A DNA stretch of 64,000 bases from Solibacillus sp. FSL R7-0682 (GTDB lineage Bacteria; Bacillota; Bacilli; Bacillales_A; Planococcaceae): assembly GCF_038005985.1 (NCBI RefSeq), contig NZ_JBBOUI010000001.1:1074001-1138000 (forward strand). The letters run 5' to 3'. This document shows positions 1-64,000 of the stretch, piece by piece (the stretch's first letter is position 1; each line of letters begins with the position of its first letter). A program made the translations under genes and the position numbers. Below the pieces are notes generated by a model. It was not told the DNA's origin, ran no database searches, and saw only the letters and a list, made by a program, of their open reading frames with translations.

Positions 1-519
<519 letters not shown>

Positions 520-541
520 TGTACAACGGAGATGACAGAAT

Positions 542-2302
542 ATGAGAAAAACGAAAATTGTATGTACGATTGGACCAGCAAGTGAATCACCAGAGATGTT
601 AGATAAATTAATCACTGCGGGAATGAATGTAGCACGGTTAAACTTCTCTCACGGAAATCATGAGGAGCATGCGATTCGAATTGCAGCAATTCGTGATGCA
701 TCAGAGCGTATGAAAAAACCAGTGGGCATTTTATTAGACACAAAAGGTCCAGAAATTCGTACACATTCGATGGAAAACGGAGAATTACACTTAGTTACTG
801 GACAAGTAATCGATATTTCAATGACAGAAGTTTTAGGCAACGAATCTGTTTTTTCTGTTACGTATGAACGATTAATTGAAGACGTTGAGCAAAATGACAT
901 TATTTTATTGGATGATGGATTAATTCAATTACGTGTGCTAGCAAAAGATTTAGAAGCAGGTCGTATTCATACAATCGTTGAAAACGCAGGTATTTTAAAA
1001 AATAAAAAAGGTGTAAACGTTCCGGGTGTATCAGTGAAATTACCTGGTATTACAGAGAAAGATGCAGCGGATATTTTATTCGGTATCGATCAAGGCGTAG
1101 ACTTTATTGCAGCATCATTTGTACGTACTGCTAAGGATGTATTAGAAATTCGTGAGTTATTAGAGCAAAATAATGGTAGCCACATTCAAATTATCCCAAA
1201 AATTGAAAACCAAGAAGGCGTAGATAATATCGATGAAATTATCGAAGTTTCAGATGGTTTAATGGTAGCACGTGGAGATTTAGGAGTTGAAATTCCAGCT
1301 GAAGAAGTACCGCTTGTTCAAAAGTCCTTAATTAAAAAATGTAATCAAGTAGGTAAACCAGTTATTACAGCAACTCAAATGTTAGACTCGATGCAACGCA
1401 ACCCGCGTCCAACACGTGCGGAAGCATCAGACGTAGCAAACGCTATTTTTGATGGTACAGATGCAATTATGTTATCAGGTGAAACGGCTGCTGGTCTTTA
1501 TCCAGTAGAATCAGTTACAACAATGAACAAAATTGCATTACGTACAGAAAATTCATTAGACTATCGTGCAATTGTAACGCAACGTAGCCGCGAAAAAGGA
1601 GCGAATATGACAGAGGCAATTTCACAAGCTGTTGCCTTTACATCTATTAATTTAGGTGTAAGTGCCGTATTAGCGCCAACAGAAAGTGGAAACACGGCAC
1701 GCATGATTGCGAAGTATCGCCCTGGTGTATCCATTATCGCCGTAACAAGTCAGACTACTACTGCTCAAAAATTAACATTAGTTTGGGGCGTTAAGCCAAT
1801 CGTGACACAGCGTGTGACGACAACAGATGAAATTTTAGAGCTTTCAGTTGATGAAGCATTAAAATATGAATATGTAAGTCACGGGGATGTTGTTATCATT
1901 ACTGCAGGTGTACCAGTTGGTGAAGCTGGGACAACGAACTTAATGAAAGTACACGTGATCGGGGATTTATTGGCACGTGGTCAAGGAATTGGTAAAGCTT
2001 CCGTAGTAGGTAAAGCAATTATCGCAAAAAATGCGGGTGAAGCATTAGCCTATGATACAGAAGGAGCAATCATTGTTACGGTTGGTACGGACCGTGAAAT
2101 GATGCCAGCAATTGAAAACTGTGTAGGGATTATTACAGAAGAGGGTGGCTTAACGAGTCATGCAGCTGTGGTTGGCCTTAGCCTTGGTATTCCTGTCATT
2201 GTTGGTGTGAAAGAAGCAACAACATTGATCCGCAGTGGTCAAGAAATTACAATGGATGCAGAAACTGGCGTAATTTATAAAGGACATGCAAGCGTACTAT
2301 AA
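542..2302 (+). CDS. pyk: Pyruvate kinase with C-terminal PEP-utiliser domain
   Basis: Converts phosphoenolpyruvate and ADP to pyruvate and ATP, the last glycolytic step. The 586-residue product is the long Bacillales form: a catalytic barrel with [12 protein letters not shown] near residue 30, the lysine-containing PKIENQEG near 220 and [10 protein letters not shown] near 280, then an extra domain of about 110 residues. That extra domain resembles the phosphohistidine domain of PEP-utilising enzymes and keeps [13 protein letters not shown], including the histidine. An AGGAG-like site (acggag) precedes the ATG. It is cotranscribed with pfkA and followed by a strong terminator. Confidence 0.98.
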
Positions 2303-2311
2303 AATTTCTAG

Positions 2312-2349
2312 AGCTGCTCGAGAATGGTCTACTCGAGCAGCTTTTTTTG
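2312..2349 (+). terminator. Rho-independent terminator of pfkA-pyk
   Basis: A perfect 11-bp inverted repeat (agctgctcgag / ctcgagcagct) with a 9-base loop is followed by seven T residues, just after the pyk stop. Confidence 0.95.
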
Positions 2350-2399
2350 AAACCTTTTAGCTAATAATTCGTATATAAACTATAGAGGAGGCAATTGTC

Positions 2400-2789
2400 A
2401 TGAAAAAATTGTTAATTGGATTACTTGCACTTGTTTTCGCTGAAATCGCACTATTTATAGTAGTTGGAAATGCGATCGGTGTTTTCTATACATTATTATT
2501 AATTGTTTTTACATCAGTAGCCGGGGTATTAATTGCCAAGAAACGCGGTACAAAATCTGTCCAGGATATTCAAAAAAGCTTAGCTGAAGGGCAACCACCT
2601 GGTATTCCAATGATCGAAACATTTATGATCTTTATTGGGGGGATTTTATTAGCTCTACCTGGATTTTTAACAGATTTAATTGGGTTATTATTTGTTTTAG
2701 GAATTACAAGAAATTTATTTAAGCCACTCATTTTTTACGTCTTACGTAAAAAAATGAAAAATGGACAAGTTGTTATTTTGCAAAGATAG
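2400..2789 (+). CDS. fxsA: FxsA family inner-membrane protein
   Basis: A 129-residue protein with an N-terminal membrane segment (about 4-22), a second (about 27-45) and a long hydrophobic stretch near 78-100, ending in a basic tail. The pattern and the segment LLALPGFLTDLIGLLFVL match FxsA, a small membrane protein first described in E. coli as relieving F-plasmid exclusion of phage T7; its cellular role is not settled. The ATG has a GAGGAGG site upstream. It sits alone between the pyk terminator and convergent ytvI, whose stop overlaps its 3' end by 17 bases. Confidence 0.9.
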   Translation: MKKLLIGLLALVFAEIALFIVVGNAIGVFYTLLLIVFTSVAGVLIAKKRGTKSVQDIQKSLAEGQPPGIPMIETFMIFIGGILLALPGFLTDLIGLLFVLGITRNLFKPLIFYVLRKKMKNGQVVILQR

Positions 2790-3741
2790 TACTTTGTTTT
2801 AGCTTTAAGGCGATTACTAAAAAGATTGGGCTAAGTAAGATGCCATAAAAACCAAAAATTAATACAGAGCCAGCGCTAATTAAGAATGTATGAATCATGC
2901 GAATATGAAGTGTATGTGACCAAAGCATTGATTCTGTTAGCTGCCTTGTAATTTGTACGAAAATGTAAAGGACAACGAGAGCCAGCGCAAGAAAATGGTT
3001 TTGTACAAAAAAATGGTAAATAGCAAGTGGGATTAGAAAAAGCCCGATGCCTAAAAAGGGAAGAATGTCCGCTAAAGCAATAACGAATGCTGTCATAATA
3101 GGAGCGCTAAAGGATAAAAAGTAAAACCCAATACTAAGTAAAATGAATGTAAGTGTAAAAAGCTGAAGCTCCACAAAAATAAAATAGCTAATAAGTGACA
3201 TCGCTTTTGCAAAATAGCGAGACCACTCTTCTCGATAGGCTTTTGGGGTATATGTAAAAAACCAAAGTCTATTTTTTTTGCTTTCAAAGAGTGAAAAGTA
3301 AAACGTAATTGTAAATAAAAATAAATCAAACAATGAATTTAAGCTGTTTTTAACGGTATCAATAAGAAATATTGTAATGTCGTTCAATATCGTTGAAAGC
3401 TTTTCTATGATGTATGGCACTAATGGATCTTCGATGTATTTTAAAGAAAAGGAATACAATGTCGTTTGAACGGAAGGAAGAAGCTGCAACAAACTTTGAA
3501 TAAGTAAAAAACCAATTACACCAACTAGAGAGAAGATTGTAAGCGAAAGAAATATTACAATGAGTGGGAATGGTAGTTTTGTTAGGCGTTTAAAAAAATC
3601 AAATATAGGGAATAGTATATATGCAAGAAAAAGTCCTAAAGCAATAGGAAAAGTGAAATAAATTAATGCAAAATAAAGTAACATAATGACATATTTACCA
3701 CTTTTTGAAAGGAAACTATCGAAACTATTTTGTTGAATCAC
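2773..3741 (-). CDS. ytvI: YtvI-like sporulation membrane protein (AI-2E exporter family)
   Basis: A 322-residue polytopic membrane protein with about eight hydrophobic segments and the AI-2E/PerM-type C-terminal organisation (FLISAGSVLIFGFYGILLSPIF). In Bacillus, YtvI is an integral membrane protein of this superfamily linked to sporulation and lies beside fxsA and citZ, as here. The start is GTG with AGGAG about 8 bases upstream on the minus strand. It is transcribed convergently with fxsA; no separate terminator hairpin is seen in the overlap. The transported substrate is unknown. Confidence 0.85.
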   Translation of the reverse strand: MIQQNSFDSFLSKSGKYVIMLLYFALIYFTFPIALGLFLAYILFPIFDFFKRLTKLPFPLIVIFLSLTIFSLVGVIGFLLIQSLLQLLPSVQTTLYSFSLKYIEDPLVPYIIEKLSTILNDITIFLIDTVKNSLNSLFDLFLFTITFYFSLFESKKNRLWFFTYTPKAYREEWSRYFAKAMSLISYFIFVELQLFTLTFILLSIGFYFLSFSAPIMTAFVIALADILPFLGIGLFLIPLAIYHFFVQNHFLALALVVLYIFVQITRQLTESMLWSHTLHIRMIHTFLISAGSVLIFGFYGILLSPIFLVIALKLKQSTIFAK

Positions 3742-3851
3742 TCAATTCACTCCTAAATTATGCCATATATATCTCGTTAGAATCATTAAATTCTCTTTAA
3801 AACACAAAATCTATCACCTATGCTTTTTTTTCTTAAAATCAGAGGATTTCA

Positions 3852-3880
3852 TTCACAAAGCCGTCAAAATTGATTATAAT
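3852..3880 (+). promoter_or_regulatory. Sigma-A-type promoter of citZ
   Basis: TTCACA (3852-3857), a 17-base spacer, then a perfect TATAAT (3875-3880). The predicted start of transcription is near 3887, about 115 bases upstream of citZ. Confidence 0.75.
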
Positions 3881-3885
3881 GAGTT

Positions 3886-3901
3886 GTGTAAGCGATTTAC
3901 T
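3886..3901 (+). promoter_or_regulatory. Candidate CcpA cre site at the citZ transcription start
   Basis: The bases gtgtaagcgatttact match the cre consensus WTGNAARCGNWWWCAW perfectly over the TGNAARCGNWWW core and fail at the 3' CA. The site covers the predicted transcription start, a repressing position. Catabolite control of citZ is known in B. subtilis; this exact site is an inference. Confidence 0.45.
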
Positions 3902-4001
3902 TATAGGTTCATTGAGCAGAACAATATGAGTGTAACTCTTTTATAGAAAGAAAAGAAAGCACTTACAAAACTAATTTATTAAGTGAAGGAGCGATTTTTT
4001 T

Positions 4002-5117
4002 ATGTCAGCAACTAAAGGTTTAGAAGGTATCGTAGCAGCGGAATCTAAGATCAGTTCTATTATCGATGATACACTTACATATGTAGGTTATGGCATCGAC
4101 GACCTTACTAACAACGCTACATTTGAAGAAGTAGTATTTTTATTATGGAACACACGTTTACCAAACGCAGAAGAATTAGCTAACTTAAAAGCAGAATTAG
4201 CTAAAAACATGGAGATTCCATCGGCAATTACTGATTTATTCAAATCTATGCCATTAAACACAGTACACCCAATGGCTGCACTACGTACAGCTGTATCTAT
4301 GTTAGGTACATTTGACGATGAAGCAGACGTAATGGAAGCAGAAGCTAACTACCGTAAAGCAATTCGTTTACAAGCGAAAATTGGTACAGTAGTAACTACT
4401 TTTGCACGTGTACGTCAAGGTAAAGAGCCATTAGCTCCAAAACCAGAATTAGGTTATGCAGCTAACTTCTTATATATGTTAACTGGTGAAGAGCCAGAAG
4501 CAATCGCAATAGAAGCATTTGACAAAGCGTTAATTCTACACGCTGACCACGAGTTAAACGCTTCAACATTCACTGCACGTGTATGTGTAGCTACATTATC
4601 AGATGTTTATTCTGGTGTTACTGCTGCAATCGGCGCATTAAAAGGCCCATTACACGGTGGTGCTAACGAGCAAGTTATGAAAATGTTAACTGAAATCGGT
4701 TCATTAGATAACGTAGAAGCTTGGGTACAAAACAAACTTGATAACAAAGAAAAAATCATGGGCTTCGGTCACCGCGTATACCGTAAAGGCGACCCACGTG
4801 CACCTCACTTACGTGTAATGTCTGAAAAGTTAACTAAGTTAACTGGTAAACCAGAATTATACGATATGTCAGTGAAAATTCACGACATGATCGTTGAGCA
4901 AAAGAACCTACCTGCAAACGTAGACTTCTTCTCAGCATCAGTATATGATTCTTTAGGTATCGAGCATGACTTATTCACACCAATCTTTGCAGTATCTCGT
5001 ACTTCAGGTTGGGTAGCGCACATTTTAGAGCAGTATGCAAACAACCGCTTAATCCGTCCACGTGCGGAATATGTTGGTCCAGATATGCAAAAATACATTC
5101 CAATTAACGAGCGCTAA
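4002..5117 (+). CDS. citZ: Citrate synthase
   Basis: Condenses oxaloacetate and acetyl-CoA to citrate at the entry of the TCA cycle. The 371-residue length fits the short Gram-positive/type II enzyme. The catalytic triad can be placed: His218 in GPLHGGANE, His257 in GFGHRVYRKGDPR and Asp308 in NVDFFSASVY. GAAGGAG precedes the ATG. It heads the citZ-icd-mdh series known from Bacillus, driven by the promoter near 3852-3880. Codon use (many TTA, GTA, CGT) suggests high expression. Confidence 0.98.
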   Translation: MSATKGLEGIVAAESKISSIIDDTLTYVGYGIDDLTNNATFEEVVFLLWNTRLPNAEELANLKAELAKNMEIPSAITDLFKSMPLNTVHPMAALRTAVSMLGTFDDEADVMEAEANYRKAIRLQAKIGTVVTTFARVRQGKEPLAPKPELGYAANFLYMLTGEEPEAIAIEAFDKALILHADHELNASTFTARVCVATLSDVYSGVTAAIGALKGPLHGGANEQVMKMLTEIGSLDNVEAWVQNKLDNKEKIMGFGHRVYRKGDPRAPHLRVMSEKLTKLTGKPELYDMSVKIHDMIVEQKNLPANVDFFSASVYDSLGIEHDLFTPIFAVSRTSGWVAHILEQYANNRLIRPRAEYVGPDMQKYIPINER

Positions 5118-5139
5118 TTAAAAAAGTATGTTAAAATAT

Positions 5140-5167
5140 CTAGGATTGTGTACTAACACAGTCCTAG
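5140..5167 (+). promoter_or_regulatory. Intercistronic hairpin between citZ and icd
   Basis: An 11-bp inverted repeat (one G-U pair) with a six-base loop lies between citZ and icd. It is not followed by a clear T run, so it looks like an mRNA-stabilising or partial-attenuation element, not a full terminator. Inference only. Confidence 0.55.
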
Positions 5168-5196
5168 ATTTATGATTATTAGGAGGCAAATTTCCA

Positions 5197-6459
5197 ATGA
5201 CTAACAAAATTGTAGTAGAAAACGGTAAATTAATCGTTCCAAACAGTCCTGTTATCCCATTCATCGAGGGTGACGGAATTGGTCCAGATATCTGGGCTGC
5301 GGCTTCTCGCGTTATTGACGCAGCAGTAGAAAAAGCTTACAACGGCGAAAAGAAAATCGAGTGGTTAGAAGTATTAGCGGGTGAAAAAGCATTCAACCAA
5401 ACTGGTGAATGGTTACCACAAGAAACTTTAGATAAAATCAACGAATACTTAATCGCAATTAAAGGTCCTTTAACAACTCCAATCGGTGGCGGTATCCGTT
5501 CCCTAAACGTAGCATTACGTCAACAACTTGACTTATATGTATGCTTACGCCCAGTACGTCACTTTGATGGTGTACCTTCTCCAGTTAAACGTCCAGAAGA
5601 TGTTAACATGGTAATTTTCCGTGAAAACACTGAAGATATCTATGCTGGTATCGAATTTGAAGCTGGTTCTGACCAAGCTAAAAAAATTATCGACTTCTTA
5701 CAAACAGAATTCGGTACAAAAAACATTCGTTTCCCAGAAACTTCAGGTATCGGTGTAAAACCTGTATCTAAAGAAGGTACTGAGCGTTTAGTACGTTCTG
5801 CTATCGAATATGCTATCAAACACAACCAACCAACTGTTACTTTAGTACACAAAGGTAACATCATGAAGTTCACTGAAGGTGGATTCAAAAAATGGGGTTA
5901 TGAATTAGCTGAAAAAGAATTCGGTGCACAAGTATTCACTTGGAACCAATATGATGCAATTAAAGCTGAGCAAGGCGAAGCGGCTGCTAACGAAGCACAA
6001 GCTAAAGCTGTAGCTGAAGGCAAAATCATCGTAAAAGATTCTATCGCTGATATCTTCTTACAACAAATCTTAACTCGTCCAAATGAGTTTGACGTAGTAG
6101 CTACAATGAACTTAAACGGTGACTACATCTCTGATGCATTAGCTGCTCAAGTTGGTGGTATTGGTATCGCTCCAGGTGCTAACATTAACTACGTAACTGG
6201 TCACGCTATTTTCGAAGCTACTCACGGTACTGCTCCTAAATATGCTGGACAAGATAAAGTAAACCCATCTTCAGTATTATTATCAGGCGTATTAATGCTT
6301 GAGCACTTAGGATGGCAAGAAGCTGCGGACTTAATTACGAACTCTGTAGAGAAAACTATCTCTTCTAAGTATGTTACTTATGACTTCGCACGTTTAATGG
6401 ATGGCGCAACAGAAGTTAAATGTTCTGAGTTCGCTACTCGTTTAATCGAAAACTTCTAA
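5197..6459 (+). CDS. icd: Isocitrate dehydrogenase (NADP-type)
   Basis: Oxidatively decarboxylates isocitrate to 2-oxoglutarate. The 420-residue length and the motifs [20 protein letters not shown] (substrate-binding segment with the regulatory serine seen in the E. coli enzyme), [17 protein letters not shown] and [18 protein letters not shown] are those of bacterial NADP-dependent Icd. AGGAGG lies 10 bases before the ATG. It follows citZ after 79 bases that contain a hairpin, so it is probably part of the same transcript. A terminator follows before mdh. Confidence 0.98.
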
Positions 6460-6596
6460 TTATAGCTTAAAACTTGCCATTTTATGTGAAATTATTAACA
6501 ATTTATTTTAATTTGAATAATATTGTGAACATAATAAATCACTATAAAGGCACTTATTTACATTACCTATATAAGTTTCAAATAAATAGTAGTAAG

Positions 6597-6632
6597 AAAA
6601 AGGGAGAGAGCATTATGTTTTCTCCCTTTTTT
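6597..6632 (+). terminator. Terminator after icd
   Basis: An 11-bp stem (aaaaagggaga / tctcccttttt) with a 13-base loop and a terminal T run lies 138 bases after icd and 48 before mdh. mdh therefore depends partly on read-through or its own promoter. Confidence 0.8.
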
Positions 6633-6653
6633 GTACAACATAAAGTTATACAA
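6631..6653 (+). promoter_or_regulatory. Inverted repeat upstream of mdh
   Basis: ttgtacaac and gttatacaa form a 9-5-9 inverted repeat (8 of 9 paired) that begins in the T tract of the preceding terminator and ends 26 bases before mdh. It could be an operator or a second small hairpin; no known family was recognised. Confidence 0.35.
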
Positions 6654-6679
6654 TAATGTTTTGAATAGGAGCGATTCTG

Positions 6680-7618
6680 ATGGTGTTGAAACGTAAAAAG
6701 ATTTCCGTAATTGGTAGTGGATTTACAGGGGCAACAGCTGCATTTTTAACAGCCCAAAAAGAATTAGGTGATGTTGTACTATTGGATATTCCAAATGCAG
6801 AAAACCCAACAAAAGGGAAAGCATTAGATATGTGGGAAGCCGCACCTGTTCAAGGTTTTGATTCCTATGTGAAAGGCACTTCAAACTATGAAGATACAGC
6901 AAATTCTGACATCGTATTAATTACTGCAGGAGTTGCGCGTAAACCAGGTATGAGTCGTGACGATTTAGTTCAAATCAATCAAGGCGTTATGAAGTCTGTT
7001 TCGAAGGAAATCGCTCGTACGTCGCCGAACGCAACAATAATTGTATTAACAAATCCTGTAGATGCAATGACATATACAGTATTTAAAGAGACTGGATTCC
7101 CGAAAAATCGTGTAATAGGTCAATCAGGGGTGCTTGATACTGCTCGCTTCCGTGCATTCGTTGCAGAAGAGTTAAATGTATCTGTAAAAGATATAACAGC
7201 GTTAGTATTAGGTGGGCATGGTGATACAATGGTTCCATTGACACGTTATGCATCTGTAGGTGGAGTTCCATTGGAAAGCCTTATCCCTTCTGAACGTCTA
7301 GAGCAAATTGTTCAGCGTACACGTGTGGGTGGTGGTGAAATTGTAAACTTATTAGGAAATGGTTCTGCCTATTATGCACCAGCAGCAGCGATGGTGGAAA
7401 TGGCAGAAGCAGTTTTAAAAGATCAAAAACGAATTTTACCATCCATTGCATATTTAGAGGGCGAGTACGGCTATGATGGAATTTATTTAGGTGTGCCAAC
7501 ACTATTAGGTGCAAATGGAATAGAGAAGATTTTTGAGTTACAATTAACAAACGATGAAAAAGTTGCATTAGATCATTCAGCAGAAGCTGTAAAAGATGTA
7601 ATGAACGCTTTAATTTAA
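6680..7618 (+). CDS. mdh: Malate dehydrogenase
   Basis: Interconverts malate and oxaloacetate with NAD, the last TCA step. The 312-residue product belongs to the LDH-like MDH family common in Bacillus. It has the nucleotide-binding start [13 protein letters not shown], the substrate-discriminating arginine region [22 protein letters not shown], and catalytic His180 in [17 protein letters not shown] lies about 11 bases before the ATG. It is the third gene of the citZ-icd-mdh set, but a terminator and a 220-base gap separate it from icd. Confidence 0.97.
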
Positions 7619-7685
7619 GTATGATTAACCTAAGTGAAGTATAAATTAAAAATTGCCCGCTTGGATTAAGATTGGATTTGAAAAG

Positions 7686-8594
7686 ATGTCAAAGCAACAA
7701 AAGTTAGAAAGAAAAATATTATGGTTATCCCTAAGTACAGGTCTGTTTTTTGTACTTTTTGAGTTTATAATTGCTATTTATACTAAATCCCAGTCCGTAT
7801 TGATGGATGCTGCTTACGATGCATCGGAATTATTAATGATTGGTTTGACTTTATTTTTAATTCCTTTGTTTCATCGACCTATTTCGGAAAAACATCCTTT
7901 TGGATATGCTCAAATTGAGTCCTTTTTAGTAATTATTAAAGGTTTTATGTTATTAGCAGTTACATTAGGGTTGTCTGCAAATAGCGTAGAAATTGCATTA
8001 TCCGGAGGAAACATTATAGATGGAAAATTGGTTTCTATTTTTCAATTTATTATTGCATTAGCAAGTTTAGTTGTACTGTATTTTATGATGCGTATAAATA
8101 AATCATTGTCTTCACCAATCATCAAAATGGAGATTTATGGATGGAAAATTGATGTAGTCTACAGTATTGGAATGGGTATTGCTTTTTTTGCTTCTACTTT
8201 TCTTGAAGGAACAAAGTTAGCATTTATTTCACCCTATTTTGACCAAATAATTGCTGTACTGATTATCTTATTTATGTTGCCAGAAGCTTTAAAAATGCTA
8301 ATCCGTGCGATTAAAGACGTATTTTTATTTTCACCTGAAAAAGAAGTGATGGAGAAAGTGAAAGGGATTTGCGAAGACGTATTAAGAGATACAGATTTAC
8401 AAGCCGTATTTTATGATGTTACTCGGACTGGAAGAAGAATGTGGGTTTCGATTTATTTTAATTCTTCTAAAGACTATTTACATGTTGAAGCATTAGAAAA
8501 TATAACAAATCAAATAAATATTGAACTAGCAGAGCATATTGAAAATTGTGTCTGTGAATTAGTCTTGGCTAAAAGAGATTCAAAGTATTTATAA
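7686..8594 (+). CDS. Cation diffusion facilitator family transporter, atypical metal site
   Basis: A 302-residue protein with about six membrane segments and a C-terminal cytoplasmic domain, as in CDF metal exporters. The segment QSVLMDAAYDASELLMIG aligns with the CDF TM2 metal site and keeps the DxxxD spacing. In TM5 (GWKIDVVYSIG) only one acidic residue remains where HxxxD or DxxxD is usual, so metal choice or activity may differ. I prefer ATG 7686 to an upstream TTG at 7653 because the family starts there, though neither has a strong ribosome site. It is a single gene between mdh and phoP. Confidence 0.75.
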   Translation: MSKQQKLERKILWLSLSTGLFFVLFEFIIAIYTKSQSVLMDAAYDASELLMIGLTLFLIPLFHRPISEKHPFGYAQIESFLVIIKGFMLLAVTLGLSANSVEIALSGGNIIDGKLVSIFQFIIALASLVVLYFMMRINKSLSSPIIKMEIYGWKIDVVYSIGMGIAFFASTFLEGTKLAFISPYFDQIIAVLIILFMLPEALKMLIRAIKDVFLFSPEKEVMEKVKGICEDVLRDTDLQAVFYDVTRTGRRMWVSIYFNSSKDYLHVEALENITNQINIELAEHIENCVCELVLAKRDSKYL

Positions 8595-8642
8595 TTTTTG
8601 ATGTGTTTATTTTTGTTTTAATTTTGCGTGAGATTCTAAAAT

Positions 8643-8690
8643 AGAATGGCTTCTATCGCATTTATGATGTGGCAGCCATTCTGTTTTGGG
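8643..8690 (+). terminator. Terminator after the CDF gene
   Basis: agaatggct and agccattct form a 9-bp stem with a 22-base loop, followed by a T-rich stretch interrupted by GGG. Confidence 0.6.
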
Positions 8691-8748
8691 TTTTTAGAAA
8701 AGGAAATGGAAGTAAAAAAGGAAAACGAAGAATTACTTACATCTCTAT

Positions 8749-8777
8749 TTGTACTTTTTATAAAAAGTTGATACTAT
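8749..8777 (+). promoter_or_regulatory. Promoter upstream of phoPR
   Basis: TTGTAC, a 17-base spacer and TACTAT, about 125 bases before phoP. Classic TTHACA PhoP-box repeats are not obvious nearby. Confidence 0.5.
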
Positions 8778-8855
8778 GAATGTAGACTCTAGTTGCTTCA
8801 CTTGCTTGCGATGATGAGGTTATGAAAGTTTCACCACCATACAAAGAAATGGAAT

Positions 8856-8887
8856 AATTGATTTGAAATGGGGGTTTCAAATCGATT
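8856..8887 (+). promoter_or_regulatory. Hairpin directly before the phoP ribosome-binding site
   Basis: gatttgaaa and tttcaaatc (8860-8868 and 8875-8883) form a perfect 9-bp stem around a TGGGGG loop, extendable outward by about four pairs. It ends three bases before GGAGGA of phoP. The position suggests an effect on translation or RNA stability; this is inference. Confidence 0.5.
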
Positions 8888-8903
8888 TTGGAGGAAGCAC
8901 ATA

Positions 8904-9614
8904 ATGGGAAAAACGATTTTAGTAGTAGAAGATGAAATTTCAATTGCTACATTATTAAAATACAATTTAGAGCAGGCAGGCTATTCGGTACTGCTGGCAC
9001 ATGATGGTCAGGCTGGATTAGATACTGCTGTGGAGCAATCACCAGATCTAATGCTACTGGATTTAATGTTGCCAAAGTTAGATGGAGTAGAGGTTTGTAA
9101 GGAGCTACGTAGATTACGTATTAATATTCCAATTATTATGTTAACTGCTCGTGATGACGAGTTTGATAAAGTGCTTGGTTTAGAACTTGGCGCAGATGAT
9201 TATATGACAAAACCATTTAGCCCACGTGAAGTGATCGCACGCGTAAAGGCCGTGTTACGACGTTTTTCTGTGCCCGTTATTGAAGAAGTTGTGGAAACAG
9301 ATGAAGTCGTATACTCATTTGGAAAGCTTCAAGTATATCCTGAAAGATTTGAGGCATTTATCGATGAACAATCATTAGAGTTCACACCAAAGGAATTTGA
9401 ACTTTTAGTATACTTATTAGAAAATAAAAACCGTGTGTTAACACGAGATCAGCTTCTAAGCGCAGTTTGGAATTATGATTTTGCCGGGGATACACGTATT
9501 GTTGATGTGCATATTAGCCATTTGCGCGATAAAATTGAAGAAAATAGCCGTAAACCGGTATATATTAAGACAATTCGTGGTTTAGGTTATAAGTTTGAGG
9601 AGCCAAAAAAATAA
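8904..9614 (+). CDS. phoP: Phosphate-response regulator PhoP (OmpR family)
   Basis: A 236-residue response regulator with a receiver domain (phospho-acceptor Asp53 in MLLDLMLPKLDG, conserved lysine in DYMTKPFSPRE) and an OmpR-type winged helix (TRIVDVHISHLRDKIEE, TIRGLGYKF). Its place between mdh and polA, with the kinase next to it, matches PhoP of the phosphate-starvation system of Bacillus. I chose ATG 8904, which has GGAGGA 9 bases upstream, over a longer frame starting at 8868 that has no ribosome site and would add a non-family extension. The stop overlaps the phoR start by one base. Confidence 0.93.
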   Translation: MGKTILVVEDEISIATLLKYNLEQAGYSVLLAHDGQAGLDTAVEQSPDLMLLDLMLPKLDGVEVCKELRRLRINIPIIMLTARDDEFDKVLGLELGADDYMTKPFSPREVIARVKAVLRRFSVPVIEEVVETDEVVYSFGKLQVYPERFEAFIDEQSLEFTPKEFELLVYLLENKNRVLTRDQLLSAVWNYDFAGDTRIVDVHISHLRDKIEENSRKPVYIKTIRGLGYKFEEPKK

Positions 9615-11152
9615 TGAATACAATAACGAATCGTTTGTTTTATTCCTTTATTTTTGTTATTGGGTCGATTTTAGCTGTTCTAGGGTTGTTCATAGGGCAG
9701 CTTTTTCCTTTTTTTGCAGAAGAGTATGTCCAATCAACGGTAGCTGAAAATGAGCAAAAGCTTGAACAGGTGTTAAAAGAAGAAAATATTGAACTTACTT
9801 CAAGTCAAAAAGATGCATTAATGACGACATATGAAATGGATAAAGAATCTGAAAGCTATGACGAGATTCGAAAGCGTTTATACTTATTAATTGCACTACT
9901 AATTGCTGTTTCATGTTTTTTAATGGCCGTTATGGCACACCGAGTAGCGAGTAATTTTATTCATCCAATCATTAATATTACCCGTACAGCAATAGAGCTA
10001 TCAAAAGGAAACTACCGTGCCCGTGCCTTTGCAAATGGCCCGAAAACAGTAGTAGAATTACGTAATTCAATCAATATATTAGCACGAAATTTACAAGATA
10101 TTACGAAGACACGTGTTATAGAAGAAGAACGGTTAAAAACGTTAATTGAAAATATGGGAAGTGCCCTTATGATGATTGATCGTGAAGGGCAAGTTTCAAT
10201 TGTTAACAAAAAATTTCAAATGTTATTTGAACTAGAAAAGGAACAGCTTATCGGGAAAAATTTCTTGAATTTAGGCTTACCTAAGCAATTAGAGGAATTT
10301 ATCGACCATGTATTTTTAACTGAAATGCCGTACCGTCAGCAATTAGAAATGGAAATCAGTGAGGAATTGTACATTGAGCAAGTGTATGGTGCTCCAGTAG
10401 TAGGAGAGCATGGAAGATGGCTTGGAGTAGTCATTGTCATGCATGATATAAGTGAGCTTGTGCGCTTAGAGCAAATTCGTAAAGATTTCGTTGCGAACGT
10501 TTCACACGAATTAAGAACGCCGATTACGTCGATCAAAGGCTTTTCTGAAACATTACTAGATGGTGCATTTAAAGATGAGCAAATGCTGTTATCATTTTTA
10601 GGAATCATTTATGAGGAAAGTAATCGAATTGAGGTGCTTGTACATGACTTATTGGAGCTTTCTAAAATCGAACGGCATGGATTTACTCTCGATGTTGTTC
10701 CGACAAAGCTTCAAGATATACTAATACGTGTTGTAGATTTAACCAGCTCTCAATTAGAAAATAAAAATATGCAATTTGAAGTTGAGATTGAACAGGATGC
10801 TGTCATATTAGGTGATGTTAATCGACTCATGCAAATCTTCACAAATCTTATTAACAATGCTATTTCCTATTCTAAAGAAGAAACGACCATTACATTGCGT
10901 ATTAGTACGAATGAACAATACGGTATTTTTGAAGTAAAGGACCAAGGAATTGGGATTGAAAAGAGTGAGGTATCACGGATTTTTGAACGTTTTTACCGAG
11001 TAGACCGAGCGCGTAGCCGAAATTCTGGAGGGACTGGACTAGGCCTTTCGATTGTTAAACACTTAATTGAGGCGCATCAAGGGAAAATTCAAGTTTCTAG
11101 TGAAGTCGGGAAAGGAACAAGTATGAAAGTGTTTTTACCACTAAAAAAATAA
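9614..11152 (+). CDS. phoR: Sensor histidine kinase PhoR, short sensor domain
   Basis: A 512-residue membrane kinase: TM1 (about 8-32), a short extracytoplasmic segment of about 55 residues, TM2 (about 88-108), HAMP, PAS, a dimerisation domain with His298 in VSHELRTPITSIKG, and an ATPase domain (NLINNAISYS, DQGIGIEK, GGTGLGLSIVKHL). It should phosphorylate PhoP. B. subtilis PhoR is longer because it has a larger extracytoplasmic domain, so this one is clearly reduced on the outside. It is translationally coupled to phoP by a TAATG overlap. Confidence 0.92.
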   Translation: MNTITNRLFYSFIFVIGSILAVLGLFIGQLFPFFAEEYVQSTVAENEQKLEQVLKEENIELTSSQKDALMTTYEMDKESESYDEIRKRLYLLIALLIAVSCFLMAVMAHRVASNFIHPIINITRTAIELSKGNYRARAFANGPKTVVELRNSINILARNLQDITKTRVIEEERLKTLIENMGSALMMIDREGQVSIVNKKFQMLFELEKEQLIGKNFLNLGLPKQLEEFIDHVFLTEMPYRQQLEMEISEELYIEQVYGAPVVGEHGRWLGVVIVMHDISELVRLEQIRKDFVANVSHELRTPITSIKGFSETLLDGAFKDEQMLLSFLGIIYEESNRIEVLVHDLLELSKIERHGFTLDVVPTKLQDILIRVVDLTSSQLENKNMQFEVEIEQDAVILGDVNRLMQIFTNLINNAISYSKEETTITLRISTNEQYGIFEVKDQGIGIEKSEVSRIFERFYRVDRARSRNSGGTGLGLSIVKHLIEAHQGKIQVSSEVGKGTSMKVFLPLKK

Positions 11153-11273
11153 GCCTTAACAATGTCTTTACAAATTAATTATATTCCCTTTATATTCAAG
11201 TGCTATAGTACCTTATAGAAACCCCCGTTTCAAAGGTAACAGGAATTAGCTTGAATAAGGTTGTTTACAAAAT

Positions 11274-11313
11274 GCAGTCTGTCCATGAATGTGGATGGTC
11301 TGCTTTTTGTTTT
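11274..11313 (+). terminator. Terminator of phoPR
   Basis: A 12-bp stem with two wobbles and one mismatch (gcagtctgtcca / tggatggtctgc) is followed by TTTTTGTTTTT, 120 bases after phoR. Confidence 0.85.
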
Positions 11314-11338
11314 TGAAAAATAATAAAATTTAAAATAT

Positions 11339-11365
11339 CGAAACTTTTTGTAAGCCTTAACCGTA
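11339..11365 (+). promoter_or_regulatory. Sigma-W-like promoter of hflK-hflC
   Basis: cGAAAC (11339-11344), 17 bases, CGTA (11362-11365). This resembles the B. subtilis sigma-W consensus TGAAAC-N16/17-CGTA with one -35 mismatch. It lies 40 bases before hflK. The same spacing is found upstream of ysdB in this window. Confidence 0.6.
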
Positions 11366-11404
11366 AAATGAATAGACTTACAAATTTGTTAGGGGGAAAT
11401 TACG

Positions 11405-12370
11405 ATGAGTGCAAAGCGAACGCTATTACTTATTGGTCTTGGACTATTTACTATTATTGCATTAATCGCTGTCACAACGTCTTGGTATACTGTAGACGAA
11501 TCCGAACAGGCCGTTGTCATCACATTTGGTCAAGCCGATGAAACAATTCAAGATTCGGGCTTACATTTTAAATTACCTTGGCCAATCCAAAAAGTAGAAA
11601 AATTATCAAAAGAAACATACAGCTTACAATTTGGTTATAAGCAAAACTCGGATGGCACACTAGAAACATTTGATAAAGAAACAAAAATGATTACAGGTGA
11701 TGAGTTCATTGTATTAACGGATCTTGTCGTACAATGGCGCATTGTTGATCCAAAAAAATATTTATTTAATGCTCAAGAACCTCGTACTATTTTACATAGC
11801 GCCACTTCAAGTGCTATTCGTTCAGTTATTGGTAACTCAAAAATAGATGATGCATTAACAGATGGAAAAGCAGATATCGAAGCAAATACACGGGAATTGC
11901 TTGTGTCATTAATTGATAAATATGACATTGGTATTAGTATTGTTGGCGTTAAGTTACAGGATGTAGATGTACCAAATGAAGAGGTACGTGCGGCATTTAC
12001 AGCGGTAACAGATGCTCGTGAAATGAAAAATACTAAAATTAATGAAGCGACAAAATATAAAAACCAACGACTGAGTGAAGTAGAAGGGGAAATTAATGCC
12101 ATTCTGTCAAAGGCAGAAGGTGAAAAGACGGCCCGTATTGAGCAAGCGAACGGGGAAGTTGCATTATTTAATAACCTATACGAAGAATATCGATTAAATA
12201 AAGAAATTACTCGGGAGCGTCTTGTTATTGAAACGTTGGAGGCAGTTTTACCGAACGCACAAATTTATATTATGAATGATGATGGTAGTAGTACATTGAA
12301 GTATTTACCTCTACAGCAAACGCAAACGAATTCTTCGACTGAAACGAAGAAGGAAGGAGGTTCGAACTAA
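11405..12370 (+). CDS. hflK: HflK-like SPFH/prohibitin-family protein
   Basis: A 321-residue membrane-anchored SPFH protein: one N-terminal membrane segment (about 7-27), an SPFH domain starting TVDESEQAVVITFGQ, a charged coiled-coil region (about 195-255) and a short polar tail. In E. coli, HflK and HflC form a membrane complex around the FtsH protease. The ATG has AGGGGG 6 bases upstream. It overlaps hflC by one base. The sigma-W-like promoter suggests envelope-stress induction. HflK versus HflC is assigned by order and sequence, and is fairly sure. Confidence 0.88.
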   Translation: MSAKRTLLLIGLGLFTIIALIAVTTSWYTVDESEQAVVITFGQADETIQDSGLHFKLPWPIQKVEKLSKETYSLQFGYKQNSDGTLETFDKETKMITGDEFIVLTDLVVQWRIVDPKKYLFNAQEPRTILHSATSSAIRSVIGNSKIDDALTDGKADIEANTRELLVSLIDKYDIGISIVGVKLQDVDVPNEEVRAAFTAVTDAREMKNTKINEATKYKNQRLSEVEGEINAILSKAEGEKTARIEQANGEVALFNNLYEEYRLNKEITRERLVIETLEAVLPNAQIYIMNDDGSSTLKYLPLQQTQTNSSTETKKEGGSN

Positions 12371-13446
12371 TGAGTAATAATAAAAATAATTTTGATGGGG
12401 ATTTAGATAAATTCGTCAAAAAGTTATTCGGTGAAAAGAAAGCACCGAAAAATGTAAAGGACATTACGCCCGATTACAATAATACAGATGAGGTGGCTTC
12501 CAATGATAAAGGAACAGCTAAAAAAGCTAAAACACCGCTCTCAAAAAATAAAAAGCCTGTCAATATGAAGCAATGGATTACATCTGCTGTTATTTTAACC
12601 GTTGTATTTGCTGCTTTTATTATCGTATTTGCGAACCTTTATGTCGTGAAGGAAAATGAATATAAAGTTGTTCGTCAGTTCGGGGAAGTAGTTAAATATG
12701 AAAAAGAGCCAGGTCTTCATATGAAAATTCCATTCATTCAAAGCGTAACAACATTACCTCGAAATTTAATGACACATGATATGACAGAAGAAGAAATTAG
12801 TACGAAGGATAAGAAGCGTATTATTATCGATAATTATACCGTTTGGCGTGTAACAGATCCTAAAGCATTAATATCGAATGCAGGACAATTGTTAAATGCA
12901 GAAAGTCGGATGGAAGAATTTATTTATTCAGCGCTTCGTACAGAGTTTGGTCAAACGAACTATGAAGATATAATTAACGACAAGAAATCTTCAAGAGGAA
13001 ATATTAATGATCGCGTAACAGAACGTGTCAATGAATTAATAACAGCTGCGAATTTTGGGATTGAAGTTATGGATGTTCGTATTCGCCGTACGGATTTACC
13101 AAAGGAAAACGAGCAGGCGGTTTATACACGTATGGTATCAGAACGCCAATCAACTGCTCAAACGTATATATCGGAAGGGGATGCTGTAAAACGAAGTGAG
13201 GAAGCAAAAACGGATCAAGAAGTACAAGTGAAGCTGGCAACCGCAAATAAAAAGGCGGCCATCATTCGAGCAGAAGGCGAATCACAAGCTGCACAAATTT
13301 ATAATAATGCATACTCAAAAGATCCAGAGTTTTATAGTTTATTTAGAACATTAGAGTCCTATAAGAAGACAATAGGTGATGAAACAATGATTATTATTCC
13401 TGCGGATTCACCTTATGCAAAGCTTTTATCTGGTCGGTTAGATTAA
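12370..13446 (+). CDS. hflC: HflC-like SPFH/prohibitin-family protein
   Basis: A 358-residue partner of HflK. A charged cytoplasmic N-terminal extension of about 65 residues, unusual for the family, precedes the membrane segment (about 70-92) and the SPFH domain (VKENEYKVVRQFGEVV). It ends in a coiled coil and PADSPYAKLL, a family-like C-terminus. It probably forms a hetero-oligomeric ring with HflK at the membrane and modulates FtsH. The TAATG junction indicates translational coupling to hflK. A large terminator follows. Confidence 0.88.
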   Translation: MSNNKNNFDGDLDKFVKKLFGEKKAPKNVKDITPDYNNTDEVASNDKGTAKKAKTPLSKNKKPVNMKQWITSAVILTVVFAAFIIVFANLYVVKENEYKVVRQFGEVVKYEKEPGLHMKIPFIQSVTTLPRNLMTHDMTEEEISTKDKKRIIIDNYTVWRVTDPKALISNAGQLLNAESRMEEFIYSALRTEFGQTNYEDIINDKKSSRGNINDRVTERVNELITAANFGIEVMDVRIRRTDLPKENEQAVYTRMVSERQSTAQTYISEGDAVKRSEEAKTDQEVQVKLATANKKAAIIRAEGESQAAQIYNNAYSKDPEFYSLFRTLESYKKTIGDETMIIIPADSPYAKLLSGRLD

Positions 13447-13507
13447 GGAGCGGCTACCTTGCGTGATGTATAAATTACATGCGTTCAGGTAGCTTCTCCT
13501 TTTTTTC
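13445..13507 (+). terminator. Terminator after hflC
   Basis: A long hairpin overlaps the hflC stop. The outer arm aaggag/ctcctt, the middle ctacct/aggtag and the inner gatgta/tacatg pair in register around a TAAAT loop, followed by seven T residues. Confidence 0.9.
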
Positions 13508-13684
13508 TTGAAATTGGATTCATAAAAAGTTCAAAATATATTACTGAAATATAATATAAATTTGCTATAATAAGGACTAGCTATTTCGTTCATTAGGAAA
13601 CTATAATTTTTCCTATGAGATAGAAAGAGATTCACTTCTGCTATCTTGCATGTGAAATCTCATTAAAAAGGAGTGTGTTTTCAC

Positions 13685-14122
13685 GTGAGTAAAGCAATTC
13701 AAAATAGTTTAATAGCTTTTATTATGGCTACATCAGTAACTGCCATGTTCTTCCAAGCGAATTTTGACTTCATGAAAGTTGAAATTTTTCATATACCCAT
13801 ATTATTTTTAGTCATGCTGCCTTTATGTTTCGTAGTGGCAGAGGATGTTCGAAATTCGTTTAAAAAGGTGCTTTGGTATGAAAAACGTGAAGATAAACTT
13901 CCTATTTGGCAAGTTGGTATTGGAATGATCTTCTATTTTACACAAGTTGGCTTTATTGAAGTATTCGCACGTGGCCTAATGCCCTATGATTTAGGCGGTA
14001 TGCCAATGTATTTAATTATTCCATTTTTAAATGCCTTTCTATTAACAGTTATTTTTGAAGAAATCTTTTATGTAAAAGAGAAAGATACTGTCCAAAATTT
14101 TAAATTTAAGAACTTGAAATAA
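13685..14122 (+). CDS. Unrecognised four-helix membrane protein
   Basis: A 145-residue protein I do not recognise. It has four hydrophobic segments (about 8-25, 34-52, 74-96 and 105-125), a conserved-looking cytoplasmic charged stretch between the second and third (RNSFKKVLWYEKREDK), and a basic C-terminal tail. The GTG at 13685 has AAGGAG 11 bases upstream; an in-frame GTG at 13673 overlaps that site and is less likely. It lies alone between hflC and polA with its own terminator. No function is proposed. Confidence 0.65.
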   Translation: MSKAIQNSLIAFIMATSVTAMFFQANFDFMKVEIFHIPILFLVMLPLCFVVAEDVRNSFKKVLWYEKREDKLPIWQVGIGMIFYFTQVGFIEVFARGLMPYDLGGMPMYLIIPFLNAFLLTVIFEEIFYVKEKDTVQNFKFKNLK

Positions 14123-14123
14123 T

Positions 14124-14149
14124 AAGCGCCTTGAAAGAGGTGCTTTTTT
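14124..14149 (+). terminator. Small terminator after the four-helix membrane protein
   Basis: aagcgcct / aggtgctt (one G-U pair), a short loop and six T residues, directly after the stop. Confidence 0.8.
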
Positions 14150-14262
14150 ATGTTCAATAAAATATTTTCCGATATGTTAATTAAATATTGGCATTTCCGT
14201 GCAACTATCGCTAAAGTAGAAGGAGAACATACAATCGTACTTTGTATATTGGAGGAACATGC

Positions 14263-16890
14263 ATGACAAAACAAAAATTACTTTTATTAGATGGCAATAG
14301 TTTAGCGTACCGCGCTTTTTTCGCCTTGCCATTACTAACTAACGATAGTGGAATTCATACCAATGCTACTTATGGATTTACGACAATGCTACAAAAAATC
14401 ATTGGTGAAGAAAACCCAACACAAATGCTTGTTGCATTTGATGCAGGTAAAACAACATTCCGTCATGAATCATTCGGTGAATATAAAGGTGGGCGTCAAA
14501 AAACACCACCTGAATTATCAGAACAATTCCCATATATTAGAAAATTGATTGATGCCTATCAAATTAAGCGCTATGAATTAGAGCTTTATGAAGCAGATGA
14601 TATCATTGGTACATTAGCGAAGCAGGCTGCCGCGCAAGGGACTGAAGTAATCGTTGTTTCAGGAGATAAAGATTTAACACAGCTCGCTACTGAACATATT
14701 ACAGTTTATATTACGCGTAAAGGGATTACGGATATTGAAAAATATACTCCAGCTCATATTGAAGAAAAATATGGCCTAACACCAGAGCAAATTATTGATA
14801 TGAAGGGGCTTATGGGAGATCAATCAGATAATATACCAGGTGTACCCGGTGTCGGTGAAAAAACAGCAATTAAATTATTAAAAGAACACGGAACAATTGA
14901 AGGATTATATGAAGTAATTGATTCGTTAAAGGCTTCGAAAATGAAGGAGAAGCTAATGGAAAATGAAGAGCTTGCTCATTTATCGAAAAAATTAGCGACG
15001 ATTTATACAGAGGCACCTTTAACCATTTCATTAGATGATTTAGCTTATCCAGGTCCAAACGAAGAATCCCTGCTAAAAGTGTGGAAAGAATTAGGCTTCA
15101 AATCATTAATTGAAAAAAGTGATTTTGAGGAAGAACAAACAGAGCAAGCAGCGCTATCATTTGAAATAATTGAAAAGGTTACATCAGAAATGTTGCAACC
15201 TACAATGGCCATTCATTTAGAAATTGAAAATGAACACTACCATAGCTGTGAAGCTCTTGGACTAGCTCTTTCAGATGGTGAAAGAACAGTGTTTACTACA
15301 ATTGAAGATGTAAAGAATAATGAAGCGTTAAAAGCATGGTTAGAAGATCCAACAAAGAAGAAATTTATAGCGGATAGTAAGGCGACACAAGCGATGCTAC
15401 ATCGATTAAATATTGACCTTCAAGGTGTAGAGTTTGATTTACTTCTAGCTTCGTACATTATGAAGCCATCGATTTCAGGAGATGATGTTGCAACATTAGC
15501 AAAAGAGTTTGGTTATAACGCAGTACAATCAAATGAGGCCGTTTATGGGAAGGGCGCAAAAAGGGCTGTACCTGCTATAAATATATTAGCGGAACATGTT
15601 AGTAGAAAGGCAGTCGCTGTTTGGAACTTGCAACCTGTACTTGAAGAAAAGCTAAAAGCTAACGAGCAATTTGAGCTATACAAAGATCTTGAGCTACCAC
15701 TTGCGCACATTTTAGGAAAAATGGAGAGCGAAGGAATTACGGTTAATGTTGATACACTTGAACATATGGGGGATGAGCTAAAAGAAAAACTAGCCGTTAT
15801 GGAGGCAACGATTTATGAACAGGCGGGGGAAACCTTCAATATTAATTCTCCAAAACAGCTCGGTGTTATTTTATTTGATAAATTAGGCCTCCCAGTTATT
15901 AAAAAGACGAAAACAGGCTATTCAACAGCTGCAGATGTATTAGAAAAATTACAATCTGAACATGAAATTGTCCAGCATATTTTAACGTATCGAACATTAG
16001 CAAAATTGCAATCAACGTATATTGAAGGCTTAACAAAGGAAGTACATTGTGAAGATTCGAAAGTGCATACCCGCTTCCAACAAGCTTTGACGGCAACAGG
16101 ACGTTTAAGCTCAACAGATCCAAACTTACAAAATATCCCGATACGCCTTGAGGAAGGAAGAAAAATTCGCCAAGCATTCGTCCCTTCAAAAAAGGATTGG
16201 GTATTGTTCGCAGCAGATTACTCACAAATCGAGCTACGTGTACTTGCCCATATGTGTGAAGATCCAGCATTAGTCGATGCCTTTAAGAAAGGAATGGACA
16301 TCCATACACGTACAGCAATGGATGTATTTGGTGTTGCTGCAGAAGAAGTAAAGAGTAATATGCGTCGTACAGCAAAAGCAGTAAATTTTGGAATTGTGTA
16401 TGGTATTAGTGATTATGGCTTATCTCAAAGCTTAGACATTACACGAAAAGAAGCAGCGACATTTATCGATAATTATTTAGCAAGTTTCCCAGGTGTAAAA
16501 AATTATATGGAAACGATTATTGAAGATGCAAAGAAAACAGGCTATGTGACGACCATTTTAAATCGTCGTCGTTACTTGCCAGACATTACAAGCTCAAACT
16601 TTAATTTACGTAGCTTTGCTGAGCGGACAGCAATGAACACACCAATTCAAGGAAGCGCAGCAGACATTATTAAAAAGGCGATGATTGATATGGCTGCACG
16701 ATTAAAAGAAGAAGGTCTTCAAACAAAGCTACTTTTGCAAGTACACGATGAATTAATTTTCGAAGCGCCTAAAGATGAAATTGAAATTTTAGAACGTATC
16801 GTACCAGAAGTAATGGAAAATGCGATTCAGTTACTTGTGCCATTGAAGGTAGATTTCTCATATGGCTCCACATGGTATGATGCAAAGTAA
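14263..16890 (+). CDS. polA: DNA polymerase I
   Basis: Replicative gap filling and repair polymerase, 875 residues. The N-terminal 5'-3' exonuclease domain begins LLLLDGNSLAYRAFFALP and has DNIPGVPGVGEKTA. The central 3'-5' exonuclease domain has lost its acidic residues (IHLEIE where proofreading enzymes have a D-x-E). The polymerase domain has ADYSQIELRVLAH, RRTAKAVNFGIVYG and LQVHDELIFE. Loss of proofreading is usual in Bacillus Pol I. I start at ATG 14263 because GGAGGA lies 7 bases upstream; a 7-residue extension at 14242 overlaps that site. mutM follows after 12 bases. Confidence 0.97.
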   Translation: MTKQKLLLLDGNSLAYRAFFALPLLTNDSGIHTNATYGFTTMLQKIIGEENPTQMLVAFDAGKTTFRHESFGEYKGGRQKTPPELSEQFPYIRKLIDAYQIKRYELELYEADDIIGTLAKQAAAQGTEVIVVSGDKDLTQLATEHITVYITRKGITDIEKYTPAHIEEKYGLTPEQIIDMKGLMGDQSDNIPGVPGVGEKTAIKLLKEHGTIEGLYEVIDSLKASKMKEKLMENEELAHLSKKLATIYTEAPLTISLDDLAYPGPNEESLLKVWKELGFKSLIEKSDFEEEQTEQAALSFEIIEKVTSEMLQPTMAIHLEIENEHYHSCEALGLALSDGERTVFTTIEDVKNNEALKAWLEDPTKKKFIADSKATQAMLHRLNIDLQGVEFDLLLASYIMKPSISGDDVATLAKEFGYNAVQSNEAVYGKGAKRAVPAINILAEHVSRKAVAVWNLQPVLEEKLKANEQFELYKDLELPLAHILGKMESEGITVNVDTLEHMGDELKEKLAVMEATIYEQAGETFNINSPKQLGVILFDKLGLPVIKKTKTGYSTAADVLEKLQSEHEIVQHILTYRTLAKLQSTYIEGLTKEVHCEDSKVHTRFQQALTATGRLSSTDPNLQNIPIRLEEGRKIRQAFVPSKKDWVLFAADYSQIELRVLAHMCEDPALVDAFKKGMDIHTRTAMDVFGVAAEEVKSNMRRTAKAVNFGIVYGISDYGLSQSLDITRKEAATFIDNYLASFPGVKNYMETIIEDAKKTGYVTTILNRRRYLPDITSSNFNLRSFAERTAMNTPIQGSAADIIKKAMIDMAARLKEEGLQTKLLLQVHDELIFEAPKDEIEILERIVPEVMENAIQLLVPLKVDFSYGSTWYDAK

Positions 16891-16902
16891 GGAGTTATTA
16901 GC

Positions 16903-17775
16903 ATGCCAGAATTACCAGAAGTAGAAGGCGTCGTCCGTGATTTGAGACCAATTGTAGAAGGAAAAACAATTGCACAAGTCGCATTATCAGAAACGGTTTT
17001 TACTTCACATGATGCAGGGAAGCAGACGATTGTTAAAAATAATGAACCGCATCAATTCGAACGTTTAATTCAACAAATGACAATTATCGAATTGAAACGG
17101 CGCTCAAAATATATTTTCTTTCAGTTGGAAAAAGATGGGGAAACATTCCATTTGATCAACCATCTCGGAATGACTGGAGCTTGGTTTGTCGTAAATGATA
17201 TTACGGAAATCACAGAGGATAAATTTCGAAAGCATATTCACGCCGTTTTCACTTTAACGACAGGCGAATTACTTGTGTTTTCGGATATTCGTCGATTTGG
17301 CGAATTGCGTTTTATAAAAGAGATTGAAGAGCATCCGCCTTTATTGAAAATGGCACCAGAACCATTTGATGAAGATGCGTGTGATTTTTTCATTACACAA
17401 AGTGAAAAGCCAAAATATAGAAATAAACCAATTAAAGAGGTTATTATGGATGGTCAAGTAATATCAGGCTGCGGTAATATTTATGCAACGGAGTCACTAT
17501 TTAAAATGAACATTCATCCTGGAAGAAAAACGAACCGAATTAGTCGTGAACGAAAGCAGCAGTTGTTTCAGGTCATCTGTGATGTGTTGCAGGAAAGTAT
17601 AAACTCGGGAGGCTCGACGATTTCGGATTATCGAAGCATAAATGGTGGCGCTGGTACAATGCAGCACCGCTTGAAAATGTACGGGAAAAAACAATGTTTA
17701 ACTTGTGACACTACGACAAAATCAATTGTCATTGCAGGAAGAACATCAACTTATTGCCCGAAATGCCAAAGATAA
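16903..17775 (+). CDS. mutM: Formamidopyrimidine-DNA glycosylase
   Basis: Removes oxidised purines such as 8-oxoguanine and cleaves the abasic site. The 290-residue protein starts MPELPEVE with the catalytic Pro2 and Glu3, has RRSKYIFFQL with the conserved lysine, and ends in the CxxC...CxxC zinc finger (CLTCD ... YCPKCQ). It lies 12 bases after polA and 81 before coaE, the Bacillus repair/CoA gene order, and is likely cotranscribed. Confidence 0.97.
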   Translation: MPELPEVEGVVRDLRPIVEGKTIAQVALSETVFTSHDAGKQTIVKNNEPHQFERLIQQMTIIELKRRSKYIFFQLEKDGETFHLINHLGMTGAWFVVNDITEITEDKFRKHIHAVFTLTTGELLVFSDIRRFGELRFIKEIEEHPPLLKMAPEPFDEDACDFFITQSEKPKYRNKPIKEVIMDGQVISGCGNIYATESLFKMNIHPGRKTNRISRERKQQLFQVICDVLQESINSGGSTISDYRSINGGAGTMQHRLKMYGKKQCLTCDTTTKSIVIAGRTSTYCPKCQR

Positions 17776-17856
17776 ATACTCAGTGGGTATCTCCAGCTAC
17801 CGCTAAGTATTCGTCTCGATTAGGGACTATTAATTGAAAATAAAGGGGTATTTCTT

Positions 17857-18453
17857 GTGATCATTGGATTAACAGGTAGTATTGCGAGTGGGAAAAGTAC
17901 TGTTGCACATATGTTGGCAGCTTATAATTTACCAATTGTCGACGCGGATATTGTAGCACGTCAAGTAGTGGAGCCGGGAAGTGAGACACTTGTAAAAATT
18001 GCGGAAGCATTTGGTCAGCAAGTTATTGCGGAAGATGGCTCAATGGACCGTGCGAAAGTAGGCTCGATTATTTTTCATGATGAGAGTAAGCGTGAGGTTT
18101 TAAATGCAATTATTCATCCAGCTATTCGCGCGGAAATGCTACGTCAACGTGATGAACATTTAGCAAGTGGTGAAAAGACAGTTATTATGGATATTCCGCT
18201 ATTATTTGAAAGCAAGCTACAGCATTTTGTAGATAAAATTTTAGTCGTTTTTGTTTCAGAAGAAGTGCAATTAAAGCGCCTAATGGCACGAAATGGTTTT
18301 TCGGAGGAAGAGGCACGTGCTCGTATTGCAACACAAATCTCTGTAGCTGAGAAAGCGGCTAAAGCGGATGCAGTCATCGAAAATGATGGGACTGTGGAAG
18401 AAACAGCTGAACAATTGGAAACTCAATTACGCGATTGGAATGTAATAAAATAG
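17857..18453 (+). CDS. coaE: Dephospho-CoA kinase
   Basis: Phosphorylates dephospho-CoA, the final step of coenzyme A synthesis. The 198-residue P-loop kinase has GLTGSIASGKST at the N-terminus, DADIVARQVVEPG, and the DIPLLFES motif near residue 110. Translation starts at a GTG with AAGGGG upstream. It ends the polA-mutM-coaE run and is closed by a strong terminator. Confidence 0.96.
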   Translation: MIIGLTGSIASGKSTVAHMLAAYNLPIVDADIVARQVVEPGSETLVKIAEAFGQQVIAEDGSMDRAKVGSIIFHDESKREVLNAIIHPAIRAEMLRQRDEHLASGEKTVIMDIPLLFESKLQHFVDKILVVFVSEEVQLKRLMARNGFSEEEARARIATQISVAEKAAKADAVIENDGTVEETAEQLETQLRDWNVIK

Positions 18454-18458
18454 AGGTG

Positions 18459-18498
18459 AAAAGCCAGTGAAAAGTATTATACTTTTCACTGGCTTTTT
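18459..18498 (+). terminator. Terminator after coaE
   Basis: A perfect 17-bp inverted repeat (18459-18475 with 18481-18497) with a five-base loop and a T run. Confidence 0.96.
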
Positions 18499-18581
18499 CT
18501 TACTTAATACAGCAAATTATGTACTGAAATGAGCATACTATTATCAGAAAATAACAACTTTTTTTATGTATGTGAAATATG

Positions 18582-18609
18582 TTCACCTTTATAAAAAATG
18601 TGTTATACT
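18582..18609 (+). promoter_or_regulatory. gapB promoter with overlapping CcpN-type box
   Basis: TTCACC (18582-18587), 16 bases, TATACT (18604-18609). TGTGTTATACT at 18599-18609 fits the CcpN operator consensus TRTGHYATAYW at all positions and covers the -10. A weaker copy, TGTGAAATATG (18571-18581, 9 of 11), lies upstream of the -35. CcpN represses gapB during glycolytic growth in B. subtilis. Confidence 0.7.
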
Positions 18610-18663
18610 AATGAGCGAATAAAGAAAAATGAACAAATGTACTTTTAGGAGGATTTATATAAT

Positions 18664-19683
18664 ATGACAGTTTCTATTGCAATTAATGGTTTTGGCCGTA
18701 TCGGTCGTATGGTGTTCCGTCAAGCTATGATGCGCGGCGATGTTAATATCGTAGCGGTAAATGCTAGCTATCCAGCTGAAACGTTAGCACATTTGATTAA
18801 GTATGACACAAATCACGGTATGTTCCCTGGTACAGTTGAAGCTATTGAAGGCGCTTTAATTGTAAATGGAAAACGTGTTGAGCTAGTAAGCGAGCGTGAT
18901 CCATTAAAATTACCTTGGGCTAAAATGGGTGTAGATATCGTAATTGAAGCTACTGGTAAATTTAATGATCGTGACAAAGCGGCAATGCATTTAGAAGCTG
19001 GTGCGAAAAAAGTTATTTTAACTGCTCCTGGTAAAAATGAAGATATTACAGTCGTTTTAGGTGTAAACGACGATAAATTAGATTTATCAAAACATGATGT
19101 TATTTCAAATGCATCTTGTACAACAAACTGCTTAGCGCCAGTAGCGAAAGTATTAAACGATGAATTCGGTATCGTAAACGGTCTAATGACAACAGTTCAT
19201 GCATACACAAATGATCAAAATAACATTGACAACCCACATAAAGATTTACGCCGTGCACGTAACTGCGCATCGTCAATTATCCCAACTTCTACTGGTGCTG
19301 CAAAAGCATTGCGTTTAGTGTTACCAGAATTAGATGGCAAAATTCACGGTATGGCATTACGTGTACCAACACCAAACGTTTCTTTAGTAGACTTAGTTGT
19401 AGACCTAGAAAAAGACGTGACAGTTGAAGAAGTAAATGCTGCATTTAAACAAGCTGCTGAAGGTAAAATGAACGGTATTTTAAACTTCTCAATGGAACCA
19501 TTAGTATCTTCTGACTACAATACAACAACGTACTCTTCTACTGTTGATGGTTTAACAACAATCGTTTTAGGTGATCGTAAAGTGAAAGTAATCGCTTGGT
19601 ACGATAATGAGTGGGGTTACTCTGCACGTGTTGTAGACTTAGCAACAAAAATCGCAAATGAATTAGCGACAGTACACGCTTAG
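18664..19683 (+). CDS. gapB: Gluconeogenic glyceraldehyde-3-phosphate dehydrogenase
   Basis: A 339-residue GAPDH with catalytic Cys152 in SNASCTTNCLAP and the matching histidine in TVHAYTNDQ. The nucleotide pocket reads VNASYPAETLAHL; glycolytic NAD-dependent GapA has an aspartate (VNDL) at this place. The change is typical of GapB, which prefers NADP and works in gluconeogenesis. AGGAGG precedes the ATG. The CcpN-like box on its promoter supports the gluconeogenic assignment. It is a single gene between two terminators. Confidence 0.95.
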   Translation: MTVSIAINGFGRIGRMVFRQAMMRGDVNIVAVNASYPAETLAHLIKYDTNHGMFPGTVEAIEGALIVNGKRVELVSERDPLKLPWAKMGVDIVIEATGKFNDRDKAAMHLEAGAKKVILTAPGKNEDITVVLGVNDDKLDLSKHDVISNASCTTNCLAPVAKVLNDEFGIVNGLMTTVHAYTNDQNNIDNPHKDLRRARNCASSIIPTSTGAAKALRLVLPELDGKIHGMALRVPTPNVSLVDLVVDLEKDVTVEEVNAAFKQAAEGKMNGILNFSMEPLVSSDYNTTTYSSTVDGLTTIVLGDRKVKVIAWYDNEWGYSARVVDLATKIANELATVHA

Positions 19684-19695
19684 TTTGCTTTCATT

Positions 19696-19741
19696 AGCCT
19701 TTTTTCAGAAATGATGATTTGTTTCTGAGAAAGGCTTTTTC
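19696..19741 (+). terminator. Terminator after gapB
   Basis: agcctttttt-cagaaa pairs with tttctgagaaaggct around a 10-base loop, followed by TTTTTCTT. Confidence 0.9.
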
Positions 19742-19802
19742 TTATTCGCATAAAAGGGAAGTTATTTATATAGTAAACAATAAATCTTAATGGAATTATT
19801 TG

Positions 19803-19847
19803 TACGCGTAGGAATCACTATTTCATACGCGTTGTTTTTGTTATAAT
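19803..19847 (+). promoter_or_regulatory. nrdR upstream region: repeated TACGCGT and TATAAT
   Basis: TATAAT at 19842-19847 lies 35 bases before nrdR. Upstream, TACGCGT occurs at 19803-19809 and 19826-19832, 23 bases apart (about two helical turns). No recognisable -35 is seen at 17 bases. Confidence 0.4.
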
Positions 19848-19881
19848 ACCTATATACTAAGAAAATTCAGGAGAACAAACT

Positions 19882-20349
19882 ATGAGATGTCCAGCTTGTC
19901 AATACAACGGTACACGTGTTGTAGATTCAAGACCTGTCGATGATAATAAAGAAATTCGTAGACGTCGTGAGTGTGAGTCATGTGGCTTCCGTTTCACAAC
20001 GTTCGAAAAAATAGAAGAGACACCATTAATTGTCGTTAAAAAAGAAGGCTCACGCGAAGAGTTTAGTCGTGAAAAAGTGTTGCGTGGACTTATTCGTGCC
20101 TGTGAAAAACGACCTGTCCCATTAGAGCAACTTGAAGAAATTGTATTAAGCATTGAAAAAGAATTACGCCGTATCGGAAATGCTGAAGTTCGCTCTGAAG
20201 ATGTTGGGGAAATGGTGATGGATCACCTAGCAAAAGTGGATGAAGTAGCCTATGTTCGCTTTGCATCCGTTTATCGACAATTTAAAGATATTACTGTATT
20301 CATTGAAGAGTTAAAGGAAATTATGACACGCCAATCGAATGGAAAATAA
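19882..20349 (+). CDS. nrdR: Transcriptional repressor NrdR
   Basis: A 155-residue nucleotide-sensing repressor of ribonucleotide reductase genes. It has the N-terminal zinc ribbon MRCPAC...CESCGFRF (two CxxC pairs) and the ATP-cone domain ([29 protein letters not shown]). Its position before dnaB-dnaI matches Bacillus. The dnaB start is 18 bases downstream, so the three genes are likely one operon. Confidence 0.97.
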
Positions 20350-20367
20350 CAAGGAGGGGGACAAAAA

Positions 20368-21750
20368 ATGGTTCACTTTAACGAATTACAGCCTACGGAT
20401 CATTTTGAAATAACGCTCCCTCACGCATTATCTACAAATGAACGTCAATTATTAACATTATTTTATCAACCATTAACAGGTCCAGAGCCAATTAGTCTTT
20501 ATTTAACACTTTGGGCGGAAGCAGAAAGTCAAGTGCCTCAGCAATATACTCATTATTATTTAATGAATGTATTATCAGTGCCATTAAAAAAGATATTTGA
20601 AGCACGGATTGCATTAGAAGCTATTGGCTTGCTACGCACATTTAGAAGAGATATTGACGAACAGCGTCATTTTATATATGAGCTCGTTCGTCCATTAGAT
20701 GCACCGAGCTTTTTTAAAGATCCACTTTTATCGATGTTTTTATTTAGCAAAATTGGCGAAGCTCCGTATAGGAAATTACGTCAGCGTTTTTTAATACAGC
20801 CAAGTAAAGAGCATTTTGAGGAAGTGACACGAACATTTATTGATGTGTATCGCCCAGTTAATAGTAAATTGCCGGTCGATAATTATTCAGAAATACCTGT
20901 TCAACAATCTGATTATCCTTTTCACTATACCCAATTTGACTTTAACTTATTGCAGGCCGGTTTATCTGAACAGCTAATTCCTAGGTCAGCATTAACTGTA
21001 AAAGCAAAGGAAATGATTGCGAAGCTTGCGTTCTTATATCAACTTACACCTTTACAAATGCAAAAGGTTGTAATTGCAGCGTTAGATGATCAAAATAAGT
21101 TAACGACTACACGCTTGAAAAAGGAAGCGGCTGATTATTATAAGCTAACTGTTTCAACTGACGCACCGGCTTTAGTAAAAGTGTTTGACACAACAAAACA
21201 AGAGACGGCTAGCACTGAAAATTTAACGAAAGAGCAAGAGCTCCTTCAATATTTGGAAACGACGCCTCCAGTTCAAGTATTACGAGATATTAATGATGGG
21301 AAGGAGCCAATTCCTTCTTCGATTCAACTTGCAGAGGATTTAGTTGTTAAGTATGGCATGCCAGTAGGAGTCGCAAATGTACTATTAGAATACGTTATGC
21401 TTTCTACAGATATGAAGCTGCCTAAAAGCTACGTTGAGAAAATCGCAGACCATTGGAACCGTAAGCAATTAAAAACAGCGAAGGAAGCAATGGATTTAGC
21501 GCGCCAAGAGCGAGATAAATATGCACAGTGGAAGCAAGACAGTACGAATGCTAGTACAGTTAAACAACCAACACAAACAGCAAAAAAGCAATCGTATAAT
21601 CGGAAAAATGGTCGTGATGAGCAAATTCCTGACTGGTTTTATAAGCGTAATGAAGAAGCTCAGCCAGCAAGTGATCATGCGGTCAACTTTGAAGAAGAGC
21701 GTTTGAAGATATTACAAAAACTTGGTCAACAAGATAAGGCAGGTGAATAA
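20368..21750 (+). CDS. dnaB: Replication initiation and membrane attachment protein DnaB
   Basis: A 460-residue Gram-positive DnaB, which acts with DnaD and DnaI to load the replicative helicase (DnaC in Bacillus naming) at the origin and in restart. The N-terminal DnaB/DnaD winged-helix-like region, the central DDBH2 segment (SIQLAEDLVVKYGMPVGVANVLLEYVM near 310-335, then KSYVEKIADHWNRKQL) and the polar linker and C-terminal tail are visible. AAGGAGGGGG precedes the ATG. dnaI begins three bases past the stop, indicating coupling. Confidence 0.93.
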   Translation: MVHFNELQPTDHFEITLPHALSTNERQLLTLFYQPLTGPEPISLYLTLWAEAESQVPQQYTHYYLMNVLSVPLKKIFEARIALEAIGLLRTFRRDIDEQRHFIYELVRPLDAPSFFKDPLLSMFLFSKIGEAPYRKLRQRFLIQPSKEHFEEVTRTFIDVYRPVNSKLPVDNYSEIPVQQSDYPFHYTQFDFNLLQAGLSEQLIPRSALTVKAKEMIAKLAFLYQLTPLQMQKVVIAALDDQNKLTTTRLKKEAADYYKLTVSTDAPALVKVFDTTKQETASTENLTKEQELLQYLETTPPVQVLRDINDGKEPIPSSIQLAEDLVVKYGMPVGVANVLLEYVMLSTDMKLPKSYVEKIADHWNRKQLKTAKEAMDLARQERDKYAQWKQDSTNASTVKQPTQTAKKQSYNRKNGRDEQIPDWFYKRNEEAQPASDHAVNFEEERLKILQKLGQQDKAGE

Positions 21751-21752
21751 CG

Positions 21753-22694
21753 ATCGAACCAATAAATGAACAATTAAATCAAATTAAGAAAAAGATGCCA
21801 TCGTTTGAAGAACGATTTGAAGCAATGAGACGAGCAACAATCGAGCATCCAAAAGTACAACAATTTTTACAAGAGCATGAACAACAAGTCACAAAAGAGA
21901 TGGTCGATATTAGTTTACCGAAATTATATGAATATATTAATCAAGCGACTACTTGCTGTGGCTGTGGTGATACGAGAAACTGTAATAATTTATTGCAGGG
22001 TTATGTTCCGAAGCTATTTATTACACGCAATGTAATAGATATTACGTACGTAGCATGTGAGCAAAAAATGCGTGAAGATGAACGTCGAGAAGTTGCTAAT
22101 ATGATTTCAAGTATGCACATGCCAAAAGACGTATTAAAGGCTACATTAAAAGACTTAGCGATTGACAATCATTCCCGTTTAAGTATTGCCGATCAAGCAG
22201 CAGAATTTGTAGCATACTATAAAAGTACAGGCAACCTTCCAAAGAGAGGTTTTTATTTATACGGTCCATTTGGAGTGGGTAAATCCTTCGTACTAGGGGC
22301 AATTGCAAATGAGCTAGCTTCTTTAAAGGTAAAATCGGTTGTCGTATTCGTTCCGGAGTTTTTACGAGAAATGAAAAATGCGATAGGCGACAATTCATTA
22401 AATGAAAAAATTGATTATGTGAAAAAGGCACCTGTATTAATGCTAGATGATATAGGAGCAGAAACGATGTCTGCTTGGACAAGGGACGAAATATTAGGGA
22501 CGATTTTACATTATCGCATGAGTGAAGAGCTTCCGACATTTATTACCTCTAATTTTGATTATGCTGGCCTTGAGCATCATTTAGCACAATCACAACGTGG
22601 AGATATAGAAGTTGTAAAGGCGGCGCGTATTATGGAGCGTATAAAGGCCGTGACTATTCCTGTGCAAATAGATGGGATTAATCGGCGCAGTTAA
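21753..22694 (+). CDS. dnaI: Primosomal helicase-loader ATPase DnaI, apparent AUC start
   Basis: Loads the replicative helicase with DnaB and DnaD. It has an N-terminal zinc-binding region (TTCCGCGDTRNC), then AAA+ Walker A (YGPFGVGKS) and Walker B (VLMLDDIGAE). Known DnaI proteins begin MEPI; here the matching codons are ATC-GAA-CCA-ATA at 21753, 7 bases after the site AGGTGA. No ATG, GTG or TTG lies in that interval. The first in-frame ATG, at 21795, has no ribosome site and would cut 14 residues. I therefore annotate the AUC. Length is 313 residues. Confidence 0.85.
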   Translation: MEPINEQLNQIKKKMPSFEERFEAMRRATIEHPKVQQFLQEHEQQVTKEMVDISLPKLYEYINQATTCCGCGDTRNCNNLLQGYVPKLFITRNVIDITYVACEQKMREDERREVANMISSMHMPKDVLKATLKDLAIDNHSRLSIADQAAEFVAYYKSTGNLPKRGFYLYGPFGVGKSFVLGAIANELASLKVKSVVVFVPEFLREMKNAIGDNSLNEKIDYVKKAPVLMLDDIGAETMSAWTRDEILGTILHYRMSEELPTFITSNFDYAGLEHHLAQSQRGDIEVVKAARIMERIKAVTIPVQIDGINRRS

Positions 22695-22721
22695 TTGTTA
22701 AAAAAATTCTTTTTTTCTCGG

Positions 22722-22750
22722 TTGCATTTCCTGAAAAACGGGCGTATACT
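22722..22750 (+). promoter_or_regulatory. Promoter of the thrS T-box transcript
   Basis: TTGCAT, a 17-base spacer and TATACT. Transcription should start near 22757, just upstream of the T-box leader. Confidence 0.75.
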
Positions 22751-22769
22751 TTTTTAGTAATTAATATAA

Positions 22770-23016
22770 CTAAATGCTTAGAAAAGGACAACAAGTTTTA
22801 CGAACTAGCTTTTAGAGAGGGGAGCCACGGCTGCAAGCTTCCTAGCACAAGCGTAATTCTTTACTACCTTGGAGCAGTGACGGGGCAAATCCGTCATCGT
22901 TTCTCAGTACGTTAACTGACCGAGAGCTTCTTATTCGTCATGGACGAAGAAGGAAGAAGGGTGGCACCACGAGCATACAGCATCGTCCCTTTACCAGGGA
23001 CGGTGCTTTTTATTTT
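22770..23016 (+). ncRNA. T-box riboswitch (threonine) upstream of thrS
   Basis: The leader has the T-box AAGGGTGGCACCAC at 22957-22970, directly before a terminator (catcgtccct / agggacggtg with a T tail, 22979-23016). Uncharged tRNA would be read by a specifier loop; a threonine codon (ACC, in the ACTACC run about 22865-22870) is the likely specifier. Known T-box systems upstream of thrS behave this way in Bacillus. Confidence 0.92.
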
Positions 23017-23041
23017 GCTTAAAATTAGAGGAGGAAACATT

Positions 23042-24973
23042 ATGTCAGAAATGATCAAATTAACTTTCCCAGATGGCGCTGTAAAGGAATTCGCTAAGGG
23101 AACTTCAACTTTAGATGTGGCAGGCTCAATTAGCCCGGGTCTAAAAAAATCAACATTAGCAGGTAAAATTAACGGTACGTTAGTAGATGCTAAAACAGGG
23201 ATCGAAGAAGACGGTGCTATCGAGATTATTACAAACAAATCTCCTGAAGCACTTGAAATCCTGCGTCACTCAACTGCCCACTTAACAGCTCAGGCAGTTA
23301 AACGCTTATACCCAGATGCAAAATTAGGGATTGGTCCAGTAATCGATTCAGGCTTCTATTATGACATTGATTCACCAACACCAATTACAACAGAAGATTT
23401 ACCGGCAATTGAAAAAGAAATGAAAAAAATCATTGCTGAAAATATCGAAATTGATCGTAAAAACGTTGCGCGTGCGGAAGCACAAAAAATCTATGAAGAA
23501 GTTGGCGACGATTACAAATTAGAATTACTTGAAGCAATCCCAGCGGATGAACAAGTATCAATTTATTACCAAGGTGATTTCTTTGATCTTTGCCGTGGGG
23601 TACACGTACCATCTACAGGTAAATTAAAGGAATTTAAATTACTTTCTTTAGCAGGTGCATATTGGCGCGGAAACTCAGATAACAAAATGCTACAACGTAT
23701 TTATGGAACTGCCTTCTTTACAAAAGAAGAACTTAAACATCATTTAAATATGCTTGAAGAAGCAAAAGAACGTGACCACCGTAAAATTGGTAAAGAGTTA
23801 GACTTATTCATGACTTCTCAAACTGTAGGTCAAGGTTTACCATTATGGTTACCAAATGGAGCAACAATCCGTCGTACAATTGAGCGTTATATTGTAGACA
23901 AAGAATTATCTTTAGGCTATAAACACGTGTATACTCCAGTACTTGGTTCAAAAAAATTATATGAAACTTCAGGTCACTGGGAGCACTATCAAGATGGCAT
24001 GTTCCCACCAATGGAAATGGATAACGAAACTTTAGTGTTACGTCCAATGAACTGTCCTCACCACATGATGGTATTTAAAAACGGTTTACATTCATACCGT
24101 CACTTACCAATTCGTATTGCGGAACTTGGTACGATGCACCGTTACGAAATGAGTGGAGCGGTATCAGGCTTACAGCGTGTACGCGGGATGACTTTAAACG
24201 ATGCACACATTTTCGTACGTCCAGATCAAATTAAAGCGGAATTCAAAAAAGTTGTTGAGCTTATTTTAGAAGTTTATAAAGACTTCGAGTTAAAAGATTT
24301 CTCATTCCGTCTTTCATACCGTGACCCGAATAACAAAGAAAAATATTTTGATGACGATCAAATGTGGGAAACTGCTCAAAGCATGTTAAAAGAAGCTATG
24401 GATGAGTTAGGCTATGAATACTTCATCGCAGAAGACGAAGCGGCATTCTACGGTCCAAAATTAGACGTTCAAGTAAAAACTGCAATTGGTAAAGAAGAAA
24501 CGTTATCTACTGCACAGCTTGATTTCTTATTACCACAACGCTTTGACCTTTCTTACATTGGTGAAGATGGTCAACCACAACGCCCTGTAGTTATCCACCG
24601 TGGTGTTGTATCAACGATGGAACGTTTCGTAGCTTTCTTAATCGAAGAATATAAAGGTGCATTCCCAACTTGGTTAGCACCAGTACAAGCAACAATTATT
24701 CCGGTATCAAACACTGTTCACTATGATTATGCACGTGAAGTACAAGAAAAATTACAAGCTGCTGGTGTACGTGTTGAAATGGATGATCGTGAAGAAAAGC
24801 TTGGTTATAAAATCCGTGAAGCACAAATGCAAAAAATTCCTTACATGCTTGTTATCGGGGACAAAGAAGTTGCAGAGGCAAGTGTAAATATCCGTCGATA
24901 CGGCTCGAAGGATTCTGAAACACTTTCATTTGAAGAATTCTTAGCAGCTATTAAAGCAGAAGCAACGAAATAA
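23042..24973 (+). CDS. thrS: Threonyl-tRNA synthetase
   Basis: Class II synthetase of 643 residues: TGS domain (about 1-62, [19 protein letters not shown]), second additional editing domain ([18 protein letters not shown]), catalytic core ([13 protein letters not shown] with zinc-ligand Cys, [26 protein letters not shown]) and anticodon-binding domain. ATG 23042 has AGAGGAGG upstream. The open frame reaches back into the T-box leader but that part is not coding. Expression is controlled by the T-box. A bidirectional terminator follows. Confidence 0.97.
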
Positions 24974-24978
24974 CATTA

Positions 24979-25019
24979 AAACCCTTTAGTCAGTATTGTT
25001 ACTGAATAAAGGGTTTTTT
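24979..25019 (+). terminator. Terminator between thrS and the convergent chemoreceptor gene
   Basis: aaccctttagtcagta / tactgaataaagggtt with a TTGT loop and six T residues. The A run on the other side lets it serve both directions. Confidence 0.93.
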
Positions 25020-25033
25020 GTGCATATAAAACT

Positions 25034-26716
25034 TTATAATTTAAATTGCAACACAGCATTTTGTAATTGGTCTGCCCGAGCACTTAAATCATTCGAAACA
25101 CGATTAATCTCTTCCATTGTTTCAATTTGTTCGTTAATTGCTTCTTTAGATTGTTTCGTTTCTTCAGAAACCGCATTTGCTTGCGTCGCTAATTCCTGAA
25201 CAGATGCTGTAACCTGTTCAGATGCAGCAGAAATCTCTTCGGAAACTGCTGAAATATCTTCAATTTGGATTTTCATTTGATTCACTGCATGAATAATTTT
25301 GTTGAATGATTCACCTGCATTTTGAATGATGTCAACGCCGTTTTCAACGGACTGTAAGCTATCCTGTATTGCAGCCTCAGCATTTTGAGTATCGATTTGT
25401 ATTTCGGTTGTTAAAGAGACAATTTGATTAGCCGAATGATTAGATTCCTCGGCTAATTTTCGAACTTCATCTGCTACAACAGCAAATCCTTTTCCATGTT
25501 CACCTGCCCGAGCTGCTTCAATCGCTGCATTTAATGCAAGTAAATTTGTTTGATCGGTAATACTTGTAATAACGCGTGAAATATTTTCGATTTCATTTGA
25601 TTGCTTACTTAATTTTTGAATGAGCTTGGTTGTTAATTTTGTTGATTCATAAATCGTATGCATTTGTTGTTTTGCCGATGTAACATTGTGCTCTCCTTCA
25701 TCAGCGATTACGGAAGTTTCGGTTGCTGATGAGTGTAAAGTTTGTGCCGATTCCGCTACACGTTGTATAGCTGTTGAAGTTTCTTCCATTGCAACTGCGC
25801 TTTCGTTAGCAGCATTCGCTGCACTAGCTGTATTATCCGATGAACGGATAGAACTTTTCGAAATATTTTCCGATAGTTCGGTCATTTCAAAAGTTGAACG
25901 GTTTAGTTGATCAGCAGAAGAACTTAACTGTGCTGCGTTTGTGCTTAACGCTTGGATTAATTTCTTTAAAGTTTCTTTCATTGAATTAAAGGACTGCGTT
26001 AATTGACCAATCTCATCTTTCGAATGAAAGGTTAAATCTTGTCCACTTAAATCACCAGCGGCAATTACTTGGACAGATTCGTTTAACTTATTTAATGGAA
26101 GTGAGATTTGGCGATTTAAAATATAGGTAATGACAAGGCCAATCGCAATAATACTGAAAAAGAGCACCGTTGCAATGATAATAGCTATCGTAATTTTCGT
26201 ATTAGATTCCTTTTGCGCATTTGCGAATAAGTTTTGAACTAATTCGTTTAGCTCTTGACCTGCAGCAACTGCCTCATCGCGGGCAGTTAAAACTTGCTGA
26301 TTGTAATTACTTGCTGCAGCTGCGCCACCTTGGGAATCGTTGAGGGAAATGGTTTCATTCAGCTCGGTTTCGAAAATATTCACTTTATCAGCAACATTAG
26401 CAAGAATTTGTTGCTCTTGCTCAGTCTTGAATTTTTCTTGTAAAAATTGAATTGAGTTCCTCAAACTTTCTTGGGTGTCACGCAACCTTTGTAAGGATGC
26501 TTGATCACCTAATATGTATGTTTGTGTCATTGAGCCTTGTAATGTAATATAATTTCGAATATCGCTTACTTCATATAATTGAGGCAATCCGCTTTCTAGC
26601 GTAGTGCTATATTTATCGTTAATGCTTTTCATTTGGAAAAATGAAATTGTACTAGTAATTAATGCAATGACAATTAACGTAGCAAAGCCCGCAATTAATT
26701 TTTTCTGAATAGACAT
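25034..26716 (-). CDS. Methyl-accepting chemotaxis protein
   Basis: A 560-residue chemoreceptor: TM1 (about 8-28), an extracytoplasmic four-helix-bundle-type sensor (about 30-183), TM2 (about 185-207), HAMP and a long coiled-coil signalling domain. The CheA/CheW-binding hairpin tip is [30 protein letters not shown]. The ligand is unknown. ATG 26716 has AAGGAG 8 bases upstream; the upstream in-frame GTG overlaps that site. It is a single gene, convergent with thrS. Confidence 0.93.
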
Positions 26717-26851
26717 ATGTAACACTCCTTATAATGGAAAAAATGATAACTATACCGTTATTGTAATACAAATATTGTCAGATAGATATAAATGAATCAA
26801 ATAGTTTGAAAAATGTTTTTTTTATTATTTTAATTAACTATGGACTTTTTG

Positions 26852-26880
26852 TTGACATGAAAAATCAAGCATGCTATTAT
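26852..26880 (+). promoter_or_regulatory. Promoter of infC-rpmI-rplT
   Basis: TTGACA, a 17-base spacer and TATTAT: a near-consensus sigma-A promoter, with transcription start near 26887 and a leader of about 260 bases. Confidence 0.9.
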
Positions 26881-26886
26881 TATCTA

Positions 26887-27040
26887 GGTTATGAATACAA
26901 AGTTTGCAAGTAGAGGCTGCCCGCTTCTCACCTGATAAGTGCTTTTATAGTTACGAGCAGGTATAGACACGTTGAATTGTTTTACGCAAAGATGCGTATG
27001 CACATATAGCGGGCGGACATCTCGAATGTCCGTCTTTTTT
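26887..27040 (+). ncRNA. infC operon leader (ribosomal protein L20 leader type) with attenuator
   Basis: The leader ends in a Rho-independent hairpin (ggcggacat / atgtccgtc, loop CTCGA, six T, 27012-27040) more than 100 bases before infC. GCCCGCT at 26919-26925 is perfectly complementary to AGCGGGC at 27008-27014, so long-range pairing competes with the terminator base. In B. subtilis, L20 represses infC-rpmI-rplT through such a leader. Also notable, the terminator is transcribed only after the competing partner. Confidence 0.85.
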
Positions 27041-27148
27041 GTTTTTAGACGAAAAACATATGGACATAACGCGGAGGTGTACCGTTCGACCGGGTTATAC
27101 TTTACACCAAATCATGTATTCGCGACACATTCTTGGAGGTGGATTAAT

Positions 27149-27664
27149 ATTAGCAAAGACATGTATGTAAACGAAGGCATTCGCGCACGTGAACTTCGAC
27201 TAATTGACCATAATGGTGATCAGCTTGGTGTAAAATCACGCAATGAAGCGCTTGAAATTGCCGCTCGTGCAAACTTGGATCTTGTCCTTGTGGCCCCTCA
27301 AGCCAAGCCACCAGTCGCTCGTATCATGGACTATGGTAAATTTAAGTTTGAACAGCAAAAGAAAGACCGTGAGATTCGTAAAAATTCTAAAGTCATCGTA
27401 ATGAAAGAGGTTCGTTTGAGCCCAACAATTGATGAACATGATTTCCAAACGAAATTACGTAATGCGATCAAATTCCTTGAAAAAGGCGATAAAGTTAAGG
27501 CGACAATTCGCTTTAAAGGTCGTGCAATCACACACAAAGAAATCGGTCAGCGTGTGTTAGATCGCTTTGCTGAAGCTTGTGCTGAACTATCTACGGTTGA
27601 ACAAAAACCGAAGATGGAAGGCCGAAGCATGTTCTTAGTTCTTCAACCGAAGAACGAGAAATAA
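27149..27664 (+). CDS. infC: Translation initiation factor IF-3, AUU start
   Basis: A 171-residue initiation factor that binds the 30S subunit and checks start codons. It starts ATT-AGC-AAA-GAC (27149) behind GGAGGTGG, as the B. subtilis gene does. Both domains are present: N-terminal ([21 protein letters not shown]) and C-terminal ([19 protein letters not shown]). The AUU start is the known self-control device, because IF-3 discriminates against it. The open frame runs upstream through the leader to 26972 but has no ribosome site there. rpmI and rplT follow. Confidence 0.96.
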
Positions 27665-27702
27665 TTAAAGTAATGTAGAAACAAGTTTAGGAGGAACTCG
27701 AC

Positions 27703-27903
27703 ATGCCAAAAATGAAAACTCACCGTGGAGCTGCGAAACGTTTCAAAAAAACAGGTACTGGTAAATTAAAATTTGACCGTGCTTACGGCAGCCACTTATT
27801 CGCTAACAAATCAACTAAAGCGAAACGTCACCTACGTAAAGCTAAAGTTGCAACTTCAGGCGATTTCAAACGTATCCGTACTTTATTAACTTACATGAAA
27901 TAA
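27703..27903 (+). CDS. rpmI: Ribosomal protein bL35
   Basis: A 66-residue basic large-subunit protein with [18 protein letters not shown] at the N-terminus, as in all bL35. AGGAGG lies 9 bases before the ATG. It is the middle gene of infC-rpmI-rplT. Confidence 0.98.
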
Positions 27904-27977
27904 TCGTTTCTAACGATTTGAACGTAAACAACAAAAAACAATTAAACATTCGAAAGAATTAGCAGGAGGTAATTACT

Positions 27978-28337
27978 ATGCCACGCGTAAAAGGCGGAAC
28001 AGTAACACGCGCACGTCGCAAAAAAGTTTTAAAATTAGCTAAAGGTTACTACGGTTCAAAACATACATTATTCAAAGTAGCTAACCAAGCAGTAATGAAA
28101 TCAGGTCAATATGCATACCGTGACCGTCGTCAGAAAAAACGTGATTTCCGTAAATTATGGATCACTCGTATCAACGCGGCTGCTCGCATGAACGGTTTAT
28201 CTTACTCTCGTTTAATGCACGGCTTAAAAGTAGCTGGTATCGAAGTTAACCGTAAAATGTTAGCTGACTTAGCTGTAACTGATGCTGCAGCATTCACTTC
28301 ATTAGCTGAAGAAGCTAAAAAAGCAGTCGCTAAATAA
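27978..28337 (+). CDS. rplT: Ribosomal protein bL20
   Basis: A 119-residue large-subunit assembly protein ([40 protein letters not shown]). It binds 23S rRNA early in assembly and, in Bacillus, also represses its own operon at the leader. AGGAGGT precedes the ATG by 8 bases. A terminator follows. Confidence 0.98.
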
Positions 28338-28352
28338 TTTTAGTTTACTGAT

Positions 28353-28390
28353 AAAGACTGATAGGGAGTTTTCCTTATCAGTCTTTTTTT
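28353..28390 (+). terminator. Terminator after rplT
   Basis: aaagactgatagg / ccttatcagtcttt with a small internal mismatch and seven T residues. Confidence 0.9.
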
Positions 28391-28411
28391 AACTATAGAG
28401 GGGGATTACAT

Positions 28412-28672
28412 ATGGAGCTAGCAGCAATTACTTATGTAGCCATCGTTTCATTAATTTTATGTATTTACATGTATGTTGATAAAGAACGTTCCAAAAAGAA
28501 AGAATGGCGTATTTCTGAGAGAACACTATTTACGCTCGCTATTTTTGGTGGGGCAATTGGTGGTGTACTTGGTATGTATTTATTCCGACATAAAACCCAG
28601 CACAATAGCTTTGCATTTGGCTTTCCATTATTAGCAGCGGTACAAATTTTTCTTATCGTACAATTGTTTTAG
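28412..28672 (+). CDS. ysdA: DUF1294 family membrane protein (YsdA-like)
   Basis: An 86-residue protein with three hydrophobic segments and the DUF1294 signature (MYVDKERSKKKEWRISERTL, then FGGAIGGVLGMYLFRHKTQHNSF). The function of the family is not established. In B. subtilis the homologue is also directly downstream of rplT. AGAGGGGG lies before the ATG. A short gap after the rplT terminator suggests read-through expression. Confidence 0.88.
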   Translation: MELAAITYVAIVSLILCIYMYVDKERSKKKEWRISERTLFTLAIFGGAIGGVLGMYLFRHKTQHNSFAFGFPLLAAVQIFLIVQLF

Positions 28673-28691
28673 ACGAGAGAAGGTTGTACAT

Positions 28692-28725
28692 AAAAAACGG
28701 GTCGCCTTAAAAAGGGGGGCCCGTT
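28692..28725 (-). terminator. Terminator of the ABC exporter operon (minus strand)
   Basis: Read on the minus strand, a GC-rich hairpin (aacgggcccccctt / aaggcgacccgtt) ends in six T residues, just past the permease stop. It also separates ysdA from this convergent operon. Confidence 0.85.
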
Positions 28726-28728
28726 CAT

Positions 28729-29808
28729 CTATAATAATACAAAAAATAACACAATAATTACTGCAAAAAGTGGATAAAGCAATCGCTGTTGCAGTCGTTT
28801 CTTTGTCATAAGCCATTCTTCATCTGAAACATTCATCAACCGGAAAAAATGGGCTTGTTTGATTTCTTTTAAAATCGATTCTAGAGATGTCAGCAGGCCA
28901 AAAATGACTGTTAAAACTACGATTATTTTTGCCCAAGTAGGTAAAATAAATAATAAACCAATGCCAATAGCAAGTAACTGTAGAGGTAATCGGATGTATT
29001 GGGACTTTCTTAAAAAAGTTTTATATACGAGATTATCAACGCGATAATCGCTAAAAGTATGACGTTTAGCTAGTACAAAAAGTGGTGGTTTCGTTTTAGC
29101 GGGTAAGTAATACTTCATTTCCATACTAAAGTTGTACACCGTTTTCATCCATTTATTAAACTCCTCATATTCAATTGTCACTTCCATTTGCCAAAATCGA
29201 TTTGATTGTATCAACTTCCATAAATATATTCCACTTATTACAATTAACAATGTATAAATCCAAAAAGGAATAATGAAGAAACTCCAGGCAAATAGCGTAA
29301 GCATACAGAAAATGAAAGGAATTCGAATGAGTGAGCGCTGTATTTTGTATCGGATAATTATTCTTATTAAACTTACAACATTAAATAAGAATGCTATTTT
29401 TATGAGCTCAAAAATAGTGAACCCAGCTGCTAATAAGTAAGGGCTAACTATACTAATAATTAAAAGTAACATACTATTAAATGTTAAAAATGCATAGCTG
29501 TAGGCAGACTTTTTTAAGAGTCGAATCTTTCGTTCGTTTTGTCGATAAAATAATAAATCTGCATCATATAAATACAACCGAATTGAAGATTTAGTGGCGA
29601 CAAAGCATACAATAAATAACAAAAGTAAAAATAGATTTGTATCGATCGAAAATGATTGTAAGTTCGATACGGCTTCAAAGTATGAAAATCCCCCAATGAC
29701 GAATGCAGGAATGACTAAATATACAATTACAGTCCAATCCAAAACAGACCTAAAGAGTTTTATATTATAAAGGGCTGATCCCTTCCATCTACGAATAAAC
29801 ATCGTCAT
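28729..29808 (-). CDS. EcsB-family ABC transporter permease
   Basis: A 359-residue polytopic protein with about eight hydrophobic segments, cytoplasmic basic N-terminus (MFIRRWKGSALYN) and a central soluble loop (about 205-250). The pattern resembles EcsB-type permeases that pair with one ATPase (YthP/YthQ in Bacillus). The start overlaps the ATPase stop by four bases (ATGA), so the two are coupled. The substrate is unknown. Confidence 0.75.
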   Translation of the reverse strand: MTMFIRRWKGSALYNIKLFRSVLDWTVIVYLVIPAFVIGGFSYFEAVSNLQSFSIDTNLFLLLLFIVCFVATKSSIRLYLYDADLLFYRQNERKIRLLKKSAYSYAFLTFNSMLLLIISIVSPYLLAAGFTIFELIKIAFLFNVVSLIRIIIRYKIQRSLIRIPFIFCMLTLFAWSFFIIPFWIYTLLIVISGIYLWKLIQSNRFWQMEVTIEYEEFNKWMKTVYNFSMEMKYYLPAKTKPPLFVLAKRHTFSDYRVDNLVYKTFLRKSQYIRLPLQLLAIGIGLLFILPTWAKIIVVLTVIFGLLTSLESILKEIKQAHFFRLMNVSDEEWLMTKKRLQQRLLYPLFAVIIVLFFVLL

Positions 29809-30482
29809 TGTCCACCTTGTAGTTCGTAAAAGACATCAAGTAAGGAAATTTCCTTTTGAACAAGCTGCTGAAGATGCTTTAAAGTGCCTTGTGCTTGCAT
29901 TTTACCGTCATCTAATAAAAGAAAACGATCACAAATTCGTTCAGCCATTTCTAGTTGGTGGGTACATAGTAAAATACCTGCACCTTGATTTTTCCTCTCC
30001 TCTATCATGACTAATAATTCGCGCATAGCACGAGGATCAAGTCCCATAAATGGTTCATCTAAAATATAGAAAGGACGATCTATAAGGAAAGCTAAGACAA
30101 GCATTACCTTTTGTTGCATACCTTTTGAAAAATAAATCGGTAAATCATCAAGTCGATTATTAATTTGGAATAATGTTAACAGCTTTTGTGCATCATCCCA
30201 TAATTGTTTATTCGGCTGCTCATCGATTAGAAATTGAATATGCTCACGTAAAGTAAAGTGCTCGTATAAAAGAGGGCGCTCCGGCACATAGCCATAATCT
30301 GATAATTCGATTTCACCTTCAAAATACGGTAACACTTGTAAAATCGCTTGAATTGTCGTACTTTTTCCAGCCCCATTTCCACCAATGAGTCCAAGGATTT
30401 CGCCATTTTTTACTTCAAATTGAATTTCCTCAACGCACGGCTCATTTGTTGAATAGCCTGCTTTTTGTATAGTAACGATCAC
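29805..30482 (-). CDS. ABC transporter ATP-binding protein
   Basis: A 225-residue single ATPase domain with Walker A (GGNGAGKSTT), a slightly altered ABC signature (YFSKGMQQKVML), Walker B (FYILDEPFMGLD) and the switch histidine (LCTHQLEMAE). The GTG at 30482 has GAGGTG seven bases upstream; the GTG at 30491 overlaps that site. It pairs with the downstream permease as an EcsAB/YthPQ-type exporter. Confidence 0.88.
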   Translation of the reverse strand: MIVTIQKAGYSTNEPCVEEIQFEVKNGEILGLIGGNGAGKSTTIQAILQVLPYFEGEIELSDYGYVPERPLLYEHFTLREHIQFLIDEQPNKQLWDDAQKLLTLFQINNRLDDLPIYFSKGMQQKVMLVLAFLIDRPFYILDEPFMGLDPRAMRELLVMIEERKNQGAGILLCTHQLEMAERICDRFLLLDDGKMQAQGTLKHLQQLVQKEISLLDVFYELQGGQ

Positions 30483-30536
30483 AATGCTCACCTCTAATTT
30501 CTATTACGGTTGAATATGGAAATTAGTTTCAACTAA

Positions 30537-30574
30537 AATAAAAATGTGAATCGACGTATTCATCGATTCACATT
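30537..30574 (-). terminator. Terminator after ysdB (minus strand)
   Basis: A perfect 12-bp inverted repeat (aatgtgaatcga / tcgattcacatt) with an 8-base loop; the minus strand continues into TTTTATTTT. Confidence 0.9.
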
Positions 30575-30581
30575 CGCTAGA

Positions 30582-30962
30582 TTATTCTTTCATCAATTTT
30601 TCAATTGGGTTTTTCCAATTTACACTAGCGTTCGGGTAATTCATTAAAATCTCATTTTCTAAAAATCGGAAGTCTTCCTTCGTAAATCCTTGAAGCTTCA
30701 TTGGATCATGGACAAAGACGAAAATACTTACGACTTCAAAGGCATTTTCAGTCGTACCCAAATATTTTTCACCTTCAAATAATGCGCCTTTATACGAAAT
30801 GAAAAAGTTTTTCCGAATATTTTTAACATCATCAAAAAAATAATAACTTCCATTTTCGTATGCCTCATCTAATTTACGCTTTGGGTCTGTTAAGTAACGA
30901 ACGCCTTTATAAAATATGTAAATGATGAGGATTATAATGGCGATGCGCAGTAATAATGCCAC
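30582..30962 (-). CDS. ysdB: Sigma-W pathway protein YsdB
   Basis: A 126-residue membrane-anchored protein: an N-terminal hydrophobic segment (about 3-21) and a soluble domain (PKRKLDEAYENGSYYFFDD ... FLENEILMNYP). It matches YsdB of Bacillus, a sigma-W regulon member of unknown biochemical role, and its place near ysdA and the M42 peptidase agrees. A perfect TGAAAC-N17-CGTA promoter lies upstream. GGAGGAAG precedes the ATG. Confidence 0.9.
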   Translation of the reverse strand: MALLLRIAIIILIIYIFYKGVRYLTDPKRKLDEAYENGSYYFFDDVKNIRKNFFISYKGALFEGEKYLGTTENAFEVVSIFVFVHDPMKLQGFTKEDFRFLENEILMNYPNASVNWKNPIEKLMKE

Positions 30963-30997
30963 GAAACTTCCTCCTTGCTTACGGTGTTTTCATGCTA

Positions 30998-31024
30998 TAC
31001 GATTGAGTAGTATAAAAGGTTTCA
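30998..31024 (-). promoter_or_regulatory. Sigma-W promoter of ysdB
   Basis: On the minus strand TGAAAC (31024-31019), 17 bases, CGTA (31001-30998): an exact match to both sigma-W elements. Confidence 0.8.
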
Positions 31025-31052
31025 TTTTTTTAAGTAAATGAGGGAAAAAATT

Positions 31053-31535
31053 ATGGAGTTTAAACAATTATTTGAAATGCAACGAGAGCTCGATGCATTT
31101 ATCGAGGAAACACAAAATGTTCAGAAGGATGTTTTTGTAGAAAAAAGCTTAGCGCTATTAGTTGAGCTAGCAGAGCTTGCAAATGAAACGCGGTGCTTTA
31201 AATTTTGGTCTACGAAGGGACCATCTGAGCGAACGGTTATTTTAGAGGAGTTTGTAGATTCAATTCACTTTATGCTGTCATTAGGGAATATGCGCAAACT
31301 AACATTACAGGAGTGGCCAAAAGTAGAAGAAAAATGCGAATTAACACCAGCATTTATAGAAGCGACAAATGCTGTACTAACATTTTTAAAGGAGCAAACA
31401 TATGAAAATTATGATGCTCTTTGGAAGCAATATAGTATACTTGCTTATAATTTAGGCTTCACAGAATCGGATATTATAAAAGCCTATATGGAGAAAAATG
31501 AAAAAAACTATGAGCGTCAACGTTCAGGCTATTAA
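31053..31535 (+). CDS. dUTP diphosphatase, all-alpha dimeric type
   Basis: A 160-residue all-helical protein of the dUTPase_2/MazG-like group. It hydrolyses dUTP to dUMP and pyrophosphate, keeping uracil out of DNA. The metal-binding helices are visible: EKSLALLVELAELANETRCFKFW and EEFVDSIHFML (E..E and E..D acidic pairs). I take ATG 31053, which has GAGGG 8 bases upstream; the frame extends to an ATG at 31038 without a ribosome site. It lies divergent from ysdB and upstream of the M42 peptidase. Confidence 0.85.
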   Translation: MEFKQLFEMQRELDAFIEETQNVQKDVFVEKSLALLVELAELANETRCFKFWSTKGPSERTVILEEFVDSIHFMLSLGNMRKLTLQEWPKVEEKCELTPAFIEATNAVLTFLKEQTYENYDALWKQYSILAYNLGFTESDIIKAYMEKNEKNYERQRSGY

Positions 31536-31604
31536 GAAAACTATTTCACTTTTCGAAATAACATCGGTATAATGGGAGAGAATCTAATTAGGAGGCTATA
31601 TGCT

Positions 31605-32693
31605 ATGACAAAGCTTGATCCAACATTACAAATGTTTAAAGAATTAACAGATGCGAATGGTATTCCCGGGAACGAACGTGCGCCTCGTGAAGTAATGAAA
31701 AAACATATTGCACCATATGCAGATGAAATTGAAACAGATAATTTAGGCAGCTTAATTGCGAAAAAAGTGGGCGATGAAAACGGTCCGAAAATTATGGTTG
31801 CTGGTCACTTAGATGAAGTAGGCTTCATGGTGACACGTATTGATGATAAAGGTTTCATCTTCTTCCAAACTGTAGGCGGCTGGTGGGGTCAAGTTATGCT
31901 TGCACAGCGCGTAACGATTACAACACGTAAAGGCGAGGAAATTATTGGGGTAATCGGTTCAAAACCACCTCACATTTTACCAGCTGAAGTAAGAAATAAA
32001 CCAGTTGACGTTAAAGCAATGTTCGTTGATATCGGCGCAACTTCAAAAGAAGAGGCAATGGAATGGGGCGTACGTCCTGGTGATATGATTACACCATATT
32101 TTGAATTTAACGTCATGAAAAACGAAAAACACTTATTAGCAAAAGCGTGGGATAACCGTATTGGGTGTGCTATTGCGATTGATGTATTAAAAGCATTAAA
32201 AGATGAAAAGCACCCGAACGTTGTATATGGTGTTGGTAACGTTCAAGAAGAAATCGGCTTACGTGGTGCGAAAACTTCTACATACAAAGTACAGCCTGAT
32301 ATTGGTTTCTCAGTTGACGTTGGTGTAGCTGGAGATACGCCAGGAGTAACACCAAAAGAATCTACTTCAAAAATGGGTGCAGGCCCTCAAATCGTAGTTT
32401 ATGATGCATCGATGGTATCGCACACAGGCTTACGTGAATTTGTGCTTGATGTAGCAGAAGAAGCAGGCATCCCGTACCAATTCGAAGCGATGGCTGGCGG
32501 TGGAACAGACGCAGGTTCTATCCATATCACAGCAAATGGTGTGCCATCACTTGCAATCGGTGTAGCAACACGTTATATTCACTCACACGCAGGCATCCTG
32601 CACCGTGATGACTATGACAATGCGGTCAAATTAATTGTTGAAGTAATTAAACGTTTAGACCGTGATGCAGTAAATAAAATTACGTTTGAATAA
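31605..32693 (+). CDS. ysdC: M42 family metallo-aminopeptidase (YsdC-like)
   Basis: A 362-residue M42 peptidase, a family of co-catalytic metal aminopeptidases that form large tetrahedral particles. Metal ligands and catalytic residues are seen in [13 protein letters not shown] (His, Asp), [14 protein letters not shown] (Asp), [11 protein letters not shown] (Glu-Glu) and [11 protein letters not shown] (Asp), with a late histidine in [11 protein letters not shown] 31605 has GGAGG 9 bases upstream. In B. subtilis ysdC is next to ysdB, as here. The upstream sequence TTCACT-N18-TATAAT (31544-31573) may be its promoter. Confidence 0.93.
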
Positions 32694-32740
32694 TAGTGAA
32701 AAGAAATACAGATAGAACTAAATAGAAATTCCATAGTTGA

Positions 32741-32957
32741 GAGGCTAGGACAAAACAAAAACATCATTTTTCTCGAGTGAGAAAAATGATGTTTTTTTGT
32801 AATTGGTTTCCGTTGCGGGGACGCTTTCCGGGGGCGTGGCCTGAGACTACAGGCTCAGGCCACGCTATTTATTCACCCAGGACTCACCCCTCCACTACAA
32901 CCAATTAATACTGTACTTTACCGTAAATAGAGAAATTTTCACTTCTGTCCCAGCCTC
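32741..32957. repeat. Nested palindromic intergenic element
   Basis: Outer arms gaggctaggac (32741-32751) and gtcccagcctc (32947-32957) pair with one mismatch. Inside are a 16-18 bp hairpin with a T run (32757-32797) that can terminate ysdC, then a second arm pair taattggtt/aaccaatta (32800-32808, 32899-32907) enclosing a GC-rich 12-bp hairpin (gcgtggcctgag / ctcaggccacgc, 32834-32845, 32854-32865). Similar dispersed GC-rich intergenic palindromes occur in Bacillales genomes. No coding sequence was found in it. It fills most of the gap between ysdC and the LysR gene. Confidence 0.8.
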
Positions 32958-33039
32958 TTTTTTCCATTTGTTGCAACAAAGAAGCGAGCACCATTTCGTG
33001 GGATTCAGCCTGTTTTTCTACATATTATTTAATATGTAC

Positions 33040-33885
33040 TTAACCTTTTACAAGCATATTTAAAAAATAGCGCAATGCAACGGATGGGTTATCTTTTCTA
33101 TAAATAAATTCTGTCGGAATTTCATTATAGCTTTGCGGAAGTGTTTCATATTCCAAATTAAAGTAACGTGTATATCGCTCAAAAACTGACTTTGGTAATA
33201 AAGTAACTCCTAATCCTACTTGAACGCAACCTAATATTGCTTCAAGTGAACCCATTTCCATTATTTGATATGTTTTTATGCTTTCTTCTCTTAAATACTT
33301 TTCAAATTGAAAACGATAAGAACAACCTGATCGAAATACTAATATTGTTGCATTTTCTAATACAGGTTTTTTTCCCTTTGCAAAAATAAAAACAAGCTCT
33401 TCATTCAACACGACACGTTTCCCTACTAAACTATGTTCTAATGGACCTGAAATAAACGCCCCATCAAGTTGATAATGTAATACTTGTTCAACTAACTTAG
33501 CTGTTGGTTGAGTACGGACATGTAAGGCTACATCAGGGCAACTTCGATGGTATTGCATTAAGACATTTGGTAAATGAATAGCTGCTGTTGTTTCGATAGA
33601 ACCGATTTGTAAGGAACCTCTTGGTGCATGTTCATCTTGCATGGCATTTTCTGCTTGTTCAACCATCATAAAAATTTGAAGTGCATACTCGTACAATTCT
33701 TTCCCTTTCACAGTTAATTGACAACCACGATTATGTCGATGTAATAGTTTTGTTTGTAGCTGTTCTTCTAGTTTAGCTATTTTCATTGTTACATTAGATT
33801 GCGAATAATTTAGACTCTCCGCTGCATGTGAAATAGTTCCAAGTTCTACTACAGCTCGAAATGCTTTTAATGCTTCAATATCCAT
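33040..33885 (-). CDS. LysR family transcriptional regulator
   Basis: A 281-residue regulator with the N-terminal winged helix (MDIEALKAFRAVVELGTISHAAESLNYSQSNVT) and a type-2 periplasmic-binding-like effector domain. ATG 33885 follows AAGGAG; a 12-residue upstream extension has no ribosome site. It is divergent from the MFS/nitronate monooxygenase pair, the normal arrangement of a LysR regulator and its target. The effector is unknown. Confidence 0.92.
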   Translation of the reverse strand: MDIEALKAFRAVVELGTISHAAESLNYSQSNVTMKIAKLEEQLQTKLLHRHNRGCQLTVKGKELYEYALQIFMMVEQAENAMQDEHAPRGSLQIGSIETTAAIHLPNVLMQYHRSCPDVALHVRTQPTAKLVEQVLHYQLDGAFISGPLEHSLVGKRVVLNEELVFIFAKGKKPVLENATILVFRSGCSYRFQFEKYLREESIKTYQIMEMGSLEAILGCVQVGLGVTLLPKSVFERYTRYFNLEYETLPQSYNEIPTEFIYRKDNPSVALRYFLNMLVKG

Positions 33886-33945
33886 ATCTTTCTCCTTGGT
33901 ATCATTTTTAATTATACCCATTATATATTTTTTGAATTATTATTT

Positions 33946-33968
33946 ATATCTAAATCTTGTTACGATAT
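33946..33968. promoter_or_regulatory. Candidate LysR operator between the divergent genes
   Basis: ATATC-N13-GATAT, a 5-13-5 interrupted dyad of the size LysR proteins bind, lies directly before the MFS ribosome site. Confidence 0.4.
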
Positions 33969-33985
33969 TTTAGGGGGGGGTTAAA

Positions 33986-35116
33986 TTGAAAATTGTTTTT
34001 GGAGGAGTGTTATTATTAGCGGTTGCAATGGGGATTGGAAGGTTCGCTTATACACCAATGCTGCCATTCATGCAAGAAAGTTTAAATTGGACGAACAGTA
34101 CTGCAGGCTACATTGCTTTAAGTAATTATGTTGGCTATTTTATAGGTGCTTTACTATGTACTTTTTCTTTTTTTCGAAATAAGCAATTAAGTATATTCAT
34201 CATGATATGGATCAGTGCAATCTCGACTCTCCTATTAGGTTTTACAGAAAATATCATGCTTATTTTTATTGGGAGATTTGTTTCTGGGCTTACAAGTGCA
34301 GTCATCTTTATTTTTACCTCTCAAATTATTTTAACTTATATTCAATCCATTCAGAAAAATGGCTATGCGGGGTATTTATATAGTGGGGTCGGCTTTGGAA
34401 TTGTTGGCTCAAGTATTTTACTGATGCTATTTTCTCCTATTTTAGATTGGAATGAAATATGGAGGATACTTGGTATTGCTAGTTTAATTATGGGGTTAAT
34501 TGGATATTCCATCATTCGAATGCTGCCGATTGATTCAACGAAATCTAAAGGGAAAGTCAACAATACGGCTACAATCTACTGGCTCTATTTAGCTTACTTT
34601 TTAGAAGGCCTTGGCTATATTATTACAGGTACTTTTATCGTCAATGTTGCCAAAAATTCATCAACGATTCATTTCGATAGTACATTAGTTTGGCTAATTG
34701 TTGGTATTGCTGCGATTCCTTCGTGCTTTCTATTAATTCGACTAGCAGAACAGTTTGGTTATTCAAAAGTTTTATCAATAGTACTTTTATTACAATCGAT
34801 CGGTATTGTTTTACCCGCTTTAAATGTGACAAATTGGAGCTTCATAATTAGTGCCTTTTTATTTGGTTTTACGTTTATGGGGATTACAGCCTTGGCAAAC
34901 GCCATTGTAAAAAAAATAAATACTTCAGCGATTGGCACATTAACAGCGTTATATGCACTAGGTCAAATAATAGGACCTGCTATAGCAGGGATTTTGCTAG
35001 ATTCTAAACATTTTAGCAGTGCTTTTTTATTTGCAGGGATTACAGTACTAACTGCAAGTTTGTGTGTCGTCTTTTATTCCATTCGTGAAAGGAGATTTAA
35101 TTTGAATGTTCGATAA
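33986..35116 (+). CDS. YbfB/YjiJ-type MFS transporter
   Basis: A 376-residue protein with about twelve membrane segments and the N-terminal signature [16 protein letters not shown] typical of the YbfB/YjiJ (MFS_4) branch of the major facilitator superfamily. The start is TTG behind a run of eight G. Its last 12 bases overlap the start of the nitronate monooxygenase gene, so the two should be coupled. The substrate is not known; the context suggests a compound handled by the monooxygenase. Confidence 0.85.
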
Positions 35117-36115
35117 TTTAAAATATCCGATTATCCAAGCACCAATGGCTGGTGGTGTTGCAACAGTTGAACTTGCAACTGCCGTTTCACGCAAAGGCGG
35201 ACTAGGCTTTTTAGCTGCTGGTACAAAAATCCTACCTTAGTTGAGCAGGAAATTTTAGCGTGCACCTCAACAAATCTACAATTCGGCATCAATCTATTTA
35301 TGCCATGTAGTGATTTAATCCATACATCAATTCATCCATACAAAGAACAATTAGAGCAAGACTTTCGAATACAATTGACAATAGAAGAACCGAAAGATGA
35401 CTTTTGGCAGGAAAAACTTAAATTAGTGATGAAGTACAAAGTGCCGTATATATCCTTTACTTTTGGCTGTCCATCGAAAGAAATCATCCAACAATTAAAA
35501 AATAATGGCAGTAAAATCATTGTTACGGTAACTAATTTATCAGAGGCAACTTTAGCAGAAAAAAACGGTGCAGATGCGATTTGTTTACAAGGGATTGATG
35601 CGGGAGGACATAGAGCAACATTTCAAAATTCTGATGAAATAGCTTACCTATCATTAATTAATTTAATCCACACAATTCGTCAAGAAATCTCTATTCCAAT
35701 TATTGCTGCCGGAGGAATTATTAATGGAAGAGATATTCATCTTGCGTTATGTGCTGGTGCAAATGCGGTTCAACTTGGCACAGCTTTTCTTTGTACTCAA
35801 GAAAGTGGCGCAAATACAATATATAAACAGGTTCTTCAATCTGATCTGTTTACAGAAACAATCCTCACCCGAGCCTTTACGGGACGTCTGGCTCGAGGAT
35901 TAAAAAATGATTTTATATGCAAGTACGATAAATTAGCGCCACCCATCTATCCTACTGTTCACACAATGACTCAGCCTATCCGTGCAGAAGCACTAAATGA
36001 AAAAAACCCACAGGCAATGTCGCTCTGGGCAAATACACGTTTTAAAGAAGTAAAAATTGGCACAGTTGATGAAATATTTGATTATCTTATTAGTGAATGG
36101 CCGCTTAGTCCGTAA
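35105..36115 (+). pseudogene. Nitronate monooxygenase, frameshifted
   Basis: NMO enzymes are FMN-dependent and oxidise alkyl nitronates. The first part (ATG 35105: [17 protein letters not shown] ... [11 protein letters not shown]) stops at TAG 35239, but the family sequence continues in the next frame from about 35229 ([26 protein letters not shown]) to 36115, including GIDAGGHRA and AAGGIINGRDIHLALCAGANAVQLG. One missing A in the A5 run at 35225-35229 explains it. A sequencing error, a true pseudogene or slippage expression are all possible. Corrected length would be about 336 residues. Confidence 0.85.
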
Positions 36116-36238
36116 TGCAGTGAATAATATTTTGGTTGATTAATTGCCAAATTGTGGTCGTAGAATCAAATGAATAGCTTATAATAGAGGGTAGGTATTT
36201 ATTTTTTAACCTATCTTTTATATTTAAGGGGGGATTTT

Positions 36239-36976
36239 ATGATTTGGCTTATTTTAGCGGCATTATTTATCTTTTTAGGCTTTGCAATGCAGAAATTGAA
36301 ATGGTATTTCCTTATTTCGGGCTATAATACAATGTCAAAGGAGCAAAAGGAGAATGTCGATACAGAAGGGCTAGCTCGTCTTATGGCAAAGTTTTCTTAT
36401 TTCCTAGCGCTCCTCTTTATTTTAATCGGAATTGCTGAATGGCAAAATTATAGTCAACTCATTTTACCGCTAATTCTTGCTTTAATTGCAGCAACAATTA
36501 TTGTTGTTATAAAGTCGCAAAAGTTTAATCACAATATTCTTGATGAAAAAGGCAAAGTAAAAAAAGGCGCAGGTAAACAAATGAAGCGCCCAATTATTAT
36601 TCTTGCCATTACGGTCATTGCTGTTGCCGTTATTATGACATTTGCCGTGTCAGAAACAAAAATTATTATGCATGAAAATCAGCTGGAGATTAAAGGAATG
36701 TATGGAGATGAATATTCATTCGATAAGATGGAGCAAGTAACATTGCTTCAAGAAATTCCTAATATCGCAATCCGTACAAATGGCTCCTCTGTTGGTTCAA
36801 AGCACAAAGGGCATTTTAAGCTGAAGAATGGGGAAAAGGTCAAATTATTTGTTGATAAGCGAAACCCGCCTTTCATTTCCTTTTTCGTTGCTGATCAGCA
36901 CGTCATTTTCAATTTAGCAACGGCAGAAGAAACGGATGAGCTCTACAAAAAATTAGAGCAAAAAGTAGCACAATAA
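36239..36976 (+). CDS. DUF3784-like membrane protein with PH-like C-terminal domain
   Basis: A 245-residue protein. The N-terminal part has a membrane segment (about 1-17), the DUF3784-like stretch ISGYNTMSKEQKENVDTEGL and a pair of membrane segments (about 50-90). After a basic loop comes another segment (about 118-138) and a beta-rich C-terminal domain that looks PH-like (KIIMHENQLEIKGMYGDEYS). The function is unknown. AAGGGGGG precedes the ATG. It is a single gene closed by a terminator. Confidence 0.7.
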   Translation: MIWLILAALFIFLGFAMQKLKWYFLISGYNTMSKEQKENVDTEGLARLMAKFSYFLALLFILIGIAEWQNYSQLILPLILALIAATIIVVIKSQKFNHNILDEKGKVKKGAGKQMKRPIIILAITVIAVAVIMTFAVSETKIIMHENQLEIKGMYGDEYSFDKMEQVTLLQEIPNIAIRTNGSSVGSKHKGHFKLKNGEKVKLFVDKRNPPFISFFVADQHVIFNLATAEETDELYKKLEQKVAQ

Positions 36977-36980
36977 AGAA

Positions 36981-37014
36981 GCGTATGACGAACTCATTTC
37001 GTCATACGCATTTT
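36981..37014. terminator. Bidirectional terminator
   Basis: A perfect 12-bp stem (gcgtatgacgaa / ttcgtcatacgc) with a 5-base loop and TTTTT lies between two convergent genes. Confidence 0.9.
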
Positions 37015-37018
37015 TAAT

Positions 37019-37456
37019 TTATTTAATTGCCTGCAACTCCTGTAACTTTACTGCAATTGCTTCAACTAAATTCGTTGTTGTTTTAGGGATAAAGCCTTCA
37101 AGTACAGAATTAATCATCATACCCATCATGCCACTAGCTGAAAGATCTAAGCTACCTGAAAGCTTAGCAGCGTCTGTTTTAAAATAGCCATGACCATTAA
37201 AGTTATCAGAAAGACCCTTTAATTGGAATTTTATTTCGTTAGGTTTAGCAAGCTCTGTAATATCCACTTGTAGCTTTATCGTCTTTTTTGTAAATCCTAA
37301 ATCCGCTAAAAAAATCCATGTAAATTGTGAATCACTTTGTGCCTCATGTGCAATATAACCTGGAATTAAGGTAGCCCAATTGTCGTAACTCTTTAAAAAA
37401 TCCCACGAAACGTCATTAGAAATTGGTAGCTCGACTGTGTGTAATGCTTGTGGCAT
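37019..37456 (-). CDS. CoxG/SRPBCC-fold protein
   Basis: A 145-residue protein of the START-like SRPBCC superfamily, CoxG branch. The opening VELPISNDVSWDFLKSYDNWATLIPGY and the pattern GHGYFKTDAAKLSGSLDLSASGMMGMMINSVL are typical. Such proteins bind hydrophobic ligands or membranes; no specific role can be assigned and no CO-dehydrogenase genes are nearby. It is a single gene, convergent with the DUF3784-like gene. Confidence 0.8.
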   Translation of the reverse strand: MPQALHTVELPISNDVSWDFLKSYDNWATLIPGYIAHEAQSDSQFTWIFLADLGFTKKTIKLQVDITELAKPNEIKFQLKGLSDNFNGHGYFKTDAAKLSGSLDLSASGMMGMMINSVLEGFIPKTTTNLVEAIAVKLQELQAIK

Positions 37457-37627
37457 GAAATTTCCCCCTTAGTAACTTTTAAATGACGAAATGATTACCA
37501 AATTAAGTCATTATAATTATTATCTTAAAAAATGAACGATAATTCAATAATTCGTAGTAATTTTCTGTAAAAATCTTAAATTTGCTACTTTATTCGGAAA
37601 TCTAAATCGTAACAGTAAGTAATAAGT

Positions 37628-37643
37628 TGAATAAAAATCGAAT
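37628..37643 (+). promoter_or_regulatory. Candidate ArgR (AhrC) box upstream of argF
   Basis: TGAATAAAAATcgAAT matches the core of the Bacillus ARG-box consensus CATGAATAAAAATKCAAKT. It lies about 86 bases upstream of the predicted transcription start. Confidence 0.5.
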
Positions 37644-37678
37644 AATTTAAATAAATATAAAAATTTATAATAATTCGC

Positions 37679-37707
37679 TTGATTTAATATTTATGCATAT
37701 GTATAAT
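37679..37707 (+). promoter_or_regulatory. argF promoter
   Basis: TTGATT, a 17-base spacer and TATAAT, 37 bases before argF. Confidence 0.75.
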
Positions 37708-37743
37708 AAAAAACAACATAAAGGTAACAGGGGTGTGTAAGAC

Positions 37744-38709
37744 ATGAAATTGTTAGAAGAGGTTCAATTAAAGCCTGTGACAAGTCTTAAAGGAAAAGAC
37801 TTACTAACACTGCTTGATTATACAAGTGAAGAAGTAAATGACTTAGTTCAATTAGCAACACAGCTTAAAAAAATTACAAAAGCAGGCAAGTGTCCACGTT
37901 TACTTGAAGGTAAAACACTCGGCATGATTTTTGAGAAAAGCTCGACGCGTACACGTGTATCGTTCGAAGTAGGTATGCAACAGCTAGGTGGATACGGTAT
38001 GTTTATGAATGCCCGTGATATGCAAATTGGTCGAGGTGAGCCAATCTCGGACACAGGGAAGGTTTTATCCGGTTATTTAGATGGGATTATGATTCGTGCG
38101 AACTCACACGAAATGGTAGAAGAGTTAGCAGAGCATGCATCAATTCCGATTATTAATGGATTAACGGATATGGATCATCCATGCCAAGCATTAGCTGACC
38201 TTGAAACAATCGCTGAAAATAAGGGCGAATTAAAAGGTTTAAAAATTGCATACGTTGGGGATGGCAATAATGTTGCACATGCATTAGTTGTTGCTGCTGC
38301 ACACGTAGGGATGCATGTTACAGTCGCTACTCCAGAAGGTTATGAATGTGATGATACAATTATTGAAAAAGCACAAGAAATTGGCGCGCGTAATGGTAGC
38401 ATTGTATATATTACGAATAATCCAATCGAAGCAGTGAAAAATGCGGATGTTATTTATGCAGACGTTTGGACATCAATGGGGCAAGAAGAAGAGACAGAGC
38501 AACGTTTAAAAGATTTCGCAGCATATCAAATAAACGACGCATTAGTTGCCCATGCCAAACAAGATTATATGTTCCTACATTGCTTACCAGCACACCGTGA
38601 AGAAGAAGTCGCAACATCAGTAATTGATGGACCGAATTCCTATATTTATGAGCAGGCCGAAAATCGCCTACATGCTCAAAAAGCAGTATTAGTTTCATTA
38701 TTAGGTTAA
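37744..38709 (+). CDS. argF: Ornithine carbamoyltransferase
   Basis: Makes citrulline from ornithine and carbamoyl phosphate in arginine synthesis. The 321-residue protein has carbamoyl-phosphate motif [22 protein letters not shown], the ornithine loop DVWTSMGQE and [11 protein letters not shown]. It stands alone: no other arg or arc gene is adjacent, so the rest of the pathway must be elsewhere. An ARG-box-like site lies upstream. The ribosome site is weak (GGGGTGTG). Confidence 0.96.
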
Positions 38710-38764
38710 TGAAACGGGTCTTGCAAAGGCGCGGGTCGCATCTTTCATAGACTTTTTGTAACAA

Positions 38765-38934
38765 TGCAATATTTGTAAGCAGGAAGAGCGAACAAATATT
38801 GTAGTAGTTCCCTTTGATGAAGAAACAGGAGACGCTGTGCCGCATCATACAACTACAAATGTGATGAATGTAGTCAAGATGGAATACTTCATCACTACAT
38901 AGAAAAAGCAATCCGGGAGACGCTGGATTGCTTT
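38765..38934 (+). pseudogene. Decayed small two-CxxC protein gene
   Basis: Two frames together read as one small protein. From 38765, CNICKQEERTNIVVVPFDEE continues to about 38845; then a shift of frame gives YNYKCDECSQDGILHHYIEK from 38851 and runs on through IRETLDCF to about 38934. The CxxC ... CxxC spacing suggests a zinc ribbon of about 60 residues. The first frame is preceded by TAA, with no start codon; a Met-Gln-Cys start could be restored by a small indel at the nearby ATG. The terminator overlaps its end. I do not recognise the family. Confidence 0.5.
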
Positions 38935-38940
38935 TTATTT
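38903..38940 (+). terminator. Terminator downstream of argF
   Basis: aaaaagcaatcc / ggattgcttttt, a perfect 12-bp stem with a 10-base loop and further T-rich sequence. Confidence 0.9.
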
Positions 38941-38965
38941 TTTTCTCAAAAACTAAATAAATATA

Positions 38966-38995
38966 ACCCAGTAGCAATGGTGCTACCGGGTTAAT
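38966..38995 (-). terminator. Terminator of the PTS EIIC gene (minus strand)
   Basis: On the minus strand taacccggtagcac pairs with ttgctactgggtta just past the stop, followed by a weak T-rich stretch. Confidence 0.6.
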
Positions 38996-38998
38996 TCA

Positions 38999-40024
38999 TT
39001 ATTCATAATGAACAGCGTAGTCGCTTGATTTAATCCATTTAAACTTCAGCTCGAACAGCTTGATGAAAATTAAATTTAAAATAATAGGTAATGCAATAAA
39101 TAAGGTTAACGAAAGAGTAATTGATGTAGCATTCCAACCAACTAAATCTAAATATTTTAGTGGTCCTACGAAACCACCAAGCCCAAAGCCAGCACTATAA
39201 GGTGTACCTACGATTTCGAAGTAACCACCTAATGCACCCAAAATAGCAGCAGTTAGAATCATCGGAAAAGCAATCGTTGGCTTCATAAAGAAATTACGCA
39301 TTTGAATTTTCGCTGACACAACGTGTGCAATCGCAGTACCGAAGTTGTTAGCACGATAACTTGCGATACACATCCCAACGCCCGATGCACATACTCCAAG
39401 ATTTGCAGTACCTGCGCCGATACCAGAAAGCATAATAACGGTTGCTACACCAATCGTAGATATCGGTGAAATAATTAAAATTGAGAATATAACAGCAATA
39501 ATAGAGCCCATTAAAATTGGTTGTAGTGATGTTGCGTACATGATGACTTCTCCTACCCAACCAGATGCAGAACGTACATAAGGTAAAAGGGCTACACCGA
39601 TAAGACCTGGAATAAACATTGTTAATGCAGGCATCCCGATAAGTGTAAAATCCTTTAAATGGTTTCCTAAAAACTGAACAAATAGTACAGCAAGTGCTGC
39701 TGTAATCCCGATATTAATAACAACCCCAATACCTGCAAGAGTTAATACACCTTCTTGCATCGTATAAACACCACTTCCGATAAAGGAAGCAAGTCCAACA
39801 CTACATGTTTGAATTGGTGTTAGCTTAAAGCAAATACCCGTCATCACGCCAATAACAAGAGGCAATAAACTCATAGCAACAATTGATGTATCTAAAATAA
39901 TTTGTAATTGAGGCACGTATGGAATAATTAGTTTTAGTATTTCTCCTACAAGGGCATTCGGAATTAAACAGACAACAATCCCCATGCTCATGCCGGTTAA
40001 TACATTGTTAATAAAGTTTTTCAT
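38999..40024 (-). CDS. Orphan PTS-type EIIC membrane protein
   Basis: A 341-residue polytopic protein of the PTS_EIIC_2 group. It has about ten hydrophobic segments and many glycine-rich turns (GMSMGIVVCLIPNALVGEIL, TIGVATVIMLSGIGAG). No EIIA or EIIB domain is fused and none is adjacent, so it is unclear whether it phosphorylates its substrate or works as a plain permease. It is a single gene with AAGGGAA before the ATG. Confidence 0.82.
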   Translation of the reverse strand: MKNFINNVLTGMSMGIVVCLIPNALVGEILKLIIPYVPQLQIILDTSIVAMSLLPLVIGVMTGICFKLTPIQTCSVGLASFIGSGVYTMQEGVLTLAGIGVVINIGITAALAVLFVQFLGNHLKDFTLIGMPALTMFIPGLIGVALLPYVRSASGWVGEVIMYATSLQPILMGSIIAVIFSILIISPISTIGVATVIMLSGIGAGTANLGVCASGVGMCIASYRANNFGTAIAHVVSAKIQMRNFFMKPTIAFPMILTAAILGALGGYFEIVGTPYSAGFGLGGFVGPLKYLDLVGWNATSITLSLTLFIALPIILNLIFIKLFELKFKWIKSSDYAVHYE

Positions 40025-40379
40025 AAAGTCATTTCCCTTCTAATTAAAGCATTGTCTAAGTTGATGTTTTCCAGTGTAATACGCTTTGAATAATCTATCA
40101 ATAGTGAAAATTCTGAAATTTATGAAATGTCACGCAATGTTTTTTAAATTTATGGTTTTTTTAGAAATTCGGTTTGTTGAAGCAGTAAAAAAATTCACAA
40201 CTAATTAGAGGGGATTTTCACTTTATTTCATCAAAGACTTTATATGTAAGGATTAATACTTAAAATAATTTACAAATACTAACGTAATTTAATAATGAAG
40301 GGAATAATTCTTTAATCTAAAATAAATGAAAGCTGTTCTAAAAAGTAGTAGTTTACTTTTCAGAACAGCTTTAATAGTA
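40025..40379. other. Intergenic region between the EIIC gene and sspI
   Basis: Very AT-rich, with no gene seen on either strand. It should hold the minus-strand EIIC promoter. At 40330-40373 lies a bidirectional hairpin (aaagctgttct / agaacagcttt with inner aaaagta / tactttt) that can terminate sspI. Confidence 0.6.
40330..40373 (-). terminator. Terminator after sspI
   Basis: A long stem, aaagctgttct.aaaagta against tacttttcagaacagcttt, directly after the sspI stop. The minus-strand T tail is modest. Confidence 0.75.
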
Positions 40380-40589
40380 TTAAGCGGAAAATTGGGTAGC
40401 AAGTTTTTGAGAAAAATCATTTCGTTCCGTCTCATTCGCGGCATTCCACCATTTTTCTAAAAATACGCCAAGTCCAGGCAGTAAATGTTCTTCACCTCGT
40501 GAAATCGCATCGTTGACAATATCACTAAACTCATCTGCATTTTGACCTGTCACATTTGCTGTAATAGCTTGTCGAATTTGAAAATCCAT
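40380..40589 (-). CDS. sspI: Small acid-soluble spore protein SspI
   Basis: A 69-residue minor spore protein (MDFQIRQAITANVTGQNADE ... ISRGEEHLLPGLGVFLEKWW) made in the forespore. ATG 40589 has AAAGGAGG 8 bases upstream; the frame runs 11 codons further without a ribosome site. In Bacillus sspI is divergent from the ysgA methyltransferase, as here. Its presence shows that the organism forms endospores. Confidence 0.95.
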   Translation of the reverse strand: MDFQIRQAITANVTGQNADEFSDIVNDAISRGEEHLLPGLGVFLEKWWNAANETERNDFSQKLATQFSA

Positions 40590-40713
40590 ATTTGAACCTC
40601 CTTTTTTTCTTACTATGTACAAATTCCAATAAATAATACAGATGAATTCATGATAGAATCACACATTTTATGATAGAATGAATAATCGATTAAAGATAAA
40701 GGACGGAATATGT

Positions 40714-41475
40714 ATGAAACGAATTGAATCGACACAAAATGCATTAGTAAAGCATTGGAAAAAGCTTGTGACACAGCGCAAAGAACGTGAAAAAACAGGT
40801 GAGTATATTATTGAGGGGTTTCATTTAGTTGAGGAAGCTTTAAAACATAAAGAACAAGTTGTTCAAATTATTGTTCGTGAAGGCGTTGATTTACCTTTAT
40901 TATGGGCAATTGATGATGTAGAAATCATTCAAGTAAATGATGCTGTGGCAAAAGAAATAGCGGAGACTGAAAATTCACAAGGGGTATTTGCACATTGTAA
41001 GCAACGCTCACTATCAGAAGATGAAATGTTTGATTGGCGTAGAGTCCTATTAGTAGATGCAGTGCAAGATCCAGGAAATATTGGGACAATGATCCGAACG
41101 GCAGATGCAGCCGGTATTGATGCAGTAGTATTGGGGAAAGGTTGTGTAGATGCATTTAATCCAAAAACTCTTCGTTCTGCTCAAGGTTCGCATTTCCATA
41201 TTCCTGTTGTACGTGGAGATTTAATGGAGTGGATTGAAAATCTACAGCTAGATGGTGTCCGAGTATATGGAACGTCTTTAGAAGAGTCTATATCATATAA
41301 AGATGTTCAGCCGAGTAATGCATTTGCGTTAATCGTTGGGAATGAAGGTAGTGGGATTAGTCCACAATTATTAGCAAAAACCGATCAGAATGTCATTATT
41401 CCAATTTTAGGTGGGGCAGAATCCCTAAATGTAGCAGTAGCCACTGGGATATTATTATATACTTTTGTTAAATAA
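40714..41475 (+). CDS. ysgA: TrmH/SpoU family RNA 2'-O-methyltransferase (YsgA-like)
   Basis: A 253-residue SPOUT enzyme that should methylate a ribose in rRNA or tRNA. An N-terminal substrate-binding domain (RIESTQNALVKHWKKLVTQRKER) is followed by the trefoil-knot motifs LVDAVQDPGNIGTMIRTADAAG, LIVGNEGSGIS and ESLNVAVATGILLY. I use ATG 40714, after AAAGGAC; the frame begins 12 codons earlier. It is upstream of the qox and phe genes; in B. subtilis ysgA directly precedes pheS. Confidence 0.93.
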   Translation: MKRIESTQNALVKHWKKLVTQRKEREKTGEYIIEGFHLVEEALKHKEQVVQIIVREGVDLPLLWAIDDVEIIQVNDAVAKEIAETENSQGVFAHCKQRSLSEDEMFDWRRVLLVDAVQDPGNIGTMIRTADAAGIDAVVLGKGCVDAFNPKTLRSAQGSHFHIPVVRGDLMEWIENLQLDGVRVYGTSLEESISYKDVQPSNAFALIVGNEGSGISPQLLAKTDQNVIIPILGGAESLNVAVATGILLYTFVK

Positions 41476-41488
41476 ATTTTGATTCATA

Positions 41489-41530
41489 AGGAGTTTTGAG
41501 TAATAGGAACCTACTCAAAACCCTTTTTTT
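41489..41530 (+). terminator. Terminator after ysgA
   Basis: agttttgagta / tactcaaaa with a 10-base loop and seven T residues. Confidence 0.9.
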
Positions 41531-41815
41531 AGTAGAGTATAAATATATATTTCCCAATTTAAACCATTATATGAATAAAATTTCTAATTCTGATTAATCG
41601 AAAAAAAATTACTTTTTCAAGTTCATAGAACTGTCAATTTTAGAAACAAGTTTTTTATTGCTCGCTAGTGCGCGGTTTTACTATGTTTTTGGACATTATT
41701 TTGCAATACTAAAATAAAAAGTCTTGAAAACAGTAAGAAAAATGGTTTTTTTCCAATTTGATGTTTTGACACTTATTTGATGTTTAACTAAAATCGAGGG
41801 TGGTTAGATAATAAC
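41531..41815. other. AT-rich region upstream of the qox operon
   Basis: No gene is seen. Its end holds a strong promoter: TTGACA (41766-41771), a 17-base spacer and TAAAAT (41789-41794), with transcription start near 41801. Confidence 0.7.
41766..41794 (+). promoter_or_regulatory. qox operon promoter
   Basis: TTGACA-N17-TAAAAT, close to the sigma-A consensus, 277 bases before qoxA. Confidence 0.85.
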
Positions 41816-42037
41816 TTGAGCGATGTGCAAGAAAATAAATTATTTAATAAAGTAGGTTTCCCATTTATTATTTTGGAAAAAATATATACGAGCAGTTTAT
41901 GTATGTATTTACGGGATAATATAATTTATTTCTACTATATGCATAGTAGGAATGGTGAAAGTGAATTATTCGATTGCACATGTATGATTAATTGGTCTAA
42001 TTTTAAGCACTACTTGAAAGCGCTTAAGACAGTCTAA
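41816..42037 (+). CDS. Possible 73-codon leader ORF of the qox operon
   Basis: A TTG-started frame of 73 codons lies about 15 bases downstream of the predicted transcription start and ends 33 bases before qoxA. GAGGGTGG lies 13 bases or more upstream, a loose ribosome site. The product (two or three cysteines, aromatic-rich, no signal peptide) is not recognised. It could be a real small protein, a leader peptide or chance. Confidence 0.3.
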   Translation: MSDVQENKLFNKVGFPFIILEKIYTSSLCMYLRDNIIYFYYMHSRNGESELFDCTCMINWSNFKHYLKALKTV

Positions 42038-42070
42038 CTAGCTCTATTTATTTTGGAAAGGAGTCCAACT

Positions 42071-42952
42071 ATGAAAGCAAATATGAAGGGAACATTACTC
42101 TCTTTCATGGGACTAGGTGCTATGTTATTAGCAGGCTGTAACGATAAGTTAACAGTACTTGATCCTAAAGGTCCTCAAGCACAACGACAAGCCGATGACA
42201 CGATGTTATTAATTTACTTAATGTCAGGGATTGTATTTGTTGTATTAGCAATTATGGTATTTATGTTAGTTAAATATCGTGCTTCAAAACAAAGTCCAGA
42301 TTACGAGCCACCACATATTCATGGTCACTGGCTAGTAGAAACATTTATGATTGGTATTCCTGTTATCATCGTAATTTTCTTATCAGTAGTTTCTGTTAAG
42401 AGTAACTACATTGTAGAAAGTACGCCTGAAGGCTATGAAGATCAGGAGCCGCTTGTAATTTATGCTTCTTCATCTAACTGGAAATGGCACTTCAGCTATC
42501 CAGAACAAGGAATTGAAACAGTTAACTACTTATACATTCCAGCAGGTCGTGCAATTGAGTTTAAATTATATTCTCATGGTCCGATTACAAGTTTCTGGAT
42601 TCCACAATTAGGTGGACAAAAGTATGCCATGGCAGACATGGTTACGACTTTACACTTAGCTGCTGACAACCCAGGCGAATTCTGGGGACGTAACGCGAAC
42701 TTCTCTGGTCGCGGAACTGCAGAAAACACTTTCGATGTTACAGCTATGACACAACAAGAATTTGATGAGTGGGTAACGGAAGTTCACGAAACTGCCAAAC
42801 CACTTACAGAAGAAAAATTCAATGAATTACTAGAACCAGGTCACTTAGGTAAGTCTACTTATACTGGTACACACTTAGAGTTCTCACCAGCTCCACATCA
42901 CGATCACGATGATAATGAATCATCTGAAGAAGAGGATCACTCTTCACACTAA
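42071..42952 (+). CDS. qoxA: Quinol oxidase (aa3-type) subunit II
   Basis: A 293-residue lipoprotein subunit of the menaquinol oxidase. The signal peptide ends with lipobox LLAGC; two membrane segments (about 44-66 and 88-110) precede a cupredoxin domain. The CuA ligands (CxxxC) of cytochrome c oxidases are absent (SHGPITSFWIPQLGGQKYAM, GRNANFSGRG), as expected for a quinol oxidase. The C-terminus is rich in His, Asp and Glu. ATG 42071 follows AAAGGAG. It is the first gene of qoxABCD. Confidence 0.95.
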   Translation: MKANMKGTLLSFMGLGAMLLAGCNDKLTVLDPKGPQAQRQADDTMLLIYLMSGIVFVVLAIMVFMLVKYRASKQSPDYEPPHIHGHWLVETFMIGIPVIIVIFLSVVSVKSNYIVESTPEGYEDQEPLVIYASSSNWKWHFSYPEQGIETVNYLYIPAGRAIEFKLYSHGPITSFWIPQLGGQKYAMADMVTTLHLAADNPGEFWGRNANFSGRGTAENTFDVTAMTQQEFDEWVTEVHETAKPLTEEKFNELLEPGHLGKSTYTGTHLEFSPAPHHDHDDNESSEEEDHSSH

Positions 42953-42988
42953 TTATTGGAGTTATTACTTTTTGAAAGGAGTACTATT

Positions 42989-44953
42989 ATGAAGGAATTT
43001 TTTGCACAGTTTGCTGTTCCACACCCAAGCACACTGATTTATATCGCAATGGCTTCAATTATCCTTGGTACAATTGCGTTAATTGCAGTCGTTACGTACT
43101 TCAAATTATGGGGCTATTTATGGCGCGAGTGGATTACAACTGTTGACCATAAAAAAATCGGTATTATGTACTTAGTAGTAGCATTATTAATGCTATTCCG
43201 TGGTGGCGTTGATGCCGTAATGCTTCGTTTACAACTTGCTGTTCCAGATAATACATTTTTAGATGCACAGCACTATAACGAAGTCTTTACAACACATGGG
43301 GTAGTCATGATCCTATTCATGGCGATGCCTTTCATTACTTTCTTCTTTAACTATTTAGTACCATTACAAATCGGGGCACGTGACGTTGCGTTCCCACGCT
43401 TAAATAACTTAGCGTTCTGGTTATTCTTCATGGGTATGGGATTATTCAATATCTCATTCATCGTGGGTGGATCTCCTGATGCTGGTTGGACATCTTACTT
43501 CCCACTAGCAGACAACGAGTTCAGTACTTCAGTAGGTACGAACTATTACATGCTCTCGCTACAAATTGCGGGTCTTGGTACGTTAATGACGGGTATTAAC
43601 TTCATTACGACAATTATGAAAATGCGTGCTCCAGGTATGACATTATTCAAAATGCCAATGTTCACTTGGTCAGCGCTTATTGCTAACTTAATCATCGTAT
43701 TCGCGTTCCCAGTTTTAACTGTAGCGTTAGCGATGGGTACACTTGACCGTTTATTCGACACGAAGTTCTTCGCGATCGGTAACGGTGGTATGGACATGTT
43801 ATGGGCCAACCTATTCTGGGTTTGGGGTCACCCTGAAGTTTATATCTTAATCTTACCGGCATTCGGTATTTTCTCTGAGATTATTTCAACATTCTCACGT
43901 CGTAACTTATATGGTTATACGTCAATGGTATGGTCTATGATCGTAATCTCAGTATTCGCGTTCGCAGTATGGACTCACCACTTCTTTACAATGGGTCAAG
44001 GTGCATTCACGAACTCGATCTTCTCGATTACAACAATGGCAATTGCCATCCCAACAGGGGTTAAGATTTTCAACTGGTTATTCACAATGTATAAAGGGAA
44101 AATTGAGATGACAACGCCAATGTTATACGCGATGCACTTCATTCCTTTATTCACACTTGGTGGTGTAACAGGGGTTATGCTTGCGATGTCAGCAGCGGAC
44201 TACCAATACCACAACACAATGTTCTTAGTAGCCCACTTCCATAACGTAATCATCCCTGGTGTTGTTTACGCGATGTTAGCAGGTTTAACATTCTACTGGC
44301 CAAAAATGTTCGGCTTCATGCTTAACGAACGTATTGGTAAAGCAACAGTATGGACAATGTCAATCGGTTTCGTGTTAGCCTTCATTCCAATGTATATCAC
44401 TGGTTTAGATGGTCAAGCACGTCGTATGTACACTTACTCTGAATCAACAGGATTCTCATTACTAAACATGGTATCGTTCATCGGTGCTGGTATTTTAACA
44501 GTTTCATTCGTAATGATCGTTTGGAACATTTGGTACAGCTTTAAAAACTCTTCACGCGATATTTCAAGCGACCCTTGGGATGCACGTGGTCTTGAATGGG
44601 CGACACATACGCCAGTTCCGCATTACAACTTTGCGATTACTCCAGACGTAACTGATAGCTCTTCAGAAGCATTCTGGGATTCTAAAAAGCACGGTACAAA
44701 GTTATTCAAAGGCAAAATTGAAGACATTCATATGCCAAATAACTCAGGTCAGACATTCATCATGTCTGTATTCTTCTTCATCATCGGTTTCGCAATGGTA
44801 TTCAGTATGTGGTACTTAACAATCTTCGGTTTAATCGGAGTTCTTGCTTGTATGGCATACCGTTCATTAGAAGACGACCATGGTTATCACATTCATGCAC
44901 ATGAAGTAGAAGAAACAGAAAAAAGCTATGAGAAAAAAGGAGGTGCGAAATAA
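42989..44953 (+). CDS. qoxB: Quinol oxidase (aa3-type) subunit I
   Basis: A 654-residue haem-copper oxidase subunit I carrying haem a, haem a3 and CuB. Visible are the haem ligand in [15 protein letters not shown], CuB-site [26 protein letters not shown] and the haem-ligand pair in [11 protein letters not shown]. About fourteen or more membrane segments. ATG 42989 has AAAGGAG 8 bases upstream; 11 extra upstream codons lack a site. It reduces oxygen to water and pumps protons. Confidence 0.97.
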
Positions 44954-45552
44954 TGGGTAAAGTTAACAACAATGTTCCTTTAGAGTATTCTACAGAGGAA
45001 AATAACCTGAAAATCTTTGGTTTCTGGGTATTCCTAGGTGCGGAAATTATGTTATTCGGTACATTATTCGCATCATACTTCACACTTGTTGACCGTACAG
45101 GTAGCGGTCCAACTGGTGCGGAAATTTTTGAAATTACACCGGTGTTAATCGAAACATTCGTACTTTTAACATCAAGTTTCACAATTGGTTTAGCGATTCA
45201 TGCAATGCGTCTTGGTAGTAAAAAAGCGACAATCAACTTCATGGTTATCACATTATTACTAGGTTTAGTATTCTTAGGCGTTGAGATTTACGAATTCGTA
45301 CACTATGTGCACATTGGTGCAGGTATTACAGTAAGTGCCTTCACTTCGATTTTATTAACAACTTTAGGTACTCACGGACTTCACGTAACAATGGGTCTAT
45401 TCTGGGGTTCATTCATTATTTACCAAATTGCAAAACGTGGATTAAACTCAGTAACTGCTGGTAAGACATTTGTATTCTCACTTTACTGGCACTTCCTAGA
45501 TGTTGTTTGGATCTTCATCTTCAGTTTCATTTACTTGAAAGGAATGATGTAA
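44953..45552 (+). CDS. qoxC: Quinol oxidase subunit III
   Basis: A 199-residue five-helix subunit (KIFGFWVFLGAEIMLFGTLFASYFTL; GTHGLHVTMGLFWGSF; FSLYWHFLDVVWIFIFSFIYL). The ATG overlaps the qoxB stop by one base, and AAAGGAGGTG lies just upstream, so it is tightly coupled. Confidence 0.96.
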   Translation: MGKVNNNVPLEYSTEENNLKIFGFWVFLGAEIMLFGTLFASYFTLVDRTGSGPTGAEIFEITPVLIETFVLLTSSFTIGLAIHAMRLGSKKATINFMVITLLLGLVFLGVEIYEFVHYVHIGAGITVSAFTSILLTTLGTHGLHVTMGLFWGSFIIYQIAKRGLNSVTAGKTFVFSLYWHFLDVVWIFIFSFIYLKGMM

Positions 45553-45555
45553 TCT

Positions 45556-45837
45556 ATGGCTAAGTTCTTTCCAATCGGCCAAATTATGGGCTTCGTTTTC
45601 TCTCTAGTTTTAACAGTGATTGCAATGCTTGTGTACTTCACAGACATGTCATTCACTACAGGGATGATTATTCTATTAGTAACGGCATTCATTCAAGCTG
45701 GTTTACAGTTCATGGTATTCATGCACGCTGGTGAAACAGAAGACAAATGGTCAATTTACTCAAACATTCTTTACGGTATTGGTTTAGTAGTTGTTACTGT
45801 ACTTGGTACACTTTTAATCCTTCTTTGGGATATGTAA
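45556..45837 (+). CDS. qoxD: Quinol oxidase subunit IV
   Basis: A 93-residue three-helix subunit (IGQIMGFVFSLVLTVIAMLV; AFIQAGLQFMVFMH; VVTVLGTLLILLW), three bases after qoxC. Shorter than the roughly 120-residue B. subtilis protein. It stabilises the oxidase complex. No clear terminator hairpin was found before the pheS leader. Confidence 0.94.
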   Translation: MAKFFPIGQIMGFVFSLVLTVIAMLVYFTDMSFTTGMIILLVTAFIQAGLQFMVFMHAGETEDKWSIYSNILYGIGLVVVTVLGTLLILLWDM

Positions 45838-45857
45838 GAGTAAAATTTACACATTAG

Positions 45858-45886
45858 TTGAAAATTGGTGAAAAATCGTTTAGACT
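45858..45886 (+). promoter_or_regulatory. Candidate promoter of the pheS T-box transcript
   Basis: TTGAAA, a 17-base spacer and TAGACT, upstream of the T-box leader. Confidence 0.5.
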
Positions 45887-45904
45887 GGTTGAAGAATAAA
45901 TACT

Positions 45905-46156
45905 AAATGCTTTGACCGGGAAGAGTAATTATGTGAAATTTGTTTTAGGGAATGTAAGCCACTGACTGTAAGCTTACTAACAAATTGCATAGTGAAGTTC
46001 ACCCCGCGAGCAGCGTCCGGGAGCCAATTTGGTGAAAGGATAGCCGGCTAGAGATAGTCGTTAGCTCAAATGAAGTGATTGCTTATTACAAGCAATAACT
46101 AGGGTGGTACCGCGAAACTCGTCCTCGTCCCTTTTTTAGGGGACGAGGTTTTTTTA
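45905..46156 (+). ncRNA. T-box riboswitch (phenylalanine) upstream of pheST
   Basis: The T-box AGGGTGGTACCGCG is at 46101-46114, just before the terminator hairpin (cctcgtccc / ggggacgagg, seven T, 46123-46156). A UUC codon at 45998-46000 (after GTGAAG) sits where the specifier is expected, which fits phenylalanine and the downstream pheS. Confidence 0.93.
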
Positions 46157-46190
46157 TTTTCTAAAAGATTTTTATAGGAGGCAAAGTTTT

Positions 46191-47228
46191 ATGGAACAAC
46201 AATTAAAGCAATTGGAACAAGAAGCTTTAGCGAAAATTGCCGAAGCAACAGATTTGAAAGCATTAAACGAAGTTCGGGTTGCGTACTTAGGTAAAAAAGG
46301 ACCAATCACAGACCTTTTAAAGGGAATGGGTAAGCTTTCTGCTGAAGATCGTCCAAAGATGGGTGCACTTGTTAACACAGTGCGTGAAAACGTGACAGCT
46401 GAGCTAGAAAAGAAAGTAGCGGTATTAGAAGAGGCTGCCATTCAAGAGCAGTTAGAAAATGAATCAATTGACGTAACGTTACCAGGTGCACAAGTGCGTG
46501 TAGGAAATCGTCACCCACTTACTCGTGTTATTGAAGAAATAGAAGACCTATTTTTAGGGATGGGTTACGAAATCGTAGAAGGTCCAGAGGTAGAGAAGGA
46601 TTACTATAATTTCGAAGCGATGAACTTACCAAAAGGTCACCCAGCACGTGATATGCAAGATTCATTCTACATTTCAGAAGAAACGTTATTACGTACGCAT
46701 ACTTCCCCAGTGCAAGCACGTACGATGGAAGCGAAAAAAGGAGAACCAATTCGAGTTATTTGTCCAGGTAAAGTATTCCGTCGGGATACGGATGATGCAA
46801 CACACTCTCATCAATTCATGCAAATTGAAGGACTTGTCATTGGTGAAAACATTCGTATGTCTGATTTAAAAGGTACATTAGATGCATTAGCAAAGAAAAT
46901 GTTCGGTGCAGAGCGTGAAATTCGCTTACGTCCATCTTTCTTCCCATTTACAGAGCCATCTGTAGAGGTAGACGTTTCATGTCATAAATGCGGCGGTAAA
47001 GGCTGTAATGTATGTAAATCGACTGGATGGATTGAAATTTTAGGTGCGGGTATGGTACATCCAAACGTACTTGAAATGGCAGGCTATGACTCAACACAAC
47101 TTTCAGGCTTCGCATTCGGTATCGGTGCAGAGCGTATCGCAATGTTAAAATACGGTGTGGATGATATTCGTCATTTCTATACAAATGACACACGCTTCTT
47201 ATCACAATTCCACCAGGCAGAAGTGTAA
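46191..47228 (+). CDS. pheS: Phenylalanyl-tRNA synthetase alpha subunit
   Basis: A 345-residue class II catalytic subunit: N-terminal coiled coil, motif 2 region with [12 protein letters not shown] and [19 protein letters not shown], and motif 3 [16 protein letters not shown]. It has a cysteine cluster ([17 protein letters not shown]) seen in Gram-positive PheS. AGGAGG precedes the ATG. It is T-box controlled and 14 bases upstream of pheT. Confidence 0.97.
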
Positions 47229-47242
47229 GGAGGACAAATGAA

Positions 47243-49648
47243 ATGTTAGTATCGTTAAAATGGTTAAGCCAATATGTAGATTTCGCAGAATTATCGGCGG
47301 AAAAATTAGCAGAAAAAATTACCCGTGCTGGGATTGAAGTAGATGCAGTAATCGATCGTGCGCAAGGCATGACAAATGTCGTTGTCGGTCACGTAGTATC
47401 AAAGGAAAAGCATCCAGAAGCAGATAAATTAAATGTATGTCAAGTAGACGTTGGTGAAGAGGAATTACAACAAATCGTTTGTGGTGCACCAAATGTCGAT
47501 GCAGGTCAAAAAGTAATCGTTGCGCGTCCAGGTGCAAAACTTCCAGGTGGCATTAAAATTAAAAAAGCAAAATTACGTGGTCAAGAATCGAACGGTATGA
47601 TTTGCTCATTACAAGAGCTTGGTATTGAAGGTCGTCTCGTACCAAAAGCTTACGCTGAAGGTATTTACGTATTACCAGCTGATGCTACACCTGGTGTGGA
47701 TGCATTAGAAGTTCTAGGATTACGTGATACAGTGTTAGAACTAGGCTTAACACCAAACCGTTCAGACGCAATGAGCATGCTAGGAGTTGCTTATGAAGTG
47801 GCTGCGATTCTTTCAAAAGAAGTAAAGCTTCCTGAAATTACGTATGCAACATCTTCAAAAAAGGTTTCAGATGTATTAAAGCTACGTGTTGAAAATACAG
47901 AAGCAAATCCAATGTACGCTGCAAAAGTTGTAAAAAATATTGAAGTAAAAGAGTCTCCACTATGGTTACAACATTACTTAATGGCTGCTGGTGTACGTCC
48001 ACATAACAATGTAGTAGATATTACAAACTACGTATTAATGGAATATGGTCAACCATTACACGCATTTGACTATGACAAGCTTGCAACAGGTGAAATCGTA
48101 ACGCGATTAGCAAAAGACGGTGAAGTGATCACGACATTAGACGATCAGGAACGTAAATTAGCTGCTCACAACCTTGTCATTACGAATGGGATAGAAGCGG
48201 AAGCAGTTGCCGGTGTAATGGGTGGTGCAAAATCAGAGGTTTCAGATGCGACTACGACAGTAGTTATTGAATCGGCTTACTTCAACCCAGCATCCGTGCG
48301 TCGTACGTCAAAGGATATCGGCTTACGTTCAGATTCTTCTGCACGGTTTGAAAAGGGTGTTGACCCGAACCGTGTACTTCCAGCAGCTGAGCGCGCAGCA
48401 CAATTACTTGCCGAATTAGCTGGTGGTGAAGTGTTAGAGGGTACAGTATTAGTTGATGAGCTAGATAAAACAGCTGCACGCGTTGTCGTATCTCCTGATT
48501 TTATTAATGGTCGTTTAGGAATGAAAATTTCTTTAGAAGATATGCTTTCGATTTTAGAACGCTTAAAATTCGATGTAGAGGCAGCAAATGGGGTATTAAT
48601 TATCGATGCACCAACGCGTCGCCAAGATATTAAAATCCAAGAAGATATAGTAGAAGAAATCGCACGTATGTATGGCTATGATGAAATTCCTTTAAGCATT
48701 CCAACAAGTGATCAAATTGGTGGCTTAACTACGTATCAAGCAGGTCGTCGAATCGTACGTAATGTGATGGAAGGTGCAGGTCTTTATCAAGCCGTTACTT
48801 ATTCATTAACTTCAGCAAGTCATTCACAAAAATTTGCCTTAAAAGCAGAAGAAACAACGAAATTATTAATGCCAATGTCGGAAGATCGCTCAACGTTACG
48901 TCAAAGCTTAATTCCACACTTAGTGGAAGCTGCAAGCTATAACGTAGCACGTCAAGCAGAAACAGTCGCATTTTATGAAATTGGTTCAGTGTTCCTTGGT
49001 CAAACTGCTGAAGAATTACCATTTGAAGAGGAGCATTTAGCCCTTGTATTAACAGGTAAATGGATTGATAATACATGGCAAGGTGAGAAGAAGAATGTAG
49101 ATTTCTTCGTAACTAAAGGCATTATTGAAGCAGTATTTGCAAAACTTGGCTTAGCTTCTCGCGTGTCTTATGTGAAAGCTCAATTAGATGGCTTACACCC
49201 AGGTCGAACTGCAGAAATTTTGTTAGACGGTGAAAAGGTTGGGGTAATCGCTCAGCTTCACCCACAAGAGCAAAAAGCATTTGACGTAAAAGAAACATAC
49301 GTAGCCGAGTTAAACTTACATGCCATTTTAAAGGCGACGAAAGATGAATTATTCTATTCTGTTGTGCCACGTTTCCCAGTTATGACACGTGACATCGCAT
49401 TAGAGCTAGATGTTACAACGCCAGCAGGTGAAATCGTGAACATCATTACAGGTGCAGGAACTAGTCTATTGAAGGATGTAAAAATATTTGACGTTTATGC
49501 AGGTGAGAAAATGGTTGCCGGTAAAAAATCCGTTGCCTTCTCATTAAAATACTTCGATCCAGAGCGTACGCTTACGGATGAAGAAGTGGTGACAGCCCAC
49601 AATAAAGTATTAAAAGCATTAGCAGAAGCTGGCGCGGAAGTACGATAA
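47243..49648 (+). CDS. pheT: Phenylalanyl-tRNA synthetase beta subunit
   Basis: An 801-residue structural and editing subunit: N-terminal EMAP/tRNA-binding domain (VVVGHVVSKEKHPEADKLNVCQV), B3/B4 editing domain, B5, and the C-terminal anticodon-binding ferredoxin fold (FPVMTRDIALELD; KSVAFSLKYFDPERTLTDEEV). It forms a heterotetramer with PheS. AGGAGG precedes the ATG at 47243. A long bidirectional terminator follows. Confidence 0.97.
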   Translation: MLVSLKWLSQYVDFAELSAEKLAEKITRAGIEVDAVIDRAQGMTNVVVGHVVSKEKHPEADKLNVCQVDVGEEELQQIVCGAPNVDAGQKVIVARPGAKLPGGIKIKKAKLRGQESNGMICSLQELGIEGRLVPKAYAEGIYVLPADATPGVDALEVLGLRDTVLELGLTPNRSDAMSMLGVAYEVAAILSKEVKLPEITYATSSKKVSDVLKLRVENTEANPMYAAKVVKNIEVKESPLWLQHYLMAAGVRPHNNVVDITNYVLMEYGQPLHAFDYDKLATGEIVTRLAKDGEVITTLDDQERKLAAHNLVITNGIEAEAVAGVMGGAKSEVSDATTTVVIESAYFNPASVRRTSKDIGLRSDSSARFEKGVDPNRVLPAAERAAQLLAELAGGEVLEGTVLVDELDKTAARVVVSPDFINGRLGMKISLEDMLSILERLKFDVEAANGVLIIDAPTRRQDIKIQEDIVEEIARMYGYDEIPLSIPTSDQIGGLTTYQAGRRIVRNVMEGAGLYQAVTYSLTSASHSQKFALKAEETTKLLMPMSEDRSTLRQSLIPHLVEAASYNVARQAETVAFYEIGSVFLGQTAEELPFEEEHLALVLTGKWIDNTWQGEKKNVDFFVTKGIIEAVFAKLGLASRVSYVKAQLDGLHPGRTAEILLDGEKVGVIAQLHPQEQKAFDVKETYVAELNLHAILKATKDELFYSVVPRFPVMTRDIALELDVTTPAGEIVNIITGAGTSLLKDVKIFDVYAGEKMVAGKKSVAFSLKYFDPERTLTDEEVVTAHNKVLKALAEAGAEVR

Positions 49649-49654
49649 ATAAAA

Positions 49655-49708
49655 GATGAAAAGGAAGTGATTCGACGAATTGTTCGATAATCACTTCCTT
49701 TTTCATTT
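49655..49708. terminator. Bidirectional terminator after pheT
   Basis: gatgaaaaggaagtgatt pairs with aatcacttcctttttcatt around a 16-base loop, with T runs on both sides. Confidence 0.92.
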
Positions 49709-49712
49709 GTCC

Positions 49713-50201
49713 TTATTCACTAGTTTCGGCGCTCTCGCTTGTAGTAGACTTAAACAGTCCGACAAGCGCACCAGCAATACCGCTAATCAAATGTACGACA
49801 CCGAATGTATAAAAGTTAATAAATACATGGTTCGTATATTCATTCAATACAGGGAAGCCGTAAATTTGTGAGCCCTGGGTTTTCGTATTCCCACCAAGGG
49901 AAGCATACACTTCATTTTTAAAATCAATGGCAAAGTAAATCATGACGACAAGCAGTGCAACACCAAATACTAAATAAATTAATCGCATCATCTGATCCCG
50001 TGCATGACGTGAGCTTTCGACGAGGAAGCGGTATGTAATAAATAAGCTTAAAAGAATAAATGGTGCAGTAAGAGCCATCCCTAATGCGCCAAGATTTCCT
50101 GCCTCTGCCACATCATCAGGCTTTACTGTGAAAAAGTGTTGAATAATCATAACGCCAAATAAACTAATGCCCATACTAATGAGCCAACTAAGACGTAGCA
50201 T
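49713..50201 (-). CDS. Unrecognised four-helix membrane protein
   Basis: A 162-residue membrane protein with four hydrophobic segments (about 5-24, 38-60, 72-92 and 128-148) and a polar C-terminus rich in Ser, Glu and Thr. The loop after the third segment is FKNEVYASLGGNTKTQG. I do not recognise the family. The start has GGAGGG upstream on the minus strand. It stands alone between pheT and the isochorismatase-like gene. Confidence 0.7.
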   Translation of the reverse strand: MLRLSWLISMGISLFGVMIIQHFFTVKPDDVAEAGNLGALGMALTAPFILLSLFITYRFLVESSRHARDQMMRLIYLVFGVALLVVMIYFAIDFKNEVYASLGGNTKTQGSQIYGFPVLNEYTNHVFINFYTFGVVHLISGIAGALVGLFKSTTSESAETSE

Positions 50202-50327
50202 GTAAACCCTCCATATCTAATTCTTACTATACATGCTCTTCGATAACGATTCAATCAAAGTTCCTACTTCAATTTGCTTCATTTTGACGTATAATGAAAG
50301 GGAATTTCACTTAGGGGAGGATAAATG

Positions 50328-50867
50328 ATGCTAAAAAAAGAAGAAACAGTACTCGTGTTAATTGATATTCAGGGGAAGCTAGCACAAATTGTCGATAATA
50401 GCGAGTTTATAATAGGGAATATTGCAACAGTTGTACAAGGAGCGAAGGAATTACAACTCCCTGTTTTATGGTTAGAGCAATATCCAAAGGGGCTAGGTCA
50501 TACAGTAGAGACTATCGCCCAGCATTTAACGGATCAATCACCAATTGAAAAAATTACATTCAGTGCCTACCAAACGGAGGAATTTGTCCAAGCACTTGAG
50601 CAAACAGGTCGTAAAAAGGTGTTACTTGCTGGCATTGAAACACATATTTGCGTCTATCAAACTGCAGCAGATTTACTAGCGAATGGCTATGTAGTAGAAG
50701 TGTTGGCAGATTGTGTGTCATCACGTACAGCAACCAATAGTGAAATCGGTCTTCAAAAAATGATGCAGCTCGGCGCAACGATTACAAGCGTTGAAATGGC
50801 TTTATTTGAAATGCAACAAATTGCTAAAGGGGACAGCTTTAAAGCGATTAGTAGGTTGGTGAAATAG
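50328..50867 (+). CDS. Isochorismatase-family (cysteine hydrolase) protein
   Basis: A 179-residue cysteine hydrolase of the isochorismatase superfamily, YcaC-like branch. The catalytic triad is suggested by Asp in VLVLIDIQGKLA, Lys in SPIEKITFSAY, and Cys in GIETHICVYQTAADLL. The substrate (an amide, nicotinamide or similar) is unknown. Two ATGs are adjacent (50325, 50328); the second is better spaced from GGGGAGG. It is a single gene. Confidence 0.88.
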   Translation: MLKKEETVLVLIDIQGKLAQIVDNSEFIIGNIATVVQGAKELQLPVLWLEQYPKGLGHTVETIAQHLTDQSPIEKITFSAYQTEEFVQALEQTGRKKVLLAGIETHICVYQTAADLLANGYVVEVLADCVSSRTATNSEIGLQKMMQLGATITSVEMALFEMQQIAKGDSFKAISRLVK

Positions 50868-50983
50868 GCAGTAGTAGTTGTGGTAGTGTACCATATTAAA
50901 AATGAGTACGGGTTATAATAATATTTTAAATTCATTAGGCATATTCACATAAAATGAATATGTCTTTTTTATTTAAAAATTTT

Positions 50984-51009
50984 TGTAACACTTTAAAGGT
51001 TGGCTAGTT
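50984..51009 (+). promoter_or_regulatory. Possible ECF-type autoregulatory promoter
   Basis: TGTAAC (50984-50989), 16 bases, then AGTT, 20 bases before the first sigma gene. The -35 resembles ECF elements; the -10 is weak. Confidence 0.35.
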
Positions 51010-51031
51010 ATTTATGTGAAGGGGGAACGAT

Positions 51032-51520
51032 ATGGACTTTGAGGAAATCTATCAAAAGTATTTTAATGATGTCTATTTATATATGAGATCGTTGGCATTA
51101 GATGAAAATATTGCAGAAGAAATCACACAAGAAACATTTTTTAAAGCACTGAAGTCCATTCACCAATTTGACGGTAAAAAAGATATACGCGCCTGGCTGT
51201 TTACAATAGCGAAAAATACATATTTTACGCATTACAAAAAACAGCAGCGTCAAATTAGCCAAATAGAGGAATCGGCACTAGATGTCCAAATGGTAGAGCA
51301 TTTAGCGGATGAAGAACAAGCTTTCACGATTCACTATTATTTACACAGGATGGAAGATCCCTATAAAGAAGTGTTTACACTTCGTACATTTGGCGAATTA
51401 TCCTTTGAGAAAATAGGGCAGCTTTTTGGGAAAAGTGATGGATGGGCGAGAGTAACGTTTTATCGTGCAAAAAAGAAACTAATTGTGCAAATGGAGGCGA
51501 GACAAGATGAAAGAAATTAA
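51032..51520 (+). CDS. ECF-type RNA polymerase sigma factor (module 1)
   Basis: A 162-residue sigma-70 family factor with region 2 (FEEIYQKYFNDVYLYMRSLALDENIAEEITQETFFKAL, then KDIRAWLFTIAKNTYFTHYKK) and region 4 (YKEVFTLRTFGELSFEKIGQLFGKSDGWARVTFYRAKKKL). There is no region 1.1 or 3, as in the extracytoplasmic-function group. AAGGGGGAA precedes the ATG. Its stop overlaps the anti-sigma gene by 14 bases. Confidence 0.9.
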   Translation: MDFEEIYQKYFNDVYLYMRSLALDENIAEEITQETFFKALKSIHQFDGKKDIRAWLFTIAKNTYFTHYKKQQRQISQIEESALDVQMVEHLADEEQAFTIHYYLHRMEDPYKEVFTLRTFGELSFEKIGQLFGKSDGWARVTFYRAKKKLIVQMEARQDERN

Positions 51521-52163
51521 ATGTACAGTAATTCAAGATCTGTTACCTATTTATGTAGATGATGTTGTGAGTGAAGATACGAAAGAGTTAGTGAATAAGC
51601 ATTTAAAAGTATGTGAAGCTTGTCAAAAGGAATATGAACAAATGACGCAAACAATGTATGTACCGATTGAAAAAAATGTGACGTTGTTTGAAAAGGTCAA
51701 TAAAAAATGGAACCGAAAAAAAATCTTACTAATTGGTGGCTCTTTTCTTACAACAGTGCTCTTGTGTTTAGCAGTATTTTCATATATTTTTCATTACAAA
51801 AAAACGATCCCTTATTCGACCGATTTATTTGCAATTGAACAGCAAGAAGATGGGGAACTTGTTTCAAATTACTTTGGAAAAAGCCATGCAGGTACGCATA
51901 TGACACATCCGTTGAAGGTTGAAATCGATGGGGAAACAAAAAATATAAGCTTAATCTATTATGTGGAAACAATTGCAAATTCACCTACGAGTAATTTTTT
52001 AAGAGAGGATGAAAGGATAGGTCCCGAGCAATTTATGCTACCCGATAGTAAAAATGTTGATGAAGTGTATTATGGAGAGTTTGATCTTGAAAAAGTAACG
52101 ATCACAAAAGAGCAAACATGGGATGAACTTTTGCAAGAAATGACTTTAATTTGGGAGAAATAA
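51507..52163 (+). CDS. Membrane anti-sigma factor with zinc-binding N-terminus (module 1)
   Basis: A 218-residue partner of the preceding sigma factor. The N-terminal domain keeps the HxxxCxxC anti-sigma zinc motif (NKHLKVCEACQKEYEQM), followed by one membrane segment (about 72-92) and an extracytoplasmic domain of about 125 residues that I do not recognise. ATG 51507 has GGAGGCG upstream and overlaps the sigma stop by 14 bases, so the pair is coupled. Confidence 0.88.
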   Translation: MKEIKCTVIQDLLPIYVDDVVSEDTKELVNKHLKVCEACQKEYEQMTQTMYVPIEKNVTLFEKVNKKWNRKKILLIGGSFLTTVLLCLAVFSYIFHYKKTIPYSTDLFAIEQQEDGELVSNYFGKSHAGTHMTHPLKVEIDGETKNISLIYYVETIANSPTSNFLREDERIGPEQFMLPDSKNVDEVYYGEFDLEKVTITKEQTWDELLQEMTLIWEK

Positions 52164-52356
52164 ATAAAAAATATAATAATCCTACTTAGCGAAATGAAAT
52201 TATTTATAAGTAAGAATGCTAAGCGTTTGTCAAAGACCATGAAAAGAGTACTCAGCTTTCATGGTTTTTTTGTTAAAATTTTTTTAAGGAAATAATTTTT
52301 AGGAATTTGTCCACTTTATCTACCCTTCAATCGTTATATTAATGAGGAGGTAATCA

Positions 52357-52875
52357 ATGAATAAGCATGATGAACTTACCTCCTATTTATTAGAAATAGG
52401 TGGTGAAGTAGTAAGATTTTTAATCTCAAAAGGCGCAACTAAAGAAGACGCTGAGGACATTATACAAAATACGTTTTATAAAATCTATACGATGATTGAC
52501 GATTTAGAGGAAATCAATTTACGTCCATGGTTTTACCGGGTTGCAATGAATGAGTTTATTGATTTGAAACGAAAAAAGCATACAAAACATCTTGAACTAA
52601 GTAATCAGCTGCAGGAGAAATTGGTAGATACTTCTAATCCAATGAAAAAAATACTTGATCAAGATGAAATTGTTTCTATTTTAAAAAACATCAAACCAGC
52701 ATACCGGGAAATATTTATGTTGAAATATTATTATGACTTATCATACGAAGAAATTGGACAATTACTTGAACTTCAAGTTGAAAACGTCAAAAAGAAATTG
52801 CATCGAGCAAGAAAAACAATTCAATTAGAACTTGGGGGGCTACAAAAATGGATCAATCGATTCAAAGGGCATTAA
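52357..52875 (+). CDS. ECF-type RNA polymerase sigma factor (module 2)
   Basis: A 172-residue sigma factor with region 2 (EVVRFLISKGATKEDAEDIIQNTFYKIY; RPWFYRVAMNEFIDLKRKKHTK) and region 4 (YREIFMLKYYYDLSYEEIGQLLELQVENVKKKLHRARK). It is diverged from the sigma gene 0.8 kb upstream, so it is a separate module rather than a recent duplicate. GAGGAGG precedes the ATG. Its end overlaps the next gene by 28 bases. Confidence 0.9.
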   Translation: MNKHDELTSYLLEIGGEVVRFLISKGATKEDAEDIIQNTFYKIYTMIDDLEEINLRPWFYRVAMNEFIDLKRKKHTKHLELSNQLQEKLVDTSNPMKKILDQDEIVSILKNIKPAYREIFMLKYYYDLSYEEIGQLLELQVENVKKKLHRARKTIQLELGGLQKWINRFKGH

Positions 52876-53759
52876 AAAAGGCAAAAATAAAGCAATGGTT
52901 AAAAATTATTATTATCTCCTTCTTCGTTAGCATAGTGCTATTAATCGGTATGAATCGATTAGGCAATTATTTATCGTCGATTCATCATAAGAATTTACAT
53001 GAGTCCTTATTTTTAGAGCATTCGATTACACAGCCGAATATCAATATTGACTCCCAAGTGACGGCTAACTCATCGATGTTTGGTGGGAATATTGTGACAA
53101 ACCGATCAAAAAATATTAACGGATACCTTGTTCCATGGAGTACGTTAACAAGTTCCTACTCATGGTTTGGTGCATCTATTGACTATAATGAATTATTACC
53201 AGGTTATTTTTCCCGCGGTACGACAGAATATGAATACGATAAACAAACGAAGCAAAAGGTTCCAACGTTTTATCATCCTAAAATAATAAGTTATTATGAC
53301 GGTGTTCAAAATCAATTGCCTGAGCTAATTAAAATGGACAATCATGTAGCAGAAGTAGCGATTTCTTTTAAAAAGCCTATGACAATGGAAGAAGTGAAAA
53401 AGAGTATCCCCGATGCCTTAAATATCGTATGGCTATACATGGTATCTAATATTGGAGATGAATCAAAGGGTCCTCTAGGGCAACCTGTTTATGGATATGC
53501 TGATAATGAGTTATCGGTAGAGGGGTTCCATACGTTCATCGAGAACCTTAAATTGTATGATGAAAGTCAAACAAATGAAATGATTCAGGCGTATATTAAA
53601 AAGAATGAGCAAAAGCCATTTTCTGAAGTAACTGTGTTGGGGGTTATGTTAACCGGAAGAACAGAAAGCTTTAAAGCACTATTAGAAAGTGAATATATTC
53701 GAGGTGCTTCTATCGGTGTGACGGTACCGATTGTTCCATATATTAAGCCTACAAAATAA
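52848..53759 (+). CDS. Anti-sigma factor, sigma-regulator N/C-terminal domain type (module 2)
   Basis: A 303-residue protein: a short cytoplasmic N-terminus, one membrane segment (about 18-38) and a large extracytoplasmic domain (VAEVAISFKKPMTMEEVKKS; LSVEGFHTFIENLKLY; VTVLGVMLTGRTESFKALL) typical of the Sigma_reg_N/Sigma_reg_C family. There is no zinc motif, so sigma binding differs from module 1. The 28-base overlap with the sigma gene indicates coupled translation. Confidence 0.85.
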   Translation: MDQSIQRALKKAKIKQWLKIIIISFFVSIVLLIGMNRLGNYLSSIHHKNLHESLFLEHSITQPNINIDSQVTANSSMFGGNIVTNRSKNINGYLVPWSTLTSSYSWFGASIDYNELLPGYFSRGTTEYEYDKQTKQKVPTFYHPKIISYYDGVQNQLPELIKMDNHVAEVAISFKKPMTMEEVKKSIPDALNIVWLYMVSNIGDESKGPLGQPVYGYADNELSVEGFHTFIENLKLYDESQTNEMIQAYIKKNEQKPFSEVTVLGVMLTGRTESFKALLESEYIRGASIGVTVPIVPYIKPTK

Positions 53760-53785
53760 AATAAAATAAAAACGTTAAATAGACG

Positions 53786-53825
53786 AACACCTCGAATGTG
53801 ATACTGCGTTCGAGGTGTTTTATTC
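53786..53825 (+). terminator. Terminator after sigma module 2
   Basis: aacacctcgaa / ttcgaggtgtt, perfect 11-bp stem with a 12-base loop and a T-rich tail. Confidence 0.88.
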
Positions 53826-53855
53826 TGTTTTAATAGGATGTCTGAACAGCGAAAT

Positions 53856-54662
53856 TTATTTCGTTTTCCGTCCAATATAAAGTAAGTGAGAAGACATTCC
53901 TAATAAATATGGATCCGCAGCTTTCTTAATAATTAAATCAAGAACTTTTTGTTCTTCGCCTTTTAATTTCCAATAATTCCAGCTTTCCTTAGTCATACTT
54001 GTAGCAATATTGGAGCCAATTAATTGGATACATTGAAAACCTTGCGATTCCATTAAAGGTTGAATTTCGTCAATGTCAAAATAATAGGCGCCTGTAAATC
54101 GATTTACTTCTGAATGATTAAAGCAACCAGATTTGGAAAACTGCTCAATTTCTATCATGCTATCATTCGGTCTCCAGTTTTCTGGATTTATTAAGGAATT
54201 AAAAATATGCTTCGTCCTTGGCATAAACGCAACAAAAACAATGCCATCTTTTTTCGTAACTCGATTTAATTCCTTTAATGCTATTATACGGTCTACTTCT
54301 TGTTGAAGGTGATACATTGGGCCAAGCATGAGCGTTGCATCAAATTGTTCATCTTCAATTTGTTCAAGTTTTCTTGCATCTGCGACTATAAATTCGCTAA
54401 ATTGATTTTCTAACTTTAGCTCAATTGCTTTTGCCTCGGCAACTTCAACTAATTTAGGTGTTAAATCAGTCAAAGTAACACGGAAGCCTTCTTTAGCTAG
54501 AGCCATTGAATATTTACCAGGACCAGCACCATTGTCTAAAATTCTTCCTTTAACAGGTAAGTATTTTTTAATGTAGTGCCAATTCACATGAAATTCGAGT
54601 GGTTCTCTGTCCAATCTACCCCATTCATCAAATTGCTCGTAGTAATCAATAATTTCCTTCAT
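53856..54662 (-). CDS. Class I SAM-dependent methyltransferase under T-box control
   Basis: A 268-residue methyltransferase with the SAM-binding motif I GRILDNGAGPGKYSMALAKEG (about 37-57), the acidic end of strand 2 in VTLTDLTPKLVEVAE, ATLMLGPMYHL and DGIVFVAFMPR. The N-terminal segment YYEQFDEWGRLDREPLEFHV is conserved in small-molecule methyltransferases of this kind. The substrate is unknown. A T-box leader with terminator lies directly upstream, so expression should answer to an uncharged tRNA. Confidence 0.88.
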   Translation of the reverse strand: MKEIIDYYEQFDEWGRLDREPLEFHVNWHYIKKYLPVKGRILDNGAGPGKYSMALAKEGFRVTLTDLTPKLVEVAEAKAIELKLENQFSEFIVADARKLEQIEDEQFDATLMLGPMYHLQQEVDRIIALKELNRVTKKDGIVFVAFMPRTKHIFNSLINPENWRPNDSMIEIEQFSKSGCFNHSEVNRFTGAYYFDIDEIQPLMESQGFQCIQLIGSNIATSMTKESWNYWKLKGEEQKVLDLIIKKAADPYLLGMSSHLLYIGRKTK

Positions 54663-54667
54663 AAGCT

Positions 54668-54914
54668 CCCTCCTTAAAATAAAAAAACTCCATCTCTAAA
54701 AAGAGACGAAGTTTGATTCGCGTTACCACTCTAATTGGTTAAGAACAATATTAACCCACTTACACTATAACGGTAGCTGCCGTTCATGCTTACTTTTCAT
54801 TCGGCATAAATACTCCTGGACGAGTTCAGAGGTTTATTGACTGTTTTTCACCATTCAACAGCTCTCTTAACAATTAAATGCTCTTACTACTTCCAATCAT
54901 CGTATTTTATTATT
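54668..54914 (-). ncRNA. T-box riboswitch upstream of the methyltransferase
   Basis: On the minus strand the T-box core AGTGGTAACGCG (54730-54719) is followed by a terminator (aaacttcgtctct / agagatggagttt, seven T, about 54715-54680). A distal stem with GGTG (ctgttgaatggtgaaaaacag) and AGAGAG/CTCT pairing fit stem I. After CTCT the sequence GAACTCG suggests a specifier of CUC (Leu) or UCG (Ser); I cannot decide. The region fills the 315-base gap before the next gene. Confidence 0.8.
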
Positions 54915-54920
54915 TTCTAA

Positions 54921-54949
54921 ATATTACAATTTTTTATAATTTATGTAAA
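54921..54949 (-). promoter_or_regulatory. Promoter of the T-box/methyltransferase transcript
   Basis: On the minus strand TTTACA (54949-54944), a 17-base spacer and TAATAT (54926-54921). Confidence 0.65.
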
Positions 54950-54977
54950 TATTTATTTTTCTAGTAACGCAATCTAT

Positions 54978-55532
54978 TTATTGCTTCTTAAAAATTTTCA
55001 TCCTAGACAACACAATACAAACCGGAATTGCAATAATAATCCCTACAAAATTTTGCACAAGGTTTCCTGGGATAGATGCAAGTGGGATCATCCAGCTACT
55101 AAAAAGAACAGCCTCACAAACATAATAGCCTGCTAACATAACTGGAATTGAAACAATTACAGCAAAAATATTCAAGACTAGACTATCTCCTTGACGGTTA
55201 AATGACCAAGCAATCTTTCCAACTACATATCCTTGTAAACCACGTGCGATAAATGTGAAAGGTGCCCATAATGTCCATCCTGATACTAAATCAAATAATC
55301 CCATACCAAGTGCCCCTGCTATAGCACCTTTTTTAGGACCGAATAAAATCGATACGATAAAAAGCATAGCGGTACCTAAATGAACTAAGCCCCCATTAGC
55401 AGCAATAGGTAATCGAATATTTAGAAATAAAGTTGAAACGAAAACAAGTGCAATTAGCATTGCCGATAGTATTAAATCAAATGTACGTGTAGTACTTGTA
55501 GGTGTATTAATGTTTGTTGATGTCTTTTGCAT
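54978..55532 (-). CDS. ECF-transporter substrate-binding (S) component
   Basis: A 184-residue membrane protein with about five to six hydrophobic segments and the S-component pattern (ALVFVSTLFLNIRLPIAANGG; VHLGTAMLFIVSILFGPKKG; GLFDLVSGWTLWAPFTFIARGLQGYVVG). S components capture a vitamin or metal and use shared EcfA/EcfT energising subunits encoded elsewhere. The likely family is ECF-ribofla_trS-like; the substrate is not readable. Upstream lie a TATAAT and an inverted repeat over the predicted transcription start. Confidence 0.85.
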   Translation of the reverse strand: MQKTSTNINTPTSTTRTFDLILSAMLIALVFVSTLFLNIRLPIAANGGLVHLGTAMLFIVSILFGPKKGAIAGALGMGLFDLVSGWTLWAPFTFIARGLQGYVVGKIAWSFNRQGDSLVLNIFAVIVSIPVMLAGYYVCEAVLFSSWMIPLASIPGNLVQNFVGIIIAIPVCIVLSRMKIFKKQ

Positions 55533-55847
55533 TGAACAAATCCTCCAAACTTCTTCTTCTTACAGCTAAACTTTTAATCTATTCGCGAATAATGTTTACA
55601 TTAACAAATAGTTGGTACTGTTAAAAGTGCCAAAATATTATAAAACATAGAGGTCAGTCTTGAAATTTAAAAAATACAAACAATTGCCTTGCATAAATAG
55701 TTGGAAAGATAATTGATTTTTTTTACAATTGGGCATTCTATATCGCCATTTTCCTAGCACGGTCATATCGTATGAAGAACCATTTTGTATGTAAATCTGC
55801 ATTTATTATGAAGACCATAAATGGCGACAGAAGGAAGGAGAAGCATT
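55533..55847. other. Divergent intergenic region with operator-like dyads
   Basis: No gene is seen. On the minus strand a TATAAT (55642-55637) is followed by TTGGCAC-N8-GTACCAA (55633-55612), which covers the predicted start. A perfect 12-bp palindrome TATTCGCGAATA lies at 55580-55591. On the plus strand CATATCGTA (55764-55772) matches the sigma-K -10 CATANNNTA upstream of the coat-protein gene. Confidence 0.5.
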
Positions 55848-56276
55848 GTGAAGTATGAAAATCAGAAGCAACGCGCCTTATGTGATGCACTTGAAGATTT
55901 AAAACGATTGCAGGACTTACTCACGAATTCATGGTCAAAATATTATGGTCATTTATTTACGAAAATAGTTGGAAGCGATACAATACCATTTTTTCTACTA
56001 ACAACTGAAAGTAGTATGATGCGCATTTATGATTCAAAAATGAAATTAGAAACGTGCTATTTTAGAATTGAAGCAGTTGAAAAGTCGAAACAACAAATAA
56101 CATTGTCTTTATTACGTGCCATTGACTCCGAAGAAAATGAAACGAATGTCATTAAGGACATCGTACGTTTAGAAAAGACAGATTCACAGGTGACAATTAA
56201 TTTGCGCTCAATTTTAGCAGTACAGCTTTTAGAGCCGGCATTATTAAGTAGAGATTTATATGTAGAAAAATGGTGA
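55848..56276 (+). CDS. CotY/CotZ-like spore coat protein, cysteine-poor
   Basis: A 142-residue protein. The order DTIPFFLLTTES, CYFRIEAVEKSK, ITLSLLRAIDSEE, then DIVRLEKTDSQVTINLRSIL and LLEPAL follows the CotY/CotZ/ExsY family of spore coat crust and exosporium proteins. Those are rich in cysteine and build disulphide-linked lattices; here only two cysteines remain. GTG 55848 has AAGGAGAAG upstream and gives a family-like start; a longer frame from 55821 lacks a site. It heads the ATP-grasp/Mur-ligase cluster. The match is from memory of the family pattern. Confidence 0.65.
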   Translation: MKYENQKQRALCDALEDLKRLQDLLTNSWSKYYGHLFTKIVGSDTIPFFLLTTESSMMRIYDSKMKLETCYFRIEAVEKSKQQITLSLLRAIDSEENETNVIKDIVRLEKTDSQVTINLRSILAVQLLEPALLSRDLYVEKW

Positions 56277-56303
56277 TGGTACGTAAAAAAGGGAGTGTAT
56301 AAA

Positions 56304-58475
56304 ATGACAACGATTGGCATGTTGCATCATCGGAAAGATCCCGAAACCGTGCTTAAATCGTATGCATTTGCAGCAGTAGCAAAGGCAGAGGGTGTAACAT
56401 TTTTTTATTTTTCTCCAAGAACCGTTAACTTTACTACAAGAAAAATTCAAGGAAAAGTATTAGAAGATGGCGTCTGGCAAGACAGGACAATGCCTTTTCC
56501 CGATGTAATTTATAATGCGGGAAGTCCAGAGAAATTAGCTGTCTCAAGAAATATTATTCAAAAATTAAAAAAAGAAATTCCGTTTACAACTCATTCAATT
56601 GGAAATAAGTGGAACATTACGAAACGGTTACTCGAGGCAAAGGAATTTGCTACCTATTTAATACCGACGGAAACAATAAAAAATATAGAACAATTTTATA
56701 AAAATATTCAAGCTTATAAAAAGGTCGTATTTAAACCGATTGAAGGTCGTAAAGGAAAGGGCATTTATTTTATTTCTAGATTAGTAAATGGGTACGAGGT
56801 GCAAAAAGATACAGTAAAAGAACGTTTCTCTAAGGAGCAATTAGATAAGTTTTTAGAAGAGCAATTGGCGGAAGAATCATTTATTTTGCAGCCATACATC
56901 CAGTCGACGATGAAATCAGGGCAAGTGTTTGATTTCAGGGTTCATGTACAAAAAAACGGGGAGGGTAAATGGGTCATTACAACCGTATATCCACGGGTTG
57001 CACCGATTGGCTCGATCGTTCCAAATATAAACAATGGGGGCTTTACGAATTATTTAGATCCCTTTTTACAATTAGAATTTAAAGAACAGGCTTTTAACAT
57101 TAAACGTATGCTTGAGCATTTTGGTCTGTCATTAGCGCGGCACCTAGATGACATTCAAATGGTAAAATTCGGAGAAGTTATCGATGAAATCGGTATTGAT
57201 GTAGGCTTAGATGAAAATCATAAACTATGGATTTATGAGGTCAACTGGCGACCAGGGTGCCCACCAGCCTTTTATTTAGAATTAGATGTAGTTAGGCATA
57301 CAATCCAATATGCCAAATATCTTGCGAAACATCAGCACGAAGTTAGACAAAAAATTAGCGAAGCACAAAATGAAATTTCAGTTGTAGAGAAGAAAGAGAC
57401 ACCGATTATCGCCATTACAGGGAGTGCAGGGAAAACGACAACGAAAGCATTTGTCGCATCGATTTTATCGAAGAAATGGAAGGTATTTGAGTCGAAAGAT
57501 TACTGGAATACGACTGAGCATACGAAAAAGCATAAGGAGCTCATTGACGATTCCCATGAAGCTGTCGTACTAGAATACGGTATGGCATATCCAGGCGTTA
57601 TTACAAGTCATTGTAGTATTATTCAACCTAATATAAGTATTGTCACAAATATTGGATTAGCTCATGTCGGCAATTTTGATGGAGATATTAAAGGAGTAGC
57701 TAAGGCGAAGTCAGAGCTTATACAAGGTATGGATCAAAACGGTTTACTTATTTTGAATAAAGATGACGACAATTCCAAGCATTTGTTAACCGAGCAATTT
57801 AAAGGGGAAATAAAAACAATCGGTATTCAACAAAAGGCGGATTATATGGCATATGACGTGGAGTATAAAGAGGATGGCATGGCGTTTAAAGTAAAACTTG
57901 GTGGTCAAGAGTTGCCAGTGTTTATTCCGATACTAGGAGAACATCATGTATATAACGCTTTAAACGCGATTGCTTTAGCAGATTTGTTAGGCTTTTCCCC
58001 AATGGATATTAAAGCTGGGCTAGTATTTAAAAAACCGCCAAGAAGACTTACACTTTATCATTGTCGGGACCAAATTACATTAATTGATGATACAGTACAC
58101 TCACATCCACAAGGAGCAAGAGCAGCACTTGATGTACTATGTGCCATAAGTAAAAGGCGAAAAATTGCAATCATCGGGCAAATGCGGGAATTAGGTGATT
58201 TACGTGAAGAAGAATATCGTAAGTTAGGTGCCTATATTAGTGAGAAAAATATTGATCAATTAATTACGTACGGTTTCCGAACAGAGGAAATTGGGCAAGC
58301 GGCGCAAGAAAATGGAATGCCTGCCTCGCGCATCCACCATTTTATTAATAAAGATAAGTTACATGAACTGCTCAAAAAATTGGTGAGGAGAGGCGACACG
58401 ATTTTAGTGAAAGGCGCGAGTAAAACGAATATGTTTGAAACAATTCAATATTTAGATCAACAATTTAAAGCATAA
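56304..58475 (+). CDS. ATP-grasp (YheC/D type) fused to a Mur-ligase domain
   Basis: A 723-residue fusion. Residues 1 to about 355 are a YheC/YheD-type ATP-grasp ligase: KPIEGRKGKGI (144-154), FILQPYI, FDFRVHVQ and metal site EVNWRP (Glu312, Asn314). Residues about 366-723 are a Mur-ligase core with P-loop ITGSAGKTTTK (from Gly373), IVTNIGLAHVGNF, GEHHVYNALNA, DDTVHSHPQGARAAL. The Mur part lacks its own UDP-binding N-terminal domain. ATP-grasp followed by Mur ligase is the order of cyanophycin synthetase. ATG 56304 has GGGAG upstream. It should form amide bonds in two ATP-dependent steps. Confidence 0.85.
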   Translation: MTTIGMLHHRKDPETVLKSYAFAAVAKAEGVTFFYFSPRTVNFTTRKIQGKVLEDGVWQDRTMPFPDVIYNAGSPEKLAVSRNIIQKLKKEIPFTTHSIGNKWNITKRLLEAKEFATYLIPTETIKNIEQFYKNIQAYKKVVFKPIEGRKGKGIYFISRLVNGYEVQKDTVKERFSKEQLDKFLEEQLAEESFILQPYIQSTMKSGQVFDFRVHVQKNGEGKWVITTVYPRVAPIGSIVPNINNGGFTNYLDPFLQLEFKEQAFNIKRMLEHFGLSLARHLDDIQMVKFGEVIDEIGIDVGLDENHKLWIYEVNWRPGCPPAFYLELDVVRHTIQYAKYLAKHQHEVRQKISEAQNEISVVEKKETPIIAITGSAGKTTTKAFVASILSKKWKVFESKDYWNTTEHTKKHKELIDDSHEAVVLEYGMAYPGVITSHCSIIQPNISIVTNIGLAHVGNFDGDIKGVAKAKSELIQGMDQNGLLILNKDDDNSKHLLTEQFKGEIKTIGIQQKADYMAYDVEYKEDGMAFKVKLGGQELPVFIPILGEHHVYNALNAIALADLLGFSPMDIKAGLVFKKPPRRLTLYHCRDQITLIDDTVHSHPQGARAALDVLCAISKRRKIAIIGQMRELGDLREEEYRKLGAYISEKNIDQLITYGFRTEEIGQAAQENGMPASRIHHFINKDKLHELLKKLVRRGDTILVKGASKTNMFETIQYLDQQFKA

Positions 58476-58480
58476 GAAAA

Positions 58481-58526
58481 GGGCTGTTTCGAATGTGTCT
58501 AATACATTGGAGACAGCCTCTTTATT
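58481..58526. terminator. Bidirectional terminator between the fusion gene and the convergent ATP-grasp gene
   Basis: ggctgtttc / gagacagcc with an inner aatgtg / tacatt stem; T-rich on the plus side and A-rich before it. Confidence 0.85.
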
Positions 58527-58529
58527 TGT

Positions 58530-59735
58530 TTATGGTTCTCGCATATGAAATTTAATTAAGCGTGACGCTTGATTCGCTAGTCTTACCGCCTCACTAATTG
58601 ATTTTCCTTGTGCGATTATATAGGCATATCGGTGTCCCATTGATAAAGGCGGAATAAGTAATGTACCTTTTTTAGGTTTAATATACACATCATATACACC
58701 TGGGGATTTTGTTGCACGTAGTTTGCCTGTCACTCGTTCTAAAATACCTTTACGTTTGACGATTAAATACTTTGTATAGACAAAATAGTGCTGGGTAGGC
58801 TGTAAATCGGGCTCTTCCCCAAGGAAAAGCTTTAACGTTTGTTCAACTAGATTAATTCCATAAGCAGCTTCAATCATCTTATTCATCGCTCCACCTGAAA
58901 TGCGGGGATTAACTTCAACGAGCTTCCATCCTTTACTTGTTAAACGCAGTTCTAAGTGAAACGCACCCGTCTCAATGTTAAAAGTATTTACAATTGATTC
59001 GCATAATGCATCTAGACTAGTTACAAGATTAGGAGGTACGGTTGCAAGTAGCCTATAGCCTGTAATAATAAATCGTTTTCCTTTTGTAATGTCTTGTTTC
59101 ATGACCGCGACGATATGTGGCTGATGTTTATACACAATAACCTCAACTAAATATTGTGGCCCCCTTAAATATTCCTCTGCGATGATCGTTTCTTCAGGAT
59201 ATTTTTTTTGAAGTGAAGTAAGATGTTTGTTAAACTGCTTTAAATCTTGGGCTAGTAAAACATCTTTGGAGCCCGTGGATTTAGGAGACTTTAGAATTAA
59301 TGGAAAGGTAAGTTTACCTGAAACTTTTTCATTTGGTCCAATCACTTTAAACTGTGGAGAATAAGCTTCCTTCATTAAAAATTTTCGTGTTTCTTCTTTA
59401 TCTTCCATCATTTCAATAGCTTTTGAAGATGTGAGATTTATGCAAAATTCGTCACAAAGTAGGGAGGCTATATGGACATAGGGGTCGACAAAACTGACAA
59501 TTGTTTTAAAATCAAGTCCAGTCTTTTGAAGTTTCGTAATTTCTGTTCGCATTGCCTCCATATTGGTTGTATCGACAAAAACCATTTTGTGAATTTCAGG
59601 ATATAGTTCCCTCTGTTCATATTGTCTGTCATTGCTTGTAAAGAGAACTATAAAATAACCTAATTTTTCAGCAACTCGTGTTGCTTCTCTACTTGATCCA
59701 GATTTATTGACACCGATAAAAAGGATTGATTTCAA
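58530..59735 (-). CDS. ATP-grasp ligase (L-amino-acid-ligase type)
   Basis: A 401-residue ATP-grasp protein: N-terminal Rossmann-like domain (SILFIGVNKSGSSREATRVAEKLGYF), ATP-binding part (FPLILKSPKSTGSKDVLLA; IIAEEYLRGPQYLVEVIV) and metal site VEVNPRISGGAMNKMIEAAYG, then a C-terminal domain as in L-amino-acid ligases and carboxylase-like enzymes. It is a different ATP-grasp branch from the YheC/D neighbours. The start is TTG 59735 with GGAGGTG seven bases upstream; the ATG at 59750 lies across that site. Transcribed opposite to the rest of the cluster. Confidence 0.85.
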   Translation of the reverse strand: MKSILFIGVNKSGSSREATRVAEKLGYFIVLFTSNDRQYEQRELYPEIHKMVFVDTTNMEAMRTEITKLQKTGLDFKTIVSFVDPYVHIASLLCDEFCINLTSSKAIEMMEDKEETRKFLMKEAYSPQFKVIGPNEKVSGKLTFPLILKSPKSTGSKDVLLAQDLKQFNKHLTSLQKKYPEETIIAEEYLRGPQYLVEVIVYKHQPHIVAVMKQDITKGKRFIITGYRLLATVPPNLVTSLDALCESIVNTFNIETGAFHLELRLTSKGWKLVEVNPRISGGAMNKMIEAAYGINLVEQTLKLFLGEEPDLQPTQHYFVYTKYLIVKRKGILERVTGKLRATKSPGVYDVYIKPKKGTLLIPPLSMGHRYAYIIAQGKSISEAVRLANQASRLIKFHMREP

Positions 59736-59854
59736 TTTCTTCACCTCCATTTTTCAAATGGATATACCTCCTCTTAAATGTATGGCAAGAAATAGATTTT
59801 GTATGGTTATCCATCATGTGTAATTCAAATATCTAAGTAGCATTTTTTTTCGAA

Positions 59855-59863
59855 CATATGCTA
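59855..59863 (+). promoter_or_regulatory. Sigma-K-like -10 upstream of the Mur ligase
   Basis: CATATGCTA fits CATANNNTA, 20 bases before the ATG; the -35 (mACm) is not convincing. Confidence 0.35.
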
Positions 59864-59882
59864 TAGAAGGAAGGAGTGTGAA

Positions 59883-61283
59883 ATGAGTATGAAACCTATA
59901 TCGGCGGACAGGTTAAGCACCATTGTTTCTGGAAAAATAACACACGGACCATCAGTGAATATTCATTATGGTGCGTACCGTCTAAAGCAAGTAAAGCATA
60001 AAAATACAGTTCTATTTATTGAAAAACGCATTTTGAGTTGGGACGAATTAAAACCTTTTTTTCCACTTGTACTTGTAACAGAATGGAAATATAGCGCTCA
60101 TGAGCTTCCAAGTCAGGTGACAGTTATTGAAGTGGAGGAGTCAGAAGAGGCTTTTTGGAAATTTACCTATTTCTATCGTAATCAGTTTCAACTTCCCGTC
60201 GTTGCGATTACAGGTACCGCTGGAAAAACGACGACGAAGGAAATGACAAAGCATATTTTATCTTCATATATGAAAGTGACTGCTACACAGCTTAGTACAA
60301 ATTCAAGGACAGCATATTTTCAATATTTATTAAACATTGAAGAAGATACCGAGGTTGCAGTTATTGAAACTGCAGTAGGTGCGCCAGGCGATATTTTAAA
60401 TGCAGGAAGTTATTTTAAGCCTACAGTCGGCATCATTACAAATATTGGTGCACATCATTTAAATTACTGTAAAACCCTCGAAGGCTATATTGACGCAAAG
60501 AGTGAGATGTTAGAAATACTCGATGATAATGGGACTTTAATTATTAATGCGGATGATGAAAATACAAAGAAAATAAATTTCCAAAAATTTAATGGGAAAT
60601 TGATTAAAATAGGAAGAAGTTTATCGAATGATTATGCAGCAAGTAACATTCAGTACGGTGAAAACGGAATGGAGTTTTTGGTCCATTATCAAGGGCAGAA
60701 ACATCATGTAGAAGTAAGTGGATATGGGGAGCATCAAGTCTACAATGCCTTAGCAGCAATAGCAGCATCAGTAGAAGTTGGATTGTCAATTTCACAAGCA
60801 ATTGCCCCATTGCGAACGTATCGGCCATTAAATAAGCAACTACAATTGTTTAAAGGCTTGAACGGGGCATTAATTATAGACGATACTTGGAGCATTACGA
60901 CTACTTCATTAGAAGCGGGTTTAAAGGTATTAAATGAGTTAGCGGGTCGAAGGAAAAGGGTTGCCATCATAGGTACGATTACAGATATCGGCTCGTGGGG
61001 GGTCTTTATTCATCAACAGGCTGGCGAAATTATATTTAACGAAGGAGTAGATATACTAATTACAGTTGGAGAACATGCAAGAATAATGGGGGATTATGCA
61101 TTAAAATTAGGCATAAAAGCAGATGTTTATAGCTTTAACAATGGAATTTTAGCTTATTACTTGTTGAAGGATTTAGTCGATCAGAACTCAGTTATTTTAA
61201 TAAAAGGAGATATGTATAGTAAAACGATGTTTGAATTAGCGAGTAATTTAAAAAATAAAGAATGGAATCCTCCTCATTTTTAA
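59883..61283 (+). CDS. Stand-alone Mur-ligase family protein (copy 1)
   Basis: A 466-residue Mur ligase. A degenerate N-terminal domain of about 90 residues (no STDSR-type motif) is followed by P-loop ITGTAGKTTTKE (from Gly111), IITNIGAHHLNY, INADDENTKKI, GEHQVYNALAA and the C-terminal domain (RRKRVAIIGTITDIGSWG). True MurE/MurF bind UDP-MurNAc peptides; the weak N-terminal domain suggests another acceptor. GGAGTG precedes the ATG. It is clearly paralogous to the gene entering at 63246. Confidence 0.85.
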   Translation: MSMKPISADRLSTIVSGKITHGPSVNIHYGAYRLKQVKHKNTVLFIEKRILSWDELKPFFPLVLVTEWKYSAHELPSQVTVIEVEESEEAFWKFTYFYRNQFQLPVVAITGTAGKTTTKEMTKHILSSYMKVTATQLSTNSRTAYFQYLLNIEEDTEVAVIETAVGAPGDILNAGSYFKPTVGIITNIGAHHLNYCKTLEGYIDAKSEMLEILDDNGTLIINADDENTKKINFQKFNGKLIKIGRSLSNDYAASNIQYGENGMEFLVHYQGQKHHVEVSGYGEHQVYNALAAIAASVEVGLSISQAIAPLRTYRPLNKQLQLFKGLNGALIIDDTWSITTTSLEAGLKVLNELAGRRKRVAIIGTITDIGSWGVFIHQQAGEIIFNEGVDILITVGEHARIMGDYALKLGIKADVYSFNNGILAYYLLKDLVDQNSVILIKGDMYSKTMFELASNLKNKEWNPPHF

Positions 61284-61297
61284 GGAGGATTTTTTTG
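61266..61297 (+). terminator. Terminator overlapping the end of the Mur ligase
   Basis: aatcctcct / aggaggatt, a perfect 9-bp stem with seven T residues; the stem includes the last codons and stop. Confidence 0.88.
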
Positions 61298-61363
61298 TTG
61301 GATTATTTTAAATTGTGACAAACAGCTTATAGGCTATAAAACACTTAATGGCAAATACACAAG

Positions 61364-61392
61364 CACATCGAACTTTAGAGGAATATAGTGTA
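61364..61392 (+). promoter_or_regulatory. Sigma-K-like promoter of the small beta-rich protein
   Basis: CACA (61364-61367), 16 bases, TATAGTGTA (61384-61392) compared with the sigma-K consensus mACm-N16-CATANNNTA; one -10 mismatch. Confidence 0.4.
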
Positions 61393-61420
61393 CTAATTTA
61401 CAGATAGGGAGGAGAGTAAA

Positions 61421-61858
61421 ATGGGAGGGATATGTCCGTGTGGTGTGAAAGTAGACGGCACTTCATTTTATCGAAAAGTTGGCTTTAATCAGGTACCTTA
61501 TACGGTTATTGGAGATTTAACCTATAAAGCAGAAGTCTGTATTTCCAATCTTGCTAATTCAACATTAACCTTACGATTTGATGAAACAGGTATAGCAAAT
61601 AAGTACAGTTTTCTTTTCACTGCGAATGCCATCAAGGATGTTATTTGTAGAGTAAGAGACAACACCTGTATCGTAACGGTGACTGGTACAGGAACAATTG
61701 AGTCGGAACAATATCCGTTCACTGCAGAATTTGTGGATAAATTAGAAAATACTACTAGTGATTTTGTTGAAAGCTTTGTAATTGAGGGGTTTTTCAACCA
61801 ATTAGGAATTGTACCAATTTCAGAAGGGGCCGTTGTATCTTTAGGCTGTCAAAATTAA
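61421..61858 (+). CDS. Small all-beta protein, possibly spore-appendage (Ena/DUF3992)-like
   Basis: A 145-residue protein without a signal peptide. It has an N-terminal CPC motif (GGICPCGVKVDG), a C-terminal Cys (SLGCQN) and alternating beta-strand segments (VCISNLANSTLTLRFDETG; NTCIVTVTGTGTIE). Disordered Cys-bearing N-terminus plus a jelly-roll-like core recalls S-ENA/DUF3992 spore-appendage subunits, but the similarity is only by pattern. GGGAGGAGAG precedes the ATG. It sits inside the ATP-grasp/Mur cluster. Confidence 0.6.
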   Translation: MGGICPCGVKVDGTSFYRKVGFNQVPYTVIGDLTYKAEVCISNLANSTLTLRFDETGIANKYSFLFTANAIKDVICRVRDNTCIVTVTGTGTIESEQYPFTAEFVDKLENTTSDFVESFVIEGFFNQLGIVPISEGAVVSLGCQN

Positions 61859-61924
61859 GAAATATCGTGTAGAAGATTTTCAGACGATAAAGGAACTCGA
61901 TTTAAGGGAATGGGAGGAGGAGAA

Positions 61925-63202
61925 ATGCAAGCAATCAGAGGAAGGGTAGGACAATACAAAATACTTGCACAGCATGATTCATTACGACCATATCTAGCTC
62001 CGCAAATTAATTATTCGAAAGATACGCTATTTGAAATGTTAGAGAGGTATGACTGCTTATATCTAAAACCGATTGTTGGAATGGATATTATTACAATTAA
62101 TAAAATACAAGAAGTGTTTCATATAACGACAACTATACATTCTTTTGAAGCAACCGAACGAGAAACGGTTTATGAGCTAATACAAAAGGAAGTCAATAAT
62201 AGAAGGTATCTTATACAGCCTCAAATAAATGAAAAATTTATTCCTATAAGAAATTACCGACGATTTATTACCGTTCAAAAAAGAGGTTTAAATTGGCGTG
62301 TTACGGCTTCAACAAAACAATCAAATCATTTTCAAGAATATATTATTTATTCTTCGCAACGGGCTAGTATACAAAAAATTGCTTTATTGGCGGCAGAACA
62401 ATTAGGTAAATATTACTCGGAATGCGAGGCAATTGTTGTAGAAGTCTCATTCAATAGGATGGGTACTTTTTATATTACAGATTCATTTTTACACTTTTCA
62501 GTAAGTAAATGGAATCAATACCAATCCCTAGAATACCTAATGCCGAAAACGGATTTATTAACAGCAGCGACATTTCAATCCTTTTTACAAACATATCCCC
62601 TTATATTTTTAAAACCATGTAATGGTCAACAAGGTAAGGGCATTATTAAAGTTCAAAATGTTAATAGCATATGTTACGAAATTCATATGGGCAGACAAAA
62701 ATGGGTTATACAAGGTATTCAACCAGTGTATGAGCATATTCGTGAACTAGCACCAATCGAAGATAATTACATTATTCAACAAGGGATAGAATTAGCAACA
62801 ATTAAAAACTACTTTACTGATATACGTGTTATGACTAATAAGGATCAAAGCGATTGGCAAGTTACAGGGAAGGCTGTCAAAGTAGCAGGACCACATTTCT
62901 TTGTTACAAATGCAGCTCAAGCGGTTTTACCTTTAGAGTTGGCATTAAAGCATTCCTCAATACAACCTATCCATCATCCGAGCCTTGAAAAGAAAATTGA
63001 TAAGGCTTGTTTAATGGCGGCAAATTTACTTGATCAACCTGCTGAACGCACGATAATTGGATTCGATGTGGGCGTTACAGATTATGGACAGATATGGATT
63101 ATTGAAGGAAATTATGTGCCAGATATGTCATTAATTTACAGATTTAATGATCCATTGCAGTACGAGAATATTTTAAAGATTAATGTTAATCATTCAACCT
63201 AG
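61925..63202 (+). CDS. Tandem YheC/D ATP-grasp protein, first half degenerate
   Basis: A 425-residue protein with two YheC/D-type units. Unit 1 (about 1-205) has LRPYLAPQINYS and LKP at 47-49 but has lost the glycine loop (KPIVGMDIITI) and the metal site (ITDSF at 184-188). Unit 2 (about 206-425) is intact: KPCNGQQGKGI (230-240), YIIQQGIELA, FTDIRVM, VTGKAVKVAG, and IIEGNYVPDMS with Glu394 and Asn396. YheC/YheD are spore coat-associated ATP-grasp proteins. ATG 61925 follows GGAGGAGG. The next Mur ligase starts 43 bases downstream. Confidence 0.85.
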   Translation: MQAIRGRVGQYKILAQHDSLRPYLAPQINYSKDTLFEMLERYDCLYLKPIVGMDIITINKIQEVFHITTTIHSFEATERETVYELIQKEVNNRRYLIQPQINEKFIPIRNYRRFITVQKRGLNWRVTASTKQSNHFQEYIIYSSQRASIQKIALLAAEQLGKYYSECEAIVVEVSFNRMGTFYITDSFLHFSVSKWNQYQSLEYLMPKTDLLTAATFQSFLQTYPLIFLKPCNGQQGKGIIKVQNVNSICYEIHMGRQKWVIQGIQPVYEHIRELAPIEDNYIIQQGIELATIKNYFTDIRVMTNKDQSDWQVTGKAVKVAGPHFFVTNAAQAVLPLELALKHSSIQPIHHPSLEKKIDKACLMAANLLDQPAERTIIGFDVGVTDYGQIWIIEGNYVPDMSLIYRFNDPLQYENILKINVNHST

Positions 63203-63245
63203 TGAATTGAGAAAAATCTTCATAACCTAGTGGAAAGGGGGGGAT

Positions 63246-64000
63246 ATTATCCGAGCTATACATGTGAAAACGATTCGGCAAATACTAAAAGGGGAATTAC
63301 TTAGTGGAGCGGAAAATTGGTACGTAAAACACGTAATTTATTATAATCGTCATGATTTAGTTGCGCCGAATACGTTATTATTTGTAAGTAAGAGCGACAA
63401 AATAAATTGGAATGAGCTAAATGTGAAAGCACCTGTAGTTATAATTTCAGATAAGCAAGAAGATGAACTAAGACATGCACTCCCTCAAACAACAGTTATT
63501 CAAGTGCGGAGTGTCTTGCAGGCGTATTGGACATTTATTGAATATTATCGTAATTTATTTGATATTCCAGTTGTTGCGATTACTGGAACGTGTGGAAAGA
63601 CAACAACAAAAGAAATGCTGAAACATATTTTAAGTAAAGAAATGCCAGTGCAAACGTCCTTTAGTAGCAAAAATGAACCACGCCAATCCTTACCTTATTT
63701 ACTGGGGATTAATAGTAATACGAAAGCAGCAGTATTTGAACTTGGACTAGGAAACTCAGGGAATATTAAGCATCAATGTAAGATTTATCAGCCAACAATT
63801 GGGATTATTACGAATATCGGTGTTCATCATTTAGATGGCTGTAAAGACTTAGCAGGTTATATAAAAGCAAAAGCAGAAATTTTGGAAGGGATAAGAACAG
63901 GTGGAACCCTCATTATCAATGCGGATGATGCCAATACAAAGAAAATTTCGTTAACAACTTTTCAAGGAAAGCTTGTAACATTCAGTATAAAGGATAAGGC
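63246..64000 (+). CDS. Stand-alone Mur-ligase family protein (copy 2), runs off the window; near-cognate start
   Basis: At least 251 residues, 3' end outside the window. The N-terminal domain parallels copy 1, then P-loop ITGTCGKTTTKE (from Gly114), ELGLGNSGNIK, IITNIGVHHLDGC and INADDANTKKI. The GAAAGGGGGGG site (63233-63243) is directly followed by ATT-ATC; aligning with copy 1 (GELLSG with GKITHG) puts the start exactly there. The next canonical start, GTG 63264, is about 20 bases from the site and would drop six residues. I use ATT 63246; ATC 63249 is equally possible. Confidence 0.8.
   Translation, partial: MIRAIHVKTIRQILKGELLSGAENWYVKHVIYYNRHDLVAPNTLLFVSKSDKINWNELNVKAPVVIISDKQEDELRHALPQTTVIQVRSVLQAYWTFIEYYRNLFDIPVVAITGTCGKTTTKEMLKHILSKEMPVQTSFSSKNEPRQSLPYLLGINSNTKAAVFELGLGNSGNIKHQCKIYQPTIGIITNIGVHHLDGCKDLAGYIKAKAEILEGIRTGGTLIINADDANTKKISLTTFQGKLVTFSIKDK

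Follow-up and report, generated by a model that had tools for sequence, protein, structure and literature searches.

A sporulation-linked module of ATP-grasp and Mur ligases in Solibacillus and other spore formers, with a possible role in amide synthesis at the spore surface

The Ddl-MurF pair places an ATP-grasp ligase and a MurF-type ligase in series, which is the same kind of chemistry as in the module reported here. The YheC and YheD proteins of Bacillus subtilis are coat-associated, and to our knowledge they have no Mur partner. Their genes, yheC and yheD, have been described as sigE/SpoIIID genes (PMC517825). CphA1 has been described as a single chain in which a RimK-like ATP-grasp domain is followed by a Mur-ligase domain (PMC9262961, PMC11915815). 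Among the wall and polymer systems described in PMC11915815 are the methanogen pseudomurein clusters, which combine an ATP-grasp protein with several Mur ligases for a peptide-containing wall, and CapB, a Mur-type ligase for an amide polymer in Bacilli (compare PgsBCA). The Solibacillus locus in our study joins ATP-grasp and Mur enzymes with coat-type proteins, and we read it, tentatively and at somewhat less than even chances, as a mother-cell, sporulation-linked module that may produce, without ribosomes, an amide oligomer or polymer bound for the spore coat or exosporium.

The window, by which we mean the whole 64,000-nucleotide stretch of DNA that was analysed, carried seven module genes, and all seven open reading frames were verified where an earlier note on this DNA had placed them, with the start of gene A corrected from 55,848 to 55,821 (Table 1). 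Open reading frame and Pfam scans bore out that note's counts of three YheC/D units, one amino-acid-ligase type, three Mur domains and one beta protein; absent from its account was that gene C lies on the strand opposite to the other six. The cluster continued past position 64,000, as that note had stated, with the rest of G, an NlpC/P60 gene and a collagen-like protein found there. The statement that no peptidoglycan genes lie nearby needs qualifying, as the NlpC/P60 gene, of peptidoglycan-hydrolase type, adjoins G. The module showed no recognisable gene of the MraY-like or sugar-transfer kind, and none that would serve export or set polymer length. Terminator-like hairpins across the region numbered 8, against 7.3 expected.

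Table 1. Features of the module, in window coordinates or their equivalents past the window
Feature	Position	Strand	Description
CATATCGTA	55764..55772	+	sigE/sigK-type -10 box upstream of A; read in sequence
Gene A	55821..56276	+	Putative CotY/CotZ-family coat protein, divergent (PF10612)
Gene B	56295..58475	+	YheC/D-type ATP-grasp domain fused to MurF-type ligase
Gene C	58530..59750	-	L-amino-acid-ligase-type ATP-grasp enzyme
CATACATTT	59776..59784	-	sigE/sigK-type -10 box upstream of C; fits CATAnnnT, not CATAnnnTR
CATATGCTA	59855..59863	+	sigE/sigK-type -10 box upstream of D; CATAnnnTR in 60/62 D orthologues
Gene D	59883..61283	+	MurF-type ligase, altered N-terminal domain
Terminator-like hairpin	61264..61293	+	End of D; 11-pair stem and T run; consensus match only
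Gene E	61421..61858	+	Small cysteine-conserved beta-rich protein
Gene F	61910..63202	+	Two YheC/D-type ATP-grasp units (PF14398)
Gene G	63264..64000, on to equivalent of 64,637	+	MurF-type ligase, 457 aa
NlpC/P60 hydrolase	equivalent 64,686-66,044	-	Past window; module gene after G
Collagen-like protein	equivalent 66,315-66,773	-	Past window; module gene

The neighbourhood search proposed in the earlier note found one core arrangement, A-B-C(reversed)-D-[E-F]-G-NlpC, in Caryophanaceae and Bacillaceae, and in 108 of 111 loci the first module gene to follow B was C, reversed (112 B loci among 120 searched, with only module genes counted). Chance clustering was excluded, as the gene order was conserved in other genera. 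Locus L063 carried neither G nor NlpC. The expected conservation in spore formers agreed with this distribution, though within Solibacillus itself the module was present in only 6 of 16 genomes, which indicated that it is dispensable for sporulation. The flanking genes were joined in all six of the module-less Solibacillus loci read (six of ten), indicating a discrete module whose gene content and boundaries are established at the level of sequence.

Gene B encodes a single chain in which an ATP-grasp domain of RimK-like fold (approximately residues 1-345) is followed by a MurF-type ligase (approximately residues 366-726) without the N-terminal UDP-binding domain, both parts with catalytic residues, and the earlier comparison of its layout with cyanophycin synthetase was sound in this respect. 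Its Pfam scores were 211 bits for PF14398, 124.9 bits for PF08245 and 65.6 bits for PF02875. The PF14398 gathering score of 26.8 was exceeded by B and by F (183.7 bits), and matches to this family at E<=0.001 in the window genome were the three YheC/D units only. Thirteen catalytic or motif positions were invariant across all 94 distinct full-length B proteins (90 clusters at 98%). The Mur-ligase superfamily signs, a GxxGKT P-loop and a carbamylated-lysine motif, were found in 94/94 B, 85/85 D and 80/80 G proteins, and no checked catalytic residue varied in B, D, G or F, as would be expected of the amide-forming enzymes that the earlier note had proposed; orthologues entered the residue and promoter counts after filtering by length and score.

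Gene C encodes a protein that scored 68.2 bits with LAL_C2 (cut-off 29.4) and 56.9 bits with ATP-grasp_4 (cut-off 27), and its best match among solved structures was the L-amino acid ligase BL00235 (E 9.7e-11). L-amino-acid ligases typically make free dipeptides, and this closeness, together with six amide-forming sites that could assemble a defined small peptide, would suit a module producing a soluble peptide or metabolite kept in or around the spore, such as a protectant, chelator or signal, rather than surface material. We consider that quite unlikely, since the coat-type genes A and E and a collagen-like gene belong to the same present-or-absent module.

The Mur units required comparison with peptidoglycan synthesis. 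PF08245 scored 142 bits in D and 133.5 bits in full-length G (457 aa), which also scored 54.8 bits with PF02875, and all three units scored best with MurF models. The NlpC/P60 protein retained its conserved Cys in 88/89 and His in 89/89 sequences. Both observations fit a role for MurF-like paralogues in altering peptidoglycan precursors during sporulation, in the cortex or germ cell wall, with NlpC/P60 as the matching hydrolase; we consider this quite unlikely, about as much so as the small-peptide explanation, and several departures from MurF speak against it. The UDP-binding N-domain is missing from B, and the DTR and GDLFV..NGH motifs seen in the MurF of the window genome, which we take to be part of the N-terminal UDP-MurNAc-binding domain, are absent from D and G. 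Scores of 257.3 bits (B) and 240.6 bits (D) with the MurF model TIGR01143 were below its cut-off of 288.6 bits, and the portion of G inside the window, a partial chain only, reached 132.2 bits against the same cut-off. In trees where B, D and G were each represented by about 10 rows, 19 canonical MurF rows lay on one side of a branch, away from B, D and G (support 100/99). Tree placement and N-domain motifs thus spoke against B, D and G as ordinary peptidoglycan MurF, in agreement with the distinction drawn in the earlier note. A ddl-murF pair (L018) and a MurC-like gene (L017), both recognised by eye, are found elsewhere in the window genome.

Two further identities were considered and rejected. 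As a cyanophycin synthetase, B matched TIGR02068 at 66.1 bits over residues 365-657 only, that is, the Mur part, where the cut-off is 850 over the whole chain, and 14 CphA Mur domains, drawn from 89 genomes with a match, grouped apart from the B Mur domain with support of 100/99 to 100/100. The tree containing CphA left out the long-branch own-genome Mur rows L007 and L008, which were included in the MurF tree, and row L050 of alignment A1 lacked its first residues owing to the chosen range. TIGR02068 was above cut-off in 86 of 299 Bacillota genomes, and the window genome had no match to it at E<=1e-150. As a poly-gamma-glutamate synthase, the module yielded, among the matches listed, a PgsB match in G only (13 bits, cut-off 222.7), and PgsC was not found in the window genome. 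No CapA-like protein was present in the module loci searched; some relatives of the B Mur domain adjoin a CapA-like gene, and the Mur proteins nearest B do not. The Mur parts have a descent separate from MurF and CphA, as read from the trees, and since these part B, D and G from both, B looks like a second, independent ATP-grasp and Mur fusion, the trees covering its Mur part.

The coat-type proteins and F bear on the main rival to polymer formation, in which the ligases would tag coat proteins (E, A, the collagen-like protein) with amino acids or short peptides, like RimK or TTL, and no free polymer would be made. Enzymes with ATP-grasp folds of this kind include protein modifiers (RimK, TTL, the LysW system), so that polymer formation does not follow from the fold. 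The nearest folds of the B ATP-grasp domain include RimK with a protein substrate, LysX/ArgX with a carrier protein, and TTL, and F also matched the TTL family (E 4.4e-6). F contains two PF14398 stretches, the C-terminal one with the full motif set and the N-terminal one weaker (47.6 bits as a separate match); eight positions of the second unit were invariant in 44/44 proteins. The window copy of A scored 20.6 bits with PF10612 (CotZ), under the 24-bit gathering cut-off, and 16 of 19 orthologues scanned matched this family at E<=0.01 (best 5.3e-12). No Pfam family matched E, whose predicted model was nearly all beta (pLDDT 90.6). The E profile matched the later part of open reading frames of approximately 380-410 aa (E 8.4e-9 to 3.2e-4), and the two of these that were scanned (L213, L216) matched NF052457 over their first part, which suggests a possible distant relationship between E and the C-terminal portion of the spore coat proteins of the BMQ_0737 family.

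Of 36 family loci, 19 had both E and F and 17 had neither, so that no locus carried one alone; these loci (L049-L084) were the author's choice from the 61 fusion genomes, and the four contrast loci L085-L088 were left out. Such pairing would fit an enzyme and its protein target. The association was looser among 80 named loci (the best 80 of 128, in genomes partly shared with L049-L084), in which F occurred without detected E in 4 and E without F above threshold in 2, one of them (L157) with a frame-broken F. The C-terminus of E ends in variable residues and offers no obvious tag site, three Mur enzymes are many for a tag, and we know of no Mur-type ligases acting on proteins. On balance, coat-protein modification appears rather unlikely, and synthesis of an oligomer or polymer is the reading we carry forward.

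The sporulation association suggested in the earlier note was supported by co-occurrence, promoter boxes and the CotZ- and BMQ_0737-type relatives. SpoIVA was present in all fusion genomes (at least 61, among 199 relatives), counted as PF14398 matches in open frames of approximately 700-790 aa, a count that could pass over broken or weaker fusions. The CATAnnnTR box was found upstream of D in 60/62 orthologues, at -45 to -25 in 56/62, compared with 19% and 53, respectively, of 622 control genes, which were open reading frames of at least 150 aa in the same loci and possibly include a few module paralogues. Against the same 19%, the box preceded A in 27/51 non-redundant orthologues and C in 30/68. 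G upstreams were also enriched; those of NlpC (4/63), B, E and F were not, and the window E upstream had no strict -10 box, carrying TGACAAAC and not GGACAAAC. With the -35 element included, AC-15/17-CATAnnnTR occurred in 6/62 D, 12/62 G, 10/68 C and 2/51 A upstreams (control 5%), and CATACANT in 4/62 D and 6/68 C (control 3%). These counts come from a set of five motifs applied to eight genes; near-identical upstreams were dropped, and those remaining are still related by descent, so that p-values for the associations come out too small. The few full sigma-factor consensus matches and the lack of the motif before NlpC would be expected if the module were not specific to sporulation and its coat likeness and promoter motifs were misleading. 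The SpoIVA association, the fixed distance of the -10 boxes and the likeness of A and E to coat proteins make that very improbable.

For the proposed amide oligomer or polymer, we infer the substrates, the product, its location and the order of steps as follows. C would join amino acids into a dipeptide, or provide one activated unit. The RimK-like ATP-grasp domain of B could then extend the backbone at a carboxylate, as in cyanophycin synthetase, while its Mur domain, without a UDP-sugar-binding domain, would add a second amino compound to another carboxylate, and D and G would add further residues. As the substrate-side motifs of D, G and B all differ, the product would more probably be a defined repeat of mixed residues than a homopolymer. 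In lineages with E and F, the coat-type protein E may be the acceptor to which F links an amino acid or the product; A may help position the material in the coat, and NlpC/P60 could trim or remodel gamma- or iso-amide bonds. A bolder proposal, doubtful though clearly possible, is that the YheC/D and MurF-type fusion evolved apart from CphA in spore formers and, with two further dedicated Mur ligases and a dipeptide ligase, builds into the coat a hitherto unseen isopeptide polymer of mixed residues. The same organism would then have, beside peptidoglycan, another non-ribosomal amide wall material with precursor ligases of its own.

If the proposed role is correct, dedicated amide ligases, and not coat proteins alone, would build some of the resistant outer layer of the spores of Lysinibacillus, Sporosarcina, Psychrobacillus, Solibacillus, Neobacillus and other genera. 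YheC/D-type proteins would gain a chemical role, the ATP-grasp and Mur architecture would have arisen at least twice, and a genetically bounded module with a testable product would be at hand.

Compared with the known systems, B resembles CphA1 in that one chain likely holds two amide-forming sites, but it has no CphA N domain, and its neighbours in the sporulation-linked module include two further Mur ligases. B and F share the Pfam family ATPgrasp_YheCD with B. subtilis YheC and YheD, whereas in the module this ATP-grasp unit is fused to a Mur ligase and clustered with an L-amino-acid ligase and two further Mur genes. Unlike Ddl-MurF, the module ligases are separate paralogues that exist in addition to a ddl-murF pair located elsewhere in the genome and that have lost UDP-binding features. 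In contrast to the pseudomurein clusters of methanogens, the module is bacterial, MurF-type and spore-linked.

All seven genes that the earlier note had claimed at the cluster were borne out by ORF and profile searches. Gene A probably encoded a divergent member of the CotY/CotZ family: its window copy fell slightly below the Pfam cut-off, but 16 of 19 orthologues scanned matched the family at E<=0.01. In gene B (the fusion), a YheC/D ATP-grasp domain was linked with a MurF-type ligase without the N-terminal domain, D and G were MurF-type ligases, and F comprised two YheC/D units. On the opposite strand, C encoded an L-amino-acid-ligase-type ATP-grasp protein, whose closest relative with a solved structure was BL00235. 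The E protein had 145 residues; across 37 sequences, five of its cysteines were invariant and a sixth nearly so. The cluster had been said to run past 64,000, and the extended sequence agreed: G ended at the equivalent of 64,637, and after it came two genes of opposite orientation, one for an NlpC/P60 protein (Pfam, 159.6 bits) and one for a collagen-like protein that gave no match in Pfam. A ddl-murF pair, recognised by eye, was retained elsewhere in the genome.

The edges of this module were read from relatives. It was present in 6 of 16 Solibacillus genomes, the window's included, among the matches listed. In all six module-less loci read, the flanking genes were joined (permease-ECF in four, CofE-ECF in two) with no A to G, NlpC or collagen-like gene between them, which delimits a unit with its ends at ~55,821 and at the equivalent of 66,773. 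The CofE and ECF genes were kept in all ten module-less Solibacillus genomes, and CofE is therefore a neighbour of the module. Other elements of the window are included in the table; to our knowledge, T-box leaders seldom precede SAM-methyltransferase-type genes, and the two ORFs behind the second leader resembled pheS and pheT by eye.

Features near the module and elsewhere in the window (L014, the locus with the window's own module)
Feature	Location	Strand	Detail
T-box leader	window 54699-54909	-	strong, 148.9 bits; directly upstream of the SAM-methyltransferase-type gene
SAM-methyltransferase-type gene	window 53,856-54,662	-	downstream of the leader at 54699-54909
Second T-box leader	window 45903-46135	+	112.7 bits; upstream of ORFs at 46,191 and 47,243
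CofE-type gamma-glutamyl ligase	L014 15555-16745	-	Pfam match, PF01996; near the module

When the neighbourhood was sought across the family, as the earlier note had proposed, the gene set recurred in 36 loci of our choosing from other genomes, every one selected for B: C and D were found in 36/36, G in 35, and A and NlpC in 34 each. One locus without NlpC (L061) ended at a contig end, and the other (L063) also had no G. E and F were both present in 19 loci and both absent from 17, with no discordant case. A scan of a named collection (best 80 of 128) gave B records from Lysinibacillus, Psychrobacillus, Sporosarcina, Solibacillus, Metasolibacillus, Neobacillus, Lederbergia, Heyndrickxia, Domibacillus, Jeotgalibacillus, Peribacillus, Calidifontibacillus and Bacillus, and one MAG labelled Clostridia, in which the ORFs were separate. 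Among these 80 loci, 31 had both E and F, 4 F alone, 2 E alone and 43 neither. Across both sets B was intact in 112/120 loci; 111 of these extended far enough to show the next module gene, which was a reversed C in 108. The commonest orders were ABcDGn (31 loci) and CABcDEFGn (28 loci), where lower case is reversed, n is NlpC/P60 and the first C a second L-amino-acid-ligase-type gene. This second gene, upstream of A in L054-L063 and others, was mostly 36-46% identical to C. Three loci of the same family (L085, L086, L087) were organised differently, with runs of at least three YheC/D-type ATP-grasp genes and no fusion. A profile search across 348 genomes of the class (E<=1e-100) found the whole fusion in nine, counting that of the window; in others its halves were separate, adjoining in L184, for example.

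The catalytic or motif residues checked were nearly invariant. All 13 checked catalytic or motif positions of B were kept in 94/94 sequences, two checked lysines in D (85/85) and G (80/80), eight checked positions of the second unit of F in 44/44, and the NlpC cysteine and histidine in 88/89 and 89/89. Compared with the genome's own MurF, the UDP-binding domain had lost its DTR and GDLFV..NGH motifs in D and G and was missing from B, and where MurF has the NAxP motif, B, D and G each had a conserved sequence of their own.

In a Mur tree of 71 rows, the 19 canonical MurF were set off by a branch with 100/99 support, D and G grouped together (100/99), and B grouped with N-domain-less Mur proteins from other Bacilli (100/99). 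A second tree took in 14 cyanophycin-synthetase (CphA) Mur domains and left out two long rows; in it, a branch with 100/100 support separated CphA, along with two other Mur rows, from B, D, G and MurF. On these sequence trees, the module's Mur ligases are of a descent of their own, apart from MurF and CphA. Since CphA is described, in a passage of PMC11915815, as a Mur-family member arisen by fusion with an ATP-grasp, this architecture seems, judged from the Mur halves, to have arisen a second time in B. A CapA-like gene adjoined N-domain-less MurF-type ligases in 8 of 15 fetched loci (L169, L170, L172, L173, L177, L179, L180, L186); the three Mur proteins closest to B (L171, L184, L188) were not among these. 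We regard that ligase and CapA-like gene of other Bacilli as a separate uncharacterised pair. In L174 and L175, the ligase's neighbour resembled a D-Ala-D-Ala carboxypeptidase by eye.

The fusion occurred in at least 61 of 199 other family-sample genomes, and the sporulation marker SpoIVA in all 61, versus 92 of 138 genomes without the fusion among the matches listed. CATAnnnTR is the -10 shape common to sigE and sigK. It lay upstream of D in 60/62, A in 27/51, G in 33/62 and C in 30/68. Among 622 control genes taken from these loci the share was 19%, and B, E, F and NlpC were not enriched over it. The D box fell at -45 to -25 in 56/62 (controls, 53/622). A conserved C/A-rich element lay ~20-24 bases upstream of the box in stacks of box-bearing sequences (D 56/62, G 31/62, C 20/68), and few genes per set matched when a -35 element was also required, or when CATACANT was sought by itself. 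Upstream of E, the looser box [AC]ATAnnnTA occurred in 29/37 (controls, 81/622) and GGACAAAC, which we take to fit the SpoIIID consensus, in 19/37 (controls, 6/622). The E profile also matched the later part of longer ORFs, of which the two scanned (L213, L216) were classed by NCBIfam as BMQ_0737-family morphogenetic spore coat proteins. By eye, L215, L217 and L219 resembled these. The later domain of these proteins is E-like, and some of them occur as tandem copies. In B. subtilis, a passage of PMC517825 places yheC and yheD in the sigE regulon, raised by SpoIIID.

Among the titles and abstracts listed in searches of openly readable literature, none gave an account of the module. The enzyme families are already known; what is new is the combination of their fusion, clustering and sporulation context. 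The module is of interest because it is conserved, bounded and testable; that its product is a prediction tempers this interest. In membership tests it fell outside CphA, outside MurF (for B and D) and outside the poly-gamma-glutamate synthase parts PgsBC. In its predicted working, the module would resemble cyanophycin synthetase and the Ddl-MurF pair.
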